From a virus: 64,000 nucleotides of DNA. The translations under genes were made by a program, and so were the position numbers. Each line of letters begins with the position of its first letter. Positions within the stretch are counted from its first letter, which is position 1. The notes beneath the pieces were generated by a model. That model made no database searches. It had not been told where the DNA came from and was given only the letters and a program-made list of their open reading frames with translations. Shown here in pieces: positions 1 to 64,000 of this stretch. The stretch covers positions 1-64,000 of the IMG/VR virus record IMGVR_UViG_3300026521_000226. One strand, written 5' to 3'.

Positions 1-1
1 A

Positions 2-502
2 GGTATTGGAGATGAAACTGATACAGAAGGTATTCAAGATGGTGAGTATTTCTATTTGAAAGATACTGTTAAATTATCTGAGAATGATTGGATTGCTATT
101 ACTGATGTACAATTAGAAGTTGGTGATGTTGTTACTGAGTTTGAGAGAAAAGATAAAACAACTGAAACTTTGAAAGCTAATGGCACTAAAAACCAATGTA
201 CTGCCTGGGTAATATCTGACAAAGATGGTAACATTATAGATAATTATAATATAGCTACAATTACAAGACAGGATGAAGGTAGATATACAGGTACATTTGA
301 TGGTACATTTGATAAAACAAAAATGGTTGCGGTAGGTTGTAGGAGATATGCAGTTGACGAGTTTAATCCAAATAGAGAAGGTGTTTTAATAAATTTTAGT
401 AATAGTTCAGAAGATTTTTCAATTTCAGTAGCTCATCAGTATAATGATGGTGCTTATGAAGATGATGAATTTAGTGTATTATTTTTCGGAGGTAAAGCAT
501 AA
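2..502 (+). CDS. Tail fibre protein, 3' part (start lies off the window)
   Basis: The reading frame is open from the first bases, so the start lies upstream and only about 166 C-terminal residues are seen. The segment has the phrase DVQLEVGDVVTEFE, typical of a beta-sandwich module in phage fibres. It is followed by a tip module that begins NQCTAWV and contains a YN...TRQDEGRYTGTFD stretch. The same tip module recurs in the protein at 1340-1783, so the two are paralogous. The stop codon overlaps the next ATG (TAATG), indicating coupled translation with the small protein that follows. A role in host-receptor binding is inferred from the family. Confidence 0.7.
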   Translation, partial: GIGDETDTEGIQDGEYFYLKDTVKLSENDWIAITDVQLEVGDVVTEFERKDKTTETLKANGTKNQCTAWVISDKDGNIIDNYNIATITRQDEGRYTGTFDGTFDKTKMVAVGCRRYAVDEFNPNREGVLINFSNSSEDFSISVAHQYNDGAYEDDEFSVLFFGGKA

Positions 503-1014
503 TGAAACTAAAATATTTTTATAAAATAGAAAATGATAAACTAATCAAAGGTTCAGGGTATAAAATCCCTGGAGGGTTTGTAGAGTATGATATAAACAAT
601 AAGCCAAATGAATTTTTAGAGTATGATATTGCTTATCTAAAAACAAAACTTAAACAACAAATAAAAAGTGAATTTACTAAAAGATATGAAAAATCAGTGA
701 TACATTCAGACCAAATTGACGAAGATATTGATGCTGGTGTTGAACCTTTGAGAAACATCAATGGACTTATTGATGTGTTAGCAGATGATGATAAAATTGA
801 TTATAGACTTGCTAACAATGATTTCAAAGAAGTTTCAAAAGATGATTTAATTGAAATGAAAAAAGAAATGATTAAAGCAGGTCAAGGATTATTCGCAACT
901 AAATGGGACTTAGAGAACCAAGTAGATGGTTTAGCTGATGAAGATGTTGAGCTTACTGTTGTTGATTTTGAAAACCAATCTATTGAAGTAGTTAAGGAGG
1001 AAGATGATGAGTAA
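502..1014 (+). CDS. Putative tail-fibre assembly/attachment protein
   Basis: A 170-aa acidic protein with no membrane segment. Its N-terminus (KYFYKIENDKLIKGSG, then KIP) is almost the same as the start of the protein at 1783-2244, while the C-terminal parts diverge. Each copy follows a fibre-tip gene by direct overlap, so fibre gene plus partner forms a duplicated cassette. The pairing resembles the usual arrangement of a fibre gene followed by its assembly chaperone, but I see no definitive chaperone motif. Function is inferred from position only. Confidence 0.5.
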   Translation: MKLKYFYKIENDKLIKGSGYKIPGGFVEYDINNKPNEFLEYDIAYLKTKLKQQIKSEFTKRYEKSVIHSDQIDEDIDAGVEPLRNINGLIDVLADDDKIDYRLANNDFKEVSKDDLIEMKKEMIKAGQGLFATKWDLENQVDGLADEDVELTVVDFENQSIEVVKEEDDE

Positions 1015-1330
1015 AAGATTAATACTTGCAAATTATCCAAATAACCTTGAAAATTGTACTGTGCAAGATGATGATTATACAGCCAAACATTTGGATTTTG
1101 TTTGGTGTGATACATCTGACGCAGAATGGACATTGACTTTACCTGAAAGCCCTAATGATTTTGATTGGGTAAAAATTATAGATTACACAGGTAGTTTTGA
1201 TGACAATAATTTGACTGTAGCAAGAAATGGTTCTACGATTATGGGAAAAGATGAAGATCTTACAGTTGATACAGAAAATGAAAACTTCATGTTAATAGCA
1301 TATGCTGGAGACTGGAGAATATACGGATAA
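1007..1330 (+). CDS. Small tail-fibre tip-like protein
   Basis: About 107 aa. Two ATGs are adjacent at 1004 and 1007. The second is chosen because it stands six bases from the strong ribosome binding site AGGAGG; both overlap the end of the previous gene. The sequence resembles the second half of the protein at 3942-4424: xDDxY, a TLTLPxSP-type strand, a nnLTV strand, a GKDEDL turn and a final GDWR. That pattern is typical of a small beta module in phage fibre tips. It is probably a virion tip subunit. Confidence 0.55.
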   Translation: MSKRLILANYPNNLENCTVQDDDYTAKHLDFVWCDTSDAEWTLTLPESPNDFDWVKIIDYTGSFDDNNLTVARNGSTIMGKDEDLTVDTENENFMLIAYAGDWRIYG

Positions 1331-1339
1331 GGAGAATAA

Positions 1340-1783
1340 ATGAATTTTAGTGAATATAAAAGATCTCAAATTAGAGAGATTGATGGTGCTGGAAGTGGTG
1401 TTGATACTGACCTTGTTAGAGGTGGTGATCCTGTAAAAGTTGATTCTGATGGAACTGCAATTGTAAAAACAGATGATAGTTTTGTGAAGAACCAATGTAC
1501 TGCTTGGGTAAATTTTGATGGAACAGATGGGACTATTAGAGATAGTTACAATGTCTCGTCAGTTACAAGAAATGATACAGGTAAGTATACTATCGATTTT
1601 GCAAATGAAATGGATAATACTGATTTTGTAGATGTTGGTTCTGGTGGAGACCAAGCAGGTGAGTATTTATCAGGTTCGTCAGATGATAGAACAACATCAA
1701 GTTTCACTTGCTGTAATTATGTTGATGGTGATGGTTATAAAGATGCAACTTTCATGAGTGTATTAATTTTTGGAGGCAAATAA
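1340..1783 (+). CDS. Tail fibre tip protein
   Basis: A 147-aa protein with RBS AAGGAG ahead of the ATG. From about residue 50 it contains the widespread fibre C-terminal module (NQCTAWVNFDG, SYNVSSVTRNDTGKYT, IDF). It ends in SVLIFGGK, nearly the same ending as the fibre at the left edge of the window (SVLFFGGKA). It is a short, single-module fibre gene that overlaps the next gene at TAATG. It probably binds a receptor or caps a fibre. Confidence 0.65.
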   Translation: MNFSEYKRSQIREIDGAGSGVDTDLVRGGDPVKVDSDGTAIVKTDDSFVKNQCTAWVNFDGTDGTIRDSYNVSSVTRNDTGKYTIDFANEMDNTDFVDVGSGGDQAGEYLSGSSDDRTTSSFTCCNYVDGDGYKDATFMSVLIFGGK

Positions 1784-2244
1784 TGGAATTAAAATATTTT
1801 TATAAAATAGAAAATGACAGACTTATAAAAGGTTCAGGGTTTAAAATCCCTGAAAATTGTATTGAATATAATAAAAAAAATCCACCTGTTGAATTTATTG
1901 AATTGCAAAATAAAATAAATAAGATAAAAGAATTTGAAAATAAATTTAAAGAACTTAAAAAAAATAGAGACTTAAAAGTTGGTTCTATAGTTGTAGAATT
2001 ATCAACAGGCGAAAAGCTTAATGGTGATGAATTATCACAAACAAGATTGAGCAGAGCCTTGAATGGGCTAATTGACGATGAAGAAATATCTTGGATAGAT
2101 TCAAAAAATGAAACAATAAAATTAAATAAAGACAAAATAATAAAAGCGTTAAGATTGGCTGGCGAACAACAAACAAGCATATTTGTTGAATACAATAATC
2201 TAAGAAATAAATTGAACGAAGAATATAAAAATGTTAAAGTATAG
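1783..2244 (+). CDS. Putative tail-fibre assembly/attachment protein, second copy
   Basis: A 153-aa paralogue of the 502-1014 product. The first ~30 residues are nearly identical (KYFYKIENDRLIKGSGFKIP); the rest is charged and helical, and then diverges. It is coupled to the fibre-tip gene just upstream, as the first copy is. It overlaps the following DUF1353-type gene by 14 bases. The role is inferred from the duplicated fibre-partner arrangement. Confidence 0.5.
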   Translation: MELKYFYKIENDRLIKGSGFKIPENCIEYNKKNPPVEFIELQNKINKIKEFENKFKELKKNRDLKVGSIVVELSTGEKLNGDELSQTRLSRALNGLIDDEEISWIDSKNETIKLNKDKIIKALRLAGEQQTSIFVEYNNLRNKLNEEYKNVKV

Positions 2245-2563
2245 TGATTTTGTTGTTAATCCAATGAGAAACCATAGATATAAAGTTGTTAAAGATTTGT
2301 ATTTTTTAGACATAAAAGTACCAAAAGGATACAAAACTAACGGAGGAAATATACCAAGAATATTTTGGTCAATACTTCCTCCAAATGATAGCGAAATGTT
2401 GCCACTATATATAATTCATGATTACCTTTGTGATTTAGAGAATTATAAAAAAGCTGATGAATATCTTCTTATAGCTGGAAAAGAACTTCATGTATCAAAA
2501 TGGAAATTAAAAATTATCCATCTCGCTGTTAGAATTTGGCATAAAATTAGATATAATTCATAA
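2231..2563 (+). CDS. DUF1353-family phage protein
   Basis: 110 aa. The central stretch VPKGYKTNGGNIPRIFW, followed by PPNDSE, HDYLCD and Lys/Ala-rich helices, matches the DUF1353 family common in phage lysis and tail regions. The family has conserved Asp/His residues (here HDYL) but no firmly assigned function. It lies directly before the holin, spanin-like and endolysin genes, so a link to lysis or tail assembly is possible. Confidence 0.7.
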   Translation: MLKYSDFVVNPMRNHRYKVVKDLYFLDIKVPKGYKTNGGNIPRIFWSILPPNDSEMLPLYIIHDYLCDLENYKKADEYLLIAGKELHVSKWKLKIIHLAVRIWHKIRYNS

Positions 2564-2584
2564 AAAAGTACAAAGGATAAAACA

Positions 2585-3055
2585 ATGTTTGGTATAGCAA
2601 CAATGCTTGAAGCTGCAGGTTCTAAATTATTAAGTAAATTAATTAACACTGGATCTGAAAAAGCTAAAGAATTTATAGAGAAAAAAACAGGTGTAAACTT
2701 AGATAAAGAACCAAGTAATGAAGATGTAAAAAAGCTTGTTGAATTTGAGAAGAAAAATTCAGAAGAAATTCAGAAAAGGTTAGAAAGTATTTTAAAAGAT
2801 AAACAAAATGCAAGAGAAATGAATGTTGAGTTATCTAATAGTAATGGTAGTTGGTTAATAAAAAACACTGGTTCTATTATAGCATTAACAACAATTATTG
2901 CTGTATTCGCTTTATTTGGCTTATTATTACATGGTGATTTAAGTATTGAAAACCCAAATGTATCTTTAATCTGTGGATATGCTGGTGGATATGTAATGGC
3001 TATTCTATCATTCTATTTCGGCTCTTCAAAAACTGAAGCTGATAAGGTTAGATAA
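2585..3055 (+). CDS. Holin (GTA 3TM-holin-like)
   Basis: 156 aa. An N-terminal amphipathic, charged part is followed by two clear hydrophobic segments at about residues 95-118 and 126-145. It ends in YFGSSKTEADK, a signature I associate with the GTA_holin_3TM family. Holins make holes in the inner membrane so that the endolysin can reach the cell wall. The next two genes encode a membrane-anchored coiled coil and an M15 peptidase, which makes this a lysis cassette. The stop codon overlaps the next start. Confidence 0.7.
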   Translation: MFGIATMLEAAGSKLLSKLINTGSEKAKEFIEKKTGVNLDKEPSNEDVKKLVEFEKKNSEEIQKRLESILKDKQNAREMNVELSNSNGSWLIKNTGSIIALTTIIAVFALFGLLLHGDLSIENPNVSLICGYAGGYVMAILSFYFGSSKTEADKVR

Positions 3056-3543
3056 TGGAATGGGGTGTAATAGAATGGACATCCTTGGTACTCGCAGGAA
3101 CAACAATTAGTGGTATTCTTGGAAAGGCATATCTTAATATTGTAAAGTCAAATGTTCATACTTCTGAAAAAATAGAGAATGGATTTGATAAATTAAATGA
3201 GATAGAAAAAACTACTTCAAGAGAACTTCATGATTTAAAAATAAGGTTGAGCAATAAGGCAGATAAAATACAAACATTAGAAACAATGTTGTTTGATTAT
3301 TTAAAAAAACATGAAGCTGATAAAATATATGTAAAAAAAGATATAATAGAACCTAAGATGGAAAATTTACATAAAAATCAAACAATGATATATGAAGATT
3401 TAAAAGATTTTAGAGATGATTTTAAAAAGTCTGTAGCAAAAATAACTGGTGGACTTGAAAAACATATTGAAACAGATATGCAATTTCAAAAAGATATGCT
3501 TGTTGAACTTAAAAATATAGCGCAAGGTAAAAACAATGGGTAA
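3055..3543 (+). CDS. Membrane-anchored coiled-coil protein, possible inner-membrane spanin
   Basis: 162 aa. A single hydrophobic segment lies at about residues 5-28, followed by a long charged helical region with heptad-like spacing to the C-terminus. This is the expected topology of an Rz-type inner-membrane spanin, and it lies between holin and endolysin. No lipoprotein partner (Rz1) is evident in the overlapping frames, so the assignment is topological only. Confidence 0.45.
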   Translation: MEWGVIEWTSLVLAGTTISGILGKAYLNIVKSNVHTSEKIENGFDKLNEIEKTTSRELHDLKIRLSNKADKIQTLETMLFDYLKKHEADKIYVKKDIIEPKMENLHKNQTMIYEDLKDFRDDFKKSVAKITGGLEKHIETDMQFQKDMLVELKNIAQGKNNG

Positions 3544-3940
3544 ATATAAATTAGGAAAAACATCATTATCAAGACTTGAAGGTATAAATAATAAATTGGC
3601 AACTATAGTACATATGGCTATAGAGGAAACTGAGCAAGATTTTACAGTTGTAGAGGGCTTAAGAAGTGTAGAAAGACAATTTGAATTATTCGAGAAAGGG
3701 TATACTGAGTTAGACGGATACAATAAAAAATCTGCACATCAACTTGGTACTGCTGTTGATATAGCTCCATACAAAAATGGGGAGATATTATGGGATATAA
3801 AAAAATATCCTGCTGAATGGTTAGAAATTGGACGAGTTATGCTTAGATCAGCAAGAAGATTAAATTGTAATCTTGAATGGGGTATCACATATAATTTACC
3901 AAAAGGTATTGATGCACCACACTTTCAATTAAAGGACTAA
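3536..3940 (+). CDS. Endolysin, M15-family peptidase (VanY/L-alanyl-D-glutamate type)
   Basis: 134 aa. Zinc-peptidase signatures are present: SAHQLGTAVDIA gives the H68...D75 ligand pair, and DAPHFQL near the C-terminus gives the last histidine (about H129). GLRSVERQ near residue 41 is the typical Arg-containing strand before the active site. These enzymes cleave peptidoglycan stem peptides and cause host lysis. There is no signal peptide, consistent with release through the holin encoded two genes upstream. Length is normal for the family. Confidence 0.85.
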   Translation: MGKYKLGKTSLSRLEGINNKLATIVHMAIEETEQDFTVVEGLRSVERQFELFEKGYTELDGYNKKSAHQLGTAVDIAPYKNGEILWDIKKYPAEWLEIGRVMLRSARRLNCNLEWGITYNLPKGIDAPHFQLKD

Positions 3941-3941
3941 T

Positions 3942-4424
3942 ATGGCTAACATAGAGAAAATGGGTAAAAACTTTTATATAGGTGGAGTAGATCCAAGGTC
4001 ATCTACATTTACACTTCCTATAGATGCTGTATACTTAAATAGTGATACTGGTGAAATCCTTAAACATCTTGGTAAAAATGAATATAAGCCTATCTTAAAA
4101 CAATCAGTTATAGACAATATAATTGAGTGGACAAATAGTATATATATATCTATAGACGATGACTATAGTGCCAAAGAAGGGCAAACGATACTTGTTGATA
4201 CTACAGACAAGGAAATTACAATAACACTTCCTAAAGAACCTGTTAAGTATTCAAAAGTGGTAATCATGGATGATAAAGAGAACTTTGATACAAATAAGTG
4301 CACAGTGGCACCTGGTGACGATGAAACAGTTCTTGGTGACGAAGATGGTCTTGAACTTGATGTAAAAAATGCAAGTGTAACATTGTTGTATAAAAATGGA
4401 GATTGGAGAAGAATAAATGGTTAA
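3942..4424 (+). CDS. Small tail protein with fibre-tip module
   Basis: 160 aa. Its C-terminal half (DDDYSAKEG, TITLPKEP, VLGDEDGLEL, ending NGDWRRING) is the same type of small beta module as the product of 1007-1330. It overlaps the start of the long tail fibre by 8 bases, so it may form the junction between that fibre and the tail, or be its assembly partner. Confidence 0.5.
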   Translation: MANIEKMGKNFYIGGVDPRSSTFTLPIDAVYLNSDTGEILKHLGKNEYKPILKQSVIDNIIEWTNSIYISIDDDYSAKEGQTILVDTTDKEITITLPKEPVKYSKVVIMDDKENFDTNKCTVAPGDDETVLGDEDGLELDVKNASVTLLYKNGDWRRING

Positions 4425-7188
4425 ATTAAGTGATTTAAAGGAAGAAGAATTAAACGACCTTAAAGATATAGTCTTGCAAGATTCTCTTGAGGTTGATGAT
4501 GAACTTAAGGTTAAGAAAAAAGCAACATTTGAGGAAGATCTTGATGTTGCTGGTGATTCTTCATTATCTGGTACTTTAGATGTTGATGATAATGTAACTA
4601 TGAATGAAGATTTAAGAGTTTATGGATCAACAAAAATAGATGGAACTTTGGATATTCTTGATAACACAACACTTGAAAAAGAACTTAGTGTTACAGAGAA
4701 AACAACACTTGAAGATGAACTTGAAGTTAAAAAAGCTTCATCATTCAGAGATGACGTATCTATAGATGGTATCACAAGTTTAGGTTCAGATTTAAATGTT
4801 GATGGAAAGGCAACACTTAATGATGAAGTTGATATTGAAAAAGCAACAACATTAAAAGATGTATTATCTGTTGATGGTGCCACAACATTAAAATCAACTG
4901 TTGAGGTTGATGATAAGTTTACAGGTAAAGAAGATTCTGAATTTGAAAAAAGTTTAAAGATACATTCAAGCAGTGATAACAATACTGAAATAATCAACAA
5001 CTTAGTCAGATTAAAGAATTCAAACGGTGATTATTCTCAGTTGAACCAAATAGATGATGATCAGATTTTAGAACTATCTTTAAAAGATAGTGATGGAAAT
5101 ACACTATCAGTGATGTACTTGAAAAACGACTTAACTCAAATAAATAATAATCTTGATGTAAAAAAATCAGTACATGTAAACACACAAGATGAAAACATAA
5201 ATCTAAGTTTAAATAAAAACTCAATTGATGCTCATTGCAAAAACTATTATATGACGTTTAATAAATATGATGGTGAAGATGATAAAAGAGGCGAAATAAC
5301 TATCAGAGACAATGACGATAATGTTTTAAATAAAATAGTTATTGATGATGTAAACACATTTTTTGATAAAAATATCGTTTCAAAAGGAGATATATCAACA
5401 GATGGATCTGGTGTATATGTTAAGAAAGATGATGACAATCAAATAGATATTCAAGTAAATGAAATTAAGTTGTGGGCTAAGAGAAGTGATGACGATAAAA
5501 AAACATATATGTATTTAAATCAAACTGATGATAGTTCGGGTTCTGATATTTGTTTTAGAGATAAGGATGATAATAATTTAGCTTCAATTAGACTAACAGA
5601 TAATTTAATTACAATGGAAAATCATACAAATATAAAAGCTGATCTAACAATTCAAGATGGTAATGATAATAGTATGATTTTACACGACAATGAAATTAAA
5701 CTAAAAGCAAAAAATTATTATTTTTATGTAAATAAGGATGATGGAGATAAAGCAAATTGTAGATTAGAAGTTAGAGATAATGATGATAGCGTTAAATCAT
5801 CAATAGTAATGGGCACTGGTTCTACAGATATATCTAATGCTGTTAAAATTATGGATAATAAATTAACTATAAATTCAGGTTCTGATTATTATACTGAAAT
5901 CAATGAAAACGATGTTACATTTGGAGCAGGTGATGATGGTGGTAAAGCTGTATTCACAAAAACAAATGCTTCAACTGATTGTAGATTAGAGAACCAAGAT
6001 AAAGATGGGAATGTATTATCTAAAATCAAGTTTCAAGGTAATTATGTAGAAGTAGGTAATAGTGGGAATAACTTACATTTATCAACAACTTCATATAGAT
6101 TTGACAAACTACACGGCTCAGATACTAAAATAAAAGCTGATAGTGATTTAGACAAAGGTTGGTATAGTATTGCTACATTCTCTAAAAATAAAGGTAGAGG
6201 TATGGCAAGATTTATGATTTTAGATGTTAAATCAAGCCACCACCAAGTAATTGATTTTGGTGTTACTCATATGTATGGTGTTGATGGTTCTAACAATATA
6301 TCTGTGTTTCAACAAGCATACTATAATAAGCAAGTTGTTAATAAAATAAGAATTAAAGAAAAAGATACTTATGATGGAGCTGTTGTTCAAATTTTAATAT
6401 CTAATGATGCAGATGGAGAAAATGATTTATCTGTATTCTATTTAGGTCACAATCCTTATGAAGATGGTTGGAAACTTAAAAACTTTATACCTGATGACAC
6501 AGATCCGGGTGATGTAGACCACTATGATGATATGACTGAAAAAGTTAGAGTAAATATGACTAATCAAAAATCTGGTTCTTTCTATGGTAGGGATATTTAT
6601 TTTAGAGATGGAAAAGGTGTAGCATTCATGAATGACACTGATAGTGGTGTAAATGTGGCTATACACGCTGAAGGGGAACATTTATATATTAGGGAACCTG
6701 AAGATTCAAATAAAGAGTGGTTGAGAATACAAGATGATAAAGAAATGTATGTTTTTGGTTCTTTAGTACACAGAAGCGCTAATAGGGTTTACTGTTCTGT
6801 TTATAGTGATCACACAAGCATAGAAACAGATCAAAAATATCCATTTAACAAAGTAGATGTTGATAATACTGGTTCTTGGGATACTGATAATTACGAGTTT
6901 GTTTGCCCAAGGGATGGTGACTATAAGGTTACTTGGGGTGGATTTATTGGAAGTAGTAGTTCTGATATATATAGATACTTTGTGAGAAAAAATGGTGACA
7001 AAATACATGATTCTCATGTTAGACAAATAGGAAATGATCATGATAATTATGCATCAAGTGGATTTAAAGTTATAATTATATCTTGTGATGCTGGAGATAA
7101 AATAGATATTTATTTCCAATCTGACAACGATGAAAAAGACCATGGTGGAACATCTTATAATAGTTTAGCTATAGAATTAATGAATTAA
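4417..7188 (+). CDS. Long tail fibre with repeat shaft and C1q-like tip
   Basis: 923 aa. Residues about 20-170 are a run of degenerate ~17-residue repeats of the form (T/A)TLxxxLxVDG/DD, as expected for a trimeric beta-helical shaft. The middle is a series of Asp/Asn-rich beta repeats with the recurring phrase xxDxDGNxLSxI. The C-terminal ~130 residues (YCSVYSD..., Y.F.CPRDGDYKVTWGG, ...SSGFKVIIISCDAGDKIDIYF) look like a C1q/TNF-type jelly-roll tip, a common receptor-binding fold. It is probably the main host-specificity determinant. Confidence 0.75.
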   Translation: MVKLSDLKEEELNDLKDIVLQDSLEVDDELKVKKKATFEEDLDVAGDSSLSGTLDVDDNVTMNEDLRVYGSTKIDGTLDILDNTTLEKELSVTEKTTLEDELEVKKASSFRDDVSIDGITSLGSDLNVDGKATLNDEVDIEKATTLKDVLSVDGATTLKSTVEVDDKFTGKEDSEFEKSLKIHSSSDNNTEIINNLVRLKNSNGDYSQLNQIDDDQILELSLKDSDGNTLSVMYLKNDLTQINNNLDVKKSVHVNTQDENINLSLNKNSIDAHCKNYYMTFNKYDGEDDKRGEITIRDNDDNVLNKIVIDDVNTFFDKNIVSKGDISTDGSGVYVKKDDDNQIDIQVNEIKLWAKRSDDDKKTYMYLNQTDDSSGSDICFRDKDDNNLASIRLTDNLITMENHTNIKADLTIQDGNDNSMILHDNEIKLKAKNYYFYVNKDDGDKANCRLEVRDNDDSVKSSIVMGTGSTDISNAVKIMDNKLTINSGSDYYTEINENDVTFGAGDDGGKAVFTKTNASTDCRLENQDKDGNVLSKIKFQGNYVEVGNSGNNLHLSTTSYRFDKLHGSDTKIKADSDLDKGWYSIATFSKNKGRGMARFMILDVKSSHHQVIDFGVTHMYGVDGSNNISVFQQAYYNKQVVNKIRIKEKDTYDGAVVQILISNDADGENDLSVFYLGHNPYEDGWKLKNFIPDDTDPGDVDHYDDMTEKVRVNMTNQKSGSFYGRDIYFRDGKGVAFMNDTDSGVNVAIHAEGEHLYIREPEDSNKEWLRIQDDKEMYVFGSLVHRSANRVYCSVYSDHTSIETDQKYPFNKVDVDNTGSWDTDNYEFVCPRDGDYKVTWGGFIGSSSSDIYRYFVRKNGDKIHDSHVRQIGNDHDNYASSGFKVIIISCDAGDKIDIYFQSDNDEKDHGGTSYNSLAIELMN
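4480..4930 (+). repeat. In-gene ~51-bp repeats encoding the fibre shaft
   Basis: About eight degenerate in-frame units encode (T)TLxxxLxVDG-type segments. The DNA units share acaacacTT/aaa...gatgtTgatG-like cores. The repeats are coding and explained by the shaft structure. They could mediate length variation by recombination. Confidence 0.6.
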
Positions 7189-7202
7189 AGGTAATAAGGC
7201 AA

Positions 7203-8060
7203 ATGAAAACAATACATGTAACATTAGACGAAAATAACATAGTCAAAAATTGGTACTCAGAAGAAGCTCACGGAAGTTTTAAAATACAAGATAAATCAAC
7301 TAAAGAAGAGATAGACTCTTCTCTATTTGGTACTGAGCCTGAAAAATACTATTATTTTAAAAGTAGAGATAAAAATAAAGTTATTGGTGAAGAAGGTGGA
7401 GAGCAAGATTATACATACTATAGAACTAAATTGATTGATAATCCTAATTGTAGAATACCAGAAGATGCAATTGAGTTTCCAGATGAACTATTTAAAAAGC
7501 TACAATTAGGTGTAAATTTTAAATATGAAAATCATGTATTTTCTGAATACATAGAACCTATGAACATTAACGTTGAAAAAGAAAAATACAAAAAAAGATT
7601 AATTCAATTTTGCAAAAATAAACTAAATGAAGTAAAAATATATTTATTAGGAAAAGACAAGACTGATGCTGATGTCGAAAGATATGAATTGAAGTACCAA
7701 AGTGCTATAAATAAAAAATATGAAGATATTATTGTAGAGGCTTCATTTGTAAACATTCCTGTTGAAGAATTAGCAAAATCAATAATTAAAAAACATAATG
7801 AATGGACATCAACACTTGGTACTTATTCAGGAAGAATAGAGGCATTTAGAGTTGCTTGTAATTTGTTTATTGATTCAACTGATGATTTAGATAAAATAAA
7901 ACAATTGTATGAAGAGGCTAAAAAATTTGATGCCTCAACAACTGACAAAGATATAATTGATTTATTTGAAAAATTTGGATATGATAAAATAGTTATTCAA
8001 GATGTGAATAAAAAAGGTATTTTAAATAAATTAAAGATATTTTTACTTGGAGGTAAATAA
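7203..8060 (+). CDS. Putative tail-fibre assembly protein
   Basis: 285 aa, directly after the long fibre gene. Near residue 85 it has CRIPEDAIEFPDELFKKLQLG, which resembles the IPDDAIEISDExxxxLLxG core of tail-fibre assembly (TAP) proteins. A long helical C-terminal half follows. Such proteins act as chaperones for fibre trimerisation. The extra C-terminal domain is longer than in classic TAP proteins and I do not recognise it. Confidence 0.5.
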   Translation: MKTIHVTLDENNIVKNWYSEEAHGSFKIQDKSTKEEIDSSLFGTEPEKYYYFKSRDKNKVIGEEGGEQDYTYYRTKLIDNPNCRIPEDAIEFPDELFKKLQLGVNFKYENHVFSEYIEPMNINVEKEKYKKRLIQFCKNKLNEVKIYLLGKDKTDADVERYELKYQSAINKKYEDIIVEASFVNIPVEELAKSIIKKHNEWTSTLGTYSGRIEAFRVACNLFIDSTDDLDKIKQLYEEAKKFDASTTDKDIIDLFEKFGYDKIVIQDVNKKGILNKLKIFLLGGK

Positions 8061-8914
8061 TGAGTTTGAAATCAAGTTATGAAGGACTGATATATAATCT
8101 TAATAGCAAGATTATCTCATTTGGTTCTTTTGAGAGAGACGGATCTTTTCCATATGTGTACAATAATGAGCAATCAGCAATAATTCTTGAAGATATTGAT
8201 TCTGATTTTGTAGTCTCAACAAATAACAATATACAGTCGTACAAATCTGTTAATTATAAAGGGAAAACATATACAATACCTATAGTTAAGAACCAAATAG
8301 AATACACAACACTGGATACTATAGCAAAAAATAATGATGCAAAAATATCATTAATATATGTTAGTGAAATGTACAAAGTTATTAATCCAGATATAGATGA
8401 AAATGGAATGATGGTTGTTGGATATAAATACGATCAACAGGACGATTCGTTTAAGTTTAAAACAATTGGTGTCAGAGCAACATTTGGAGTATCTGGATCT
8501 CAGTATGGAATGTTTGTTTGGGCAGAAGCATTACAGTATGATCAAGATGATGATGGTAATACAACAATAGACTCACTTGTATCTACGGATAAAACTTTCA
8601 TACCTTATGATTATTCTGTAGAAAATTTAACAATTATGAGTACTTTTGAGTATAATTCCGATACAGATAAATTATATATGGAATATAAGTCAGTTGAAAA
8701 AGATCAAGATGGAAATAGACTGATAAATTTTGATTATGAGTTGAACTGTGATGACGATAATGCTGCTTTTGATCCAAGTTTGATAAATATGTGCATAACT
8801 ATGCCAGAATTAAATCAAACAATTGAATATAGTTTATTTCATATAAAAACATTTGGAGACAAGTTAAATCTTGATGCATTAGAGCATCAATCAAACATAT
8901 TGATAACACTTTAA
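8060..8914 (+). CDS. Unknown virion/tail protein
   Basis: 284 aa, soluble, beta-rich, acidic, with no motif I recognise. The start overlaps the stop of the previous gene (TAATG), so it is co-translated with the fibre-assembly protein. It lies between fibre genes and the tail/adaptor block, so a structural role is likely. Confidence 0.4.
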   Translation: MSLKSSYEGLIYNLNSKIISFGSFERDGSFPYVYNNEQSAIILEDIDSDFVVSTNNNIQSYKSVNYKGKTYTIPIVKNQIEYTTLDTIAKNNDAKISLIYVSEMYKVINPDIDENGMMVVGYKYDQQDDSFKFKTIGVRATFGVSGSQYGMFVWAEALQYDQDDDGNTTIDSLVSTDKTFIPYDYSVENLTIMSTFEYNSDTDKLYMEYKSVEKDQDGNRLINFDYELNCDDDNAAFDPSLINMCITMPELNQTIEYSLFHIKTFGDKLNLDALEHQSNILITL

Positions 8915-8924
8915 GGAGAAAAAT

Positions 8925-9311
8925 ATGGCTTATGATATGGGACAAGTTTCGAGTGCTTTTGACACATTGTCAAATAAAGTTCTTGGCGAATTGGAGACTC
9001 AATTTAACAAAGGAAGAATAAAAGGTACAGATTATTCTGCTGCATACACAAATCTTATGAATACTATATTACAATTAGCTATGGATGCACCTTTAAAAGA
9101 AAAACAATCAAATCAATACGATAATGATGCAAGACTAAAAGAAAGACAAATCCAAGGTTTTGATGATAAAATAAGATCTGATTTATTTAAAACACAAATG
9201 GATAGCTGGTCTATGATGTTTGCATCAGGTATGCTTGAAGAAAAACCAGATATTATCACAAATGATGAAACAAGTGTGTTATACCAAGATATAAAGAACA
9301 CACTAAGATGA
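8925..9311 (+). CDS. Podovirus virion protein of unknown role
   Basis: 128 aa, mostly helical. It contains DNDARLKERQIQGFDDKIR, a phrase I associate with small virion proteins that sit beside internal-core genes in podoviruses. It overlaps the next gene by 4 bases. The function is not established. Confidence 0.45.
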   Translation: MAYDMGQVSSAFDTLSNKVLGELETQFNKGRIKGTDYSAAYTNLMNTILQLAMDAPLKEKQSNQYDNDARLKERQIQGFDDKIRSDLFKTQMDSWSMMFASGMLEEKPDIITNDETSVLYQDIKNTLR

Positions 9312-9769
9312 TTATAGAATCAACACTCGATACAAAATATTTCTTAGATATATGTTCAAATTTAGAATACAAGGACAAAGATGAGTTAGAAGCTCAAGAC
9401 ATAATTGGTTCTAAAGATGGAACTGTATTAAGAGTGTTGAGAAATGCTCCAAATAGATGGGCTGAACACTATATAGTTAGAGATGAAAAAATAGATAAAA
9501 TTGTGTGTACAATAACATTAGACATAAATAACAATCTTCATTATTTTGTTACAAAAGATTTACAAAAAAATAATAGTATATCTTTTGTAAAAACAATAAA
9601 AAAATTAGTTGAAGAAACAATAAAATATAAGCAAGTTGTTTATGTGACAACAAAAGATTGGTACTCTGAAGCAGTTAAGTTTAATAAACTAATTGGATTT
9701 AAAGTTTTATTTACAAATAAAGGAAAAAAAACTTCAACTTGGTACTACTCAAAAAGCAAAGGATACTAA
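9308..9769 (+). CDS. T7 gp13-like protein (GNAT-like fold)
   Basis: 153 aa. The layout resembles the T7 gp13/DUF2833 group: an N-terminal helix, then ALRNAPNRWAEHY-type and IVCTITLDIN strands, and a C-terminal YSEAVKFNKLIGFKVLF hairpin. These proteins look like degenerate GNAT acetyltransferases and are needed for virion core assembly in T7. The acetyl-CoA loop is not obvious, so catalytic activity is doubtful. Confidence 0.5.
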   Translation: MIIESTLDTKYFLDICSNLEYKDKDELEAQDIIGSKDGTVLRVLRNAPNRWAEHYIVRDEKIDKIVCTITLDINNNLHYFVTKDLQKNNSISFVKTIKKLVEETIKYKQVVYVTTKDWYSEAVKFNKLIGFKVLFTNKGKKTSTWYYSKSKGY

Positions 9770-9770
9770 T

Positions 9771-12026
9771 ATGGGTGGAGTTGTTAATGCTATTGCTGAT
9801 GTTTTTGAATGGGTATTTGAATTGTTTGATCCTTTTTTATCAAAGTATGATAAACATGATATATATAAACAAATACAAATTCAATCATTATTCCCTAATG
9901 ATCAACATATATTTAGAAAAAAATTGATTTCATTTAAACATCAAACAGGAAGTAATTACGAAACATTAAAAAAACTAATACTTGATAAAGCAAAATATAC
10001 AAATAAAAACAAATTAGAAAAAATGGGGTTAATAACTGAATACAATGGTTCTATACACACACTCACAAAAAGTAGAATAGAATTATACATTAGTACCAAG
10101 TATTTAGATTCTGACGTTAATATACCATATCTTGTTTCAAGACATTATAAGTGGGAATTAAGGAAAACAAAAAAATTAACAAATGAATACATGAACTATA
10201 ATCTATATTATGATGTTGTTAGATACACGTATTCCACATATGATGATAAAAATCTTAATGGATATGTAAAGTATGATAAAAATGAAAAAATGTATTATTT
10301 CTGGATAAGAACAAACGAATACAAAGATCCTACTGATGAAGATTTGGCATATGAGACTGGTGATTATATTGATTGGAAAATATCAAAATGGTTAAGCGAA
10401 GAATATGACACAAAAGATGAAAACATACAATATACTGAAAAGACATATTTTAATAGTGTTGTTAGTAAAGTAAAATATATAACGTATAATATAAAAGATG
10501 ATAAATGGTATAAACCAATTATTGTTGACAAATCAATAGAACGAAAGTATGACGAAGATAACAATGTTATTGAAGTACATATGCTAAATGTAGATGATAA
10601 TGATGATGACATATGGGTAGAATGGACAATAGACAAGTCAGTTCTTATTACTGTTGGATATACATCAACAAATTTTCCAAAAGGAAATATAGAAACATTT
10701 TACTATGATGATGTTGTTGACAAGGAATTTGAAACACATTTTTTAAGTGTTCCTGTTAAAAAAGATGGTGATATGGTAAATGATGACTCTATAATGCTGA
10801 AAAACTGGCTGCAAGATATAGGGATGACGTTACCTGAAAATATAGAAAGTGATGAGGTTAAAGATGTTTTGTATGCAGCGCTAAGCAAATATAATGATAA
10901 TTCTACACCAACACTAACAAATTACAACAAATACATATATGGTTCTCCTACAGATAAACATAACGTATCTATTGATACAGGTGTGCAAGTATTTAATTAT
11001 TTTTGGTCTATAGATTATACAAATGAAAAAACAGCGAATATATACAGAGGTATGTCTGTTAATGGTTTTACGTACGCAAAAATATTAGAATGCGAACAAT
11101 CAGATATGTATATAACGTATAAATTAAATAATGAAGGTAAGGTTGACACAGGTGTTAACAACGGAGAAACTGAATCAGATGAAGGGCCAATGTATTTGGT
11201 ACCGCTCGAAGCTTTTAAAAGAATGCCATTAAATGAATTTTATGTTGCATACTATGACACAATGAAGAGTATAGCTTATGCTGAAAAAGAAGTTGTTACA
11301 AAGTGGTATAGAACTGAGTTTTTTCAATTTTACATGAAGGCTACAATTATTGTTATAGCATGTATAGCTGGTGGACCTGTTGGTTGCGCTATTGCAATAG
11401 GTGGTATGATTGTATATGAGTTGCTTGTTAATGAGTTTGGTGTAGATCCTGCTGTAGCTGCAATAATAGTCGCTGTTGCTACATGGGGTGCAAGCACAGC
11501 AGCAAACGGAGCAAATGCTGGAGCGAATGCAGCAAACAGCACATCTACTGCCTCTACTGCTGGAGTTGATTCATCAACTGCTGCATCAAATAGTATGGCA
11601 TCAGCGTCAGTAAGTACAACATCAGCTGCAAGTCAAAGCATTATGCAGAGAGTAGAGGATTATTTTTCCACATTTATTGATAATTTTAAGAGAGGTTATG
11701 CTATGCAAGCAGAAGAATCACTAAAATTTAGTGATTATCTTAATTATGTAAATAAAGGATCAAAATATTACTTTAGGTACCTTAATAAGAAAGAAAATAA
11801 AAAATTAGAAAATATTGAAAATGAGAACAGAAAAATAGAAGAAAAAGCAAAAGAAATTGAAGATTCTCTTACTGAAATGTTTAAAAATTCAATTAGTCTA
11901 CTTCCAGTAAAATTTGATATAGAATACTCAATGCTTTACAGTGATCCAATGAGTATGCAGTACGCATACGATCACATGTATGAAATGGATGCTTTTTCAG
12001 CTGTTGAATTAGTATACACACAATAA
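9771..12026 (+). CDS. Large tail protein with membrane-inserting segment
   Basis: 751 aa. The start is chosen at MGGVVNAIADVFEW because AAAGGA precedes it by seven bases; an in-frame extension to 9693 lacks a good site. An amphipathic N-terminus is followed by a long beta-rich body. Two strongly hydrophobic, Gly/Ala-rich segments lie at about residues 525-555 and 565-580, next to an Ala/Ser/Thr-rich low-complexity linker, and the C-terminus is a coiled coil. The hydrophobic part could insert in the host membrane during DNA ejection. I cannot name a family; the position suggests a tail tube, adaptor or tip protein. Confidence 0.45.
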   Translation: MGGVVNAIADVFEWVFELFDPFLSKYDKHDIYKQIQIQSLFPNDQHIFRKKLISFKHQTGSNYETLKKLILDKAKYTNKNKLEKMGLITEYNGSIHTLTKSRIELYISTKYLDSDVNIPYLVSRHYKWELRKTKKLTNEYMNYNLYYDVVRYTYSTYDDKNLNGYVKYDKNEKMYYFWIRTNEYKDPTDEDLAYETGDYIDWKISKWLSEEYDTKDENIQYTEKTYFNSVVSKVKYITYNIKDDKWYKPIIVDKSIERKYDEDNNVIEVHMLNVDDNDDDIWVEWTIDKSVLITVGYTSTNFPKGNIETFYYDDVVDKEFETHFLSVPVKKDGDMVNDDSIMLKNWLQDIGMTLPENIESDEVKDVLYAALSKYNDNSTPTLTNYNKYIYGSPTDKHNVSIDTGVQVFNYFWSIDYTNEKTANIYRGMSVNGFTYAKILECEQSDMYITYKLNNEGKVDTGVNNGETESDEGPMYLVPLEAFKRMPLNEFYVAYYDTMKSIAYAEKEVVTKWYRTEFFQFYMKATIIVIACIAGGPVGCAIAIGGMIVYELLVNEFGVDPAVAAIIVAVATWGASTAANGANAGANAANSTSTASTAGVDSSTAASNSMASASVSTTSAASQSIMQRVEDYFSTFIDNFKRGYAMQAEESLKFSDYLNYVNKGSKYYFRYLNKKENKKLENIENENRKIEEKAKEIEDSLTEMFKNSISLLPVKFDIEYSMLYSDPMSMQYAYDHMYEMDAFSAVELVYTQ

Positions 12027-12043
12027 ACAATGTTTTGACTTTT

Positions 12044-12052
12044 TGGTACAAT
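12044..12052 (+). promoter_or_regulatory. Extended -10 promoter ahead of portal gene
   Basis: TGGTACAAT, preceded by a T-rich tract (TTTTGACTTTT). A start site about 7 bases downstream would leave a short leader before the portal gene. It matches the TGnTAnAAT pattern seen again at 16,897 and 18,004. Confidence 0.5.
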
Positions 12053-12097
12053 TAGGCAATAAATATGATGAAAATAAAATATAAGGAAAACACAACA

Positions 12098-14098
12098 ATG
12101 ATGACAGATAGAAAAATTCTCGAACTATACAAAAAAGATTTAGAAGAGGCGCAACCTGTAAAAACAGTACAAAATGAATATGTGTCAAACATGATAAATA
12201 TATATAAAGGTGATGTTCAGTACACAAAAGTAAAAGGATCAACATTTGTATCAAAAGAAGTATTTAAACAAGTTGAATGGGCAAAAGCACAATACAAACA
12301 TCCATTTGTGTCAAACGATACGATTGTAAGATTAGCACCACAACTTGGTTCTGGAAATGTAGAATTTTCTCAACAAAGTGAAGCATTGATGAATTATTTT
12401 TATATTAAAAAATTCAATAGATATAATTTCATGACTGACGCATTACATACATTACTTGTTGAAGGAACATTAGTTGTTAGAACAGGTTGGGAATATGATG
12501 GTGAGATGAGACAAATTGAAGTACCAATTGTAGGGCAAGATCCAAATAGTGGTGAACAAATACAACTTGGTTCTCAAATTGTAAATAAAGAAGTGCCAAT
12601 TGTAAACAAGCCTACAGCATCAATAGTTAAAGCAGACAACATTTTTATTGATCCTACAGCAACAACTATGGAAGAAGTGCAATACATAGTCCAAAGAAGA
12701 GAAGTTCGGTTACATGAGCTTAAAGAAGCAGGAATATATAAGAATTTAGATATTCTTGAAAAAAGATCAACAAATCCTTTAAATAAAGATAATTATACAG
12801 AGCCATATACTATGGAAAAAAATCCAACATTATCATTCAACATGGAAGACACTGATAGAAGAAAAATGTACATGTATGAATATTGGGGATATAATAAACT
12901 TGAAGAGAATGGTGATGTTAAACCTGTTGTATGTTGTTGGATAGATGATACAATAGTTAGATTAGAAGAAAATCCATATCCAGATCAAAAAATCCCATTC
13001 TTGGTACTACAATTCATAAAAGAACCACATACGCTTTGGGGTAAGGCATTAACTGAGATGATAAGTGAACACCAAAGAATTAAAACAGGGTTAATGAGAG
13101 GAATATTTGATGATTTAGCTCAATCAAACAATACACAAAAAGGTGTTCAAAAAGGAAACTTAGATCCAATAAATATGAAAAGATTTCTAAACGGCGAAAG
13201 CTTTGAATTCAATTTGAGCCCAACAGCATTTTATCAAGGTAACTATAACAGAATTCCAAGCGAAATTTTCAAGGTTATTCAGGATGTTGATTATGACAAA
13301 CAACTTCTAAGTGGTGTAATACCAATGCAAGGTGGTCAAGGTGCGCAAGCAATATATGGTTCTCAAGCTTCAAAAACAGGACAATTAAGTTCTTTAATGT
13401 TAAAAGAATTAGATGTTGTTAACAATATAGCTGAGAATCTGATAAAACCAATGCTTATGAAATGGCTTATATATATGTATGAATTATTGGAACCTGAAGA
13501 AATAATGAATATAACTGGTATGCAATATGTAGAACCAGAGAAAGAATTAATTGTTAATTACGCTGATGACTTTGACATAGACATATCTACTCAACAAACA
13601 GATGAGATTAAAGCAAGCGAAATGACAATGCTTATGCAAACACTTGGAAATACAATCCCTTTTGATATAACAAAGTTAATGATGGCAGAAATAGCAAAGC
13701 TAAAAAAAATGCCTAATCTTGCCAAACAAATAATTGACTATCAACCACAACCAGATCCATATGAAGAACAATTAAAACAAATTGAGTTACAAAAAGCACA
13801 ACTTGAATTACAACTTATGCAAATGGAAGGACAAGCAGATGCTCAACTTAAATCTGCAAAAGCTAAAGAAGCTGATGCAAAAGCTACTGCTACATCTACT
13901 GGCACTATTCAATCTAAATACGGAATTGATTATCAACAAAAAATGAAAGAGATGGAGGTTAAACATCAAATGGAAATGGAAAAATTAAGAGAACAAGCAA
14001 GATTAAAGGATAAAGGTACTATGTCTAACAATGTTGGAATCCCAACACAAAATCCACAACCTGTAGGTATGATGGATGTTCAGAATCAAACAATTTAA
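12098..14098 (+). CDS. Portal (head-tail connector) protein
   Basis: 666 aa from the chosen start. An upstream ATG at 12,065 is in frame but would leave almost no leader after the predicted promoter, whereas AAGGA stands 10 bases before 12,098. Residues GKALTEMISEHQRIKTGLMRGI, the long helical body and the Gln/Lys-rich C-terminal coiled coil (about residues 560-640) are typical of P22/N4-type portal proteins. Twelve copies form the ring through which DNA is packaged and ejected. It precedes scaffold and capsid genes, the standard order. Confidence 0.8.
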   Translation: MMTDRKILELYKKDLEEAQPVKTVQNEYVSNMINIYKGDVQYTKVKGSTFVSKEVFKQVEWAKAQYKHPFVSNDTIVRLAPQLGSGNVEFSQQSEALMNYFYIKKFNRYNFMTDALHTLLVEGTLVVRTGWEYDGEMRQIEVPIVGQDPNSGEQIQLGSQIVNKEVPIVNKPTASIVKADNIFIDPTATTMEEVQYIVQRREVRLHELKEAGIYKNLDILEKRSTNPLNKDNYTEPYTMEKNPTLSFNMEDTDRRKMYMYEYWGYNKLEENGDVKPVVCCWIDDTIVRLEENPYPDQKIPFLVLQFIKEPHTLWGKALTEMISEHQRIKTGLMRGIFDDLAQSNNTQKGVQKGNLDPINMKRFLNGESFEFNLSPTAFYQGNYNRIPSEIFKVIQDVDYDKQLLSGVIPMQGGQGAQAIYGSQASKTGQLSSLMLKELDVVNNIAENLIKPMLMKWLIYMYELLEPEEIMNITGMQYVEPEKELIVNYADDFDIDISTQQTDEIKASEMTMLMQTLGNTIPFDITKLMMAEIAKLKKMPNLAKQIIDYQPQPDPYEEQLKQIELQKAQLELQLMQMEGQADAQLKSAKAKEADAKATATSTGTIQSKYGIDYQQKMKEMEVKHQMEMEKLREQARLKDKGTMSNNVGIPTQNPQPVGMMDVQNQTI

Positions 14099-14106
14099 TG
14101 TTTGAT

Positions 14107-14135
14107 TTGACTTTATTATGGAATTTGAGTAAAAT
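14107..14135 (+). promoter_or_regulatory. Sigma70-type promoter ahead of 14,166 gene
   Basis: TTGACT, a 17-base spacer, then TAAAAT, lying 30 bases upstream of the next start codon. This is the only late promoter here with an evident -35 box. It would be read by host RNA polymerase. Confidence 0.5.
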
Positions 14136-14165
14136 TTGTTACAAAAAAAATAAAAGGAAAATGAC

Positions 14166-14477
14166 ATGGCAACATTAAGACAAGAAGAACAAGAATTTAT
14201 CGCAAACTACGGAACTGAAGAAGCTAAAGAAGCAGCGGCACTACAATTAAAATTAGTTGACGCATTAGCTAAGCTTGATAAAAACAAAGATTTTAAATTA
14301 ATTATTAAGTATATTTGTGAAGATATGGTTACTGCTCACAGTGATCAATTAGCATTTAGTGTTGAAGAGAGAGGTCAATTATTTGAACAATTAGTATGGA
14401 GAAGTCAACTTAAAAAAGAACTTCAAATGATTAGGGATACAGATGTGGTTAGAGTTCAAGAAATTCTTGAAGGATAA
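14166..14477 (+). CDS. Small head-region protein, unknown
   Basis: 103 aa, helical and acidic. It sits between portal and scaffold with its own promoter and a clear RBS (AAAAGGAAA). Small helical proteins occur at this position in many N4/P22-like phages, but I do not recognise a named family. It ends 3 bases before the scaffold start, so the two are co-translated. Confidence 0.45.
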   Translation: MATLRQEEQEFIANYGTEEAKEAAALQLKLVDALAKLDKNKDFKLIIKYICEDMVTAHSDQLAFSVEERGQLFEQLVWRSQLKKELQMIRDTDVVRVQEILEG

Positions 14478-14480
14478 TAA

Positions 14481-15518
14481 ATGATAGATTTAGATAATTT
14501 AGACAAAGCAATTTCAGGTGCAGAAGAAGTAGATTCTATGCCTGATCTTGAAGATGGAGATTATGAAAATCCTGAAAACTCTATAGAAGAACCAAGCAGT
14601 TCTACAGATGAAGAAGAATTTGATGATTCGGTTGAAGTTTACGATAACGAATCTGAAGAAGATGAGTCTGAAGAGGATATTGAATATGAGGGCGAAGATT
14701 CAGATGTTGAAATAGTTGAAACAAATAATGATGTTGATAGTTCAATGGAATTTGATATTGGTAACACAAAACTTAAAGTCAACAACACTGATGAGTTGAA
14801 AACAATAGCTCAAAACGCATTAAAAGATAAATTTAAATTTGATCAATACAAAGATGATATTTCTGTTATTGAAGGACTCAAAGATCAAGGTGTTGAACAA
14901 GAAGATCTATACTTATTGGCTGCAGCAAAAAAAGGTGATCAAAAAGCATTAGCTAAGTTGTTGAAAAAATCAGGTGTTGATCCTTACGACTTAGATATTG
15001 AAGATGAAGATATCGACAATTATAGACCTGAAGAAGTTAAAGCTGATATGAACTATATTGAAGCGAAAGCTATTTTGAGTGATTTAAAACAGAACCCTGA
15101 GGTTGATACAAAGTTTAATAATCTTGTTATGAAAGAGTTTGATGAGCAGAGTAGGAAATCAGTTTTCGATAATGTAAACAATTTGCAATTCATTGCTGAA
15201 TTAACTAAATCAGGAATGCTTGAACAAATATTACCTTCGTACACAAAGAAAAAATTACTTGGTGCAGGGAAAGATAGTTTTAGTATGCTTGTTGAATCAT
15301 ACGACGAATATGTTAAATCACTGGAGAACCAAAAAGAAGAAAAGGTTAAGGAAGTGCAAACAAAAGCAAAACAAAAAGCTACAAAAAGAAGAAAAGCAGC
15401 AGTAGGTTCTAAGCAAAAAAGACCAGCTGAAAAAAAAGATCCTATAAACATGAGTGATGAAGAGTTTGAAGAATATTACAAAAATCTAACTGGTGGTTAT
15501 GGGTTTGCTGTAGATTAA
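14481..15518 (+). CDS. Capsid scaffold protein
   Basis: 345 aa. Residues 1-90 are extremely acidic (runs of E/D/S), the middle is helical, and a Lys/Arg-rich patch lies at about 285-320, followed by a short tail ending GGYGFAVD. Acidic N-terminus, helical body and basic C-terminus, directly upstream of the major capsid gene, is the usual form of internal scaffolding proteins. These guide procapsid assembly and then leave. Confidence 0.7.
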   Translation: MIDLDNLDKAISGAEEVDSMPDLEDGDYENPENSIEEPSSSTDEEEFDDSVEVYDNESEEDESEEDIEYEGEDSDVEIVETNNDVDSSMEFDIGNTKLKVNNTDELKTIAQNALKDKFKFDQYKDDISVIEGLKDQGVEQEDLYLLAAAKKGDQKALAKLLKKSGVDPYDLDIEDEDIDNYRPEEVKADMNYIEAKAILSDLKQNPEVDTKFNNLVMKEFDEQSRKSVFDNVNNLQFIAELTKSGMLEQILPSYTKKKLLGAGKDSFSMLVESYDEYVKSLENQKEEKVKEVQTKAKQKATKRRKAAVGSKQKRPAEKKDPINMSDEEFEEYYKNLTGGYGFAVD

Positions 15519-15523
15519 TTTCT

Positions 15524-15579
15524 ATACCCTTTGTGGGTATGGTTGATTCAGTGTATATGTCAATTGGATATATACTGAA
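15524..15579 (+). other. Two tandem RNA hairpins before the capsid gene
   Basis: Hairpin 1: ATACCC-tttgt-GGGTAT at 15,524-15,540. Hairpin 2: a 12-bp stem at 15,547-15,558 with 15,568-15,579 (one G-T pair) and a 9-base loop. Neither is followed by a T-run, so they look more like processing or stability structures than terminators. They could raise capsid mRNA levels. Confidence 0.55.
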
Positions 15580-15608
15580 CAAACTATATTAAAACAATGG
15601 AGGCTTTT

Positions 15609-16817
15609 ATGGCTATTTACGTTTTTAACTCTGGTGACTCTACTCAAGGTACGCAAGTACAAAATTTCTACAGTAGAATCGCAAGAAGAAAAATCGATCA
15701 AACTTTCAACTTTAGTAAATTCGCTAATATGAGAGATATGATGCAAACAGGACATGGTGAAACTTATAAAGTTAGTACATATTTTTGGTCAATTCATAGA
15801 GATGTGATTGATAAAGATGGTCATTATACAGGTGTAAAAGGTGGATATATCACAGAGAGAGATCTTAAAACAATTTCTGATAATCTTGACAATATGCAAC
15901 TTAACACTGAAACAGCAAAAACTGAAGATGATATTTTCCAACTTGGTACTTTCAGAAAAACTACATTTGAAACAAAAATGAAGAAATATGCTGGTATTGT
16001 TCAATTAACTGAAACTGATGAAACATATTCTGAAGATGCTGTAAGAGCATTAGCTGTTGAAGATGTTACAATGCAAATGAATCTTGCATACAATGACCTT
16101 ATGATGAGAGATATTTTAAATGCTGAATTTAGAGTATATGGTGGTGATGCTACATCAAGAGATGAAGTTGGTGGTACTGATGATAGTAAATCAAGAGATT
16201 ATACATTAACAACATCATTATCAATTGCTGTACACAATAAACTTATTGTTAATAAAGCAAAAGAGATGAGTTCATTAATTGGTGGTCAAAATAGAATTGG
16301 TACTAAACCTATTCCAAGTGCTTACTACATTATTGTTGGTGCTCAATATTATGGTGCTTTAATTAACGAAGATTTATATCCAGATTTTCAATCAGTTGAA
16401 ACTTATTCTGATCCTACAAATGTAGTTAAATTAGATGGTTTAGAAGAGATTGGTAGACTTGGAAGATTCAGAATTCTTTATAGTGAAACATTAGGTAACT
16501 GGTCTCATCAAGGACATAAAGTTGATGATACAGGTGATAACGATTCTGCTTATTGTTATGCATCTCAAGATCCAGATGATGATGATAACTGGAAATATGA
16601 TGTTTTTCCTGCAATTGTTATGGCTAAAGATGCTATTTCAACAGTTGGTCTTCAAGGTAAAACTAAACAGATGATTTACACAAGATGGCCAGATGTGATC
16701 GATAGTGGAAATAAAATTGGTGAAGTTGGTTATATTGCATTCAAATTCAGATACGCAACTGTAATCACAAGACCAGATCATCTTGCAATTATCGAGACTA
16801 CAGTAGCTAAGCCGTAA
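15609..16817 (+). CDS. Major capsid protein, N4-gp56 family
   Basis: 402 aa. The start is placed at MAIYVFNSG because TGGAGG precedes it by five bases; an in-frame ATG four codons earlier overlaps that site. The sequence has the N4-gp56 look: N-terminal FYSRIARRKIDQTFNFSKFA, then GGYITERDL, TFRKTTFETKMKKYAGIVQLTE and a C-terminal GEVGYIAFKFRYATVI. It adopts the HK97 fold and forms the icosahedral shell. The scaffold gene lies immediately upstream. Confidence 0.85.
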   Translation: MAIYVFNSGDSTQGTQVQNFYSRIARRKIDQTFNFSKFANMRDMMQTGHGETYKVSTYFWSIHRDVIDKDGHYTGVKGGYITERDLKTISDNLDNMQLNTETAKTEDDIFQLGTFRKTTFETKMKKYAGIVQLTETDETYSEDAVRALAVEDVTMQMNLAYNDLMMRDILNAEFRVYGGDATSRDEVGGTDDSKSRDYTLTTSLSIAVHNKLIVNKAKEMSSLIGGQNRIGTKPIPSAYYIIVGAQYYGALINEDLYPDFQSVETYSDPTNVVKLDGLEEIGRLGRFRILYSETLGNWSHQGHKVDDTGDNDSAYCYASQDPDDDDNWKYDVFPAIVMAKDAISTVGLQGKTKQMIYTRWPDVIDSGNKIGEVGYIAFKFRYATVITRPDHLAIIETTVAKP

Positions 16818-16857
16818 TAAAAAACCTATGTCTATTTATTGACATTTAAATGATCTT

Positions 16858-16880
16858 AGAGATTTATTCTCTTTGTTTCA
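16858..16880 (+). terminator. Weak terminator after capsid gene
   Basis: AGAGA-TTTAT-TCTCT followed by TTGTTTCATTTTATT. The stem is short and AT-rich, so termination is probably partial. It separates capsid transcription from the next promoter at 16,897. Confidence 0.35.
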
Positions 16881-16924
16881 TTTTATTCAAATTAAATGAT
16901 ATAATTTGATTTAAATAAAATGAA
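16877..16924 (+). promoter_or_regulatory. Extended -10 promoter within an inverted repeat
   Basis: TGATATAAT at 16,897-16,905 is an extended -10 box. It is flanked by a perfect 11-bp inverted repeat, TTCATTTTATT (16,877-16,887) and AATAAAATGAA (16,914-16,924), so the promoter sits in the centre of a dyad. The dyad could be an operator or could form a cruciform. Confidence 0.45.
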
Positions 16925-16939
16925 CCAAAAGGATTAAAT

Positions 16940-17374
16940 ATGGAAAACAAATCAATTGAAGAATTAAGTTTTAATGAATTAAGAGTAGAGTGCAAAAAGA
17001 AAAATATCGATGTAAACAAGGGTGATAACAAAGCTGTGCTTATTTCGAAGCTAAAAACATACGCTGAAAACATGGCAACAAGAAGTGGTAAACTTGTTAA
17101 CATCTCAGCAAAAATGAAAGATATGGTTAAAGTTATTGTTACTAAAAACGATCCTGAAGACACAAGAGAAGCAATGGTTTCAACAATTGTAAATGCAACT
17201 GGTACTTACAGTTGGTCAATTCCATTTAACACAAAAATTGACATACCGAGACCATTCGTTAAAAAACTAAAATCAGCAAAAATTCAAAAATTTAATAGAA
17301 TTATTGACAAAGATTTAGGTCCTATTGACAGACCTTATGAGGATAGCAAATATATAGTTCAAGAATTAAGTTAA
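16940..17374 (+). CDS. SAP-domain head protein
   Basis: 144 aa. Residues 4-42 (SIEELSFNELRVECKKKNI...NKAVLISKLK) fit the SAP motif, a helix-extended loop-helix that binds DNA. The C-terminal part (VKVIVTKNDPEDTREAM...YSWSIPFNTKIDIPRPFVKKLKSA) resembles a small capsid-associated protein commonly found just after the major capsid gene. A DNA-binding module on a head protein suggests contact with packaged DNA. The fusion is inferred from sequence alone. Confidence 0.6.
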   Translation: MENKSIEELSFNELRVECKKKNIDVNKGDNKAVLISKLKTYAENMATRSGKLVNISAKMKDMVKVIVTKNDPEDTREAMVSTIVNATGTYSWSIPFNTKIDIPRPFVKKLKSAKIQKFNRIIDKDLGPIDRPYEDSKYIVQELS

Positions 17375-17404
17375 CTCTTGGTTCTTTAGTTTAAAGGAGA
17401 TTGC

Positions 17405-17980
17405 ATGGAAGAATGGGAAAAATTATTTCAACAAAGAAATAATATAACATATACAGCATCTGGGCATGATGGTACAGCTCCTATTTTTAAGGTTTTAGAT
17501 GTACAGGGAACTGAAAAAGTTAAACCTGTTTTTGGATTAACAGAAGGTATAAATACAAATATAGATAATTCTCAAAACCAAATAAAACAATTTAAACTTC
17601 CAAACGGAAATACAGCATTTTCAATGGACAAGGATTATGCTATGCAGAATAAATATGCTATGCTTGATTCAAAAGGAAATCCTGTATTAACAGAAGAAGG
17701 ATATAAAGCTGGATTTACTGGAATAGACAAAGATGGAAACCTAATTGGCACAAGTGAAAAGTCTTGGTTTCAACAAAATAAAGATGGAATAAACACTGGG
17801 ATTGCAGCAGGACAATTAGGTCTTGGGATTGCAGGATTTCTTGAAAATAGGAAAACAGCAAAAGCTCAGAGAGGTATGCTTGAGGCTCAGAGATCATTAC
17901 TTAATGAACAATTATCTGAGGCAAAAGCAGAATATTCAAGAGTAAGTAATCTTAGAAAAAAAATAACAGCCTCTTATTAA
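17405..17980 (+). CDS. Unknown virion protein
   Basis: 191 aa. The middle is Gly- and Asp-rich (KDGNLIG, SKGNPVLTEEGY). A hydrophobic Gly/Ala-rich stretch lies near residues 132-146, followed by a C-terminal coiled coil with many Ala/Arg/Leu. Small proteins with a membrane-active stretch plus coiled coil precede the internal core proteins in podoviruses (compare T7 gp14). The similarity is positional, not by motif. Confidence 0.4.
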   Translation: MEEWEKLFQQRNNITYTASGHDGTAPIFKVLDVQGTEKVKPVFGLTEGINTNIDNSQNQIKQFKLPNGNTAFSMDKDYAMQNKYAMLDSKGNPVLTEEGYKAGFTGIDKDGNLIGTSEKSWFQQNKDGINTGIAAGQLGLGIAGFLENRKTAKAQRGMLEAQRSLLNEQLSEAKAEYSRVSNLRKKITASY

Positions 17981-18003
17981 CACTACATTTTTACACCCTT
18001 ATA

Positions 18004-18012
18004 TGGTATAAT
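18004..18012 (+). promoter_or_regulatory. Extended -10 promoter ahead of internal virion genes
   Basis: TGGTATAAT, with a T-rich tract upstream (ACATTTTTACACCC) and the next start codon 40 bases downstream. The same nonamer occurs on the - strand at 54,553-54,561. It likely drives the 13-kb block to 31.6 kb from host RNA polymerase. Confidence 0.55.
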
Positions 18013-18052
18013 TATTTTAACAATAAAATATAAAACTATATAAAGGATGTAA

Positions 18053-20359
18053 ATGCCACAATCAATAATAAACACACCAGCAAGTAATATATCAGTTGGT
18101 TCTACAAATGTAACAAAGTTAGATGCATCTAAAGTATTTACAGCAATGAATTCTACTTTAAATAGAATGAACCAAGATACTAAATATGAAGAAGATAAAC
18201 AAAGATACGAGCAAGCAAAACAAGAACAAGAGTATGATAAATATCTTAAAGAGCAAAAAGCAGGTAATTATTTAAAACTTGAATTAAATTATAAAAAAGC
18301 TACAAGCAATTTAGATTCACAATTGGATAATGGAGAAATTGATATACATACTTACGAGAACAAACTAAAAGAATTAACATCTCAAAAAGTTGATCTATTG
18401 GGACAATACGCTGATAAAGATGCAGCGGCTAAACAAACATACAATATGGAAAAATACATAAACTCTAAAGTTGGAGAAAAAATATATGATAAAACTACAA
18501 GTGATTTAATAGATATAATTAATGGAAGAAATGGAAATCTATTTAATCAATCTGATAGATGGGAAAACGCTCAAAAATATGTTCAGAACCAAATAAAGAA
18601 TGATCCAAAACATTCAACATATTACATGTCTGCATTAACTGAATTAGCTAAGACAACAAATGAAGATGAAAAGAGTGCAAGTAAATTAAATACATTATTA
18701 AAAATACAACAAAAACAAGCGTTAAGATCTGAACAAGATAAATATGATAAAAATAAAAGAGATCAAGAAAATTTTGTTCTAAACAATACACTAAATGACA
18801 CATTAAAAAACATAGGTGAAATAAAAACAACAGAACAATACAATCAACTAAAATCAAATCTATTGAAAACAGCAGATGAAAATGGAATGAGTGTTAATAA
18901 TGTAAATAAATTTCTTACTGAAAAATTTCCAAATATAGCTGAAAAAATAGATAGAAATAATATAATAGATGCTCAAAAAACAGGGAAATATAGAACAACA
19001 TTTGGCTCTGTAACCGATATGCAAAATGCAGCAAAAGAAGTTGCAGATATGTATGCAAAAGGAGATATAAATAAAGATGTGTACGCAACAATAATAAATT
19101 CTTGGAAAATAGATAAGTCGTTACCAAAAGAGCAAGCAAAACTGATAAGAACACAAATTAGAGATTTAACACAATCATTAGCAGATAATCCAAATGCTGT
19201 TGTTGTTAAAGAGAGCGCAGTAGAAAAAGCACAAAAAAAAGTACATGAAAAAAATATGCCATTTTATAAAGATTCTAAAGAATATAATACGATGAGAGCA
19301 AAAGCAAAAAATGTGTCTAATTTGTTAAAATATGACTTAAGTGTTTTTGATGCAAAATCAATAATACATAAAACAAAAGGATTAAGTTCTGATGATAAAA
19401 AAGCATTACTAAATGGAGATATAAAATTTGGAGAGTATTCAGAAAAAGGAGAACTTTATCCGCATAAAAAAATAGAATTGAATCTTGGATCTGAAAACAG
19501 TTTATCAATGGTAGTAAATAATCATCTTGATTATTTAGAAAAAAATAATATCATAGAATATGATAAAAATGATAAAAGTAAAGTTATAATAAAAAATATT
19601 CCATTATTTAAAAAAGTTTTAAATGAAAATACTAAAGGTGGAATATTTAGGACCGAAAAAGGTGTTAATAGATTAGATAATCAGAATCAAATAACAAATG
19701 TAACTTCAAATACAGTTGCTTTAAAAATAACACCAACAACTGAACAAAATATACAAAAAATACAAGCAAATTTCAAAAATAAACCAGATGCACAAAATAA
19801 AGCATATATGAGTCTTGTTAAAAAAAATGTAAAATATATGCTTAAAAACAATAAATCTATTCCAGATGAAAAAGCGATGAATGATTATTTTATAAATCTT
19901 GGTACTAAAATTGGTAAGACAGGTAAAAAATTAGATGAATTTGTTGATAATGCAAAGGAAGAGTATAATAAAATATGGGCAACAAAAAAAGGTGTAACAG
20001 CTGCATTTACAAAAACAAATACTGCAGGAGTAGAAAGAAAAATATTCACAGACCCAAATACAGGAAAAACATATATAGAGTATGTAAACAAAGCTGGTAC
20101 AACAGACGGTTTTGCTGACACATTTGATAGAGTATTTGTAAACAATTCAAATCGTTTGGCATTAAACTTTTTAGATAAACCATTAAAAGACAAATGGGAT
20201 AAAATAAAGAATAACCCACAAGCAAAATCAGACTTTTTAACAGCTATGCTAAATGCAAAATTAGCATCAAAAGGTGATACAACTAACCTTAGATTTAATA
20301 TGGCAGATAGAGGTAAAATTAGAAATATAATAAAAGAAATAAAAATAAAGGAGGATTGA
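18053..20359 (+). CDS. Internal virion protein 1 (768 aa, coiled-coil)
   Basis: A 768-aa, almost entirely helical protein, rich in Lys/Asn/Gln, with long coiled-coil stretches (about residues 45-110 and 215-310). No catalytic motif is visible. It is first in a run of four very large genes with almost no spacing, which is how ejection-core proteins (T7 gp15/gp16, N4 vRNAP region) are arranged. It is probably ejected into or across the cell envelope with the DNA. Confidence 0.5.
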   Translation: MPQSIINTPASNISVGSTNVTKLDASKVFTAMNSTLNRMNQDTKYEEDKQRYEQAKQEQEYDKYLKEQKAGNYLKLELNYKKATSNLDSQLDNGEIDIHTYENKLKELTSQKVDLLGQYADKDAAAKQTYNMEKYINSKVGEKIYDKTTSDLIDIINGRNGNLFNQSDRWENAQKYVQNQIKNDPKHSTYYMSALTELAKTTNEDEKSASKLNTLLKIQQKQALRSEQDKYDKNKRDQENFVLNNTLNDTLKNIGEIKTTEQYNQLKSNLLKTADENGMSVNNVNKFLTEKFPNIAEKIDRNNIIDAQKTGKYRTTFGSVTDMQNAAKEVADMYAKGDINKDVYATIINSWKIDKSLPKEQAKLIRTQIRDLTQSLADNPNAVVVKESAVEKAQKKVHEKNMPFYKDSKEYNTMRAKAKNVSNLLKYDLSVFDAKSIIHKTKGLSSDDKKALLNGDIKFGEYSEKGELYPHKKIELNLGSENSLSMVVNNHLDYLEKNNIIEYDKNDKSKVIIKNIPLFKKVLNENTKGGIFRTEKGVNRLDNQNQITNVTSNTVALKITPTTEQNIQKIQANFKNKPDAQNKAYMSLVKKNVKYMLKNNKSIPDEKAMNDYFINLGTKIGKTGKKLDEFVDNAKEEYNKIWATKKGVTAAFTKTNTAGVERKIFTDPNTGKTYIEYVNKAGTTDGFADTFDRVFVNNSNRLALNFLDKPLKDKWDKIKNNPQAKSDFLTAMLNAKLASKGDTTNLRFNMADRGKIRNIIKEIKIKED

Positions 20360-20363
20360 AAAA

Positions 20364-23300
20364 ATGGGATCATATGAAGATAAATACAGAACCAAATACT
20401 TAACAACAAATAGTTTATTAGAACAGTATGAAAAAGAATATATTGACCCTGATAAAGCAATGGTTGAAGGGTTATATAAAACTGGTGTAAAAAAAGTTGA
20501 TGATAGAGAGAAAATGGCAAATAAAATGGATGAAATATCTGATTCTGTTTTAGGTGAAAAATTAATTGAAGAAAGAGCATATTCGTCTGACGACAAAATG
20601 GTAACACAAGACAATAACACATATTTACAACAATTAGATGATGGTTCTTTTATTACAAGACAAAAGAGTGAATCTAAATTAAATTCAAGAGATGAGCAAG
20701 GAAATCTTGATTATAATATGTGGAAAAATCCATTATATAAAAAAGAGGAAGATAAAAATAATTTAGACAATAATTCATTTACACAAGCATATATAAATTC
20801 TAAAGCATCAAATAGAGAAATGATTACTGAGCAGATTGCAAAAGAAGTAAAAGCAAAACAGATATTGTTAGAAAATGAACAAGATCCTGAAAGAAGAGAA
20901 ATTATTAAAAATGACATAGATGTTCTACAAGCAACATTATTTAACCCAGATGCTGCTCAAAATTACGACAACTATATAACTGACAACATGAAGAAAGCTG
21001 ATATTGTTAGCGCTATTGAACAAAGTGACGATTTCCAAAAAATAAAAGATCCAAGTGAAAAAAACTTTTTAATAAACTTCTTTGAAAAAGCTAAAGATAG
21101 TGTATTTGATCCAAATAAAAAAGATCCATTCACATATGTTCTTATGGTTGAAAAACCAGATGGTTCTGAAGAGTTGAAAGTAGGTTATGCTAACGATGGT
21201 GGTGTATTTCAGAGATACAAAAATCAAGGTATTAAATTCAGAGTAATTGGATTACACCAAGGAAAAGATGCTTTAGAAGTGGAACAAAAAGTTCATTATT
21301 TGTTGAAGAAAAATGGAATAGCTTCAAACGTAGATCCATCTTTTGGTTCTGGACACACAGAAGTATACCAAACAGATTTATTTGATAAATATCATGAGGA
21401 ATTTGGAGATAAAGTAGCTGAAGCTGACAAATCATTTCAATCAGCTCAAATGATGACTCAATATCAAAAATACCAAAAAGGTATTCACAAATATCATGAC
21501 ACAATGGGATTTGCTTGGAATTTGGTAAAAACAGGTCTTGCAGGTGTTGATAGTTTACTTTCTGGTGCAGCAGCAACAATTCTTGATTCGACAGTTGTTA
21601 ATTACACAGATAGACAAAATGCTAATTCTATGTTAGGTCAATTTTCAAATATGCTTCATAGAAGAAATGAGCAAAGTGGGTACATTTGGGGTATAGATAC
21701 AACTACTGCTCAAAACGCAAGCAAAGGAATACATCAAGCGTTTGCTGACTTCAACAGAGGAAATATAGGTTCTGGTTTTATAAATATATTTAAAAGTTTT
21801 CAAGCTGTACCTGAACTGATAGCAGGATCATTGGCTTATGTCGGTACTGCTATGAAAATAGCAAAAGTAGGTAAAGCCTTAGGAAGTTCAAATGATATGT
21901 TAAATACTATACTTGGACTTACTGCTATTGAAGCCAATCATGATATAAATATGGCTTTAAAATATAATAATGGACAAGATATCGGAAATGAAAAAAAAGC
22001 AGCTATAATTATGGGTCAATTTGTAAATCAAGCAATACAAATGGGTGCTTTAAATGCAGTATTAAAACAAGGAAAATTCTTTGCTAAGTCAAAAGATGGA
22101 GAAATTATTCCTCTTGATAAAATTAAAGCATTAGATGAGCAAACGTATGGAAGAACGATTACAAGAGCAATATATAAACCTGCTGGAATAGTAGCGTTAG
22201 GAGCATTAGAAGAAGGACCTGCTGAATTCATAGACACAGTTGCTCACGAATTACTACAAAAATCTGGTACTGAACAATACAAAAATATGTCAAATGAAGA
22301 TTTATACAAAAAAGTACTTCCTGATGCAATAGAAGCAGGAGTATTTGGCGCCATGATGGGATCAACAATGGTATCTCATAGAGCTATAGGTGAAGCAATG
22401 GTGCCTTTTAGTGAAACTATGCATAGTATGTTTTACACAGAAGAGTACCAAAGTGATACACTTAGAAGACATATTCAATCTATGACTGAGGAAGAGAGAA
22501 ATCAGTTAGCTGAAAATCTTAAATTCTCAACAGAACAAATCGGTACAACGTACAAAGAACAAGAATCAATGATAAAATCACTCCAAAATGGAGATGTTGA
22601 TTCAGTTGTTGAAAATCTAATCAAACATTATAAAGTAAATATTTCTGATATTGAAGGTACGTCTAAAAATGATCTGAGAAAATCAGAATATATGAAACAT
22701 TTCTCAACAAAAATGCTTAGCCAAATAATGGTGGATTTAACAAAGTCACCTGAACTTATGAATCTGACTTTTAATAATGCAACATTAACAGGAAATACAT
22801 TAACAAATGAACTAAGCAAAAACAAAGAATTACTTGCAGAAATAAGAAAACAAATACCTAATATAGATTCTAATTTAGCAAATATAGTACCAAATGAGAT
22901 TGATGATCAACAAGCAATAGAACATATAATTGAATATATAACTAAAACTGAAGATTCAACAAAATTCAACAATATTATGAAACTGATAACATCTGTGCAA
23001 GAAAACACTCAAGATGAACGTGTCAAAAGTTCAATGAGAAGAGTAAATGCAAGTATATTATCAGATATATTTGGTACTACAATTAAAGGAAATGAGGCAT
23101 TAGGAAAATTAAAACAATACATAAATGGTAGGATTAGAGTAAATTTAAAAGATGAATTAGACAAATCACACAAAACCATTCAAATATTAAAAACAGCAGA
23201 GCAATATAACATTGGAGCACCAAAGATTAAAAAAACAGTATCACCTAAAGAAAATGCTGCTAAAAAACAAATGTATGATGGCATTGCTAAAAATATACAA

Positions 23301-24545
23301 ACAAATATACAAACAAAATTAACTGATAAAATATATAACAAAGATAAAAATATATCGTTTAATTTATTTGATAAAATAAAAAAACTATCTGAAGATACTG
23401 CAAACAAAAAAATAGACATTGAGTCAGATTTACATTTTGAAAATATACTAAAAGATATAATTAGTCAATCAATGCCAAAAAATGTATTAACTAATAAAAA
23501 TTTTACACAAGAATTCAAAAAAAACTTATCAAACAATTTATTGTCAACAGGAATTTTAGCTGATTTAACAAAAGAAGAAAAACAACTTATAGAAGATTCG
23601 ATAAATGAAATAAATAATAGTGAAATTCAAAAAATTCAAGATAGTTTAAAAATAACTGATGATAATAAAATTGAATCAGAACCACAAGAACAATACAACA
23701 AAGAAAAAGAATTAACAGATTTAATAGATCAATATAAATCTAAAAAGTTACCTTTTGGTTCTGAAGTGAATAAAATAAAAGAATTACTTCCACAATTAGA
23801 TACTGGTACTTTAGAAAGAATATATAATGAACGTAAAGATGATATACCATCAAAAATTAAACGAGAAATAGCAAAAGAACTAAGAAATAGAGAAAGAGGA
23901 AAAGCACTATTAAGTTCTGCTATGTTAGATGCATTAGGCAAATCAAGTGTAAGCATTGATTTTACAAAAGAAAAACCTAATAGTATTATAGCTTATATAG
24001 AAACATCACTATATTCTGGAGAACCAGATGTAGATGAACTTTATAAAGCAATAAATGCATTAGAAGATAAAGCTAAAGAAGAAGAAAATGATAAAAAAAG
24101 AAAAGCATTAGAAGGTAAAATAAATGAATTAAAATCAAAAATAAAGAATTTTGAAGATAGTCAAGTTAAGGAAAATATAAAATCTCAAATGAAGAATGAA
24201 AATTCTGCAATTAGAGAAACAATCAGATTCGTTGATGATTTTAAGAAATACTTCAAAAATAATGATTTAGACTACAAAAAGCTTACAGAATATATAAATT
24301 CTAATGAAGTTGGAAGTTTAGATGAGTTGTTAGCACAAACAGGTTTAGAAGTTGAATTGCAGAACCAAATAGATGAGCTTAGAAAGTTTATCGAGAAATA
24401 TAACAAAGATAATGAAAAAGTTGATATACTTACGCAACAAATGAAAGATTTAAACAAAAGAAGTTTATTTGCTTATATTTCAAATACAAATAATGAATTA
24501 AGTGAAGAAGATAGAAAAACAGCAGAAGAAATCTGTGGAATATGA
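20364..24545 (+). CDS. Giant virion protein with GIY-YIG-like nuclease domain
   Basis: 1393 aa. Residues ~255-345 fit the GIY-YIG/T5orf172-type fold. A TYVLMVEK strand (Y258) and LKVGYA (G274) are followed by R284 in FQRYKN, E305/E307 in ALEVEQKVHYLL, and a GHTEVYQTD ending (E333). A region with several hydrophobic Gly/Ala-rich segments follows at about 375-680 and could cross a membrane. The second half is coiled coil. It lies 12 bases upstream of the RNA-polymerase-like gene. I read it as the N-terminal part of a split N4-type vRNAP, possibly delivering a nuclease. Catalytic activity is unproven. Confidence 0.6.
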   Translation: MGSYEDKYRTKYLTTNSLLEQYEKEYIDPDKAMVEGLYKTGVKKVDDREKMANKMDEISDSVLGEKLIEERAYSSDDKMVTQDNNTYLQQLDDGSFITRQKSESKLNSRDEQGNLDYNMWKNPLYKKEEDKNNLDNNSFTQAYINSKASNREMITEQIAKEVKAKQILLENEQDPERREIIKNDIDVLQATLFNPDAAQNYDNYITDNMKKADIVSAIEQSDDFQKIKDPSEKNFLINFFEKAKDSVFDPNKKDPFTYVLMVEKPDGSEELKVGYANDGGVFQRYKNQGIKFRVIGLHQGKDALEVEQKVHYLLKKNGIASNVDPSFGSGHTEVYQTDLFDKYHEEFGDKVAEADKSFQSAQMMTQYQKYQKGIHKYHDTMGFAWNLVKTGLAGVDSLLSGAAATILDSTVVNYTDRQNANSMLGQFSNMLHRRNEQSGYIWGIDTTTAQNASKGIHQAFADFNRGNIGSGFINIFKSFQAVPELIAGSLAYVGTAMKIAKVGKALGSSNDMLNTILGLTAIEANHDINMALKYNNGQDIGNEKKAAIIMGQFVNQAIQMGALNAVLKQGKFFAKSKDGEIIPLDKIKALDEQTYGRTITRAIYKPAGIVALGALEEGPAEFIDTVAHELLQKSGTEQYKNMSNEDLYKKVLPDAIEAGVFGAMMGSTMVSHRAIGEAMVPFSETMHSMFYTEEYQSDTLRRHIQSMTEEERNQLAENLKFSTEQIGTTYKEQESMIKSLQNGDVDSVVENLIKHYKVNISDIEGTSKNDLRKSEYMKHFSTKMLSQIMVDLTKSPELMNLTFNNATLTGNTLTNELSKNKELLAEIRKQIPNIDSNLANIVPNEIDDQQAIEHIIEYITKTEDSTKFNNIMKLITSVQENTQDERVKSSMRRVNASILSDIFGTTIKGNEALGKLKQYINGRIRVNLKDELDKSHKTIQILKTAEQYNIGAPKIKKTVSPKENAAKKQMYDGIAKNIQTNIQTKLTDKIYNKDKNISFNLFDKIKKLSEDTANKKIDIESDLHFENILKDIISQSMPKNVLTNKNFTQEFKKNLSNNLLSTGILADLTKEEKQLIEDSINEINNSEIQKIQDSLKITDDNKIESEPQEQYNKEKELTDLIDQYKSKKLPFGSEVNKIKELLPQLDTGTLERIYNERKDDIPSKIKREIAKELRNRERGKALLSSAMLDALGKSSVSIDFTKEKPNSIIAYIETSLYSGEPDVDELYKAINALEDKAKEEENDKKRKALEGKINELKSKIKNFEDSQVKENIKSQMKNENSAIRETIRFVDDFKKYFKNNDLDYKKLTEYINSNEVGSLDELLAQTGLEVELQNQIDELRKFIEKYNKDNEKVDILTQQMKDLNKRSLFAYISNTNNELSEEDRKTAEEICGI

Positions 24546-24557
24546 AGGAGAAAATAA

Positions 24558-27500
24558 ATGAGCACTTGTGTAGATATAGTTAGTAATTTACTTTCACAAA
24601 TGAAAGATATAAAATTTGAAGATAGATACAAAGGTACCTCTTCAGATCCAAGGAAAATAACAAATAAAGAATTAATTGGAATAATGAATGGTTTTTTCAA
24701 CAAAAAGTATTCAGATGAACAACTGAAAGAACATTGGGATGGTATAGAATCAACGTTTTCTCAAATTAAAATGTCAACCTTAAGAAAAATTGTTAATGGT
24801 ATTTTTAATAAAGAATTACTTCAAGAACAAAAAATCGAATATAGCGAAGATTATGGAAAAGATGTAAGTGAATTATTAAAACAACTTAATGGATCGGATC
24901 CAAGATTGCTTTCGATAGCAGTGCATCAACTATTCGGTACTATAAGTGAAGTACACAATGTTGTTACGAAAAATATAAAAGCAAGTGTTAGAGAGAAAAT
25001 AAAAGATAAAGAAACAGGTATGTACCATCTGAACTTTAATCAATATGCAAAAGTTATAGGTAAATTGCTTTTTCAGTCGTATGGTAAAAAACCTGAAAAT
25101 ATTGGAGATGAGAAATTTATAAAAATTGGTACTGAAATTTTAAATAAATTATCTGACGCTGGATATATAAAAATTAAAGAATCCTCAGAACCAGAATATA
25201 GAATAGCATTAAGTCAAGCAAGGCAAGAACATGATACAGATAAATATTTGGGTGAAGATTATGAACATTCAAATACGATAAAAGTAAAAAAAGTGTTTAT
25301 GCTTGATAACAACAAATTTTCACCATTATTCATTAAATCCATTTTAGAACCAAATAGTGTTAAAGATGATATAAATAAATTAGATTCACTTATTAACACA
25401 GCAACTATACAAAATGATTTTGGAGGACGAACACAAATTGAATATATTAAAACAGATGATGAAAATGTAAAATATAACGAACTTTCAGATGAACAAAAGC
25501 AATATCTTCAAAACAAAATAACACTTAAATATTTTTCAAAAATAAACAAAATAATTATTCCACAAAATATTACACACATGAGAAAACACTCAATTATGGA
25601 AGATGATAATGTAGATGGTATATCAACGGAAGAAAAATTAAAAAAAGAATCAGATATGGCACTTACAGGAATAATTGAACAAGCTGTAAATCAAATTGAA
25701 AAAAAAGCATATTATATAGATGAGGATTTATTACAAACATTGACTCCATTCGTAAGAGATTTGTATGATATAAAGCAAAAAGAAGGAGAATTTAATTACT
25801 TTACGTTTATAAATAATTCTGGTGTTAAAGAATTTTTAGGTCTTGAAAATTATGAAGTAACTAATTTAACATTAAGCGAAATTGAGTCAAAATCTGGGTC
25901 TGATAGAACCAAATTAGATAACTTCCTCCAGATGGTATCAGCATTTGTTGATGAGATAGAAGAATTTGAAAAAGAAAAAGAAAAAAAATTTGATTTTGAA
26001 AATGACACATTGAATAATGAATTTTTCATAGGAAAATTTAGAGGTAGGAATGCAAGAACATATTTAACAGAAATAAGCTTTAATCCTGAAACTGATAAGC
26101 ATTTTACAAGAAAATTCACAAATGTCACAAAAGATGGTGTTGAAATAAACTTATTAGACAAAAATAATAAATTAACAATAGAAGCAGCTTATGTATTTAC
26201 TCATTTGTTACATGAAGTACTTGATGTAAAAGGTTCTGAAAATAAATTTATTAAAGCATTTATTGATAAAAATCTTGAATCTCTTCCAGAACAATTTGAA
26301 GAAGGTTCATTTGAATATTATTTATTTGGCTCTTTATCAGCAATGATAGGATTAGACAATAAGAAATTAGACATAAACAATATTAATAGTATAAGAACTG
26401 AAATCGAACTTATGATGGCTAACGATAAAATAAATACTCAAACAAGAGAAAAATATATGAGTAAATTAACATCAATAAAAATGATTCAGATGCTTAAATT
26501 TGCAAGAGAGTATAATAAATATAAAGAAACAGGTGTATTTAAAACAAAAACTGCACCAGAACTTGATGCAAATTCATCAGGTATTATGATTAAAATTATG
26601 CAAGCACACAACTCTGGCTCTAAAAAAGCAGAAGAAGTATTGTATAGATTTGGTACTATACCAAGAAAAAACAAATATATAGATAAATCAACAGAAGGAC
26701 AACCTGGTGGATATTTAGCAGGTCCATATGAACTTATTATGGAAAAAATGGATAATATGTTCAATTTAAAAAGTACCAAAGAGAAAACTACAAATAAATT
26801 TGACAACATTGGAAATAAAGTTATTAATCTTAGTGGTGTCCAAAAAATACCTGAAAAACATAAAAGAAAAACAGATAAAGGCATAAGTGAAATATCTAAA
26901 GAAAATGTACTGTTAGCACAACAAATATGGAATGAATATAGTAATAAATTAGGTATAAGTAAAAGGGACTTAGCAAAATATCCAACAATGATTATTGGTG
27001 CATATAACATGGCTCCTACTGCAGCAGCAAAAGAAAATGTTGCAAAACCTATGTATGATGACATGAAAAAATTATGGTATAAAAATCCAGAATTATTTCA
27101 AGATTTTTTAAATTTGATTAATGCGAGTTTTAAAGAACATAAAATATTTAACAATACAGATATAAAACAATATTTAAATATTGAAAATTTAACAAAAGAC
27201 AAATTATCTGAATTATTAGTTAAACCTAAAGTTGAGGAAGATATTCAAAATATATTAAAAGAATCAATAGGTAATGTATTAGCATATACAACATATAATG
27301 AATTTACAGCAGGAATATTTGAAGAAGATAATGATTTAATGCAAGAAACTTGGAAAGATTTAAAAGAAGTGTATAGTGATGATAAGCAAATATATAAAGT
27401 TGCAGATATAAACTTATTAACTTCAAACGAAGATATAGATATAAATAAATTAGAATATATGTATGATGATAATAGATTTAATAATTCAAAAAACTATCTT

Positions 27501-28976
27501 CATTTAACAAAACAAGTAAATGTGTGGGATTCAAAAACTGAGACAACAATACTTAAAGATATACCAAATTTACCTACTTGGGCAGTATCATTGATACATG
27601 CATATGATGCACAGGCACTACATTTAGCAATGGTTAGATTTGAAGAAGAACTTAAAAATGATCCAGAATTTCAAAAATCAAATACATTAACAATTCATGA
27701 TGCAGTAATTATAAACCCAAAATTAGCACATAGATTTAAAGAAATATATAATCAAGCGTTATTTGAATTAAACAATAAATATGATAAACAAGTAATTTCT
27801 TTTGGTTCTTTTATGTTAAATATAAATAAAATGAGATATAGTAGATTATATTCAAAATTAAAAAAAGAATATAATGATGAAAATCCATATAAAAAAAATA
27901 GTGATGCTTACAACGAAGCAAACGAATATACAAAAAAAAGAATGGAAGAGATAGATTCGAGACTATCTAAATTTATAGAACATACCATATTTGAAAAAGC
28001 AGAAAAGAAATGGGTAGAAGCTGATAAGTATGCAAAAAATGCAAAAGAAATTGAAGAAGCGTTTCAAGAATTTGTAAAAAATAAAGATATGAAATCTGGT
28101 AACAATAATTATTTTAAAAATGAATTTAAAGATTTTGTTAAAAAAGAAATATTTAATAAAAAAAGAAAAGAATTAGCTGAAGGATATAACAATCAGATTA
28201 AAAATGAAATAAAGAAAATTTTAACTTCAGAACCAAATGTGGAAGATTTTGAGAACCAAGGATTTGAATCTAAAGAAGAAGCAGAATTATATTTAAAAAT
28301 TAAAAATAATAGAGATAAATTAATTGAACAACATAAAGAGAAATTAGAAACAGATCCTAAAAAATTTATGCAAATGAGTGGTAAAGTATTTGGAGATCCA
28401 CTTATTGAATATACACATGAAGTTGAGCAAGAAACATCCAAAGAACCAAATAGAGGATTTAGAAAAATACTTCATAAAAAAACATTAGAAGCATATCAAA
28501 ATATTTTAAATTCAGAACAAAACAAAATATCTGACATAATTAAAAATATTCTTGGTGACCAAACTGAAGCAAGCGATAAAAATGGTATTGATTTAAATAA
28601 ATTACAAAATTTAGATAAAATTGTAAAATATTTAAACGAGAATGGAAATGGATTTTATGATAATAAAAAAGCAATTGAAGAGTTAAAAAAATATATGTTT
28701 GTTGAGCCAAATAAAGTGATTAAATTTAATTCAGAATCAAATATGTCAATAAATCAAAATAAAGATCCAAATTATGATCAAGTAAAAGGGCTTGCACACA
28801 AATTATTATATTTACATACACTTAACACTATACACAATAATATAAATAACAAATCAGAACTAAGTGAAGAAGAAATAGATAAACATGTAGATAATTTGCA
28901 CGAATTTGCAAAAACACATACTGCTCAAGAAGTTATTGATAAAATCAATGAAGATACTTCAATATGCAAAAATTAA
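24558..28976 (+). CDS. Virion-associated single-subunit RNA polymerase (N4 vRNAP-like)
   Basis: 1472 aa. The three signature motifs of T7/N4-type RNA polymerases are visible in order. Motif A is PELDANSSG with D670; motif B is KRDLAKYPTMIIGAYN with R803, K807 and Y816; motif C is LTIHDAVI with H1047-D1048. The spacing D670 to D1048 (378 residues) is close to the 392 residues I recall for N4 vRNAP. The same motif A pattern (E-I/L-D-x3-S-G) occurs in the phage's other polymerase. It lies in the late virion block, so it is probably packaged and injected to transcribe early genes. Motif B has one extra residue between K and Y, and N rather than G after Y, so it is divergent. Confidence 0.72.
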   Translation: MSTCVDIVSNLLSQMKDIKFEDRYKGTSSDPRKITNKELIGIMNGFFNKKYSDEQLKEHWDGIESTFSQIKMSTLRKIVNGIFNKELLQEQKIEYSEDYGKDVSELLKQLNGSDPRLLSIAVHQLFGTISEVHNVVTKNIKASVREKIKDKETGMYHLNFNQYAKVIGKLLFQSYGKKPENIGDEKFIKIGTEILNKLSDAGYIKIKESSEPEYRIALSQARQEHDTDKYLGEDYEHSNTIKVKKVFMLDNNKFSPLFIKSILEPNSVKDDINKLDSLINTATIQNDFGGRTQIEYIKTDDENVKYNELSDEQKQYLQNKITLKYFSKINKIIIPQNITHMRKHSIMEDDNVDGISTEEKLKKESDMALTGIIEQAVNQIEKKAYYIDEDLLQTLTPFVRDLYDIKQKEGEFNYFTFINNSGVKEFLGLENYEVTNLTLSEIESKSGSDRTKLDNFLQMVSAFVDEIEEFEKEKEKKFDFENDTLNNEFFIGKFRGRNARTYLTEISFNPETDKHFTRKFTNVTKDGVEINLLDKNNKLTIEAAYVFTHLLHEVLDVKGSENKFIKAFIDKNLESLPEQFEEGSFEYYLFGSLSAMIGLDNKKLDINNINSIRTEIELMMANDKINTQTREKYMSKLTSIKMIQMLKFAREYNKYKETGVFKTKTAPELDANSSGIMIKIMQAHNSGSKKAEEVLYRFGTIPRKNKYIDKSTEGQPGGYLAGPYELIMEKMDNMFNLKSTKEKTTNKFDNIGNKVINLSGVQKIPEKHKRKTDKGISEISKENVLLAQQIWNEYSNKLGISKRDLAKYPTMIIGAYNMAPTAAAKENVAKPMYDDMKKLWYKNPELFQDFLNLINASFKEHKIFNNTDIKQYLNIENLTKDKLSELLVKPKVEEDIQNILKESIGNVLAYTTYNEFTAGIFEEDNDLMQETWKDLKEVYSDDKQIYKVADINLLTSNEDIDINKLEYMYDDNRFNNSKNYLHLTKQVNVWDSKTETTILKDIPNLPTWAVSLIHAYDAQALHLAMVRFEEELKNDPEFQKSNTLTIHDAVIINPKLAHRFKEIYNQALFELNNKYDKQVISFGSFMLNINKMRYSRLYSKLKKEYNDENPYKKNSDAYNEANEYTKKRMEEIDSRLSKFIEHTIFEKAEKKWVEADKYAKNAKEIEEAFQEFVKNKDMKSGNNNYFKNEFKDFVKKEIFNKKRKELAEGYNNQIKNEIKKILTSEPNVEDFENQGFESKEEAELYLKIKNNRDKLIEQHKEKLETDPKKFMQMSGKVFGDPLIEYTHEVEQETSKEPNRGFRKILHKKTLEAYQNILNSEQNKISDIIKNILGDQTEASDKNGIDLNKLQNLDKIVKYLNENGNGFYDNKKAIEELKKYMFVEPNKVIKFNSESNMSINQNKDPNYDQVKGLAHKLLYLHTLNTIHNNINNKSELSEEEIDKHVDNLHEFAKTHTAQEVIDKINEDTSICKN

Positions 28977-28991
28977 TCGAAGGAGGATCAA

Positions 28992-31598
28992 ATGAGTGAA
29001 TGTACTTTAGAAAATAAGTTTAAATATAAATATGTAGACAAATATGTATCTTTCCCAGATCCTATAAATGAGTCTATGGAAAGAATAAATAATTATACAG
29101 CAGATATAATCAAATCTGCTCCAATGATTAGGTTAAAAGATGTAGTGCTTGAAAAAGTAGATAAATTAGATGATAAACTTGAAGAAAGTATAAGCGCTTA
29201 TAAGTCAACAAAATCATATTTAAAAGACTTATCAGATTCACAATTATTTCAACAAGTTAGACACTATTTAAATAACTTTAAAAACGCAGACGACAATACA
29301 AGAAAAAGCAGATTATTAACACTCTACGATGAATATAGTAAAGAAAGAACTAAGATAGATGATACACAAGTAGGTGATTTAGACGAAAAATTAAAAAATA
29401 ATTTTACAACTGAAGAAATAGAAGATTTAGATAAAATATTTGCAAGAAGTGGAATATTTTCATTTATGCAAAAAGGTAGTGAGCATTTACTTGATGATAT
29501 AAAAACTAAAGATCCATTATCACTAATTGGTTCTATAACTACAGATCCAACAATAATTGAGTTAGGAAAACAATATGGAGATTATTTTATTACAGGTAAA
29601 TTAGTTGGCAAAACTCAAATACTTAATCAATCATTATCAACATTTACTGATGAAAAGAAATTACATATTAAACAAATAGCAACATTACAAGCATTATCAC
29701 ATGTGCCTAATTTACAAGATATAATGAAAAAATTAAATAAATTTCCTATCATAAAATCTGAATTATTAGCAACAGCAAAATCAATTGAAACTTTAAGCAA
29801 TGAATTATTCAGAAAAACAGGTGATGACAATTATATGGATATGAACTTAATAACAGATGTATATGAACATAACTATGAAAAATATCCACTAACATATGAA
29901 GAATTTAAAAAACTTGATACAAAAGAATGGCAAGTACTTAGAGAACCAACAAAAAACAGTTTAGGAATAAAATACAGAAAAGCTGATATTCAAAAAGTAG
30001 AAGGACTTGGTACCAACACATACTATATGCACAATCATATAGTTATTAGTGAAGAAATGAAAAATAAATTTGATATGACACCAGTTTCTCAAATGCCTAT
30101 GGGCAACAAATCACAAACATTGTATGTATTAACATTAACAACAGAAGAAAAAGAAAAATTAGGATTAGTTAAAAATCCAGCACATACCTTATATAGAAGT
30201 TTTAGTAGATACAAATTTATGCTCGATACTCAATTTATAAGAGATGATTTATTAAAAAACAACTCATATAAAGTAAATGTTGGAAATATGTCTGAAATCG
30301 AAAGTATGATCAAGGATGATAAACATCCTTGGTTCTTAAAATTAGATGACAACACAAAATTTGAAGATCTACCAGATAAAATAAAAAGAAAATATAAAAA
30401 AGTTGAAAATAAATCAAATATAGGTGGTTTTTCAGATAAGGTAGACTTGGTAAGAATTGATGTAGAGCCATGGCTAATGGGCTTCAATAAAGTAAGATTT
30501 GATAAAAAACATAAAACTATGAATAATGCTTTAAGAGTGCTTCAAAAATTAGTTCTTATGTCAAAAATAGGTATGATAATTCAGGCCCCTAAAAAACTTT
30601 TATTTGACTATACTTCAAATAATTTACTTCTATTAACAAAAGGCATACCACTTGGTTCTATAATTAAAGAAACAACAAAAGCAAGCAAAGGTTTAAAAGA
30701 ATTACAAGATTTACATGGTAAATTAATTCAAGCAAACATAAATGTTTGGGGGTATCCTGAAGAGAAAAGATATGTTAAAATCAGAGATAACATAAAAAAA
30801 CAATTAGAGAACCATAAATATAATTTTGCTTATTTTAATGGATTTCAACAATCATTATCTACTGATGTTATTTTAAAAGATTTTGACACTATTACAGGTC
30901 TTCATAATGATGTAAAAAATATAATTAAAAAATTTGTAAACAAAGCTAATAGTGAAGAATTGAATGCATTTGGGGAGATAGTTAAGAAGTTTATGAAAAG
31001 TGGTAATGGTGGAATTGATGGGTTAATGGTAAAATTAGCAAATATGGGCGAGACAGGAATGCTAAAACAATCGTTAAAAGATATAGCAGATTCAATGAAG
31101 AAAACAAGAAAAGATGAAGATGTTGCACAATATTTATCTAATCTATTTTATTCACCTGGTTCTGAAGTGACAAAAGCAGGTACAGCATTTATGCAATGGA
31201 CAGATACAGTACCAAGGATAATTCTATACCAACATTTAAGAAATAAAGGTATTAATGATACAGAAGCAGTACAACAAGCTATGGACACATTTATAGATTA
31301 TAGACCTAATATGCCTAAAGAGATACAATTTTTATCAGATACATTTATATCTCCATTCCCAGCATTTGCTATTAAAGCTCAAAAGGTTATTTGGAATTTA
31401 CTAAAAACAAAACCAGTATCATCAAGTATGCAATTATTTGCAGATCTAACTCAATCTCATTTATTTGGTGTTGATGTTAATAAATTAAATATCTTTGGTT
31501 CTAATGTATTTGAAAAAATATATAAAGATGAATTAATATCTCATCCACAGATGAATATATCAAATGCAGATGATTTTATTTATTGGTTAATGAAATAG
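28992..31598 (+). CDS. Large virion protein, probable C-terminal partner of the vRNAP
   Basis: 868 aa, helical, with no polymerase motif. Near the C-terminus it has FIDYRPNMPKEIQFLSDTFISPFPAF, resembling the DYxxxxPxxxRxLSDxxxxPF phrase I associate with the last domain of N4-type vRNAP and other ejection proteins. RBS GGAGG stands just upstream and it follows the polymerase gene by 15 bases. The likely role is anchoring or translocating the polymerase in the virion. It ends at the convergence with the - strand. Confidence 0.5.
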   Translation: MSECTLENKFKYKYVDKYVSFPDPINESMERINNYTADIIKSAPMIRLKDVVLEKVDKLDDKLEESISAYKSTKSYLKDLSDSQLFQQVRHYLNNFKNADDNTRKSRLLTLYDEYSKERTKIDDTQVGDLDEKLKNNFTTEEIEDLDKIFARSGIFSFMQKGSEHLLDDIKTKDPLSLIGSITTDPTIIELGKQYGDYFITGKLVGKTQILNQSLSTFTDEKKLHIKQIATLQALSHVPNLQDIMKKLNKFPIIKSELLATAKSIETLSNELFRKTGDDNYMDMNLITDVYEHNYEKYPLTYEEFKKLDTKEWQVLREPTKNSLGIKYRKADIQKVEGLGTNTYYMHNHIVISEEMKNKFDMTPVSQMPMGNKSQTLYVLTLTTEEKEKLGLVKNPAHTLYRSFSRYKFMLDTQFIRDDLLKNNSYKVNVGNMSEIESMIKDDKHPWFLKLDDNTKFEDLPDKIKRKYKKVENKSNIGGFSDKVDLVRIDVEPWLMGFNKVRFDKKHKTMNNALRVLQKLVLMSKIGMIIQAPKKLLFDYTSNNLLLLTKGIPLGSIIKETTKASKGLKELQDLHGKLIQANINVWGYPEEKRYVKIRDNIKKQLENHKYNFAYFNGFQQSLSTDVILKDFDTITGLHNDVKNIIKKFVNKANSEELNAFGEIVKKFMKSGNGGIDGLMVKLANMGETGMLKQSLKDIADSMKKTRKDEDVAQYLSNLFYSPGSEVTKAGTAFMQWTDTVPRIILYQHLRNKGINDTEAVQQAMDTFIDYRPNMPKEIQFLSDTFISPFPAFAIKAQKVIWNLLKTKPVSSSMQLFADLTQSHLFGVDVNKLNIFGSNVFEKIYKDELISHPQMNISNADDFIYWLMK

Positions 31599-31616
31599 AG
31601 TTACGGCTTGTAACTC
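31598..31616. terminator. Hairpin at the convergence of the two strands
   Basis: GAGTTAC-GGCTT-GTAACTC, a perfect 7-bp stem that begins in the + strand stop codon and covers the - strand stop codon. T-runs are weak on both sides. It is placed where a bidirectional terminator is expected. Confidence 0.5.
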
Positions 31617-31792
31617 ATTCCATCTGCCATTCTGAATTTATCATCATTATCTTCATCATCTAAATATACTAAAGAACCAAAGAAGATTAATCCTATAGCC
31701 CCTATGATAAGTAAAAAATATGATAAATAAAATGACACTATAAGCATCATCACTAACAATATAGTTATCACTATTGATTTTAAAACATTCAT
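31601..31792 (-). CDS. Small two-helix membrane protein
   Basis: 63 aa. Two hydrophobic helices (about residues 5-22 and 25-42) are followed by an acidic turn (DDEDNDD) and a short polar tail. Its ATG overlaps the stop of the gene upstream (ATGA). It is the last gene of the - strand block. Function unknown. Confidence 0.6.
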   Translation of the reverse strand: MNVLKSIVITILLVMMLIVSFYLSYFLLIIGAIGLIFFGSLVYLDDEDNDDKFRMADGMSYKP

Positions 31793-31950
31793 TCTCTTTT
31801 TTCCTTTTTATTAATAATTCTATATTTTGACATTATTTGCATTATCTCATCTATTTCAAATCCAGAAGAAAATAAAGTAGCACGCATATTAACATACCTT
31901 TCGTATGTTATAGGTATCTGAACTTTTGTTAATAAATCTGTTGTGTTCAT
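31789..31950 (-). CDS. Small unknown protein (53 aa)
   Basis: Begins MNTTDLLTKVQIPITYERY and ends NKKEKRE. It overlaps the genes on both sides by four bases (ATGA at each junction), which strongly supports it as a translated gene. The helical GFEIDEIMQIMSKYRI part could be a small protein-protein module. Confidence 0.6.
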   Translation of the reverse strand: MNTTDLLTKVQIPITYERYVNMRATLFSSGFEIDEIMQIMSKYRIINKKEKRE

Positions 31951-32447
31951 TTAATTCTCGCCTTTTCAAAATCTGCTTTATATAATGTTTTTGGATCTTG
32001 TGACTTGTTTTTTTTCCATTTTTCACCGTGTTGTCTATCATTATCAAGATACCATCTATAATGTTGTTCTGGATCTTGTTCTCTTGATGAAATTTCTTTA
32101 ACAACTTCATTTAAAGTTAAAATAGGATCATATCCTGCTTTTCTTATAGAACCAATTGCTATTGTTCTGATATCATTACAAGCATCTATAAATTCATAAA
32201 TATCATTATTTTTAGCAGCTTCTTTCATTTCATCTAACTCTTCTTCAAGTTTTTCAATTTCTTTATCCATATCAAAACTTAATCCATATCTCTCTTCATT
32301 TAATTTAACAATATCTTTGATAGGATTTGGTTCTTTTTGCAAAGTATCTGCTATTTCTATTAATATCAAAGCATCTTCAACATTTTCTGCTTCTTCGTGC
32401 CAATCAGCTAAATCTCTTAAATTTTTAATCATTTCTTGTCTGTTCAT
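31947..32447 (-). CDS. MazG-like nucleotide pyrophosphohydrolase
   Basis: 166 aa. The central part has EKLEEELDEMKEA and, 20 residues on, FIDACNDI, matching the ExxE...D motifs of all-alpha NTP pyrophosphatases. LNEVVKEISSREQDPEQ and GEKWKKNKSQDP follow, comparable to the C-terminal phrases of phage MazG-like proteins. Such enzymes hydrolyse (d)NTPs or signalling nucleotides such as ppGpp. RBS GGAGG lies 8 bases ahead. Confidence 0.6.
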   Translation of the reverse strand: MNRQEMIKNLRDLADWHEEAENVEDALILIEIADTLQKEPNPIKDIVKLNEERYGLSFDMDKEIEKLEEELDEMKEAAKNNDIYEFIDACNDIRTIAIGSIRKAGYDPILTLNEVVKEISSREQDPEQHYRWYLDNDRQHGEKWKKNKSQDPKTLYKADFEKARIK

Positions 32448-32495
32448 TATTTTTCCTCCATTGTTATTTTATATTTTTTTTATTGCTTTTATTCT

Positions 32496-32518
32496 ATGAT
32501 AATATTAATTATATGGAC
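32496..32518 (-). promoter_or_regulatory. Possible promoter on - strand
   Basis: Read on the - strand, the region has CATATAAT and then TATTAT within 15 bases, about 50-65 bases upstream of the 32,447 start. No clear -35. Weak evidence. Confidence 0.3.
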
Positions 32519-32529
32519 CATATTTTTTG

Positions 32530-32637
32530 TTACTTTTTATTTTTTTTCAAATACGATTCACATTTATTGTAAGAACTTATACACATAACATCTATATTAA
32601 ATAATTTATTTGTTTTTATTATTGTATATAAACTCAT
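32530..32637 (-). CDS. Possible small protein (35 aa)
   Basis: ATG with GAGAAG six bases upstream. The product begins MSLYTIIKTNKLF, has two Cys and ends in a Lys-rich tail. It follows the previous gene closely. Very short, so it may not be real. Confidence 0.35.
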   Translation of the reverse strand: MSLYTIIKTNKLFNIDVMCISSYNKCESYLKKNKK

Positions 32638-32642
32638 TCTTC

Positions 32643-32825
32643 TCATCCATATATATCTGTTACATTTAAACATAACATATCATCTTTAATATATTTATAG
32701 TCATCAATAACCATAAACATTTTATATTCAAATTCCAATTCTTCAACTAATTCATCTAAATATTTAGTTTTTACTTTAATTAATTCAATGTCACCTGAAT
32801 CTGATAATATTACTACATAATTCAT
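32643..32825 (-). CDS. Small unknown protein (60 aa)
   Basis: MNYVVILSDSGDIELIKVK..., a compact alpha/beta protein with no motif I know. The start is coupled to the gene upstream (adjacent or overlapping stop). Confidence 0.5.
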   Translation of the reverse strand: MNYVVILSDSGDIELIKVKTKYLDELVEELEFEYKMFMVIDDYKYIKDDMLCLNVTDIYG

Positions 32826-33022
32826 TATTTTTCTTCTTTAATTTGTTTAAATTGCTTCTCAATATTGTTTAACGCTTCTACATTATCATCTAAATAACCA
32901 GAACCAAAGCTTTCTAACTCTTCTAAACAACAATCAGCAAATTCAATTAAATCTTCAATTAATTCTTCATATTGTTTTAACTTGTTTTCTATTTTTTCTA
33001 AATCTTTAATTGTTTTATTCAT
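32825..33022 (-). CDS. Small coiled-coil protein (65 aa)
   Basis: Acidic and strongly helical (KDLEKIENKLKQYEELIEDLIEF), with a Cys-Cys pair in the middle. No known family. It is coupled to the next gene at a shared base. Confidence 0.5.
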   Translation of the reverse strand: MNKTIKDLEKIENKLKQYEELIEDLIEFADCCLEELESFGSGYLDDNVEALNNIEKQFKQIKEEK

Positions 33023-33026
33023 TTCT

Positions 33027-33230
33027 CTATCCTTTGAATATCCATTGATCTAAGTACCAAAATATAAAAGATCCAATAATTTGAACTAAAATTAAATGAA
33101 CATACTCTTGGTACCTTCCTTTACAACATTCTATTTTAATTAAGTACCAAATAAATGGTAGCATTACAACACCTGATAATAACCATCTACCTAAATAGAT
33201 TAAGAAATCTGCACTAAAATATGATATCAT
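33027..33230 (-). CDS. Small two-helix membrane protein (67 aa)
   Basis: Two hydrophobic segments (about residues 8-29 and 43-62) separated by a polar loop with a Cys-Cys pair (IECCKGRYQ). Function unknown. It lies just downstream of the ParB-like gene. Confidence 0.55.
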   Translation of the reverse strand: MISYFSADFLIYLGRWLLSGVVMLPFIWYLIKIECCKGRYQEYVHLILVQIIGSFIFWYLDQWIFKG

Positions 33231-33264
33231 TTATTTTCCTTTTAGAGTACCAGAGAGTTGGGTG

Positions 33265-34146
33265 TTAGAAATCTTTTCCATCTTCTTTTAGTTTATCCAA
33301 TTTTAATTCATTATCTAATTTAATAATTTTATTTATCAAACAAATATCTTTTATAGATTCTTCAGTTAGTTCATTTTCATAATCATATTTATCTTGATAT
33401 AAAGTATTCATTAAAGTATGAATTAGTTTGCAACTATCATTAACTGATTCTATATTTAATTTTTGTTTAATGTTCCAAAATAAATCTGCAACTTTATCTT
33501 CAAAATCGTACTGTGCAAAAAATGTACTATAATCTACAATTTTATTATTTTGCTTTGAATTATTCTCATTCATTATTTGTTCCTTTTCAAATGATAATAA
33601 TGCATTTTTTATTGTTGATATACTCTTACTATATTTTCCACTTGGAAGTCTAACAGCGTTTCCTTGTTTTAAAGTTTGTATATAGTTCATCTCTTTAGCA
33701 TAACCACTTTTAAGTATTTCCTCATAATTAGATAAATTCTCTCTTCTAACATTTGCTTCTTTTGAAGTTTTTGCTTTTGAATATTTTCTACCAACAACAT
33801 ATCTTTCATATGCAATTATTGTTTTTTCTGTAGCAGACAATCCTTTATTCATCATTTCTGCTATAGTAATGTCATCAACAAGTTTATCTCTATCAACATT
33901 AGAACCAAATGATTTAGCAATAACTTTAATTCCTAATCTTCTGCATGCTTCACATCTATGTCTTCCATCAAGTAATTCTCCGTTATGAACAATAACCGGT
34001 TCTTTTTGACCTTTTTGTAAAATAGAATCTGTAATGTTATTTAATTTTGAAGAATTTAAATCCATATCAATAATACCTGCAACTTCTTCTGCTATGTTAT
34101 TCAATAACATCTTTGGTTCTAACTGTTCAATAATAAAATTATTCAT
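33265..34146 (-). CDS. ParB-like protein 1
   Basis: 293 aa. Residues ~40-75 contain the ParB/Sulfiredoxin core: KGQKEPVIVHNGELLDGRHRCEACRR, with G61-RHR-x2-A at the nucleotide-binding loop. A helical middle domain follows, then a C-terminal helix ending LKEDGKDF. That ending closely matches the ending of the second ParB-like protein (LKKSGRDF). The gene overlaps a ribbon-helix-helix gene by 8 bases. No ParA is visible. It could be a partition, replication or transcription factor. Confidence 0.65.
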   Translation of the reverse strand: MNNFIIEQLEPKMLLNNIAEEVAGIIDMDLNSSKLNNITDSILQKGQKEPVIVHNGELLDGRHRCEACRRLGIKVIAKSFGSNVDRDKLVDDITIAEMMNKGLSATEKTIIAYERYVVGRKYSKAKTSKEANVRRENLSNYEEILKSGYAKEMNYIQTLKQGNAVRLPSGKYSKSISTIKNALLSFEKEQIMNENNSKQNNKIVDYSTFFAQYDFEDKVADLFWNIKQKLNIESVNDSCKLIHTLMNTLYQDKYDYENELTEESIKDICLINKIIKLDNELKLDKLKEDGKDF

Positions 34147-34267
34147 TTATTTTCTCCTTTAGAACCAATCTGCAATAAGTTGACAATTTAAGACCTAATT
34201 TTTCTGCTTGCATCTTTAATTGTTCATATGTATTTTTATCAACTCTTACCATAATTTTTTCGTTCAT
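34139..34267 (-). CDS. Ribbon-helix-helix (CopG/Arc-type) DNA-binding protein
   Basis: 42 aa, MNEKIMVRVDKNTYEQLKMQ then AEKLGLKLSTYCRLVLKEK. A short basic strand followed by two helices is the ribbon-helix-helix plan. The start is chosen seven bases after AAAGGA; an ATG two codons earlier is too close. Its stop overlaps the ParB-like start by 8 bases, so both are co-translated. Two TGTCCACCCTGGACA sites lie about 95-135 bases upstream and are its likely operators. Confidence 0.65.
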   Translation of the reverse strand: MNEKIMVRVDKNTYEQLKMQAEKLGLKLSTYCRLVLKEKINE

Positions 34268-34300
34268 GTCCATATCCTTTTGTTTTATTTTGTATACCAA

Positions 34301-34306
34301 ATTATA
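34301..34306 (-). promoter_or_regulatory. -10 box for the RHH-ParB operon
   Basis: TATAAT on the - strand, 34 bases ahead of the RHH start. Upstream are two direct CTTTAAG words and then the palindromic sites. No canonical -35. Confidence 0.45.
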
Positions 34307-34360
34307 CTAAATGTAGGCTTAAAGCATACTTAAAGTTGACAAAAGTATATAAATTGTACC

Positions 34361-34401
34361 TGTCCACCCTGGACAGTTTTTAAAGGTGTCCACCCTGGAC
34401 A
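34361..34401. promoter_or_regulatory. Twin palindromes TGTCCA-CCC-TGGACA
   Basis: Perfect copies at 34,361-34,375 and 34,387-34,401, centres 26 bp apart. Each is a 6-bp inverted repeat around CCC. The outer flanks extend the symmetry (ACCTGTCCA ... TGGACAGGT). They are GC-rich islands in very AT-rich DNA, in the otherwise empty 215 bases upstream of the RHH-ParB operon. Operator or partition-site use is the simplest reading. Confidence 0.7.
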
Positions 34402-34481
34402 GGTTATACAAAATTATTTAACATATATTATTATATATTAACTTAAGAGCAAATAAGATTATTACTGTTTTCATCACACTT

Positions 34482-34844
34482 TCACTTCTCTTTTAGTACC
34501 AAAGATATATTTTCTTCAATGTGAGTACCAGGTATGTTACCATCTTTTTTAATCTTAGACTTATCTGGTTCTATTTTGGTTCTAACATACTCTTTTGGTA
34601 CTTCTTCTAAGTTATCAATTATAACTTTTGAATATTTGCGTTTAGATACTATATAACGATTAGTTTCAAATTTATATATATTTGGTGTTAAATCAATTAT
34701 TTGTTGCTTAGCAAGGCTAATATCATCATTTATGGACGATAATTCCTCTTTAAGCTCAGAAATTTTCTCTTCAAGTACATTCTTGGTGCTCAAATTTCTC
34801 TCAAGCAATTGAAATTGTTCTTTTAATAATTGTTCATTATTCAT
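34482..34844 (-). CDS. Gp157-like phage protein
   Basis: 120 aa. An N-terminal coiled coil (about residues 5-45) is followed by a YIVSKRKYSKV strand. The C-terminal VPKEYVRTKIEPDKSKIKKDG and PGTHIEENISLVLK are the recognisable end of the siphovirus Gp157 family. That family is linked to recombination modules; its exact activity is not established. The start is taken at the second of two ATGs, which is better spaced from AAAGGA. Confidence 0.55.
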   Translation of the reverse strand: MNNEQLLKEQFQLLERNLSTKNVLEEKISELKEELSSINDDISLAKQQIIDLTPNIYKFETNRYIVSKRKYSKVIIDNLEEVPKEYVRTKIEPDKSKIKKDGNIPGTHIEENISLVLKEK

Positions 34845-35091
34845 CATCTTCCTTTAATTTTTTCCAAAGTTCCATAATCCATTTAGGCATTTTTGTTAGT
34901 GTATCATCTAAATTGAACTTAAACTTAGTTTTATTTTCTATACATAACATATTCTTAGAACCAACATAATATAATGTATAATCTTTTGTACTTATAATCA
35001 ATTCTAAAGCACGATCGTTCTTATGTATTCTATATTTACATGGTTCTTTAATTTGCTCTATACAATCCTCTATACTGCCTTGTTTATACAT
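34837..35091 (-). CDS. Unknown protein (84 aa)
   Basis: The start is taken at MYKQGSIEDC, seven bases after AAAGGA and overlapping the upstream stop by 8 bases; a longer frame begins at 35,127 without a site. It contains PCKYRIHKND and LYYVGSKNMLCIENKTKF strands. No family recognised. Confidence 0.45.
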   Translation of the reverse strand: MYKQGSIEDCIEQIKEPCKYRIHKNDRALELIISTKDYTLYYVGSKNMLCIENKTKFKFNLDDTLTKMPKWIMELWKKLKEDDE

Positions 35092-35419
35092 TTGTATTTC
35101 CTTTAATTTCAAACTTTTTACACTCACTATCTATCGCACCTTCAAATTCAGATAATTTATTTACAACTAATTGAGCATAGTTGCTTATGTCTCGCATGTT
35201 ATCAATATAATAAGGATTACCACTTGCAACACGAGAAAGTTTGTGTATGATCATTTCTGAGCACTCCATGATAATTGTATTAATATCTTCATATTTTGGT
35301 TCTGTATTTAAAGATAGAGCCAAATAAAATTCATTTTTCATTTTTTGACTAATCATTGATACTACTCCTATATCTCCATATAAACTACCTCTTTCTTTTA
35401 ATACTTTATTATCTGCCAT
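35084..35419 (-). CDS. DUF6378-like phage protein
   Basis: 111 aa from MADNKVL, preceded by AAGGAG at six bases. KERGSLYGDIGVVSMISQKMK near the start is the typical LxERGxxYGD...K opening of a family common near phage replication genes. It is helical afterwards. Its function is not known; some relatives are grouped with nucleotide-metabolism helpers by context only. Start and upstream stop overlap (TAATG). Confidence 0.45.
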   Translation of the reverse strand: MADNKVLKERGSLYGDIGVVSMISQKMKNEFYLALSLNTEPKYEDINTIIMECSEMIIHKLSRVASGNPYYIDNMRDISNYAQLVVNKLSEFEGAIDSECKKFEIKGNTNV

Positions 35420-35826
35420 TACTTTATCTCCTTCCAAACATCTGCTATAAATTTAGCTACCATATTATCGTAATCTAAATCTCTCATATCATAATCTCTA
35501 AATACTGGTGTCTCAATAAAACTATCTAAATAATTTACAAAGTTTTTATTTTCAGCATTCTGAATCCAATCTTTAATTTCATCTCTAATATCCCACTCTT
35601 CTTCTTTAATTGTGTCCAATACTTTTCTTCTCATATTTTCCATACCAATGTATAAAGTTGTATACATTAAAGCATTAAAATCTGGATTTTCATTAAATTG
35701 TCTTGCTTCCTCAACTATATCATATGGATCTATTTTATAGTTTTCTATATATTCATCTAATTGATCCCAATCACTATATCCACCACCTGTTAATTCTTGT
35801 AGTATTATGTTTAAATTACTAATCAT
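35419..35826 (-). CDS. Unknown acidic protein (135 aa)
   Basis: Acidic, helical, Asp/Tyr/Trp-rich (DWDQLDEYIENYKIDPYDIVEEARQ). No motif recognised. It lies directly downstream of the helicase with a 1-base gap and is co-translated with the next gene. Confidence 0.45.
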   Translation of the reverse strand: MISNLNIILQELTGGGYSDWDQLDEYIENYKIDPYDIVEEARQFNENPDFNALMYTTLYIGMENMRRKVLDTIKEEEWDIRDEIKDWIQNAENKNFVNYLDSFIETPVFRDYDMRDLDYDNMVAKFIADVWKEIK

Positions 35827-35827
35827 T

Positions 35828-37309
35828 TTAATCTCCTATAATTGTGTGTTTTGCTCGTGTCTGCGCAACATAATACAAATATAATTCATGTTTATGTTTT
35901 GCTAAAAAAGCTTCTTTTTCTAACTTCTTTTTATCTTTAATGAATTCATCTTTCATTTTTTTTATATCTTCTAATAAAATTATAGTTCCTGCTTCTGAAC
36001 CTTTTGCTGTATGTATTGTTGATAATGTTATATTTGATTTGTAATATAGACTATCTTTAACATGTTTATATACTTCAAATAATTCATATGGTCCTATATC
36101 CCAAATAAGTTTAATTGCCGATGTAACATCTGTGTTTCCTAATTCAACATATTTTCTAAATAAAAATGTTAAAAATCCAATTTGATTTCCATTTTCATCT
36201 TTTATGTTTAAATCAGTAAATGTATTGTAATCATTGAATATCCATTTATATTTGGTACTATCTATATACTTCCATCTTCCTGCAGATGAATTCATTAACG
36301 CGATTAAAGTACCAAAAATTGACTTATAATCTCTAAGTAATTTAAATTTTTTTCCTTCATTCATAAGTTCAATCATTTGTTTAATTAATGCTGCATTATT
36401 TCTTGATAAGTACAATATAGAGTTATCATTTGTATTAGTGTTAAGACCTTTAATTTCAAATTTATCATCTAAGAACTCTTGCATAAATTCTGTTGCTTTC
36501 CATGCAATCTCTTCCGTAAGTCTAAATGATTTTGTAAATCCAAATTCTACTTTTGGTTCTAATTGTTCATCAAATATATTTACAGTACCAATGAAGTTAT
36601 ACACATTTTGGTACTTATCACCGATAGCAATTTTAATAGGAATATCTAATGCTCTCAATGCATCATAGAATACCTCTGATGTATCTTGTGCTTCATCCAC
36701 CATAATTACATCATATTCATCTTTTAACGAAATATGACCATCTATTACTAATTTGTGAAAAAGTTTCATATAGTATCCATGTGATTGCTTAATTTTATCT
36801 GTGTGCATTAATTGAAATATATTTTTCATTATAGAACCAAAGTCTATATTTTCTGTATTGTCTGGTATTTCTATTTTTGAATAAAATTTATCAATTTTCA
36901 AATCTCCTGATTTAAAAAAATCTTCCAACAATAAAGTAGCCTTATAAATATTTGCTTCGCTAACATTTTCTTTTAATAAAGATTTAATCAACTTGATATC
37001 GTAATTAATAGTTAGATCTAATTTTTTAAATTTTCTAACTTGTTGAAAAGCAAATGAATTTATAGTGCTTATATCTGTATTTTCTGAAAATCCTTTTTGT
37101 TCTGCTTCTTGTTGCATAGATTTATTAAACACTACATATTTAATTTTAATCTTATCATCTTGGTTCTCTATTTTATGTGAAAGTTCACATAATGTACTTG
37201 ATTTCCCTACTCCTGCAAGAGCATTAACAAGTATCCATTGTGGTTGTTTTTTCTTTATAAAACCAAGAGTGAAGTCAACAAAAGCAGATTGTTCATCTGT
37301 TAATGTCAT
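35828..37309 (-). CDS. Superfamily 1 (UvrD/Rep-like) DNA helicase
   Basis: 493 aa with the full SF1 set. Q motif LTDEQSAFVDF; Walker A AGVGKS (residues 32-37); Walker B VDEAQD (204-209); motif III AIGDKYQNVYNFIG; motif V STIHTAKGSEA; motif VI YVAQTRAK near the C-terminus. It is shorter than UvrD and lacks most of the 1B/2B insertions, as in phage Dda-like enzymes. Its role is 3'-5' or 5'-3' unwinding in replication or recombination. Neighbours are recombination and ssDNA-binding genes. Confidence 0.85.
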   Translation of the reverse strand: MTLTDEQSAFVDFTLGFIKKKQPQWILVNALAGVGKSSTLCELSHKIENQDDKIKIKYVVFNKSMQQEAEQKGFSENTDISTINSFAFQQVRKFKKLDLTINYDIKLIKSLLKENVSEANIYKATLLLEDFFKSGDLKIDKFYSKIEIPDNTENIDFGSIMKNIFQLMHTDKIKQSHGYYMKLFHKLVIDGHISLKDEYDVIMVDEAQDTSEVFYDALRALDIPIKIAIGDKYQNVYNFIGTVNIFDEQLEPKVEFGFTKSFRLTEEIAWKATEFMQEFLDDKFEIKGLNTNTNDNSILYLSRNNAALIKQMIELMNEGKKFKLLRDYKSIFGTLIALMNSSAGRWKYIDSTKYKWIFNDYNTFTDLNIKDENGNQIGFLTFLFRKYVELGNTDVTSAIKLIWDIGPYELFEVYKHVKDSLYYKSNITLSTIHTAKGSEAGTIILLEDIKKMKDEFIKDKKKLEKEAFLAKHKHELYLYYVAQTRAKHTIIGD

Positions 37310-37708
37310 TTAATTCCTTTTTTTTTCAAATTTATATTGTATTGAATTATATGTTTGCAAAATAGTTAGTATATGAAATAATTCATGAATAATAAAAGAG
37401 TTAGTTTCATTATGTTTTATAAGATTTATTTTATCTTTTGTTAATTTTATAAAACTATCCAAATCTAATACTATTCCATCAGTAAGACAATATATACTTA
37501 TTTTGTAAGCAATATCACCTAATTCCAATAAATAATCCATTATTTCTTTTTCTATTTGTAAATCATTAAATCTATGATGTTCCGTTGCTGAAATCAATAT
37601 AATTATTCTTCTGTTGAATATAATATCTAATTCTCTTAGTTTTTCTTTATATTCATTTTTTATATCATTGTTAGAATAAACAAATAAACTACAAAATTTT
37701 TCAAACAT
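37310..37708 (-). CDS. Unknown protein with HELFH motif
   Basis: 132 aa from MFEKFC; GAGG stands seven bases ahead, and the longer frame would need TTG. Near residue 108 is FIIHELFHIL, an exact HExxH in a hydrophobic helix, the form seen in zinc metalloproteases. No third ligand is obvious, and the motif lies close to the C-terminus, so activity is uncertain. It sits between the RusA-like and helicase genes, overlapping none. Confidence 0.4.
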   Translation of the reverse strand: MFEKFCSLFVYSNNDIKNEYKEKLRELDIIFNRRIIILISATEHHRFNDLQIEKEIMDYLLELGDIAYKISIYCLTDGIVLDLDSFIKLTKDKINLIKHNETNSFIIHELFHILTILQTYNSIQYKFEKKRN

Positions 37709-37712
37709 AATG

Positions 37713-38090
37713 TTACCTCTCAAATATCTTAATTTTTAAAACATGTTGATTTAATGTTTTATCAACTCGCATTTGATGTATAGTTACTGAAGTTTGATTA
37801 TCATCTTCTAAAGAACCAAGTTCAACTATGCTGTCTTCAAGTGTTTTGTGCATTAAAGCAACATTTATAGCATCTCTTCTACGTTTATCTTTATAGATAG
37901 GTTGTATATCAAAGTGTATTTCTTTAGGAAGCTTGTCATCTTCATCTAAGAACCAATCTTTAAGTAATGTTTTATACTCATTTTTCAATTTTGATTTAAC
38001 AGACCAATGAAGTCTGCTCCACATATTGATAGAGCAGATTTGGTTCTTATGCATCATCATTGGTACTGTAAATTCTTTAAGTAGTTTCAA
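37713..38090 (-). CDS. rusA: RusA-like Holliday junction resolvase
   Basis: 125 aa. An opening EFTVP strand is followed by KDKRRRDAINV...KTLEDSIVELGSLEDDNQTSVT, the RusA pattern in which RRRD...D and a later DD supply the metal-binding acids. RusA enzymes cut four-way DNA junctions at the end of recombination or before packaging. The start appears to be TTG directly after the SSB-like stop; an ATG 10 codons later would remove the first strand. Neighbours are SSB and helicase. Confidence 0.7.
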   Translation of the reverse strand: MKLLKEFTVPMMMHKNQICSINMWSRLHWSVKSKLKNEYKTLLKDWFLDEDDKLPKEIHFDIQPIYKDKRRRDAINVALMHKTLEDSIVELGSLEDDNQTSVTIHQMRVDKTLNQHVLKIKIFER

Positions 38091-38714
38091 TTAAAAGTCC
38101 ATATCTTCAACAGCTTTTTTTTGATCTTCAGTTGGTTCAGCGCTTGTTTTTTTAGGTTTATATCCAGATTTCCATTTAAATATACCATTGTGTTTTTCAA
38201 CTTTTGCTGTGAATTTTTCAATATCTTCAGAACCTGCCCAAGTAATACCTTCGATATCATTGCTTTCTCTATATTGATCATCTTCAGGTCTATCAGTATC
38301 AAGTGATTTTCTAACAAGAACTTTTACTTTCTTACCATTAACACCATTGATTTGCTTACCATCAACATCTTTACCAAACATTTTAAATTGAATGTCTTTC
38401 CCAATAGTCATATCGTTAATATCAACATTTGTTGCTTTTGCAATAGACTTCAGTCTACTAACAAACCCTTTATTTGGTTCCCCAGATTGAAGTAATTTAC
38501 CAACATCTTTTCTAAATGATAAAATTCTACCATCAACATCAATCTCTACTCTTAACATAGTAGCATCAAAATATGGATTTTTATAAATAATCACATTTTT
38601 AATTTCACCATCATACACACCAGATTCTAATAAACTAAATCCTTCACCAACTGTACTTTCACTTGCTTCTTCGTACACTTCTTTGTCAATTCCTAACTCA
38701 TTTAATAAACCCAT
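38091..38714 (-). CDS. Putative single-stranded DNA-binding protein
   Basis: 207 aa. A beta-rich OB-type body (GVYDGEIKNVIIYKN, LRVEIDVDGRILSF, GKKVKVLVRK) is followed by a Lys/Pro linker and an acidic tail ending AVEDMDF. An acidic tail with a terminal Phe is the hallmark by which SSBs recruit partners. In N4, SSB is also needed for late transcription by host polymerase, relevant to the late promoters seen here. The family assignment rests on the tail and layout. Confidence 0.6.
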   Translation of the reverse strand: MGLLNELGIDKEVYEEASESTVGEGFSLLESGVYDGEIKNVIIYKNPYFDATMLRVEIDVDGRILSFRKDVGKLLQSGEPNKGFVSRLKSIAKATNVDINDMTIGKDIQFKMFGKDVDGKQINGVNGKKVKVLVRKSLDTDRPEDDQYRESNDIEGITWAGSEDIEKFTAKVEKHNGIFKWKSGYKPKKTSAEPTEDQKKAVEDMDF

Positions 38715-38715
38715 A

Positions 38716-38898
38716 TTATTCTCCTTGTTCTTTATTTAATTCTACTGTTTCATCTTGAATATTAAATTCAACTAACGCTTCTACTTTACTACCTCTTCTA
38801 ACTTTAATGTCTACATTGTTTACATCAAATGTACCACTATTTTCAACATAGTTTTTTACTGCTTTAAGCACTTCCTCGTGTGTAATTGTTAATATCAT
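38716..38898 (-). CDS. Small unknown protein (60 aa)
   Basis: MILTITHEEVLKAVKNYVENSG, then VDIKVRRGSKVEALVEFNI. A helix plus two strands. It ends 1 base before the SSB-like start and overlaps the gene upstream by one base. Function unknown. Confidence 0.5.
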   Translation of the reverse strand: MILTITHEEVLKAVKNYVENSGTFDVNNVDIKVRRGSKVEALVEFNIQDETVELNKEQGE

Positions 38899-39083
38899 TA
38901 TTCCTCTCCTTCTAATTTGATTGAATTTTTTCTATACGTTTTAAATAATTTCTCTAACTTTAAACTACATTTTCTAACTCTTAATCTTGCTGACTTATTT
39001 TTTACCTTAAATAAATCTTCTTCAAGTTCTTCGATTGTGTTTCTGATTTCTTCTGTAAGTCCAAATAATTCGTCTTTTGTCAT
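38898..39083 (-). CDS. Histone Hc1-like small basic protein
   Basis: 61 aa. NKSARLRVRKCSLKLEKLFKTYRKNSIKLE resembles the NKAAGxRxRKxxxxLxKLxxxxRKxS core of Hc1-like (H1-type) bacterial proteins, preceded by an acidic helix. Such proteins may bind nucleic acid. In a phage replication block it could coat or condense DNA. The similarity is by eye only. Confidence 0.45.
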   Translation of the reverse strand: MTKDELFGLTEEIRNTIEELEEDLFKVKNKSARLRVRKCSLKLEKLFKTYRKNSIKLEGEE

Positions 39084-39154
39084 TTCTTTCTCCTTAAATT
39101 TGTTTAAAATGTGGTAGCTTTTAAAGGTTCTATGTACTACCGAACCAAAAAGTG

Positions 39155-40159
39155 TTAATAATCTTCGTCTAAAGAACCAACCGAATAATCAGCAACAGGT
39201 GCTTCAAAGAAATTTGTTTTGGTACTACTTCCTTTTAGCAGTGAATTTTGATTATATATATTCATCAAAGGTCCACCATCAGTTTCTTCATATAATAATG
39301 GTAATCTAAGATTTTTACATACTTGATTACCTTGGTACTCTATGTACAATTCAATAGCCTTATCACTAAATCCAAGTAAATCTTTAGATATATGTTTAGT
39401 CCATTCGATTTCTATTTTTGTCATCTTATCAATCATTGATAATGCTTTAATTTCTGTGTATTCACTTAATCCAATTTCATTTTTTGCTTCTCTAAATATA
39501 TTTTTAAAAACGTTTACATGAGAAAATTCATCTCTTTCAATAAAACTTATTGCGCTTGATGTTCCTGAAAAACCAAATGACCATAAAACAATAAATCCAC
39601 CTGGAAAAACGAGTTGTTCAAGTATTTGATTTGCAACAAATATAAGTTGTTTTTCTTGATCTATTGGATCTATTGTGTTTAAAGAATTAAACATATCTTC
39701 CACTGCTAAATTCTTCTTTGCTAACATTAAATCTGTTTGATGTAAATTATATACATCTCTTGAACCAATAACATCATCAGCTATGGCAGTGTAAGTCATA
39801 GAATGTAAAGCCTCTTCATACGCTTGTCTTGCTAATAATGCTTTTACTGATGGTGATGTGATTAACCCAGATACACCATCTGCAAGTTGCACTGTTTGAA
39901 TACTATCATTTGTGATTAATTGTGCTAATGCTAAATTAAACGCTTTTTTTTGCTCATCAGACAATTGCTGGTACTTCTTTTTATCTTGCCCTAAGTTTAA
40001 TTCTTGCACAAACCAAGTGTAAGAAAGCATAACATCCCAAAGTGGCTTACACCATCTTAAACTACTATCTGCCATATTGATAATCCCAGAAGGATTACCT
40101 GTTAAGATTTTTTCATCTTGATATCTCTCTTCTGAGTTTTGATTATAATATTTACTCAT
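39155..40159 (-). CDS. nrdB: Ribonucleotide reductase, class I beta subunit
   Basis: 334 aa. Metal ligands and radical site are present: EALHSMTY gives E116-xx-H119-xxx-Y123, the E..H...Y arrangement of tyrosyl-radical class Ia enzymes, and DEFSH gives a later E..H pair. The subunit makes the radical used by NrdA to convert NDPs to dNDPs. It lies 9 bases downstream of nrdA and ends SLDEDY, consistent with a C-terminal tail that docks on NrdA. Length is normal. Confidence 0.9.
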   Translation of the reverse strand: MSKYYNQNSEERYQDEKILTGNPSGIINMADSSLRWCKPLWDVMLSYTWFVQELNLGQDKKKYQQLSDEQKKAFNLALAQLITNDSIQTVQLADGVSGLITSPSVKALLARQAYEEALHSMTYTAIADDVIGSRDVYNLHQTDLMLAKKNLAVEDMFNSLNTIDPIDQEKQLIFVANQILEQLVFPGGFIVLWSFGFSGTSSAISFIERDEFSHVNVFKNIFREAKNEIGLSEYTEIKALSMIDKMTKIEIEWTKHISKDLLGFSDKAIELYIEYQGNQVCKNLRLPLLYEETDGGPLMNIYNQNSLLKGSSTKTNFFEAPVADYSVGSLDEDY

Positions 40160-40168
40160 CTATTCTCC

Positions 40169-41437
40169 TTATCCTGCGCATCCAACACAAGCTACTTCAC
40201 TATCTCTGTCTCTTACTTCTACTTCCATTTTTTGACTTTTAGTCCTCATATAGTAAGTAGTTTTTAACCCTTGTTTCCAAGCATACATAAGAGTGTCAAA
40301 AACTTCTTTACCTGTTGTTGTTTCTGGTCTGAAATATATATTATGTGAAATTCCCATATCAATATATTTCTGTCTTGTTGCTGTTGCTATAATCAATGCT
40401 TTTTGATCTATATCATAAGCATTTTGATAAAATTGCCAAGTTTCTGGACTTAATGATGGTACAACAACTTTAAATTTACCTAATTTATTTTCTTCAATCC
40501 ACACTCTATCAAATATTGGTTCTACACTTGGAGTAGTGTCCATAATAATAGAAATACTTGATGTTGGAGCAATACATCTTCTATGTAAATTCTTGAATCC
40601 TTTTTTACTGTATTCACAAGGCTCACTTAAGTTATGTGCTAAATCCAACGAACAATTATCTGTTATATTTTTAAATCTTGAATATAATGCCTCTATAAAA
40701 GATATATGTTCATCTGATCCATATTTTATTCCTTTTTTAGCAACTAACTCTGCTTCACCAGCTAAACCTAAACCTACGCTTCTTCTTCCTATTTGAACAT
40801 TTTCAGAACCAGGTATTTTGTATGTTGTTACATCTGTAATTGCATCTAAAAATTCAAACATTGAATATGTAACATCTGTAAAATGTTTATGAGATTTATC
40901 AGTTGTAAAATCAAATCTTCCTAAATTTATAGATCCAAGATTACATAAAGTTATTTCATCATTTTTAATTGGACTTAAGTATTCTTGACATAAATTTCCT
41001 GATCTAATTAATCCAACATCTTCATAATCCCATTCTTCTTCTTTGGTTCTATTAGCATTATCTTTAAAGAATATAAATGGCATACCAGTGTCCCAATACA
41101 TTGCTTGCATCTTTTTCCATAAATCTTTTGCTTTAATTATTTTAGGTGTATTTGTAAAATATTCAGGTTGTTCTTTTACCATACTTTCATATCTTAAATA
41201 ATGATTTTCAAATTCTTTTCCATATGTCTCTGTTAATTCAGGAACATCATATGGATCAAACAATGTAAAATATTCATTATTTTCTACTCTATTCATAAAT
41301 AAATCTGAACAAGATACAGATATAAATAACTCTTTGGCTCTTCTTTTATCTTCACCACCATTTCTTTTTAAATCAATGAAATCTTCAATATCTAAATGCC
41401 AAGTTTCCATTGTAGTATTAATAGCTGCCAATCTACT
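40169..41437 (-). CDS. nrdA: Ribonucleotide reductase, class I alpha subunit, exon 2
   Basis: 422 aa. Exon 2 is read from codon AGT (SRLAAINTTMETWHLDIEDF...). Joined to exon 1 it gives AVDQLG-SRLAA...ETWH, which has the spacing of the intact family (AVDQGG...PWH). Catalytic cysteines are in NLCQE and LCNLGSINL; the C-terminus VACVGCAG supplies the shuttle Cys pair. The full protein is 722 aa. It is the product of splicing across the group I intron at 41,438-42,502. Confidence 0.85.
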   Translation of the reverse strand, partial: SRLAAINTTMETWHLDIEDFIDLKRNGGEDKRRAKELFISVSCSDLFMNRVENNEYFTLFDPYDVPELTETYGKEFENHYLRYESMVKEQPEYFTNTPKIIKAKDLWKKMQAMYWDTGMPFIFFKDNANRTKEEEWDYEDVGLIRSGNLCQEYLSPIKNDEITLCNLGSINLGRFDFTTDKSHKHFTDVTYSMFEFLDAITDVTTYKIPGSENVQIGRRSVGLGLAGEAELVAKKGIKYGSDEHISFIEALYSRFKNITDNCSLDLAHNLSEPCEYSKKGFKNLHRRCIAPTSSISIIMDTTPSVEPIFDRVWIEENKLGKFKVVVPSLSPETWQFYQNAYDIDQKALIIATATRQKYIDMGISHNIYFRPETTTGKEVFDTLMYAWKQGLKTTYYMRTKSQKMEVEVRDRDSEVACVGCAG

Positions 41438-42502
41438 CGTAATATTCAATTTAAAACGCAACTTTTAAATCAGTTCTCTTATGAACTTCTTATGCTTTTG
41501 CATAAGACTAGACTATATCTTCATCTTATTTTATTTTAATAAGATGCCTTCCATTTCGAATACCATTAGCTTGTACCCTACTCCCTCACGGGATAGTCGT
41601 TGAAGGTTCATGTTAAATATGCTTCCAAGATCTTCTTGCTTTTATATCATTTATTGTATGCTGTGAAACATTATACACTTCACTCAAATGTTTAGAACTA
41701 TCAGTAGATGCTCTTATTTCTAATACATCTTTTGGTTTTAGTTTAGCTTGGGAATTATTTTGACCTGTTGCTGCAATTTTTGCTTTCCAAGTCTTTCCAA
41801 GTCCGTTAATTTTCTTATGATAAGCATTTTCAATTTGAGTACACCATTCAAGATTTTCAACATTATTATTTTCTTTATCCCCATCTATATGGTTAATTTG
41901 TGGTTTATTTTCTGGGTTTGGTATAAAAGCTTTAGCAACTAATCTATGAACTGTTTTTGTTTGTTTGTTTGTTAAACAAACACTTTTATAACCTTTTACA
42001 TTGTTTGCTTGTTTTAAAACATTTCTATGTCTTTTAAAAACGATTAAACCTTTCTTATTAACTAAATAATCTGGAAATTCTTTTATTATTTTAAATCCAT
42101 TTGGCACTATATTCTCATACTTATCATATATTTTCTTTTTAGTTCTTCGTGTTTGATCTTTTGATAAATTAAATTCTTTTTTAAAATAATCATAACTTTG
42201 GTTTATATTTAAAATAAATTTAATATTATTTTCTACTGAAAACTCTCTTCGTATTGTTTCACTAACATTTATACTATCAAGCATAAATCTTTTATATTCA
42301 TCACTTAACATGCTTCCCTGCTGATCACCAATTTTCATTGTAAGCTCCTTATATTGTTTTTATCGACTTACAATTCTATCATAATAATTTTTAACTTTCA
42401 AGCTTATTCTCACGAATTACTTTGTAGTTTATTATGCTTTACGGCTTTCCAGCAATTAAAAAGGTTTGCTTATAATATCACTATTATAAGGGGCTAAAAT
42501 TA
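41438..42502 (-). other. Group I intron in nrdA
   Basis: 1065 bases. Group I core elements are visible on the - strand: P-like AATTGCTGGAAAGCC (42,443-42,457), R-like TTCAACGACTATCCCG (41,589-41,606) and S-like AAGATATAGTCTAG (41,508-41,521). Exon 1 ends ...TTGGGT, which pairs with GCCC just inside the intron to form P1 with the required U-G at the splice site. The intron ends in G. An in-frame stop follows exon 1 at once, so splicing is needed. It carries an HNH endonuclease gene. Confidence 0.85.
41613..42338 (-). CDS. HNH homing endonuclease of the nrdA intron
   Basis: 241 aa. A NUMOD4-like segment lies near 84-115 (IIKEFPDYLVNKKGLIVFKRHRN). The HNH core (VHRLVAKAF, PQINHIDGDKENNNVENLEWC) is at about 130-166 with H131, H150 and N158/159. 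A C-terminal helix-turn-helix/NUMOD1 (SEVYNVSQHTINDIKARRSW) recognises DNA. RBS AAGGAG precedes the start. It probably cleaves intron-less nrdA alleles and spreads the intron. Confidence 0.85.
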   Translation of the reverse strand: MKIGDQQGSMLSDEYKRFMLDSINVSETIRREFSVENNIKFILNINQSYDYFKKEFNLSKDQTRRTKKKIYDKYENIVPNGFKIIKEFPDYLVNKKGLIVFKRHRNVLKQANNVKGYKSVCLTNKQTKTVHRLVAKAFIPNPENKPQINHIDGDKENNNVENLEWCTQIENAYHKKINGLGKTWKAKIAATGQNNSQAKLKPKDVLEIRASTDSSKHLSEVYNVSQHTINDIKARRSWKHI

Positions 42503-43402
42503 ACCCAATTGGTCAACTGCATTTGAGGTAGCATTTGTTAATTGTAGAAATGGAATTGGTCCTTTTGCTGCACCTTTTATATCTTGTATAGTTCCACCAT
42601 TTGCTCTTAATTTAGATACATCATATCCCCATCCAGAACCATATTTTGATCCTACAGCAATAGTTTTATGAGCATCATAAATTCCTTCTAAGTCATCTGG
42701 CATAGAGCCTACTGCACAACTAAAACAATTACCATTAATAGTTCTACCATTTTTAAGTGTTGGTGTTCCTGGTAACGCTTCTAATTTACTGAAAATATTG
42801 TACCATTCAATTGCCTTTTCAGTAGGATTTCTTTGATTTTGTGCTGCAAATATAGCTAAAGACATAAACATATGTTGAGGTAATTCAGTTACAACATTTT
42901 TGTTATCTATATTTTGTTTAATTAAATATCTTTCTTCAAGCATTTTAATACCAAGATAATTAAATAGTTTATCTCTATCTGGAACTATAGCGTTATTAAT
43001 TTTTTCCCAATCAAAATATTTTACTATTTTTTCATTAAACCAAGATAAATAATTTTGATTAAAATTCATGTATTTTGTAAATGAAATTGCTTTATAAACA
43101 TCACCTCCAATTTTAGAACCAAAGTATGTTCTTTTAATTCTATGATACATATCATACATATGCAATCTTGCTGCTGCATAAGTAGCATCAGGTTTATCAA
43201 CATCAACTAAATCTAATGCTGATTTAATTAAAAGATTTTGAACATCTTCAGTACTCATACCATCTTTGAAAGAGATTTTAGCATTAAGTTCAATCTCTTC
43301 AAATGATACATTTTTTAAACCTTCAACTGCTTGTTCTGTCTGTTTTCTGATTTGTTTTAAATCTAAATCAACTAAATTTCCATCTCTTTTTTTAATTTTC
43401 AT
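42503..43402 (-). CDS. nrdA: Ribonucleotide reductase, class I alpha subunit, exon 1
   Basis: 300 aa, ending AVDQLG at the splice site. The first ~90 residues (IKKRDGNLVDLDLKQIRKQ...) form an ATP-cone-like domain for allosteric control. NCFSC near residue 243 supplies the N-terminal catalytic Cys. The stop codon that follows immediately is intron sequence. It starts 4 bases after the AAA ATPase stop. Confidence 0.85.
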
Positions 43403-43405
43403 ATA

Positions 43406-44065
43406 TTATCCTTCAATACCATAATAGTCTTTGATTTGCTCATCAACATATTTTAAATCATTTTCAATATAATCTTTATCAAACATCTCCTCTGGTGATT
43501 TGCACACATCTCTACCACTGTTTTGTGTTTGAAATAGATATTCACCATCTGAATTTCTTATTGCTCTTAAAACGATTGTAGCCATACCAGTGATGTTAAT
43601 CTTCTCATCAAGTAGTTTACCTATTGTTTTAGCTTTAATGTTACCATTTTGATCTTCATCTTCATGAGATAAAATATACACTCTAATATCATCAGGTAGA
43701 GCATTTGCTTCTGTGATAATCTTCCAAAAATGTTCAGCTAATTCTGTATATTTAGAAAATCCAACTTCACTTGATCTTCTCATGAATTCGTTTGCCATAA
43801 TGTATTGAGCATCATCAATAACTATAATTTTTTTATTATATTTATTAACTGCTGCATCCATTGCTGCAACAATAGTTACGTAGCTATCTGTTGTAATTAT
43901 AGAACCAGTTGGATTTTCTTTATTTAATCTTTTCCAATCTTTACTTTTGAATGGTAAAGGTTTTTCAATTGCTTTAATAACTACTGTTTCTTTTGGGTCA
44001 AGATTTTTAATACTTCGTGATTTTCCTCTACCTGATTCTCCTATAATAAATGTTGTGATTGCCAT
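43406..44065 (-). CDS. RecA-like/AAA ATPase (Sak4/AAA_24-type)
   Basis: 219 aa. Walker A GESGRGKS (residues 9-16); Walker B IIVIDDAQYI (D84/D85); a later YILSHEDED stretch matches motif-like sensor positions. Short P-loop ATPases of this type sit beside phage primase and SSB genes and stimulate strand annealing (Sak4 group). It overlaps the next gene by one base. Family naming is from the overall pattern. Confidence 0.65.
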   Translation of the reverse strand: MAITTFIIGESGRGKSRSIKNLDPKETVVIKAIEKPLPFKSKDWKRLNKENPTGSIITTDSYVTIVAAMDAAVNKYNKKIIVIDDAQYIMANEFMRRSSEVGFSKYTELAEHFWKIITEANALPDDIRVYILSHEDEDQNGNIKAKTIGKLLDEKINITGMATIVLRAIRNSDGEYLFQTQNSGRDVCKSPEEMFDKDYIENDLKYVDEQIKDYYGIEG

Positions 44066-44247
44066 TAAATCCTTCCTCCTTGTTTTAACACATTATTAAC
44101 TATAATATCAACCTCATCTGAATCTAAATGCTTTTCAAATTTTAAATTCTCTCCATGAATACAAACTCTGATTTCATCATTTGTAAATTGTCCTTTTGTT
44201 ATAGATAATCCATATTTGAATAGTTTATCATTTCTGCTACATACCAT
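44065..44247 (-). CDS. Small unknown protein (60 aa)
   Basis: Two Cys (MVC, VCIHG) and a helix at the C-terminus. It overlaps both neighbours by one base, so it is translated as part of the helicase-primase/AAA unit. No family recognised. Confidence 0.5.
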   Translation of the reverse strand: MVCSRNDKLFKYGLSITKGQFTNDEIRVCIHGENLKFEKHLDSDEVDIIVNNVLKQGGRI

Positions 44248-46364
44248 TATATTCTCCTTTTAATTGATTGAATTGTACTTCTAACTTCACTATCTTTCAA
44301 TGATGTTGCTAAGAATGAGTTCGCTTGAAACAAATAATCTTCAAAATTATCATCACCAATTGTGTCTGCAATAAGCATACCTAATTTGAATAAATTATCA
44401 GATCTATTCCCTATCATTGTGTTCTTCAAGAACCAACGAATGGCACCTTGTATTCTTGTGTCTGAATCAGCATTACTATCAGATTTTTCAACATATTCCT
44501 CATATGTATCTATCGCTTTGGCACTATATTGAAATTCACTTGTATTTGGGATAAAAGGTCTAATATCAAGCATTTCTCCATCCATGTTATACCAATACTT
44601 TGCACCTTTTACACCATAGTACCAACGAGAAGCATTTTTACATTTTTCATCATAAGAATCTATCCCAAGTGTATTCATTATATTTACATACATTTCTTTA
44701 TATACACTTGGCTCCAAATGAAAAACACTTGATGTAGGTAGGATTATTCTAAACCTATCACACACAATACCACTCTTATCTTTTTGATGTGATTTTGTTG
44801 TTGCTATCATGTATATGTGCGATGAAAACAATCTCTTTGCTTCTTCTATTGTCATTCCTTCATCAACATCAATGATTATTAGATTTTGTTCCTTCAAATA
44901 ATTAGCGTCATTTATGTATTCGTCTTTAAATGTACCAGCTGAATATCTAAATTCATTACAAACTATTTTATGAAGATTTTCAAATCTACCTTGTTTTTTA
45001 ATAAAACCTGATGGTTTTGTGTAGCTCATATCAGCATTAACAGAAACAATTATTTTATCTAACTGACTATTTCTCATTTTTTGTAAACTATATTTCATTG
45101 ACTTACCTATTGGTTCTGAAATTATAGTATTACCTAATTTATAAGCATAATCTTCAGTTAATTCAATTTCACTTTCAATTGCTTTTGCTGTTAAGCCTTT
45201 TATATTTTTAACTAAATCTGATTTAGTCAAACTATCATATTTCTCAAGTTCTTCATATATTTGAACATGAAATGGTTTGTGCTCAACAGTTGATTCAGTT
45301 GTCTTATCAATAAGTTCTGTAAATTTTATTGCAAATTCAAGATGCTTATCATTTATTTCTGTTTCCAGATCTAAAGCAGCTATAATTCCTAACAATTTTT
45401 CTATCTTCTGGATAGAACCTAATGATTCAGCAATTGGTGATTTTGACTGCTCTCTTTCAATTTGCTTATCTTCATCATATTTTAATAATTTTTTATGTAT
45501 ATTGTCTGGTAAAACTATATGATCTGTTACTTTCATATAATTAAGTAATTCCTGATTATATTCATAAAATTTATCATATTCTTCTTTTGAAATAGTCTCA
45601 TAATTACTATTTCTCATTTCTGATTTTTTATACCATGTGTTATGATAAACAAATGCTCTTCTTGTCATACCAGAAATATATGCTGAAATAAGTTTATCTT
45701 TAGCATCTTTTTTTAATTCAATCACTTCGTGAGAACCAAATAATAATGCATTAAAACAAATATCCTCAACAGTAAAATAATGTTCGCCACCATCAGAGGA
45801 AATTATTGGTCCATAAGATATACCATCATCCCATGCTGTTTTTATCTTTTTAAACACTGGTTCCATTATTCCTATGTTATCAAGTAATTCATCTGAGAAT
45901 ATATTTACAGATCCAAATCCTAAATCTTTTATTGTTTGCGCTGCTTTTTGAATACCTTGCTCAGATGATTCTACACCTATATAATATGATGATAATTTTA
46001 CATATGATTTATTTGGTTTTCCTTCTTCAAATCTTTCATAGAAAAATGCATCAGCTTTTTTTTCGAAAGCTTTTTCTATTGGTTTGTATATCTCTTTGGT
46101 TCTTTTAAAAACAAAATCTTTACCTATACCAGTTTTTCCAAAGCTTATAGCCACAAAATTAGGAATAATCTTTTTCTCTTTAAAAGATGTTACTCTTTTT
46201 ATTTTTATTCCCTTAAATCCAAGCGCAGAAGCTGTTGTAAAGAAAAGTGAATTTAAAAATAAAAGTGGAGGTATTTTATATTTTCCTTCATCTTGAATTT
46301 TATTATAGATTAAGTCTATTGTCTCTATAGAACCAAAAAGAGTTGCCTCTTCTTGATAAGTCAT
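44247..46364 (-). CDS. Helicase-primase, with the helicase domain first
   Basis: 705 aa. The N-terminal half is a DUF3987-like P-loop ATPase: SFGKTGIGKDF (Walker A, 76-83) and NIFSDELLD (D158/E159). The C-terminal ~230 residues form an archaeo-eukaryotic-type primase/PrimPol: IIIDVDEG (D499, D501), TTKSHQK (H526), DRFRIILP, then CKNASRWYYG. Most phage fusions have primase before helicase; here the order is reversed. It would open and prime replicating DNA. With no DNA polymerase in the window, PrimPol synthesis is also conceivable. Confidence 0.75.
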   Translation of the reverse strand: MTYQEEATLFGSIETIDLIYNKIQDEGKYKIPPLLFLNSLFFTTASALGFKGIKIKRVTSFKEKKIIPNFVAISFGKTGIGKDFVFKRTKEIYKPIEKAFEKKADAFFYERFEEGKPNKSYVKLSSYYIGVESSEQGIQKAAQTIKDLGFGSVNIFSDELLDNIGIMEPVFKKIKTAWDDGISYGPIISSDGGEHYFTVEDICFNALLFGSHEVIELKKDAKDKLISAYISGMTRRAFVYHNTWYKKSEMRNSNYETISKEEYDKFYEYNQELLNYMKVTDHIVLPDNIHKKLLKYDEDKQIEREQSKSPIAESLGSIQKIEKLLGIIAALDLETEINDKHLEFAIKFTELIDKTTESTVEHKPFHVQIYEELEKYDSLTKSDLVKNIKGLTAKAIESEIELTEDYAYKLGNTIISEPIGKSMKYSLQKMRNSQLDKIIVSVNADMSYTKPSGFIKKQGRFENLHKIVCNEFRYSAGTFKDEYINDANYLKEQNLIIIDVDEGMTIEEAKRLFSSHIYMIATTKSHQKDKSGIVCDRFRIILPTSSVFHLEPSVYKEMYVNIMNTLGIDSYDEKCKNASRWYYGVKGAKYWYNMDGEMLDIRPFIPNTSEFQYSAKAIDTYEEYVEKSDSNADSDTRIQGAIRWFLKNTMIGNRSDNLFKLGMLIADTIGDDNFEDYLFQANSFLATSLKDSEVRSTIQSIKRRI

Positions 46365-46371
46365 TTTACAA

Positions 46372-46647
46372 TTACAGCTTCATTAGAAGAGCTTCTAAAA
46401 CTTTGCTTAATTCCTCTGAAATCTCAGTTACCTTCGCTTCAATTTCGTCACTTTCTATTTTTCTTTGCTTTTCTTCTTGTTTCTTTTTTTTATATTCTTT
46501 TTTCATAGATTTATAAACCATTTCTAACTGTTTAAATGTTAAGGTGAAGTCAGCATTTATTTCATTATTTTTATCACTTGCTACAACGTATTCAATATTG
46601 TCGTCATATACTTTTTGTAGAAATACCATAAATTCATGTTTTTTCAT
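46372..46647 (-). CDS. Coiled-coil protein (91 aa)
   Basis: A Lys/Glu-rich coiled coil fills residues 45-90 (KEYKKKKQEEKQRKIESDEIEAK...). The N-terminal part has a small alpha/beta look. It lies 7 bases upstream of the helicase-primase and overlaps the gene before it. It may be a replication accessory factor; no family known. Confidence 0.5.
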   Translation of the reverse strand: MKKHEFMVFLQKVYDDNIEYVVASDKNNEINADFTLTFKQLEMVYKSMKKEYKKKKQEEKQRKIESDEIEAKVTEISEELSKVLEALLMKL

Positions 46648-46829
46648 TTTGCATCCTTTGTTGTTATGTTTAATATATTTTTTAACTCTTCTGTATCAGA
46701 AATATATACACTTAATTCGTCTTTTTCATCTTGCTTAAATATAGATAAAGTATTTACAATATCATTTCTCAAAGCAGATAATTTAAGTTCAATTAACTCG
46801 TTAACTATTTTTAAATCAATATCTGTCAT
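46644..46829 (-). CDS. Small helical protein (61 aa)
   Basis: Helical and acidic (KIVNELIELKLSALRNDIV...). It overlaps the next gene by four bases. Function unknown. Confidence 0.5.
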   Translation of the reverse strand: MTDIDLKIVNELIELKLSALRNDIVNTLSIFKQDEKDELSVYISDTEELKNILNITTKDAK

Positions 46830-46874
46830 TTTATTTCCTTCTAAGTGGGGGTTACAAGTATAGCATTTAATTTC

Positions 46875-47612
46875 TTAAATGCTCCTTAATTTTTCATAGT
46901 CTTTTTTAATTTTCTCATCTAAAAGAACCAATTCTTGATACTCTAATGGTAAAGCATCAATCATTTGAAATGCTATTTTCCTAATTGAATAATGAGCTGA
47001 TTTATTGGTTCTTAATTTTAAAAAATGAACCAAACTTCTAAGATTGAAACTTACTTGCATTTTATATATAAATGCTTGTGGTAATAGCATTGCTAATTGA
47101 TCAAAATCTTTTTTAGAAGAATTTTCCAATAATTCATCAACTTCTAATTTTATATTATTCAAAATAGTATTTATTCTGTGATCTTTTGTATCTTCAAATT
47201 CAATACCCATTGTATCCAAAGCATATCTACTTGATGTTACTGTGTAAGAAATACCAACTCTATGACGAGTAAATTCTAATAATGCTTTTGTTGATAATTC
47301 AATATCAAACACAATTAAACTATGTTCTAATACACTTGAATGATTCATATGGAAACCAACTCTTTTAATTAAATTAAAATCTTTAGAACCAATGTGATGT
47401 TGTAAATTTGATCCACAACTCTTACATATAGAAGCATTTGTTGAGCCGTCTTTATTTATTGATTCTTCTAACTCTTGAGAGCCACAATATATACATTCTG
47501 TTCCCATACCGTCTACCCAATAACTATCGCTTAAATTGTGATTATTATGTGAATATCTGATTCCGTTGCTAATTAACCATAATGGTGTTATATGTATTAA
47601 TTTTACCGACAT
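46875..47612 (-). CDS. thyX: Flavin-dependent thymidylate synthase with zinc-ribbon insert
   Basis: 245 aa. ThyX signature RHR (116-118) is followed by VGISYTVTSSRY: one residue longer than the usual RHRx7S spacing. HSSVLEH (91-97) and C-terminal SFNLRSLVHFLKLR are typical. It makes dTMP from dUMP using FAD and methylene-THF. Residues 40-66 carry CxxC...CxxC (C40, C43, C63, C66) inserted before the HSSVLEH helix; I do not know this in standard ThyX. The C-terminal part resembles Campylobacter ThyX as I recall it. Confidence 0.85.
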   Translation of the reverse strand: MSVKLIHITPLWLISNGIRYSHNNHNLSDSYWVDGMGTECIYCGSQELEESINKDGSTNASICKSCGSNLQHHIGSKDFNLIKRVGFHMNHSSVLEHSLIVFDIELSTKALLEFTRHRVGISYTVTSSRYALDTMGIEFEDTKDHRINTILNNIKLEVDELLENSSKKDFDQLAMLLPQAFIYKMQVSFNLRSLVHFLKLRTNKSAHYSIRKIAFQMIDALPLEYQELVLLDEKIKKDYEKLRSI

Positions 47613-47623
47613 TTTTATTCTCC

Positions 47624-49306
47624 TTAAAATGGTATATCTGATTGATCATCTTCATCCATATTATACTCAGTATATACTGATGAATACATTTTCTCTTCTT
47701 GGTACTTTTCATACAAAAATTTAATAAAACCTTGGATTCTAAATAATCCTAATTCTTGTTTTATGATAGTTCTTAATCTTGATTTTAATGCTTTTATCCA
47801 TTCATGTTTCTTTTCTGGACATTGCTCAAAGTACCAAGACATATCATGTTCTATTGACCATTCTGGTTTTTCTTCATTTATTTTAGCACTCCAGAACCAA
47901 TTAGGTTTGTACTCATATTCAAATCCTTTTTTTGATACTGGTTTACCATATTTAAACATATAGAACATTGTTGCAATAGTTATGATTTCTTTGTGATCAT
48001 CACTTACTTCAAAAATTGCTGCCAAATCTTTTACACTTAACTTTTTAATATCTTCTCTTTGTTTTGCTTTAATTTCTTGAAGTTTAGCATTGTATATATC
48101 TATACTTATCTCTTTTGGTTCTGAACCATCAAGAACAGCTTTCAAATGTTCAAGACTATTTTTATTTGCCTCTCTTATTGCTTCCATATCAACCTTTTTA
48201 TCACCTGTTCTCTCAGGTGGATAATAAGGTTCATCGTAGAAACCAAACGTTGAAGTCATTTGCGCTAAATCAAGAAATTCAGCATATTTTTTATCATCAT
48301 GTAATCTTGCTAACCTCATAATTTGTTGAAGAAATAATGCTCTTGATTTTGTAGGTCTAAGCATTACTCCTAATTCAATAGAAGGTACATCAAATCCCAT
48401 TGAAAGTCGATTTATCGAAATTAAAACACTTGGTTCTTTAGATACTCTAAAATCATCAATAGCTTTATCACCTTCTTTTCCATTTTTAGAATGAGATATA
48501 GCTATTTTATACCCATCATTTCTAAGTATAGTACCAAATAATTCTGCTTGACTAATAGATGAACAAAATACAATAGTTTTTTTATCTTTAGCATTCATAT
48601 CATTCATAGATTTTAATGCTAATTTTAGATGTTCTGATGTATTTATAATTTCTTCTAATTCATCAGCATTATAATCTCCTCTTTCAACTTTAACACTACT
48701 ATAGTCAACTTTCTCTGCCCATACAGGTACAAAAGTCTTTATAGGTGTAAGATGGCCTTCATTTGTTAAATCTCTTATAGAGCGAGTATAAATATACTCA
48801 TAATAAGGAAACTTAAACCCTTGATAATCATATGGTGAACCTGAAAAGCCAATAATTGTTTGTGGATTTATAAATGATACAATATCCCTTGCTCTATTAG
48901 ATGTTATAGGTCCAGCATTATGAAATTCATCAAACATAATTATTTTAAATTTATTTTTCCATTCTTCAAGTTCTCCTTTTTTAAGCCTTGATTGTAATGT
49001 TTGTGCCATTACAAGTTGTACATTTGAATTTTTATCAAATGGTGTTCCTTTGTAATTTGCTTTTAATACACTATGATTGCAATTAAATTTTTTTAATGAT
49101 TCATCTAATTGTTCAATTAATGCACTTATTGAAACTACAATAATTACGCCCATATGTTGATGCTCTTCTGCTAATGCAGTCATTTGATAGCTTTTACCAG
49201 AACCAGGAGGACTATCAACTATTATTTTCTCATCACCAAAAGCAATACAACCTCCAACGTCATCAACTGCATCCTTTTGGTACTCTCTTAATGTTATTTC
49301 AGACAT
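47624..49306 (-). CDS. Superfamily 2 (UvsW/SSL2-like) DNA helicase
   Basis: 560 aa. Walker A DSPPGSGKS (31-39); motif II FDEFHNAG (125-132); motif III GFSGSPY; motif IV TIVFCSS; motif V SINRLSMGFDVPSIELGVM; motif VI QQIMRLARLH. This complete set marks an active SF2 helicase of the DEAD/H type used by phages for replication-fork remodelling. It is followed by ThyX after 11 bases. A coiled region and DEDD-rich tail close the protein. Confidence 0.85.
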   Translation of the reverse strand: MSEITLREYQKDAVDDVGGCIAFGDEKIIVDSPPGSGKSYQMTALAEEHQHMGVIIVVSISALIEQLDESLKKFNCNHSVLKANYKGTPFDKNSNVQLVMAQTLQSRLKKGELEEWKNKFKIIMFDEFHNAGPITSNRARDIVSFINPQTIIGFSGSPYDYQGFKFPYYEYIYTRSIRDLTNEGHLTPIKTFVPVWAEKVDYSSVKVERGDYNADELEEIINTSEHLKLALKSMNDMNAKDKKTIVFCSSISQAELFGTILRNDGYKIAISHSKNGKEGDKAIDDFRVSKEPSVLISINRLSMGFDVPSIELGVMLRPTKSRALFLQQIMRLARLHDDKKYAEFLDLAQMTSTFGFYDEPYYPPERTGDKKVDMEAIREANKNSLEHLKAVLDGSEPKEISIDIYNAKLQEIKAKQREDIKKLSVKDLAAIFEVSDDHKEIITIATMFYMFKYGKPVSKKGFEYEYKPNWFWSAKINEEKPEWSIEHDMSWYFEQCPEKKHEWIKALKSRLRTIIKQELGLFRIQGFIKFLYEKYQEEKMYSSVYTEYNMDEDDQSDIPF

Positions 49307-49310
49307 ATAT

Positions 49311-49949
49311 TTATCCTTCTAAATCAAATCTACCTGCATTCAAAATATCGCATATTTTTTGCGCATCTGCTTCTGTTTTGAAATATACTCCTAAATAATC
49401 CCAATTAAAATTAATTTCCCAGCCATATTCTTTAGTTTCTCTATCAAATATAACAATAAAATTATCTTTTCTTATTGTATATTCATATCCTCTACTATCT
49501 TCACATTCTTGATCTCTTAGAGCTAATAGTCTTGTAAATTTTTTAATTTGTTTTAATGCTTTTATTGCTATATTTTTATCTGTTCTTGTCAATCCATTTT
49601 TAGCAAAAAGTTTGCTTGTATATCTGATTATTCCTTCTAATTGAATATCAATACTAAAATTCCCTTCTTCTAACTCAATCTTTGGTTTTTTAGGAACTTC
49701 AAATTTAATTTCGTCCCAAAATAATGTTTGATTTGCTGTTTTTCTATCAACAGCAGTTCCATCAAAAGTATAGGTTTTTGTATCATCACAATCTAAATAT
49801 ATATTGTGTTTATCGAATTGTATCGTAACAAAATATTCATCTATAGTTAATTTTTTATTAAAATTGGAATATATTTTAATTGCTTTACCCCATCCGTAAT
49901 CAAAACTCCATACTCTATCGCCTATTTTTATTCCATCAAGATAACTCAT
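49311..49949 (-). CDS. Phage protein with KOW-like start, unknown
   Basis: 212 aa from MSYLDGIKIGD; AAGGA precedes by six bases. The N-terminal part (KIGDRVWSFDYGWGKAIKIY) looks like a small beta-barrel. The FDGTAVDRKTANQTLFWDE stretch resembles a widespread phage protein of unknown role. The C-terminus is a WEINFNWDYLGVYFKTEADAQKI module. Confidence 0.4.
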   Translation of the reverse strand: MSYLDGIKIGDRVWSFDYGWGKAIKIYSNFNKKLTIDEYFVTIQFDKHNIYLDCDDTKTYTFDGTAVDRKTANQTLFWDEIKFEVPKKPKIELEEGNFSIDIQLEGIIRYTSKLFAKNGLTRTDKNIAIKALKQIKKFTRLLALRDQECEDSRGYEYTIRKDNFIVIFDRETKEYGWEINFNWDYLGVYFKTEADAQKICDILNAGRFDLEG

Positions 49950-49951
49950 TT

Positions 49952-50263
49952 TTAATCCTTGCAATCTTTTAACTCTTTCAATAAAAATTCATTAAATTCT
50001 ATTGCCTTTTCAATAGCATTTAATCTCATTTCTAACTTTTGGTACTCACTATATTCTTCACCTGTTTCTGGTTCTGTATTAGCCTGTTGAAGTTCGTTAG
50101 CAATAATATTACTTTTTAATGCTTTTGCCCATTCAATCTTACCATTCAAAACATACCTATATTTCATGTTAGCAAAATAACATGCTTTTATGCCATAAAG
50201 ATATTCTGTTGTTATTCTATCATTTGAGAACCAAGAAGATAAACTATTTAATTTGTCACTCAT
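49952..50263 (-). CDS. Unknown helical protein (103 aa)
   Basis: Helical, with an acidic middle and coiled-coil C-terminus (LEMRLNAIEKAIEFNEFLLKEL). It is co-translated with the membrane-protein gene upstream, which overlaps it by 4 bases. No family recognised. Confidence 0.45.
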   Translation of the reverse strand: MSDKLNSLSSWFSNDRITTEYLYGIKACYFANMKYRYVLNGKIEWAKALKSNIIANELQQANTEPETGEEYSEYQKLEMRLNAIEKAIEFNEFLLKELKDCKD

Positions 50264-50499
50264 TTCTTTTTTCCTTTTCTTATAGGTGTATAAAATCTAT
50301 ATATTCCTGAAATATATATAAATAACCAAAATGTTAAATTTATAATATCAAATATATTTAATTTACTGCTAAAATTAAATGTAAATTCTAAACTTTTAAT
50401 CAATAATTCAAAAAATCCAAAAAATAATACACACATAAACAACCATAAAAATAATTTATATACTCCCATATCAAATATATTATTTAAAAAAGTTTGCAT
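50260..50499 (-). CDS. Small membrane protein (79 aa)
   Basis: Two hydrophobic segments (about residues 12-33 and 50-68) and a basic tail (RKGKKK) that should stay in the cytoplasm. No motif. It could modify the host envelope or exclude other phages, but that is only inference. Confidence 0.55.
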   Translation of the reverse strand: MQTFLNNIFDMGVYKLFLWLFMCVLFFGFFELLIKSLEFTFNFSSKLNIFDIINLTFWLFIYISGIYRFYTPIRKGKKK

Positions 50500-50540
50500 T
50501 TTTATTTTCCTTTATATAAATTTATAGAACCAAAAAGAGA

Positions 50541-50942
50541 TTACTCACTGATTGATTCTTTTATCTTCCATCCTGCACCATATACATATTGCATATTTAT
50601 GTAACAATCTTGTTCTACTTCAATTTCAACAAAACCTTGCCTAACAGATTGTCCTTCTGTTATGTTTTTCACCCAAATAATAAGTTCATTATTTACATCC
50701 TCTTTTTCATAATCTCTTAAATCACCTGAAAATGATAATGTTACAAATGCTTGATTAGATGCTACAAATGTAAAACTATGATTTAGTGTTAATGGACCTT
50801 CACTCCCACTTGGCACTCTATTATTGAAATCTCCATAAAACTTACTTAATACACTTGACAATGATTCATTTTTAAATTCTCTATCATACCACTCATGTGT
50901 ATCAATTCTTATACTTCCGTTAACATGTGTCCATACACTCAT
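50541..50942 (-). CDS. Conserved phage protein of the VWTHVNGSIR type
   Basis: 133 aa. MSVWTHVNGSIR, PSGSEGPL and SFSGDLRDYE recall an uncharacterised phage family I have seen near nucleotide and recombination genes. Beta-rich, with no catalytic motif. Function unknown. Confidence 0.5.
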   Translation of the reverse strand: MSVWTHVNGSIRIDTHEWYDREFKNESLSSVLSKFYGDFNNRVPSGSEGPLTLNHSFTFVASNQAFVTLSFSGDLRDYEKEDVNNELIIWVKNITEGQSVRQGFVEIEVEQDCYINMQYVYGAGWKIKESISE

Positions 50943-50952
50943 TACTTATTCC

Positions 50953-51768
50953 TTAAAAATCAAATTTTGTAATCGCTTCTTGCTCTGCCTGATATGAACT
51001 AAAATAAGGGCATTTATTATTTAAGTCACAATAATGTAAACATTTCATATTATATACTTTGCCTTGCATTTTGTATGGAAATGTATTTTTACATTTAGGA
51101 GGAGTAGAACCAAGTTCTAATGCATCTTCATTTATATACACTTCAAGTTCTTTTAGTTTATTTAGAAGTAGTTTTTCAATCTCTTCAAAACTTGGTACCT
51201 CTAATTCAACCATTGTGAATAAATCTTCTTTTTTAACTTTAAAATAAGATTGAGATTTATTGAAAAATGCTAATGCACAATTGAATTCTTCATCTCCTAA
51301 CAACCATCTATAAATCCCTAATTGTAAAGCATATTGATGATCTTTGCCTTCTTTATATATAGATTTTAAAGTCGTTCCTGTACTAAGTTTATGATCAATT
51401 ATTACTTTATTTTTTGTATCAATCAAATCTATAGTGCCAATAATAGTCCATTTATTCTTTAAATCTTTATGCGTAAATTCTTTCTCGACAGATCTTTCTA
51501 CACTGTATTGATAGTCTTCTGAAAATTCATTAAAATTATGTTCTTTAAATAATTCTTCCAAACCTTTATGTAGAATAGAACCAAGAGTATTTGCTTCTAT
51601 CTTACTTTGGTTCTGCTGTTTACCATACTTAAATTCTAACCATAAAGGAAGAATGTCAGAGCCAACTTGAGAAGCACTTAATTGATACTTACCTGGCTCT
51701 GTATTTCCACTGTATTGAGTTCCTTTAATAACTACATCGATATAATCCTTATATGCCTTATTAACCAT
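50953..51768 (-). CDS. PD-(D/E)XK exonuclease, RecB/Cas4-like
   Basis: 271 aa. Nuclease core: GTIDLI (D114), VIIDHK (D125, K127) and ALQLGIY (Q149, Y153), the QxxxY motif of RecB/Cas4 nucleases. Four Cys lie near the C-terminus (C226, C243, C247, C253), a possible Fe-S or zinc site. A phage recombination exonuclease or host-DNA nuclease is likely. It overlaps the next gene by 8 bases. Confidence 0.7.
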   Translation of the reverse strand: MVNKAYKDYIDVVIKGTQYSGNTEPGKYQLSASQVGSDILPLWLEFKYGKQQNQSKIEANTLGSILHKGLEELFKEHNFNEFSEDYQYSVERSVEKEFTHKDLKNKWTIIGTIDLIDTKNKVIIDHKLSTGTTLKSIYKEGKDHQYALQLGIYRWLLGDEEFNCALAFFNKSQSYFKVKKEDLFTMVELEVPSFEEIEKLLLNKLKELEVYINEDALELGSTPPKCKNTFPYKMQGKVYNMKCLHYCDLNNKCPYFSSYQAEQEAITKFDF

Positions 51769-52090
51769 TTTTTTCCTTTAAACAATTTAACAATTGTTCT
51801 TTGTAACTATTGCATTGTTTGTTTAGATCATCTATTTCTGAAAACATAAAATCCATAATCTCGCTAATATCTATTTCATCCATAAGTTCTTCAATACTAA
51901 AATCAAATTCTCCTATTTGTTGATATTCACAGTCATCACAACCTTTATAAACAAAAGGTATACAGTTTCCGTATTCAATAGATATATTTGTATTTTTTGT
52001 ATTTATCATCTCTTCTAAAATTTCATCAAACATATCACTAACAGCTATACTATATGCCTCATCAAAATCACTTGCATTAACTATTACCAT
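51761..52090 (-). CDS. Unknown acidic protein (109 aa)
   Basis: Strongly acidic, with CDDC in the middle and a coiled-coil C-terminus. No family recognised. It overlaps both neighbours. The acidic character might make it a DNA mimic, but there is no direct support. Confidence 0.45.
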   Translation of the reverse strand: MVIVNASDFDEAYSIAVSDMFDEILEEMINTKNTNISIEYGNCIPFVYKGCDDCEYQQIGEFDFSIEELMDEIDISEIMDFMFSEIDDLNKQCNSYKEQLLNCLKEKNG

Positions 52091-52400
52091 TATTTAACTC
52101 CTTAGCTTCATTTTCAAGTATAAACGCTGCCATCGGTGATACTTGATTTGTTAATCCTAAAAATTTTCTGTTATGTTTCTCTAAATACAATATTTTAGTT
52201 TCAAGTTTTTTTATTTGTTTGTTTAATTCTTCATTTTTTAAACAACATTCTTTAGCTTTTTTAACCTTTTCATCAGAAATCTTAAGTTCTTCACTAAGAT
52301 ATTCTATTCTTTCTAAATATGCATTTTGTATAACATTGAATGTGTTTTTAGATACATATCCAAATATATTCATTATTTTATTTAAAAACTTATTACTCAT
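52077..52400 (-). CDS. Coiled-coil protein (107 aa)
   Basis: Residues 25-80 form a Lys/Glu coiled coil with a CC pair. The C-terminus is QVSPMAAFILENEAKEL. It overlaps both neighbours by 4-14 bases. Confidence 0.45.
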   Translation of the reverse strand: MSNKFLNKIMNIFGYVSKNTFNVIQNAYLERIEYLSEELKISDEKVKKAKECCLKNEELNKQIKKLETKILYLEKHNRKFLGLTNQVSPMAAFILENEAKELNNGNS

Positions 52401-52732
52401 TCTAACTCCTTTTTGTGGCTTTTTTGTGGCATTTTGTAATAAAAAATACCAGCTTTTTTTCTCATTTCATCAACATATCCACGAGTAATTCCCATTATAT
52501 TTGCTATAGTATCAATGCTATAATTTTCTTTTTCAAGCTCTTTATACCAATCTGCAAAATCTTGAACTTTTAATTGATTAAATGAAAAACCGAATTCTTT
52601 TCTTATTGCAGTGCTTATAAATGTTCTACTTCTGTTTTTCAAATAATGTTTATGCATATCAACAATTTTATATTTCATAAAAAAATAGTCAATATCATTA
52701 TCAAGTTGCCTAAGTATTTCTCTAACTGTCAT
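52397..52732 (-). CDS. Helix-turn-helix DNA-binding protein
   Basis: 111 aa. YSIDTIANIMGITRGYVDEMRKKAGI at about 71-96 reads as a helix-turn-helix, and the N-terminal half is helical with basic residues. It lies just after the long hairpin at 52,762-52,869 and could regulate middle genes. The protein is basic overall. Confidence 0.55.
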   Translation of the reverse strand: MTVREILRQLDNDIDYFFMKYKIVDMHKHYLKNRSRTFISTAIRKEFGFSFNQLKVQDFADWYKELEKENYSIDTIANIMGITRGYVDEMRKKAGIFYYKMPQKSHKKELE

Positions 52733-52761
52733 CTATTTTCCTTTATAATGTATTTATGTGT

Positions 52762-52869
52762 AAAACACATATATCTGATAGATAGGTAAAAAAACAATAA
52801 ATCTTTATTGGAGTGTCGTATGAAGTAAAAAAAATTATAAAACCCTATCTACCAGATATATATGTTTTT
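52762..52869 (-). other. Long imperfect RNA hairpin between genes
   Basis: The arms 52,762-52,787 and 52,842-52,869 are complementary over ~25 bp with a few mismatches (ACATATATCTG.TAGATAGG core). The loop contains a second hairpin, CAATAAA-TC-TTTATTG (52,795-52,810). There is no T-run of terminator type. It is most likely an mRNA-processing (RNase III) or stability element. Confidence 0.6.
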
Positions 52870-52892
52870 ATTAACAAAGAAAATAAGAAGAT

Positions 52893-53426
52893 TTATTTTA
52901 AATCTTCTACATATTTCTTAAATTCTTCAAAAGATTCTAACCTGTCTTTATAGTCGTTTTCTTTTTCAAAACCATCTAAATACATATATTCATATGCTTC
53001 AATATAATTGTCTACATCCCCATATATACATTCAATTATTTCTAAAGAATCTATATTAAATGGCTCACATAAAATATTATATTCTACTACTCCATAATTA
53101 ACTTCGAAACAACCTACAATCATACACCCATACTCTTCGTATGAAGCTTTTATTTTAATTTGGTACTTTTCGCTTGCTGATTCATAAAATGGTAATGGAG
53201 GACTCCAAGCAGTCATAAATGAACAATTATTGTAATCTAACCATTCTATTTCTTTTGGATGTATATTCCATTTAGTACCAAAGTGTTCTAAATTCCATTC
53301 ATACCATCCTTCTTCAGGAGAAGTACCAATACATTCAAATCCTTTTTCATTGAAGTCTTCTACAAACTTTTTAACATTTTCTTCTTTACCTGTTATTTCA
53401 ATGTTGTTGTTACACCAATTTGGCAT
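52893..53426 (-). CDS. DUF1281 (YubB-like) protein
   Basis: 177 aa. It begins MPNWCNNNIEITG, the hallmark start of the DUF1281/YubB family, followed by WNLEHFGTKWN, LDYNNCSFMTAWSPP and a C-terminal acidic tail. The family is ferredoxin-like and frequent on plasmids and phages; function unknown. The gene is followed by the long hairpin. Confidence 0.75.
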   Translation of the reverse strand: MPNWCNNNIEITGKEENVKKFVEDFNEKGFECIGTSPEEGWYEWNLEHFGTKWNIHPKEIEWLDYNNCSFMTAWSPPLPFYESASEKYQIKIKASYEEYGCMIVGCFEVNYGVVEYNILCEPFNIDSLEIIECIYGDVDNYIEAYEYMYLDGFEKENDYKDRLESFEEFKKYVEDLK

Positions 53427-53437
53427 TTCTTCTCCTT

Positions 53438-53593
53438 TTATTTATGATTTGAAATAAATATGTACATCATAATTGCAAATGATGCATACCACACTGTTGA
53501 ATGCAACAATGCTAAATTATCTTTATTTTTTACACCTATTAAATACCATATAGTACCAAATAGAGTTGACATTACTATAAATATATTTTCCAT
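53438..53593 (-). CDS. Small membrane protein (51 aa)
   Basis: The start is taken at MENIFIVMS, which has AAAGGA five bases upstream; a longer frame begins at 53,626 without a site. Two short hydrophobic segments. Function unknown. Confidence 0.45.
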   Translation of the reverse strand: MENIFIVMSTLFGTIWYLIGVKNKDNLALLHSTVWYASFAIMMYIFISNHK

Positions 53594-53634
53594 ACAATTC
53601 CTTTTATTTATAAATTTTAGAACCAAAAAAGAAT

Positions 53635-54516
53635 TTAGAAGTCTCTTCCGCTCTTTTTTAATGAGTTAAGTTTTTGTAGTTGCTCAACTGTTTCAATTAA
53701 TTCATTAAGTTTTTCTTTTAATTCTTGGTTCTCTTTTTCTAATTGCTGAATTTTCATTTTATCAGAATTAGTTTTTTCTATAAAAATATTTTCATCTTTT
53801 TTAAGAACCTCACCTGTATTTGGATCAAATTCAGTAATATCTATTTCATCTTCTTTTATATTATCTTTTGTTTTCAAAAACTCAATATATTCTTTTAATT
53901 GAGTTAAAGTACCATATATAGTACCAACTGGTCTTGAAATCCATTGAAAAGCATTAGAAGAGCCAGATGTATTCATAGGTATTAAATTTTTATTATTTCT
54001 AAAACAATCAAGAACTCTAGCAAAATCTTTGTCTAACCCAATTTCTTTTAATTTATTAAAAATTTGACTTATTCTTTTAATTGTTGAAACGCTAACACCA
54101 TATCTTGCAGCTGCTGACTCCCAACTTACATTAGCAACACTTTGTTTGTATTCAAAAGCTTGTACTTCTTTTTGAATTTTTACTTTATTTCTACCCATAT
54201 GATGACTCCTAACAAATTCTTTTAAAACATTTATGGTATAATTACCATTAAGTTTTTTAATAGGCATAGGCATATTTAATTCAATTGCAGCTTTTTGTCT
54301 ATGTCTTCCGTCTAAAATCATATCATTTACAATCACTACTGGTTCTTTAATTCTACCAATCAAAATAATATCATTTTTCAATGCATTAAAATCTGACTCA
54401 TTCATTTCTGGTTCTATCTTTGAAGCTTTATGATGTTTAAATTTTACATTACTCACATCTATTTCTTCTATTTTACAATTTGCAATTTCATTGATCAAAT
54501 CATCAATTTTTAACAT
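53635..54516 (-). CDS. ParB-like protein 2
   Basis: 293 aa, the same length as ParB-like protein 1. ParB/Srx core: KEPVVIVNDMILDGRHRQKAA (G70-RHR). A helix-turn-helix lies at about 133-155 (SWESAAARYGVSVSTIKRISQ), then a long C-terminal coiled coil ending LKKSGRDF. An extended -10 box lies at 54,553 and two GGTCAATTGACC palindromes lie upstream, so it is probably autoregulated. No ParA is seen. It may act on transcription or segregation. Confidence 0.65.
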   Translation of the reverse strand: MLKIDDLINEIANCKIEEIDVSNVKFKHHKASKIEPEMNESDFNALKNDIILIGRIKEPVVIVNDMILDGRHRQKAAIELNMPMPIKKLNGNYTINVLKEFVRSHHMGRNKVKIQKEVQAFEYKQSVANVSWESAAARYGVSVSTIKRISQIFNKLKEIGLDKDFARVLDCFRNNKNLIPMNTSGSSNAFQWISRPVGTIYGTLTQLKEYIEFLKTKDNIKEDEIDITEFDPNTGEVLKKDENIFIEKTNSDKMKIQQLEKENQELKEKLNELIETVEQLQKLNSLKKSGRDF

Positions 54517-54552
54517 AATATCTCCTTGTTATTGGTATTTATTTCGTTTATA

Positions 54553-54561
54553 ATTATACCA
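54553..54561 (-). promoter_or_regulatory. Extended -10 promoter for ParB-like gene 2
   Basis: TGGTATAAT on the - strand, about 37 bases upstream of the start codon. A GGTCA half-site overlaps the -35 region (54,576-54,583). Confidence 0.55.
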
Positions 54562-54599
54562 AAACAAAACTTAAAATGACCTTAAATTGAGCCGATATA

Positions 54600-54646
54600 G
54601 GTCAATTGACCTTGTTTTTATTTAAAGTAATTGGGTCAATTGACCC
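54600..54646. promoter_or_regulatory. Twin palindromes GGTCAATTGACC
   Basis: Perfect 12-bp copies at 54,600-54,611 and within 54,633-54,646 (the second extends to 14 bp). Half-sites stand at 54,576-54,583 and near 54,665. They lie in the 238-base gap upstream of ParB-like gene 2, just above its promoter. Candidate operator or partition site. Confidence 0.7.
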
Positions 54647-54721
54647 ACTTTATATTTTTTTTTGAAGGTCAACTATATATAATATAATATATATATGCAC
54701 TTTCTAAATTTTAAAACAAAA

Positions 54722-54739
54722 TCGGGCAGTTCTGCCCGA
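54722..54739 (-). terminator. Rho-independent terminator (- strand)
   Basis: TCGGGCAG-TT-CTGCCCGA stem; on the - strand it is followed by TTTTGTTTT. It ends the transcript of the genes at 54,754 and beyond, before the ParB promoter. Confidence 0.7.
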
Positions 54740-54753
54740 ATATGAATATATAT

Positions 54754-55083
54754 TCATTTTTCCCCATAACATACATCAAACAATTCATCTACTTTGGTAC
54801 TAATCTTATCAGGATATTTAAGTACTACACCTAACTTATCTTTCATATCAGAACCAACATATGTTTGGTACTTTCCAATAAAGTATATTTCTTTGCCCTG
54901 TAGTTTCCATTTACGAAAGTTTTTTGGTAATTTGATCCAGATATGCTCACGAATCAAGATCTTTTCTCTACGCTCATTTATCGAGTAAATAGGACCTATA
55001 CACATAAACCTACCAAGATTATAATTAGCATTATTGAATTTTTGTAATTTTCCTTTAAATAATTTTAATTTATTGCTTTTCAT
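54754..55083 (-). CDS. Unknown protein (109 aa)
   Basis: Basic N-terminus, then REHIWIKLPKNFRKWKLQGKEIYFIGKYQTYVG, a beta-rich stretch of OB-fold look, and an acidic C-terminus (VDELFDVCYGEK). I do not know the family. It is the last gene of its unit, before the terminator at 54,722. Confidence 0.5.
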   Translation of the reverse strand: MKSNKLKLFKGKLQKFNNANYNLGRFMCIGPIYSINERREKILIREHIWIKLPKNFRKWKLQGKEIYFIGKYQTYVGSDMKDKLGVVLKYPDKISTKVDELFDVCYGEK

Positions 55084-55097
55084 TTTTTTTGGTACCT

Positions 55098-55322
55098 CTA
55101 TAAATGAAATTGTTCTTTTATTTGTTTAACAATTTCTTTATTAATTACTTTTTTTAAAGCATTTTCAAGAGCTTTTTCTTCATAAAACCCTAATCCATAT
55201 ATATCTTGATTTTTTTGAAATGCTAAGAAATTATCGATTAGTATTGAATAATTGTTATCATCAAAAACTATTTCACATTCTACTTCTCTTTCAGTTCCAC
55301 ATGTTGCTTTTACTACTTTCAT
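55098..55322 (-). CDS. Unknown protein (74 aa)
   Basis: MKVVKATCGTEREVECEIVF, then helices at the C-terminus. It has a good ribosome binding site (AAGGAGAAGG) just after the small zinc-like gene upstream. No function known. Confidence 0.5.
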   Translation of the reverse strand: MKVVKATCGTEREVECEIVFDDNNYSILIDNFLAFQKNQDIYGLGFYEEKALENALKKVINKEIVKQIKEQFHL

Positions 55323-55339
55323 TTAACCTTCTCCTTAAT

Positions 55340-55489
55340 TTATTTTTTAATAAAGTAAAAATAGTTGTGATTAACACAACCAATTCCTCCTATAAAATCT
55401 GTATTATTACCAATCTCTTTTCTAAATCTTTTGCATAAATGTTTTTTATCACATTTTTCATAAATACAAATAGTTTTACTATTAACCAT
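55340..55489 (-). CDS. Small Cys/His-rich protein (49 aa)
   Basis: Begins MVNSKTICIYEKCDKKHLC and ends with CVNHNYFYFIKK. The Cx4C...C and C..H pattern could bind zinc. RBS AAGGAG is six bases from the ATG, and the following gene starts 17 bases later. Confidence 0.55.
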   Translation of the reverse strand: MVNSKTICIYEKCDKKHLCKRFRKEIGNNTDFIGGIGCVNHNYFYFIKK

Positions 55490-55575
55490 TTTAAACTCCT
55501 TTTTATAAATTATATACATTTACTCATATTTTTATAGTTCGTTGAAATATGATCAAGATAGATAGGTTTATTGAC

Positions 55576-55797
55576 TTATTTCCAAAAGATTAAATAACTA
55601 TACCCATCTATTGGTTCTTTAATGTTAATTTCTTGTTTTAATAACTTAATTTGTTTACCATCTAAACAACTTAAATCAATTCTAATTTCATATTGATCAT
55701 TTTGATTATCAAACCATTCTTGATATTCTATATCATTCTTTTCAAATAATTCAACAACAAATGAAATGCTTGTCATAATAAATAATGCCTTTATCAT
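55576..55797 (-). CDS. Unknown protein (73 aa)
   Basis: The first ATG has AAGGAG at seven bases. The start is hydrophobic (MIKALFIMTSISFVVEL), then YQEWFDNQNDQYEIRIDLSCLDGKQIK. It could be a short exported protein or a ferredoxin-like fold; not recognised. Confidence 0.45.
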   Translation of the reverse strand: MIKALFIMTSISFVVELFEKNDIEYQEWFDNQNDQYEIRIDLSCLDGKQIKLLKQEINIKEPIDGYSYLIFWK

Positions 55798-55809
55798 CTT
55801 GGTACTCCT

Positions 55810-55974
55810 TTATAAAACAAGTGTTTTTTCACCATGAGATATTCTAAAAGTATCAAATAATGATTTACTTACACTAACTAAACCTAATTCTTGAGCAACA
55901 TATATTGCTGCTTCACTAACATTTGTTATAATACATACTGCAACTTCACCTGGTTCTACAAAATACATTTTCAT
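55810..55974 (-). CDS. Unknown protein (54 aa)
   Basis: MKMYFVEPGEVAVCIITNVSEAAIYVAQELG... A small alpha/beta protein ending HGEKTLVL. The RBS region TAAAGGATAAG is upstream. It is followed closely by the 55,797 gene. Confidence 0.5.
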   Translation of the reverse strand: MKMYFVEPGEVAVCIITNVSEAAIYVAQELGLVSVSKSLFDTFRISHGEKTLVL

Positions 55975-55998
55975 ATCTTATCCTTTAAAATTATTTTA

Positions 55999-56034
55999 GA
56001 GGTTTAACCTCAATCAGAGAACCAAATAGTTCTC
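55999..56034 (-). other. Two tandem hairpins between small genes
   Basis: GAGGTTTAACCTC (55,999-56,011) and GAGAAC-caaata-GTTCTC (56,017-56,034). The second is built from the recurring GTTCTC/GAGAAC words. Possible processing sites. Confidence 0.4.
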
Positions 56035-56043
56035 CTATTGAAA

Positions 56044-56211
56044 TTAATCTTCTTCTTTAATTATTTTAACTTCATATCCTTGTTCTAACATATGAGGTAA
56101 AGCATATTTTTTATAATTTTTAGCAAATAATTTTGCTGTTTCTTTTATTGCAAATTCATTTAATTCTCTCATTATTCCATACTGGTTCTTCAGTAAAACT
56201 TTATATTTCAT
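56044..56211 (-). CDS. Unknown protein (55 aa)
   Basis: MKYKVLLKNQYGIMRELNEF, helical middle, ending VKIIKEED. RBS AAAAGGA lies ahead and the previous gene ends 11 bases upstream. No family. Confidence 0.5.
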   Translation of the reverse strand: MKYKVLLKNQYGIMRELNEFAIKETAKLFAKNYKKYALPHMLEQGYEVKIIKEED

Positions 56212-56222
56212 TTTTTATCCTT

Positions 56223-56414
56223 TTAAAATATTTTTGATTCTAAGATTGAATCATTTTTTCTAATTGTTAAAATACAAAAATCATTTTTAGAGTTTTTATT
56301 TTCTCTTAAAAATTTTCTGTATTCTCTAAAAATTTTTATTTTACTTTTTAGTTTATTTAAAATATATTTGGTACTTCTACCATGTCTTACAGTTTCAAGC
56401 ATTAATTGGTACAT
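56223..56414 (-). CDS. Small basic protein (63 aa)
   Basis: Very Lys/Arg-rich (KYILNKLKSKIKIFREYRKFLRENKNSK). It could bind nucleic acid. It begins after the noncoding stretch that contains hairpins at 56,490 and 56,533. Confidence 0.45.
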   Translation of the reverse strand: MYQLMLETVRHGRSTKYILNKLKSKIKIFREYRKFLRENKNSKNDFCILTIRKNDSILESKIF

Positions 56415-56446
56415 ATTTTTTCCTTTATATAAATTTGTTAAATAAG

Positions 56447-56547
56447 CCTTATATTAAAGACTTATTATGTTTGTATGTAATTCGTTATAGTAGAGAGATT
56501 TTTGCTCTCTACACTCATTTAAACTACCTTTATGGATAATATATCCA
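56447..56547 (-). other. Untranslated stretch with two hairpins
   Basis: GTAGAGAG...CTCTCTAC (56,490-56,512) and TGGATA-ATA-TATCCA (56,533-56,547: 6-bp stem, 3-base loop). A TATAAGGC word sits on the - strand at 56,447-56,453. The combination lies upstream of several small genes and may be a processing site or promoter. Confidence 0.4.
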
Positions 56548-56574
56548 TTGTCTATGTTTATAAGCATACACATG

Positions 56575-57378
56575 CTATGCCTCCTTTGAATCTTCAACTA
56601 ATTTAAGCAAACCATCTTTAGTACCAACAGCAAAGAATTTACCATTATGCACAAATGTAACATTATCATTCTTCTTACTTGGTTCTAATGGTTTCTTAAA
56701 TTCAAAAGAACCATATTTAACAGGCACTGATTGTATTTTCCAAGTGTTTTGATCCTTGTTAAACCACATGAAGTAGTCTACTTCTGTATCAACAAGAGTG
56801 TATTGCAATTCAGGTATAAACTCTTGAGACACAATAATATTATTCCTTTGTTCACACGAAGATAATTTATTATATGCATTACTTCTATTATCACTTTGGT
56901 TCTTTAATGACTGAATATATTTAGTAACAATTTCAAGTGCAAACATAAATGCTTCATCTTGCTCTTTACTATATACATCAGTTATGTTCAATGATTTAAT
57001 TAAACTTATAATGCTATGCTCATTTGGTTCTCTAAGTCCCAAATCATTAGCATCTACTTGGTGCACGAATGCTTCAATACCTAAATAATCTAAACTATTT
57101 AATTCTAAATAGTCCCATATCAATCCTGCACTTGCTCTATTATCATCTTTTGGACTACTTTGATGGTGATCAAAGAATCTAACTCCATCGTATTGTCTAC
57201 CTATGTCAATAATATAGTCATAATCTTGTGGATTTTCTATATGTGCTTGATGAGGTAGTCTATTAATAATATATTCAAATTCTGGTTTAAATACTTTTAA
57301 TAATGCTATTGCTGTTAACTCATCTGCATGGAATAAATTTTGATGCGTTGCTATTCTTTTGATTTGTTTTTTACTCAT
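56575..57378 (-). CDS. MYG1-family (DHH-type) hydrolase
   Basis: 267 aa. ATHQNLFHADELTAIALLK (H12, H17, D19), YDYIIDIG (D58) and RFFDHHQSS (D70-H71-H72) match the MYG1/UPF0160 family, relatives of DHH phosphoesterases. In eukaryotes MYG1 is reported as an RNA exonuclease. The C-terminal part (WKIQSVPVKYGSFEFKKPL, VTFVHNGKFFAVG) fits the family. It might act on RNA or nucleotide scavenging during infection. Length is a little short for the family. Confidence 0.7.
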   Translation of the reverse strand: MSKKQIKRIATHQNLFHADELTAIALLKVFKPEFEYIINRLPHQAHIENPQDYDYIIDIGRQYDGVRFFDHHQSSPKDDNRASAGLIWDYLELNSLDYLGIEAFVHQVDANDLGLREPNEHSIISLIKSLNITDVYSKEQDEAFMFALEIVTKYIQSLKNQSDNRSNAYNKLSSCEQRNNIIVSQEFIPELQYTLVDTEVDYFMWFNKDQNTWKIQSVPVKYGSFEFKKPLEPSKKNDNVTFVHNGKFFAVGTKDGLLKLVEDSKEA

Positions 57379-57407
57379 ATATATTCCTTAATTGAATTTT
57401 ATTTTGT

Positions 57408-57453
57408 AGAGGGATAACGATATGTTTTATCGTCGTCATCATTTTATCCCTCT
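57408..57453 (-). other. Compound hairpin between genes
   Basis: Outer stem AGAGGGATAA...TTATCCCTCT (57,408-57,417 with 57,444-57,453), a perfect 10 bp. Inner stem CGATA...TATCG (57,418-57,432). There is no T-run beyond AAATAAAATA. Possible RNase III site or terminator. Confidence 0.5.
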
Positions 57454-57496
57454 ATCAAATAAAATATAGAACCAAAGGAAATAATCTTTTTTTTGA

Positions 57497-57682
57497 TTAT
57501 TCCTTTTTATCTTGTGGTATTTCAGGCCATTTGTTGTGTTGAACATCTTCTGGTTCTTCTCCTTTGAATAAACCACCTTTTTGAACACCATCGTATAATC
57601 CTGATGCTATATCTAATGGTGCCTCAACTACATCTCTTAAACCTTTACCTACTAATTCTCCAATTGATTTGAAAAAACTCAT
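57497..57682 (-). CDS. Small unknown protein (61 aa)
   Basis: MSFFKSIGELVGKGLRDVVEAPLDI... An amphipathic N-terminal half, then a charged tail (GEEPEDVQHNKWPEIPQDKKE). It starts inside the stop of the gene upstream (ATGA). Confidence 0.5.
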   Translation of the reverse strand: MSFFKSIGELVGKGLRDVVEAPLDIASGLYDGVQKGGLFKGEEPEDVQHNKWPEIPQDKKE

Positions 57683-57804
57683 AAATCCTCCTTTATGTCG
57701 TATAGTTTACCTGTGTTTAGGTCTTCGTAAATACCACATTTATGGTATTTTACCTTGTCTGTCAATACTATGTCTAATTTTTTTGAATGAATTAGATAAC
57801 ACAT
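57679..57804 (-). CDS. Small unknown protein (41 aa)
   Basis: MCYLIHSKKLDIVLTDKVKYHKCGIYEDLNTGKLYDIKEDL, with two Cys. RBS TAAAGGA lies ahead, and it is coupled to the next gene by a four-base overlap. Too short to assign. Confidence 0.45.
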   Translation of the reverse strand: MCYLIHSKKLDIVLTDKVKYHKCGIYEDLNTGKLYDIKEDL

Positions 57805-57827
57805 TTTGTTTCCTTTAATGTTATTTG

Positions 57828-57864
57828 TTTAGTAGTCTTGTCTACGAAAATAAAAACTACTAAA
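57828..57864 (-). other. Hairpin TTTAGTAGT...ACTACTAAA
   Basis: A perfect 9-bp stem, 19-base loop, in the 128-base gap between small genes. Same style as the other inter-gene hairpins on this strand. Confidence 0.45.
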
Positions 57865-57932
57865 TCAATCTCCTTTATATAGATTTTAGTATAGCTTTTT
57901 AGAACTTCAATACTAGTTGGTTCTTTAATTGA

Positions 57933-58127
57933 TTATCTCCACCATACTTTTTGTGGGATAATTCTTTTTTCTTTGTTTAATTTCTTTACCTGGAACAAAG
58001 ATAAACCAGTTTTTGCAGAGACTGCTTTTATTGCGTCTCTGCCGTATCTATCGTGATACACTTCCTCATCAATTAACAAAGCTTGAACACAAGTTCTTGC
58101 CTCATTTCTATTTCTAAATTTATACAT
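57933..58127 (-). CDS. Small HTH-like protein (64 aa)
   Basis: NRNEARTCVQALLIDEEVYHDRYG, then AIKAVSAKTGLSLFQVKKLNKEKRI, a helix-turn-helix-like stretch at about 30-55. Basic C-terminus. Possibly a DNA-binding regulator. Confidence 0.45.
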   Translation of the reverse strand: MYKFRNRNEARTCVQALLIDEEVYHDRYGRDAIKAVSAKTGLSLFQVKKLNKEKRIIPQKVWWR

Positions 58128-58151
58128 AGTAATCCTTTTTAATTATTTTTT

Positions 58152-58225
58152 GAGAGTATATCTCTCATTGAAGAACCAAAGAGTATTTTGGATAGAAGAG
58201 TATTAGTATATTCTCCTTGGTTCTT
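58152..58225 (-). other. Hairpins built on GAGAG and AAGAACCAA
   Basis: GAGAG...CTCTC at 58,152-58,166, and AAGAACCAA (58,171-58,179) pairing with TTGGTTCTT (58,217-58,225). Both lie between genes. Confidence 0.4.
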
Positions 58226-58244
58226 AAATGAAAGATAGAAGAGA

Positions 58245-58616
58245 TTAGGCGATAAAATCACCTAATTTTGATTTTAACTCACTCTTCTCTTCCTCACTAA
58301 TATCAGTGATAAGAGCGAATTTAAATCCCTCTCTCGAAAGAAAATTAGCAACCGAAGTTACTATTTTTTCTTTCTTCTCTTCCCAAGTGATCTCAGGATA
58401 TTTCTCGAATACCAGACTGTAAACAGTTTGGTAAACTTTACTTTTTTTAAGTAGGTTGAAATACCCTAAATACACTTCCTCATCATCTAACATAGTTGTT
58501 AGTCTGATAGGAATATATTTATCCTTCGCCTCTGCATCAGGTTCTAAGAACCTAACACTACCAGCAGCTTTTGCTGCTGTGTTTAATTCATCTTCACTGA
58601 ATCCTCTACTTACCAT
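58245..58616 (-). CDS. Unknown protein (123 aa)
   Basis: MVSRGFSEDELNTAAKAAGSVRFLEPDAEAKD..., helical and charged. RBS AAGGAG precedes it. First gene after a 440-base untranslated leader that begins at the TATAAGG element at 59,059. No family recognised. Confidence 0.5.
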   Translation of the reverse strand: MVSRGFSEDELNTAAKAAGSVRFLEPDAEAKDKYIPIRLTTMLDDEEVYLGYFNLLKKSKVYQTVYSLVFEKYPEITWEEKKEKIVTSVANFLSREGFKFALITDISEEEKSELKSKLGDFIA

Positions 58617-58639
58617 ATTGGCTCCTTAATTATGATATC

Positions 58640-58657
58640 ACACCAACGTCTTGGTGT
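58640..58657 (-). other. Hairpin near the 58,616 ribosome binding site
   Basis: ACACCAA-CGTC-TTGGTGT, a perfect 7-bp stem ending ~24 bases upstream of the gene's start. It may affect translation of the 58,245-58,616 gene. Confidence 0.45.
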
Positions 58658-58718
58658 CATAAAAACAATTAATCCTGGTAAAGGATAGTTAAGAACATCT
58701 ATAATGCTCTCTGTAAAA

Positions 58719-58747
58719 GGCACCGAATAGAGCGAAGCGTCGGTGCC
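58719..58747 (-). terminator. Hairpin with T-run inside the 58,616-59,060 leader
   Basis: Stem GGCACCGA...TCGGTGCC (8 bp), followed on the - strand by TTTTAC. GC-rich against the background. It would end a ~340-base RNA started at the 59,059 element, leaving the coding gene to read-through. An overlapping stem, GCCGT...ACGGC (58,745-58,761), could compete. Confidence 0.55.
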
Positions 58748-59049
58748 GTTGCTAACACGGCGACAATGATAACAAATGCGATAGACATAAAACGGCGATA
58801 GAAACGTATAAACAATAAATAAATATAAACAAGTATTAAAAGATTAGATAAGAATCATCGACGATAAACATATATTATCGTAAAAGCATTATCGTAGAAG
58901 AGACTCGTCTTGCCGATAAGGTAAAAGTATATATCAAAAAAAGGCAGCTTCCTGATTCAACAGCAAAGAATGTTATTTGGTTCTTAACTTTGGTTCTAAA
59001 ATTTTAAGTCTCCCACACTGGAAATCTGCATCTCAACATATAATTGATA
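58748..59049 (-). ncRNA. Possible structured leader RNA, no ORF
   Basis: No open frame of note on either strand. It contains repeated CGATAA/TTATCG words at 58,859-58,895, a C/T-rich AAGCTGCC-T7 tract (58,936-58,952) and two TTGGTTCT words. The 5' part is a 45-bp element shared with 63.2 kb. It could be a small RNA or attenuator; not proven. Confidence 0.4.
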
Positions 59050-59094
59050 GCACTATCTCCTTATATACATCTACCTTAATAGATTTATATAAAG
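59050..59094 (-). promoter_or_regulatory. Candidate phage-RNAP promoter A
   Basis: The 45-base element has CTTTATATAA at its upstream end, then TATAAGG (- strand of 59,059-59,065), then hairpin GATA-GTGC-TATC (59,046-59,057). It matches the 63,239 element at 35 of 45 bases by eye. It lies just after the RNAP gene. Confidence 0.5.
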
Positions 59095-59115
59095 AGATAC
59101 AAGAGGAAACAAGGA

Positions 59116-61974
59116 TTACCCTATAAATAATCCTCCTTTTATATCCTCTGGTTTGATGTCCCCTTTATGAAGCTCATTAACCATCATCTCCACAAATAGA
59201 TCTACTTCTTGTTCAGTAGTCCATAATGAAGTTGATTTGTAAAGAGCCTTAATATATCCTTTAAGGAACTCTTTTCCATTTTTAACAACTTTTCCAAGTG
59301 CTGATTTGTAAGAGTTCCAGAACATATCAATATCTTCAGGAGACACCATAAATGCATCATGGATTGGAATCATTGATGCAAAGCTACTCTCAACCATATA
59401 TTGATTGATTGCAGTTCTTAGCACATATGAATCTAATCCATGTGAATAAGCAGCAATATGTCTAACACCAAAATATTCACTGCTTACTCTTTTCATGAAG
59501 AACTCAACTTTTCTACCTGTTACAGTAGTTTTTATATTTTGAATATCTTCATGACCTGTTTGAGTAACACCTGTTACTGCTGCTATCATACCATCAGACG
59601 CAGCATATGTAAATACTGCTTTGTTGATATGTTTAGTCATCTTAGTGAAGAAATCTCTAAGAGCAGCAGCTTCAGGCATTAACTCTTTAAATTTAGCAGT
59701 CCAAGAATCCCATCTTGGTTCTGAAACTTCAATTATTTCTTTGTCAAGACCGATAGATTCAAGTAATTTTCTACCAATCTTAACAAATCTAACTCTTCCA
59801 GAACCATATTGAAATGGAGTGTATGGTGCTTTTCCTGTTTTTCTAACACCAATTTCTTGGTTGATAGATAAACATTGATTATCATCAATATTTACACCAT
59901 TTACACTCCATTTCATTCCTTGACCCATAGCAGTATAAATATCATATGGTTTATCTTGTGTAGCAAAATCTACATTAAGAGAAGACCATTTCATACCACT
60001 TTTAATACCAAGTGAACATACTTGCATTGCAGTACCTGAAGCTTGTTGATCAATCTCCACTAAAATATTAGTAGGTTGACCTTTAATAGCTTTCCACATA
60101 CTATGTTTGTGAATTGCTATTAATATTTTAAGCTCAAGCTCTTCTTTTTGGTTCTCCCAAATTGAATGTTGTTGAGCTTTTGTAATAGCTTCTTTTTGAA
60201 GTTGTTTAATTTTAAATTCAACTTCATTTAATTCTTTCTCGTAATCAGAGATAATATTACCTAATATCTCTACTGATTTTTGAGAAAGAACTCTTGGTTC
60301 TGCACTACCAAACAGATGATTTCTAAATCCTGTTTGTAATGCAAGATATGCTCCTCCCTTAGCATATACTCTCAAGTTATCTGGTCCAAACTTGAATTGA
60401 GTAAAGAAGTATCCTTGTTTTTCAAAGATTTCGTTTACTCTTCTAATATCCTCTAAAGCATTTGCATGTGCTTTTTGAGCATCTTGAAGAGTAACTCTTA
60501 CTTCTTTACATTCTTTATCAAGATATACTAATTCTCCTGTTGATTTAAGAACAGGATTATTAGCATGAGAATGGAACTCAGTATGTTTAAGAACCATATC
60601 TCTAATTTCTCTTGATTCAGCTAAACCATCAACAAAAGAGTATTTAGTTTGGTTTAGATTATGTAAGAAAATCTTACCACCAATATTTAATGATGGTTTG
60701 AATTTCCACATAGATCCTTGCCAAACTCTTCTGTTTTCAGGATCAAGGTCTATTGTTTTACCTTCACTATCAACCTTAATTAATTTAACAGGTTTTTCAG
60801 TGAAGGCACTTCTTTTTTCAATAGTAAAGAAGCTTTCTAATTTACCTTTAAATGCTGGATGTTTAACAAATTCATTAACAAATGATTTGTTTAAACTACT
60901 AATATTAATAGTTTTAACTCCAATATTCTTAGTATTAGTAAAGATAATAGAACCTTTATCCTTACCATCTAATCCATACCATCTTACTTGTTTAAATAAT
61001 TCAAACAAAGTAAGACCAGCATCAATTAGATTTTCCATATGAGCTTTATCAGTCCAAACTGATGGATTATTTGGTACTGAATAAGCCCCTATAAAATAAC
61101 TCATAAATTCACTTCTTAGTGAAATTTCTTGAGCTTCTTCTTTTTCAAGAAGAATGGAAATAACAAAAGTGAATAATTCAGCAATATCATCTCTAATATT
61201 TAAAGATTGAATATATTTTGCTGATTTATTTTGTTTTACAGGTACAGCAATTTTATCAATTACTGCACCTTTAACAATTTCTTTAAATCTAAATGAACCA
61301 TCAATAAATGCATCAAATGTTTGAAGCACTGTTGGTTCTAACTTATTAGATACAAAGTCTAATACTTTTGTATCTTCATTTAAGTCTTGAACACCAATTA
61401 GTGCTTTAACAAACACATCAGCATCTACACTATCAAGTTCTTTAAATGACTTGATAGAACAAGCTTTTAAGAAGTCTTTTGCTGATTTACTTCTTAAATC
61501 TTTAGAAACTCTTGATTTTACAAGTTCTATTCTACTTGTATTTTCAAGAGTCTCTTTAATTTGTTCTTCTTTATTTTTATCTTCATCTTCAGAAGCAGCT
61601 ACACCAGCTATAAATGCTGCTGCAAATATAGCTTTAGCATTTTCAGCTACTTCCCTTTTTGAAGATTTTGGAGCTTCAATTGAAACTCCTTTAGTAGGAA
61701 TCATATCTCCTACTAATTTTAATAATCTGCTACCATTGATAGCAGATTGAGCAGACATTTCTGCTCTTTTTGCTGCTGCTGCAGCCATTTTTGCCGCAAT
61801 AGCAGCTTTTCTTGCTGCTTTTCTTTCAGCAGCTGATGCTCTAAGAGCATCTTTTAATTTTTCTGCTAAAGGAGCAGATATTTTAGCTCCTTTAATTTCT
61901 TTTACTTCTTTTACTCTTTTAGGAGCAAATGCTCCTAAAAATCTTATTCCATTTTTATTTACTAATTTTCTCAT
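59116..61974 (-). CDS. T7-like single-subunit RNA polymerase, middle/early
   Basis: 952 aa. Motif A VEIDQQASGTAMQ (D642); motif B VRKTGKAPYTPFQYGSG (R711, K715, Y723-G724: R-x3-K-x7-YG as in T7); motif C IPIHDAF (H872-D873). FKFGPDNLRVYAKGG near residue 535 fits the region before motif A. The first ~130 residues are Ala/Lys-rich helices not present in T7 RNAP, and the chain is ~70 residues longer. N4 makes its second polymerase from two subunits; here it is one chain. It would transcribe middle genes. Confidence 0.82.
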   Translation of the reverse strand: MRKLVNKNGIRFLGAFAPKRVKEVKEIKGAKISAPLAEKLKDALRASAAERKAARKAAIAAKMAAAAAKRAEMSAQSAINGSRLLKLVGDMIPTKGVSIEAPKSSKREVAENAKAIFAAAFIAGVAASEDEDKNKEEQIKETLENTSRIELVKSRVSKDLRSKSAKDFLKACSIKSFKELDSVDADVFVKALIGVQDLNEDTKVLDFVSNKLEPTVLQTFDAFIDGSFRFKEIVKGAVIDKIAVPVKQNKSAKYIQSLNIRDDIAELFTFVISILLEKEEAQEISLRSEFMSYFIGAYSVPNNPSVWTDKAHMENLIDAGLTLFELFKQVRWYGLDGKDKGSIIFTNTKNIGVKTINISSLNKSFVNEFVKHPAFKGKLESFFTIEKRSAFTEKPVKLIKVDSEGKTIDLDPENRRVWQGSMWKFKPSLNIGGKIFLHNLNQTKYSFVDGLAESREIRDMVLKHTEFHSHANNPVLKSTGELVYLDKECKEVRVTLQDAQKAHANALEDIRRVNEIFEKQGYFFTQFKFGPDNLRVYAKGGAYLALQTGFRNHLFGSAEPRVLSQKSVEILGNIISDYEKELNEVEFKIKQLQKEAITKAQQHSIWENQKEELELKILIAIHKHSMWKAIKGQPTNILVEIDQQASGTAMQVCSLGIKSGMKWSSLNVDFATQDKPYDIYTAMGQGMKWSVNGVNIDDNQCLSINQEIGVRKTGKAPYTPFQYGSGRVRFVKIGRKLLESIGLDKEIIEVSEPRWDSWTAKFKELMPEAAALRDFFTKMTKHINKAVFTYAASDGMIAAVTGVTQTGHEDIQNIKTTVTGRKVEFFMKRVSSEYFGVRHIAAYSHGLDSYVLRTAINQYMVESSFASMIPIHDAFMVSPEDIDMFWNSYKSALGKVVKNGKEFLKGYIKALYKSTSLWTTEQEVDLFVEMMVNELHKGDIKPEDIKGGLFIG

Positions 61975-62056
61975 AATCTATCCTTTATAAGAAATTTAAA
62001 CCAAACACATCATTTGGTTCTATAAATGTTCAACTAATACTGCTTTTCACTTTGAG

Positions 62057-62085
62057 AAGGATAGAAAAGCATAAACATCCTTATA
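62057..62085 (-). promoter_or_regulatory. Candidate phage-RNAP promoter C
   Basis: Upstream of the RNAP gene in the 172-base gap. TATAAGG (62,079-62,085, - strand) is followed by hairpin AAGGAT...ATCCTT (62,057-62,082), like the promoters at 59.05 and 63.24 kb but without the CTTTATATAA part. Confidence 0.4.
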
Positions 62086-62146
62086 ATTTATAACTACAGA
62101 CATCAGATCATAAGCAGTTTAATGACTTACTTAGGTCAGATTGATT

Positions 62147-62860
62147 TTAGAAGATTAAGTCTTCAAGACTATCTTGGATCTCGAATTTAAAATCTTCATC
62201 ATATTCTTCATCAATTATTGATTTAAAATATGAAATTTTAAATTCAAAATCAGGATCAAAATAGTCTTCCCAATAAACAGTTCCAAAATCAGTATCAGTG
62301 AATTCATTATAAAAATATGAATTAAACACATTTTTATATTCTTCATTTAATACTCTTCTTGGTTCTAATTGGAATTCAGAAAGAATAGACTCAAATGAAA
62401 AATTGAATGTTGAAATCATTAACCATAGAAGTTGGAAAATGAATAACATTTGAAAATCATCTGATAAACAAATGAATTTTTCAATCTTTTCACCTCTGAA
62501 TTCCATTTTCATTGGTAAAGACCATAATACTTTGAAACCAGACTTCTCAGCCATTTTAGCTAAGTCTTCTGGTACCATAAGTATCCAATCACCTTCTTCT
62601 TTAAGTTCTTTAATCATATTAACACCAGATCTTAATGATTTAGGCGCAAAATGACTTGGAACTTTGAATCCAAGATAGTCATTGTAGAAGAGTGTTCCGT
62701 CTTCTGTTACTCTTTGGTTTGTATGGAATAAACCGTGAGAGATGTATGAGTAACGAGAGATAACTGAATTAGTTCTACGTCTACTCATAGCCATCTTATA
62801 GTCTTCATAAGACGACCACAACTCTTCTACAAGTTCCTTAAATAAGGTTTTTGTTACCAT
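62147..62860 (-). CDS. Unknown early protein (237 aa)
   Basis: KTLFKELVEELWSSYEDYKMAMSRRRTN, with a basic patch, then a WILMVPEDLAKMAEKSGFKVLW module; the C-terminal ~100 residues are acidic and aromatic (YFYNEFTDTDFGTVYWEDYFDPD). RBS AAGGAG lies ahead of the ATG. It is the gene after the longest leader, so probably early and strongly transcribed. No family recognised; a host-takeover protein is possible. Confidence 0.45.
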   Translation of the reverse strand: MVTKTLFKELVEELWSSYEDYKMAMSRRRTNSVISRYSYISHGLFHTNQRVTEDGTLFYNDYLGFKVPSHFAPKSLRSGVNMIKELKEEGDWILMVPEDLAKMAEKSGFKVLWSLPMKMEFRGEKIEKFICLSDDFQMLFIFQLLWLMISTFNFSFESILSEFQLEPRRVLNEEYKNVFNSYFYNEFTDTDFGTVYWEDYFDPDFEFKISYFKSIIDEEYDEDFKFEIQDSLEDLIF

Positions 62861-62869
62861 GACTTAATC

Positions 62870-63238
62870 TCCTTTATAAAAATTTACACCAATAATTACA
62901 GCTATATAAGGTGCATTCAACATAGACACCTGATATGGGTACTAGGCTCATCACACCTGTTCCACATACCGAGTAATCTATATTCAGCTGTACCACAACT
63001 GCCTATCCCTTAGGTTCTTGTCTATGCTATTGATGGCAGCATGAGGAACACTTAGGTACTTTAGTTAAGAGTATGAGTGAGAACCTTAGGTACTCGTGTG
63101 ATTGAGTGCTGAAATTAGAAAGGTCTCTCTCTTGATAGTTCTTGTCTAAAGAATTTTAGGCAGTATATTCAAGGTATAGAGCCTTAGGCACTGAAATGAT
63201 AGTACTAAGGATATACCTTAAATAAGTAGTTAGGTAAG
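62870..63238 (-). ncRNA. Untranslated leader with CTTAGG repeats
   Basis: No convincing ORF. On the + strand CTTAGGT/C words lie at 63,009, 63,051, 63,085 and 63,183. Hairpin GAGTA...TACTC lies at 63,070-63,094, and long-range complements such as AACATAGAC/GTCTATGCT occur. It may be a structured RNA or a protein-binding region. Confidence 0.4.
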
Positions 63239-63283
63239 GCACTATTGCCTTATATATACACACCTTGATGTACTTATATAAAG
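63239..63283 (-). promoter_or_regulatory. Candidate phage-RNAP promoter B
   Basis: The 45-base element has CTTTATATAA at its upstream end, then TATAAGG (- strand of 63,248-63,254) and hairpin AAGGCA-ATAG-TGCCTT (63,236-63,251). Compared with 59,050 the stem bases differ but pairing is kept. It lies right after the AT-hook gene. Confidence 0.5.
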
Positions 63284-63301
63284 CAATTAGAAAAAGAAAG
63301 A

Positions 63302-63685
63302 TTAAGACTTTTTAGGTCTTCCTCTACTTTTTCTTTGTTGTTCCTCCTCAACTGGAGAAAGGAAGTTTTCTACACTTGCTGCTATTGCAGCTGGATCAGC
63401 AGTCAATCCATAGCTGCTTAAAGCAGCCTTGGTACCGTTATAGGTACCTTTTAAAATGTTAATAGCATTCATAATGAATGCCTCAACATCTGCGATGATG
63501 TCACTCATCGCACCTCTAAAGGTACTAATGTACCCTTTAATTTTAGGCATGATGTCAGATATCATGCCGATAACCTCAGAAGAGGCTTGTACAATTAATG
63601 TACCTGCCTCTAAAATTATTTTAAATGCTTCAACTGAAGCACTTATTGTTGTTTTAATTGTTAATGATAATGTTGTATTTGCCAT
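63302..63685 (-). CDS. AT-hook early protein
   Basis: 127 aa from MANTTLSL, with AAGGAG about 6 bases before the ATG; an in-frame extension begins at 63,706. The middle is a hydrophobic helical stretch of Ile/Ala/Thr (SASVEAFKIILEAGTLIVQASSEVIGMIS). The C-terminus ends RKSRGRPKKS, containing the AT-hook core GRP that binds AT-rich DNA minor groove. An early DNA-binding or nucleoid-modifying factor is likely. No homologue is known to me. Confidence 0.5.
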   Translation of the reverse strand: MANTTLSLTIKTTISASVEAFKIILEAGTLIVQASSEVIGMISDIMPKIKGYISTFRGAMSDIIADVEAFIMNAINILKGTYNGTKAALSSYGLTADPAAIAASVENFLSPVEEEQQRKSRGRPKKS

Positions 63686-64000
63686 AATAAACTCCTTATA
63701 CAGCAATTTGAGTACCCAGTTTAAAGTTAGTACTCTACCACCTATCCATCCTGTTAGGAGTCTAGCTCAACCGACAGTTCATAGGTTCTAATTTTTTCCC
63801 TACTACAGCCCTATAGGGGGGGCAATCACATAAAATCACACGACTATATGTAATCTACTACCCTTAAACTTAATTATGAAAAATCTATAAAAGCCGAATT
63901 TCTAAAATTGTAGTACCTAAGTGTTATTTATTATATAGAGATGATTTTAAAATTGAAGTAAAAATTAAGCATTAAAGTACCTAAGTTATGGGAATATGTA
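63686..64000. other. Right-end noncoding stretch
   Basis: 315 bases without an ORF. It holds hairpin GAGTAC...GTACTC (63,710-63,735), a G7 tract after CCCTATAGGG (63,809-63,818), and GTACCTAAG words at 63,913 and 63,977 (inverted relative to the CTTAGG words at 63.0-63.2 kb). It may be an early-promoter region or part of a terminal repeat. Confidence 0.4.

What the first reader, a model, noticed from the sequence alone, without database searches (positions are those of the whole stretch)
20364..31598. Split, N4-style virion RNA polymerase in three genes
Three adjacent genes (1393 + 1472 + 868 aa = 3733 aa; gaps 12 and 15 bases) occupy the place and size of the single ~3500-aa N4 virion RNA polymerase. 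The middle one has motif A (D670), motif B (R803/K807/Y816) and motif C (H1047-D1048) of single-subunit RNA polymerases. The last has an end-domain phrase (DYRPNMPKEI...PF). An N4-gp56 capsid is also encoded. If right, this phage injects an RNAP built from separate polypeptides.
Basis: partly seen in the sequence, partly recalled or inferred. Interest (0 to 1): 0.9.

Follow-up and report, generated by a model that had tools for sequence, protein, structure and literature searches.

The report
Split injected polymerase, cysteine-tipped chains
This phage builds the giant RNA polymerase it is predicted to inject from three separate proteins instead of one, and the only cysteines in all 3,733 residues sit at the chain ends that face each other, as they do in 23 related phages with split versions, which suggests that reversible disulfide bonds hold the pieces together.

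Summary
P3 matches vRNAP CTDs directly. P2 has motifs T, A, B and C, hits a leave-window-out vRNAP profile (106 bits), and its model's best three PDB matches are all N4 mini-vRNAP. N4-like vRNAPs lack cysteine (known). Here the only four cysteines lie within 4 residues of the junction-facing ends: P1 C1391/1393, P2 C4 and C1470/1472, P3 C4. In 24 phages with split vRNAPs (31 junctions, 5 split patterns), all 62 junction-facing ends carry a Cys within 6 residues and none of 48 outer ends does; 63 of 67 cysteines in 93,343 residues are at these ends. Twenty unsplit relatives (64,745 residues) have none, nor do the three frameshifted pieces of phage pSb-1. Seven of the 31 junctions came from records found after the rule was stated. 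The unrelated virion RNAP proteins of crAss-like phages phi14:2 and crAss001 show the same terminal cysteines. Best explanation: interchain disulfides link the chains head to tail for ejection and are reduced in the cytoplasm, freeing the polymerase. The bond itself is inferred.

The parts
20364..24545 (+). P1, 1393 aa, N-terminal-domain chain of the split vRNAP
   Evidence: Position before the RNAP chain; phmmer 3.7e-20 to the separate NTD chain of relative G004; single Cys at 1391
21132..21377 (+). T5orf172 (GIY-YIG-like) domain inside P1, residues about 257-338
   Evidence: Pfam PF10544, 21.5 bits, cut-off 20, when the fragment is scanned alone
24534..24536 (+). Cys codon TGT, P1 C1391 (third residue from the end)
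24546..24550 (+). Shine-Dalgarno-like AGGAG for P2
24558..28976 (+). P2, 1472 aa, RNA polymerase chain
   Evidence: leave-window-out RNAP profile 106.5 bits; hhalign to N4-like RNAPs 99.0%; Foldseek top hits N4 mini-vRNAP
24567..24569 (+). Cys codon TGT, P2 C4
26049..26111 (+). Motif T/DxxGR-like region of P2, N498-R518, catalytic R500
26565..26582 (+). Motif A of P2, DANSSG, D670
26964..27005 (+). Motif B of P2, R803/K807/Y816
27696..27701 (+). Motif C of P2, H1047-D1048
28965..28967 (+). Cys codon TGC, P2 C1470 (third residue from the end)
28981..28986 (+). Shine-Dalgarno-like AGGAGG for P3
28992..31598 (+). P3, 868 aa, C-terminal-domain chain (C2 subdomain)
   Evidence: phrog_2206 virion RNA polymerase 6.9e-16; tblastn 4e-54 to Alteromonas phage R22Y vRNAP
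29001..29003 (+). Cys codon TGT, P3 C4
18053..20359 (+). P0, 768 aa, upstream neighbour in the place of N4 gp51 (periplasmic tunnel ejection protein); no Cys
   Evidence: gene order compared with N4; Cys count
17405..17980 (+). 191-aa gene in the place of N4 gp52; no Cys
   Evidence: gene order; Cys count

Best explanation
The three genes encode the three domains of an N4-type virion RNA polymerase as separate chains. The chains are packed in the capsid and ejected into the host (by homology). Each junction carries one Cys on the upstream chain's C-terminus and one on the downstream chain's N-terminus, and there is no other Cys. These pairs most likely form interchain disulfides (P1 C1391-P2 C4; P2 C1470-P3 C4) in the virion or in the oxidising periplasm. 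That would turn three polypeptides into one head-to-tail string, so that each following domain is drawn through the tail and the periplasmic tunnel in order. In the reducing cytoplasm the bonds would be reduced, freeing the polymerase from the membrane-associated NTD and from the CTD, which in N4 autoinhibits it. SHOWN by sequence: the split, domain identities, catalytic motifs, and the terminal-Cys rule with its controls. INFERRED: virion packaging here, disulfide formation, its partners, and redox release.
For: Four Cys in 3733 aa, all at junction-facing ends (about 1.6e-10 under random placement). The rule holds in 24 phages, 31 junctions, 62/62 ends, against 0/48 outer ends; log10 P about -145 under uniform placement, ignoring relatedness. 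Seven junctions in five records, plus one half junction, were prospective. Twenty unsplit vRNAPs have 0 Cys. The frameshift-broken vRNAP of pSb-1 has 0 Cys. Upstream ejection genes have 0 Cys in 17 of 17 phages. Split class changes at least 11 times on a 38-row tree. G059/G060 are split while their sister L242 and seven further members of that clade are unsplit and Cys-free. The tails are otherwise dissimilar; only the Cys is shared by all. CrAss-like phi14:2 virion RNAP chains have C1797 of 1797 | C3, C2179 of 2180 | C3 and no other Cys; crAss001 is similar although gp47 lies on the other strand. N4 CTD autoinhibition and domain linkers: PMC12633501.
Against: No biochemical evidence of the bond. 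Four split vRNAPs have one extra interior Cys, and G023 has a second terminal one. A chain with one Cys could homodimerise instead. The 24 phages are related, so the P value overstates independence; tree parsimony supports at least 3 changes between split and unsplit. crAss001 gp50 has an interior Cys, and its C-terminal Cys is the ninth residue from the end.
Confidence: 0.66

Rival explanations
1. The split is real, and the terminal cysteines act without a permanent chain-to-chain disulfide: for example they bind metal, form mixed disulfides with a host or phage thiol partner, or form homodimers between the several copies in a virion.
For: Only sequence is known; N4 virions hold 4+/-1 vRNAP copies (PMC12633501), so like-with-like pairing is possible.
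Against: Cys occurs on both sides of each junction and never at outer ends, so the code is junction-specific. Two Cys alone make a poor metal site. No other residue is shared by the tails.
Confidence: 0.2
2. The chains are joined by a peptide bond (protein splicing or ligation), the cysteines being remnants of the ligation chemistry.
For: Cys at joining ends is reminiscent of intein and native chemical ligation chemistry.
Against: No intein-sized insert; each end lies within a few residues of a stop or start codon; the downstream Cys is at residue 3-6, not residue 1 or 2; no ligase-like domain was recognised.
Confidence: 0.03
3. The split is an artefact (sequencing frameshift, mis-assembly) or is bridged by stop-codon read-through, as proposed in print for AD45-P1 and pSb-1 (PMC10654107).
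For: pSb-1 does look frameshifted: reading frames continue past the breaks. P1, P2 and P3 happen to share one frame. GenBank marks AD45-P1 as a potential frameshift.
Against: Start codons at each downstream gene, with ribosome-binding-like sequences at both window junctions; gaps in all three frames; stops TAA 21, TAG 7, TGA 3; breaks fall at domain linkers; the Cys pair occurs in split genes and not in frameshifted or intact ones.
Confidence: 0.03
4. The cysteines are a by-product of nucleotide signals at gene overlaps (Shine-Dalgarno, TGTTAATG and the like), not selected as amino acids.
For: In several phages the codon lies next to the Shine-Dalgarno-like sequence or the overlapping stop/start.
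Against: In the window the ribosome-binding sequence lies after the stop codon. Both TGT and TGC are used. The downstream Cys is inside the next gene. The junction just upstream (P0/P1), equally tight, has none. In crAss001 the partner genes are on opposite strands.
Confidence: 0.03

Closest known systems
N4 virion RNA polymerase gp50 (Escherichia phage N4; Schitoviridae vRNAP, PHROG 2206; PDB 2PO4, 3C2P, 9PNQ)
   Same: NTD, RNAP and CTD order; motifs T, A, B and C; CTD homology; position after gp52/gp51-like ejection genes; near absence of Cys
   Different: One 3500-aa chain with no Cys at all; a CTD C1 subdomain with HExxH; here three chains, four junction Cys, and no HExxH found
Split vRNAPs of Alteromonas phages AD45-P1 (NC_021532), PT11-V19 (OP751378) and R22Y (PP212876)
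   Same: Separate chains with one Cys on each junction-facing end
   Different: Two chains only; AD45 is cut between RNAP and CTD, the other two between NTD and RNAP; AD45 is annotated as a frameshift and its cysteines are unremarked in the papers found
Crassvirales virion RNAP proteins (phi14:2 g065-g067; crAss001 gp47, gp49, gp50)
   Same: Giant multi-chain virion RNAP cargo with Cys at junction-facing ends; the chains were detected in virions by MS (phi14:2 record; PMC10172136)
   Different: Unrelated polymerase type (established knowledge); not homologous to P2 in any search here
N4 RNAPII (gp15/gp16)
   Same: A single-subunit-type RNAP divided into two polypeptides (PMC4496689)
   Different: Made in the cell, not ejected; cut inside the RNAP domain; no terminal-Cys rule is known to me

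Membership tests
N4-type virion RNA polymerase | Single-subunit RNAP core with motifs T, A, B, C and catalytic R/D/R-K/D | tested here: met
   Invariant R500, D670, R803, K807, D1048; hhalign 99.0%, E 5e-18, with R424, D559, R666/K670 aligned
N4-type virion RNA polymerase | Fold of mini-vRNAP | tested here: met
   Model of P2 360-1130, pLDDT 54, pTM 0.58; top three PDB hits are N4 mini-vRNAP (E 6e-3 to 2e-2, prob 0.99-1.00, TM 0.37-0.39), then T7 and mitochondrial RNAPs; modest confidence. An earlier model failed, pLDDT 34
N4-type virion RNA polymerase | Homologous C-terminal domain (C2) | tested here: met
   phrog_2206 6.9e-16; tblastn 4e-54
N4-type virion RNA polymerase | N-terminal domain in the same polypeptide or position | tested here: inconclusive
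   P1 matches the G004 NTD chain, 3.7e-20, but not N4's NTD
N4-type virion RNA polymerase | CTD C1 subdomain with HExxH | tested here: not met
   No HExxH in P1-P3, though present in nearly all relatives
N4-type virion RNA polymerase | One chain of about 3500 aa | tested here: not met
   Three ORFs
N4-type virion RNA polymerase | No cysteine | tested here: not met
   Four, all at junction-facing ends
N4-type virion RNA polymerase | Encapsidated and ejected | not testable with these tools
   Needs virion proteomics
N4-type virion RNA polymerase | Recognises hairpin promoters | not tested
   Promoter search was not done
Schitoviridae-like phage | N4-type portal, major capsid, primase and gene order | tested here: met
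   (526 records, best Alteromonas phages at about 37% identity)

The most novel reading that the evidence does not exclude
Terminal cysteine pairs are a general code by which short-tailed phages couple the separate chains of giant ejected proteins: reducible disulfides join them in series for passage across the envelope, and cytoplasmic reduction releases (and may activate) the polymerase. The code is shared by two lineages with unrelated virion RNA polymerases, the N4-like phages and the crAss-like phages.
Probability: 0.5. Interest if true: 0.96.

Novelty: new variant of a known kind. Interest (0 to 1): 0.92.

Why it matters
How a 3,500-residue enzyme crosses a channel of about 35 A and two membranes, and then becomes active, is an open question for N4-like phages (PMC12633501); crAss-like phages, the most abundant viruses of the human gut, pose the same one. 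The lack of cysteine in vRNAP was known and explained as avoiding disulfides in the periplasm. Here the exception sits exactly where chains must be joined. That makes a specific, cheap prediction for phages already in culture (AD45, PT11-V19, R22Y, phi14:2, crAss001): chains linked without reductant, separate with it. It also gives a rule for telling true splits from frameshifts, and for inferring chain order in multi-protein cargo.

Tried and rejected
P2 alone finds nothing in Pfam, PHROGs, PDB sequences or phage genomes, and as a single sequence against the N4 profile gives only E 0.034, so its identity rests on the family profile. Pattern scans of IMG/VR with P2, P3, the portal alone and A1 found no relatives. 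The first AlphaFold run, with 6 rows, failed (pLDDT 34). Read-through and frameshift were considered and rejected. A scan of the window for a thioredoxin/DsbA-like CxxC gene printed none. PHROG/Pfam scans show no intein or ligase.
Full report
WHAT IS THERE. The window is 64 kb of a 71.8-kb virus record. Three genes, P1 20364-24545, P2 24558-28976 and P3 28992-31598, follow genes in the places of N4 gp52 and gp51. The portal is N4/SU10-like and closest to those of Alteromonas phages (about 37% identity).

P3 IS THE vRNAP C-TERMINAL DOMAIN. P3 hits PHROG 2206 'virion RNA polymerase' at profile positions 3102-3385 of 3406 (6.9e-16) and the vRNAPs of Alteromonas phages R22Y (4e-54) and PT11-V19 (3e-42).

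P2 IS THE RNA POLYMERASE. Direct searches fail. A profile built from ten relatives without the window scores P2 443-1082 at 106.5 bits, i-E 7e-33; 200 shuffles reach at most -2 bits. Profile-profile comparison with eight N4-like RNAPs gives 99.0%, E 5e-18, aligning R500, D670 and R803/K807 with N4 R424, D559 and R666/K670 (N4 catalytic residues from PMC2784036). Across 15 diverse homologues 17 columns are invariant, all catalytic ones among them. A 15-row AlphaFold model (pTM 0.58, pLDDT 54; palm region about 70-78) has N4 mini-vRNAP as its first three PDB matches, followed by T7 and mitochondrial RNAPs. This is modest alone but agrees with the rest.

P1. It has the position and size of the NTD and matches the separate NTD chain of relative G004 (3.7e-20). 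It also carries a T5orf172 (GIY-YIG-like) domain.

CUTS FALL AT LINKERS. N4 vRNAP is NTD 1-906, a 100-aa linker, RNAP 1007-2101, a 23-aa linker and CTD 2124-3500 (PMC12633501). Relatives show five split patterns: NTD|RNAP-CTD; NTD-RNAP|CTD; RNAP|C1 (HExxH)|C2; RNAP-C1|C2; and NTD|RNAP|CTD (window, G056, G057).

THE CYSTEINE RULE. N4-like vRNAPs are known to be free of cysteine (PMC2784036, PMC3715699, PMC3915230). P1-P3 hold four: P1 C1391/1393, P2 C4, P2 C1470/1472, P3 C4. The same holds in every split relative found. Totals: 24 phages, 31 junctions, 62/62 junction-facing ends with a Cys within 6 residues, 0/48 outer ends, 63 of 67 Cys at these ends in 93,343 residues. Twenty distinct unsplit vRNAPs (64,745 aa) have none. 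Upstream ejection proteins have none in 17 of 17 phages. The rule was noted; later records tested it, with seven full junctions plus one half junction in the last batch, all passing.

CONTROLS. Phage pSb-1, whose vRNAP is annotated as three ORFs, reads as frameshifted (frames continue past the breaks) and has no Cys. AD45-P1, annotated as a 'potential frameshift', is a true split with the pair (C2493/2495 | C4). PMC10654107 had ascribed both to gene-calling mistakes or read-through. Stops are TAA, TAG and TGA, spacing covers all three frames, and both Cys codons occur. The tail sequences are otherwise dissimilar.

EVOLUTION. On a 38-row tree split class changes at least 11 times, split/unsplit at least 3 and NTD|RNAP at least 3 (quick tree with long branches, including the window's). 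In one clade G059/G060 are split with the pair, while their sister L242 and seven further members of the clade are unsplit and Cys-free. The junction there lies in the C1-C2 linker, with about 30 extra residues on each side.

BEYOND N4-LIKE PHAGES. The virion RNAP proteins of crAss-like phage phi14:2 show C1797 of 1797 | C3, C2179 of 2180 | C3 and no other Cys in 5,398 residues. crAss001 shows gp47 C2339 of 2341; gp50 C5, C1334, C2404 of 2412; gp49 C5. There gp47 is on the opposite strand from gp50 and gp49, so a nucleotide-level junction artefact is excluded. These chains are in virions by MS, and crAss001 virions hold disulfides between other (tail and vertex) proteins (PMC10172136; phi14:2 record).

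MECHANISM. Shown: split, identities, motifs, rule. Inferred: disulfides join consecutive chains in the virion or periplasm, keep order and connection during ejection, and are reduced in the cytoplasm; because the CTD autoinhibits N4 RNAP, reduction could also switch the enzyme on. I found no paper that reports the terminal cysteines, but the library lacks most subscription journals.

LIMITS. The related phages are not independent; the bond is untested; the host is unknown; the P2 model is of modest confidence; only two crAss-like phages were checked; the gene starts of some relatives were set to the nearest downstream ATG.

Noticed in passing
window 59116-61974 (-): A second single-subunit RNAP, 952 aa in one chain (phrog_2051 RNA polymerase, 2.9e-9; motif B RKTGKAPYTPFQYGSG, motif C IHDA), probably the counterpart of N4's two-chain RNAPII. 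N4 splits RNAPII and fuses vRNAP; this phage does the reverse.
   Followed up: partly
window 21132-21377 (P1): A T5orf172 GIY-YIG-like nuclease domain inside the predicted injected N-terminal chain.
   Followed up: partly
L247/L248 crAss001 gp47, gp49, gp50; L249 phi14:2 g065-g067: Virion RNAP proteins of crAss-like phages also carry Cys almost only at chain ends, implying the chain order gp47-gp50-gp49.
   Followed up: partly
L136 11298-13232, L139 5698-6780, L144 11208-12500: In three relatives the HExxH (zincin-like) C1 subdomain is a small separate chain of its own with a Cys at each end.
   Followed up: partly
L143 5018-11356: Relative G028 has an extra 2112-aa chain with Cys at both ends between the RNAP and CTD chains, with no recognised RNAP or C2 domain except a late HExxH.
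   Followed up: no
L102 36624-48348: The AD45-P1 vRNAP region is annotated in GenBank as a potential frameshift with no CDS; it is two intact genes.
   Followed up: yes
L103 5194-15982 (pSb-1): The vRNAP is broken into three ORFs whose frames continue past the breaks, which looks like frameshifts or sequencing errors.
   Followed up: yes
L230, near 6984: The small gene before the vRNAP region of G059 ends in a run of masked bases.
   Followed up: no
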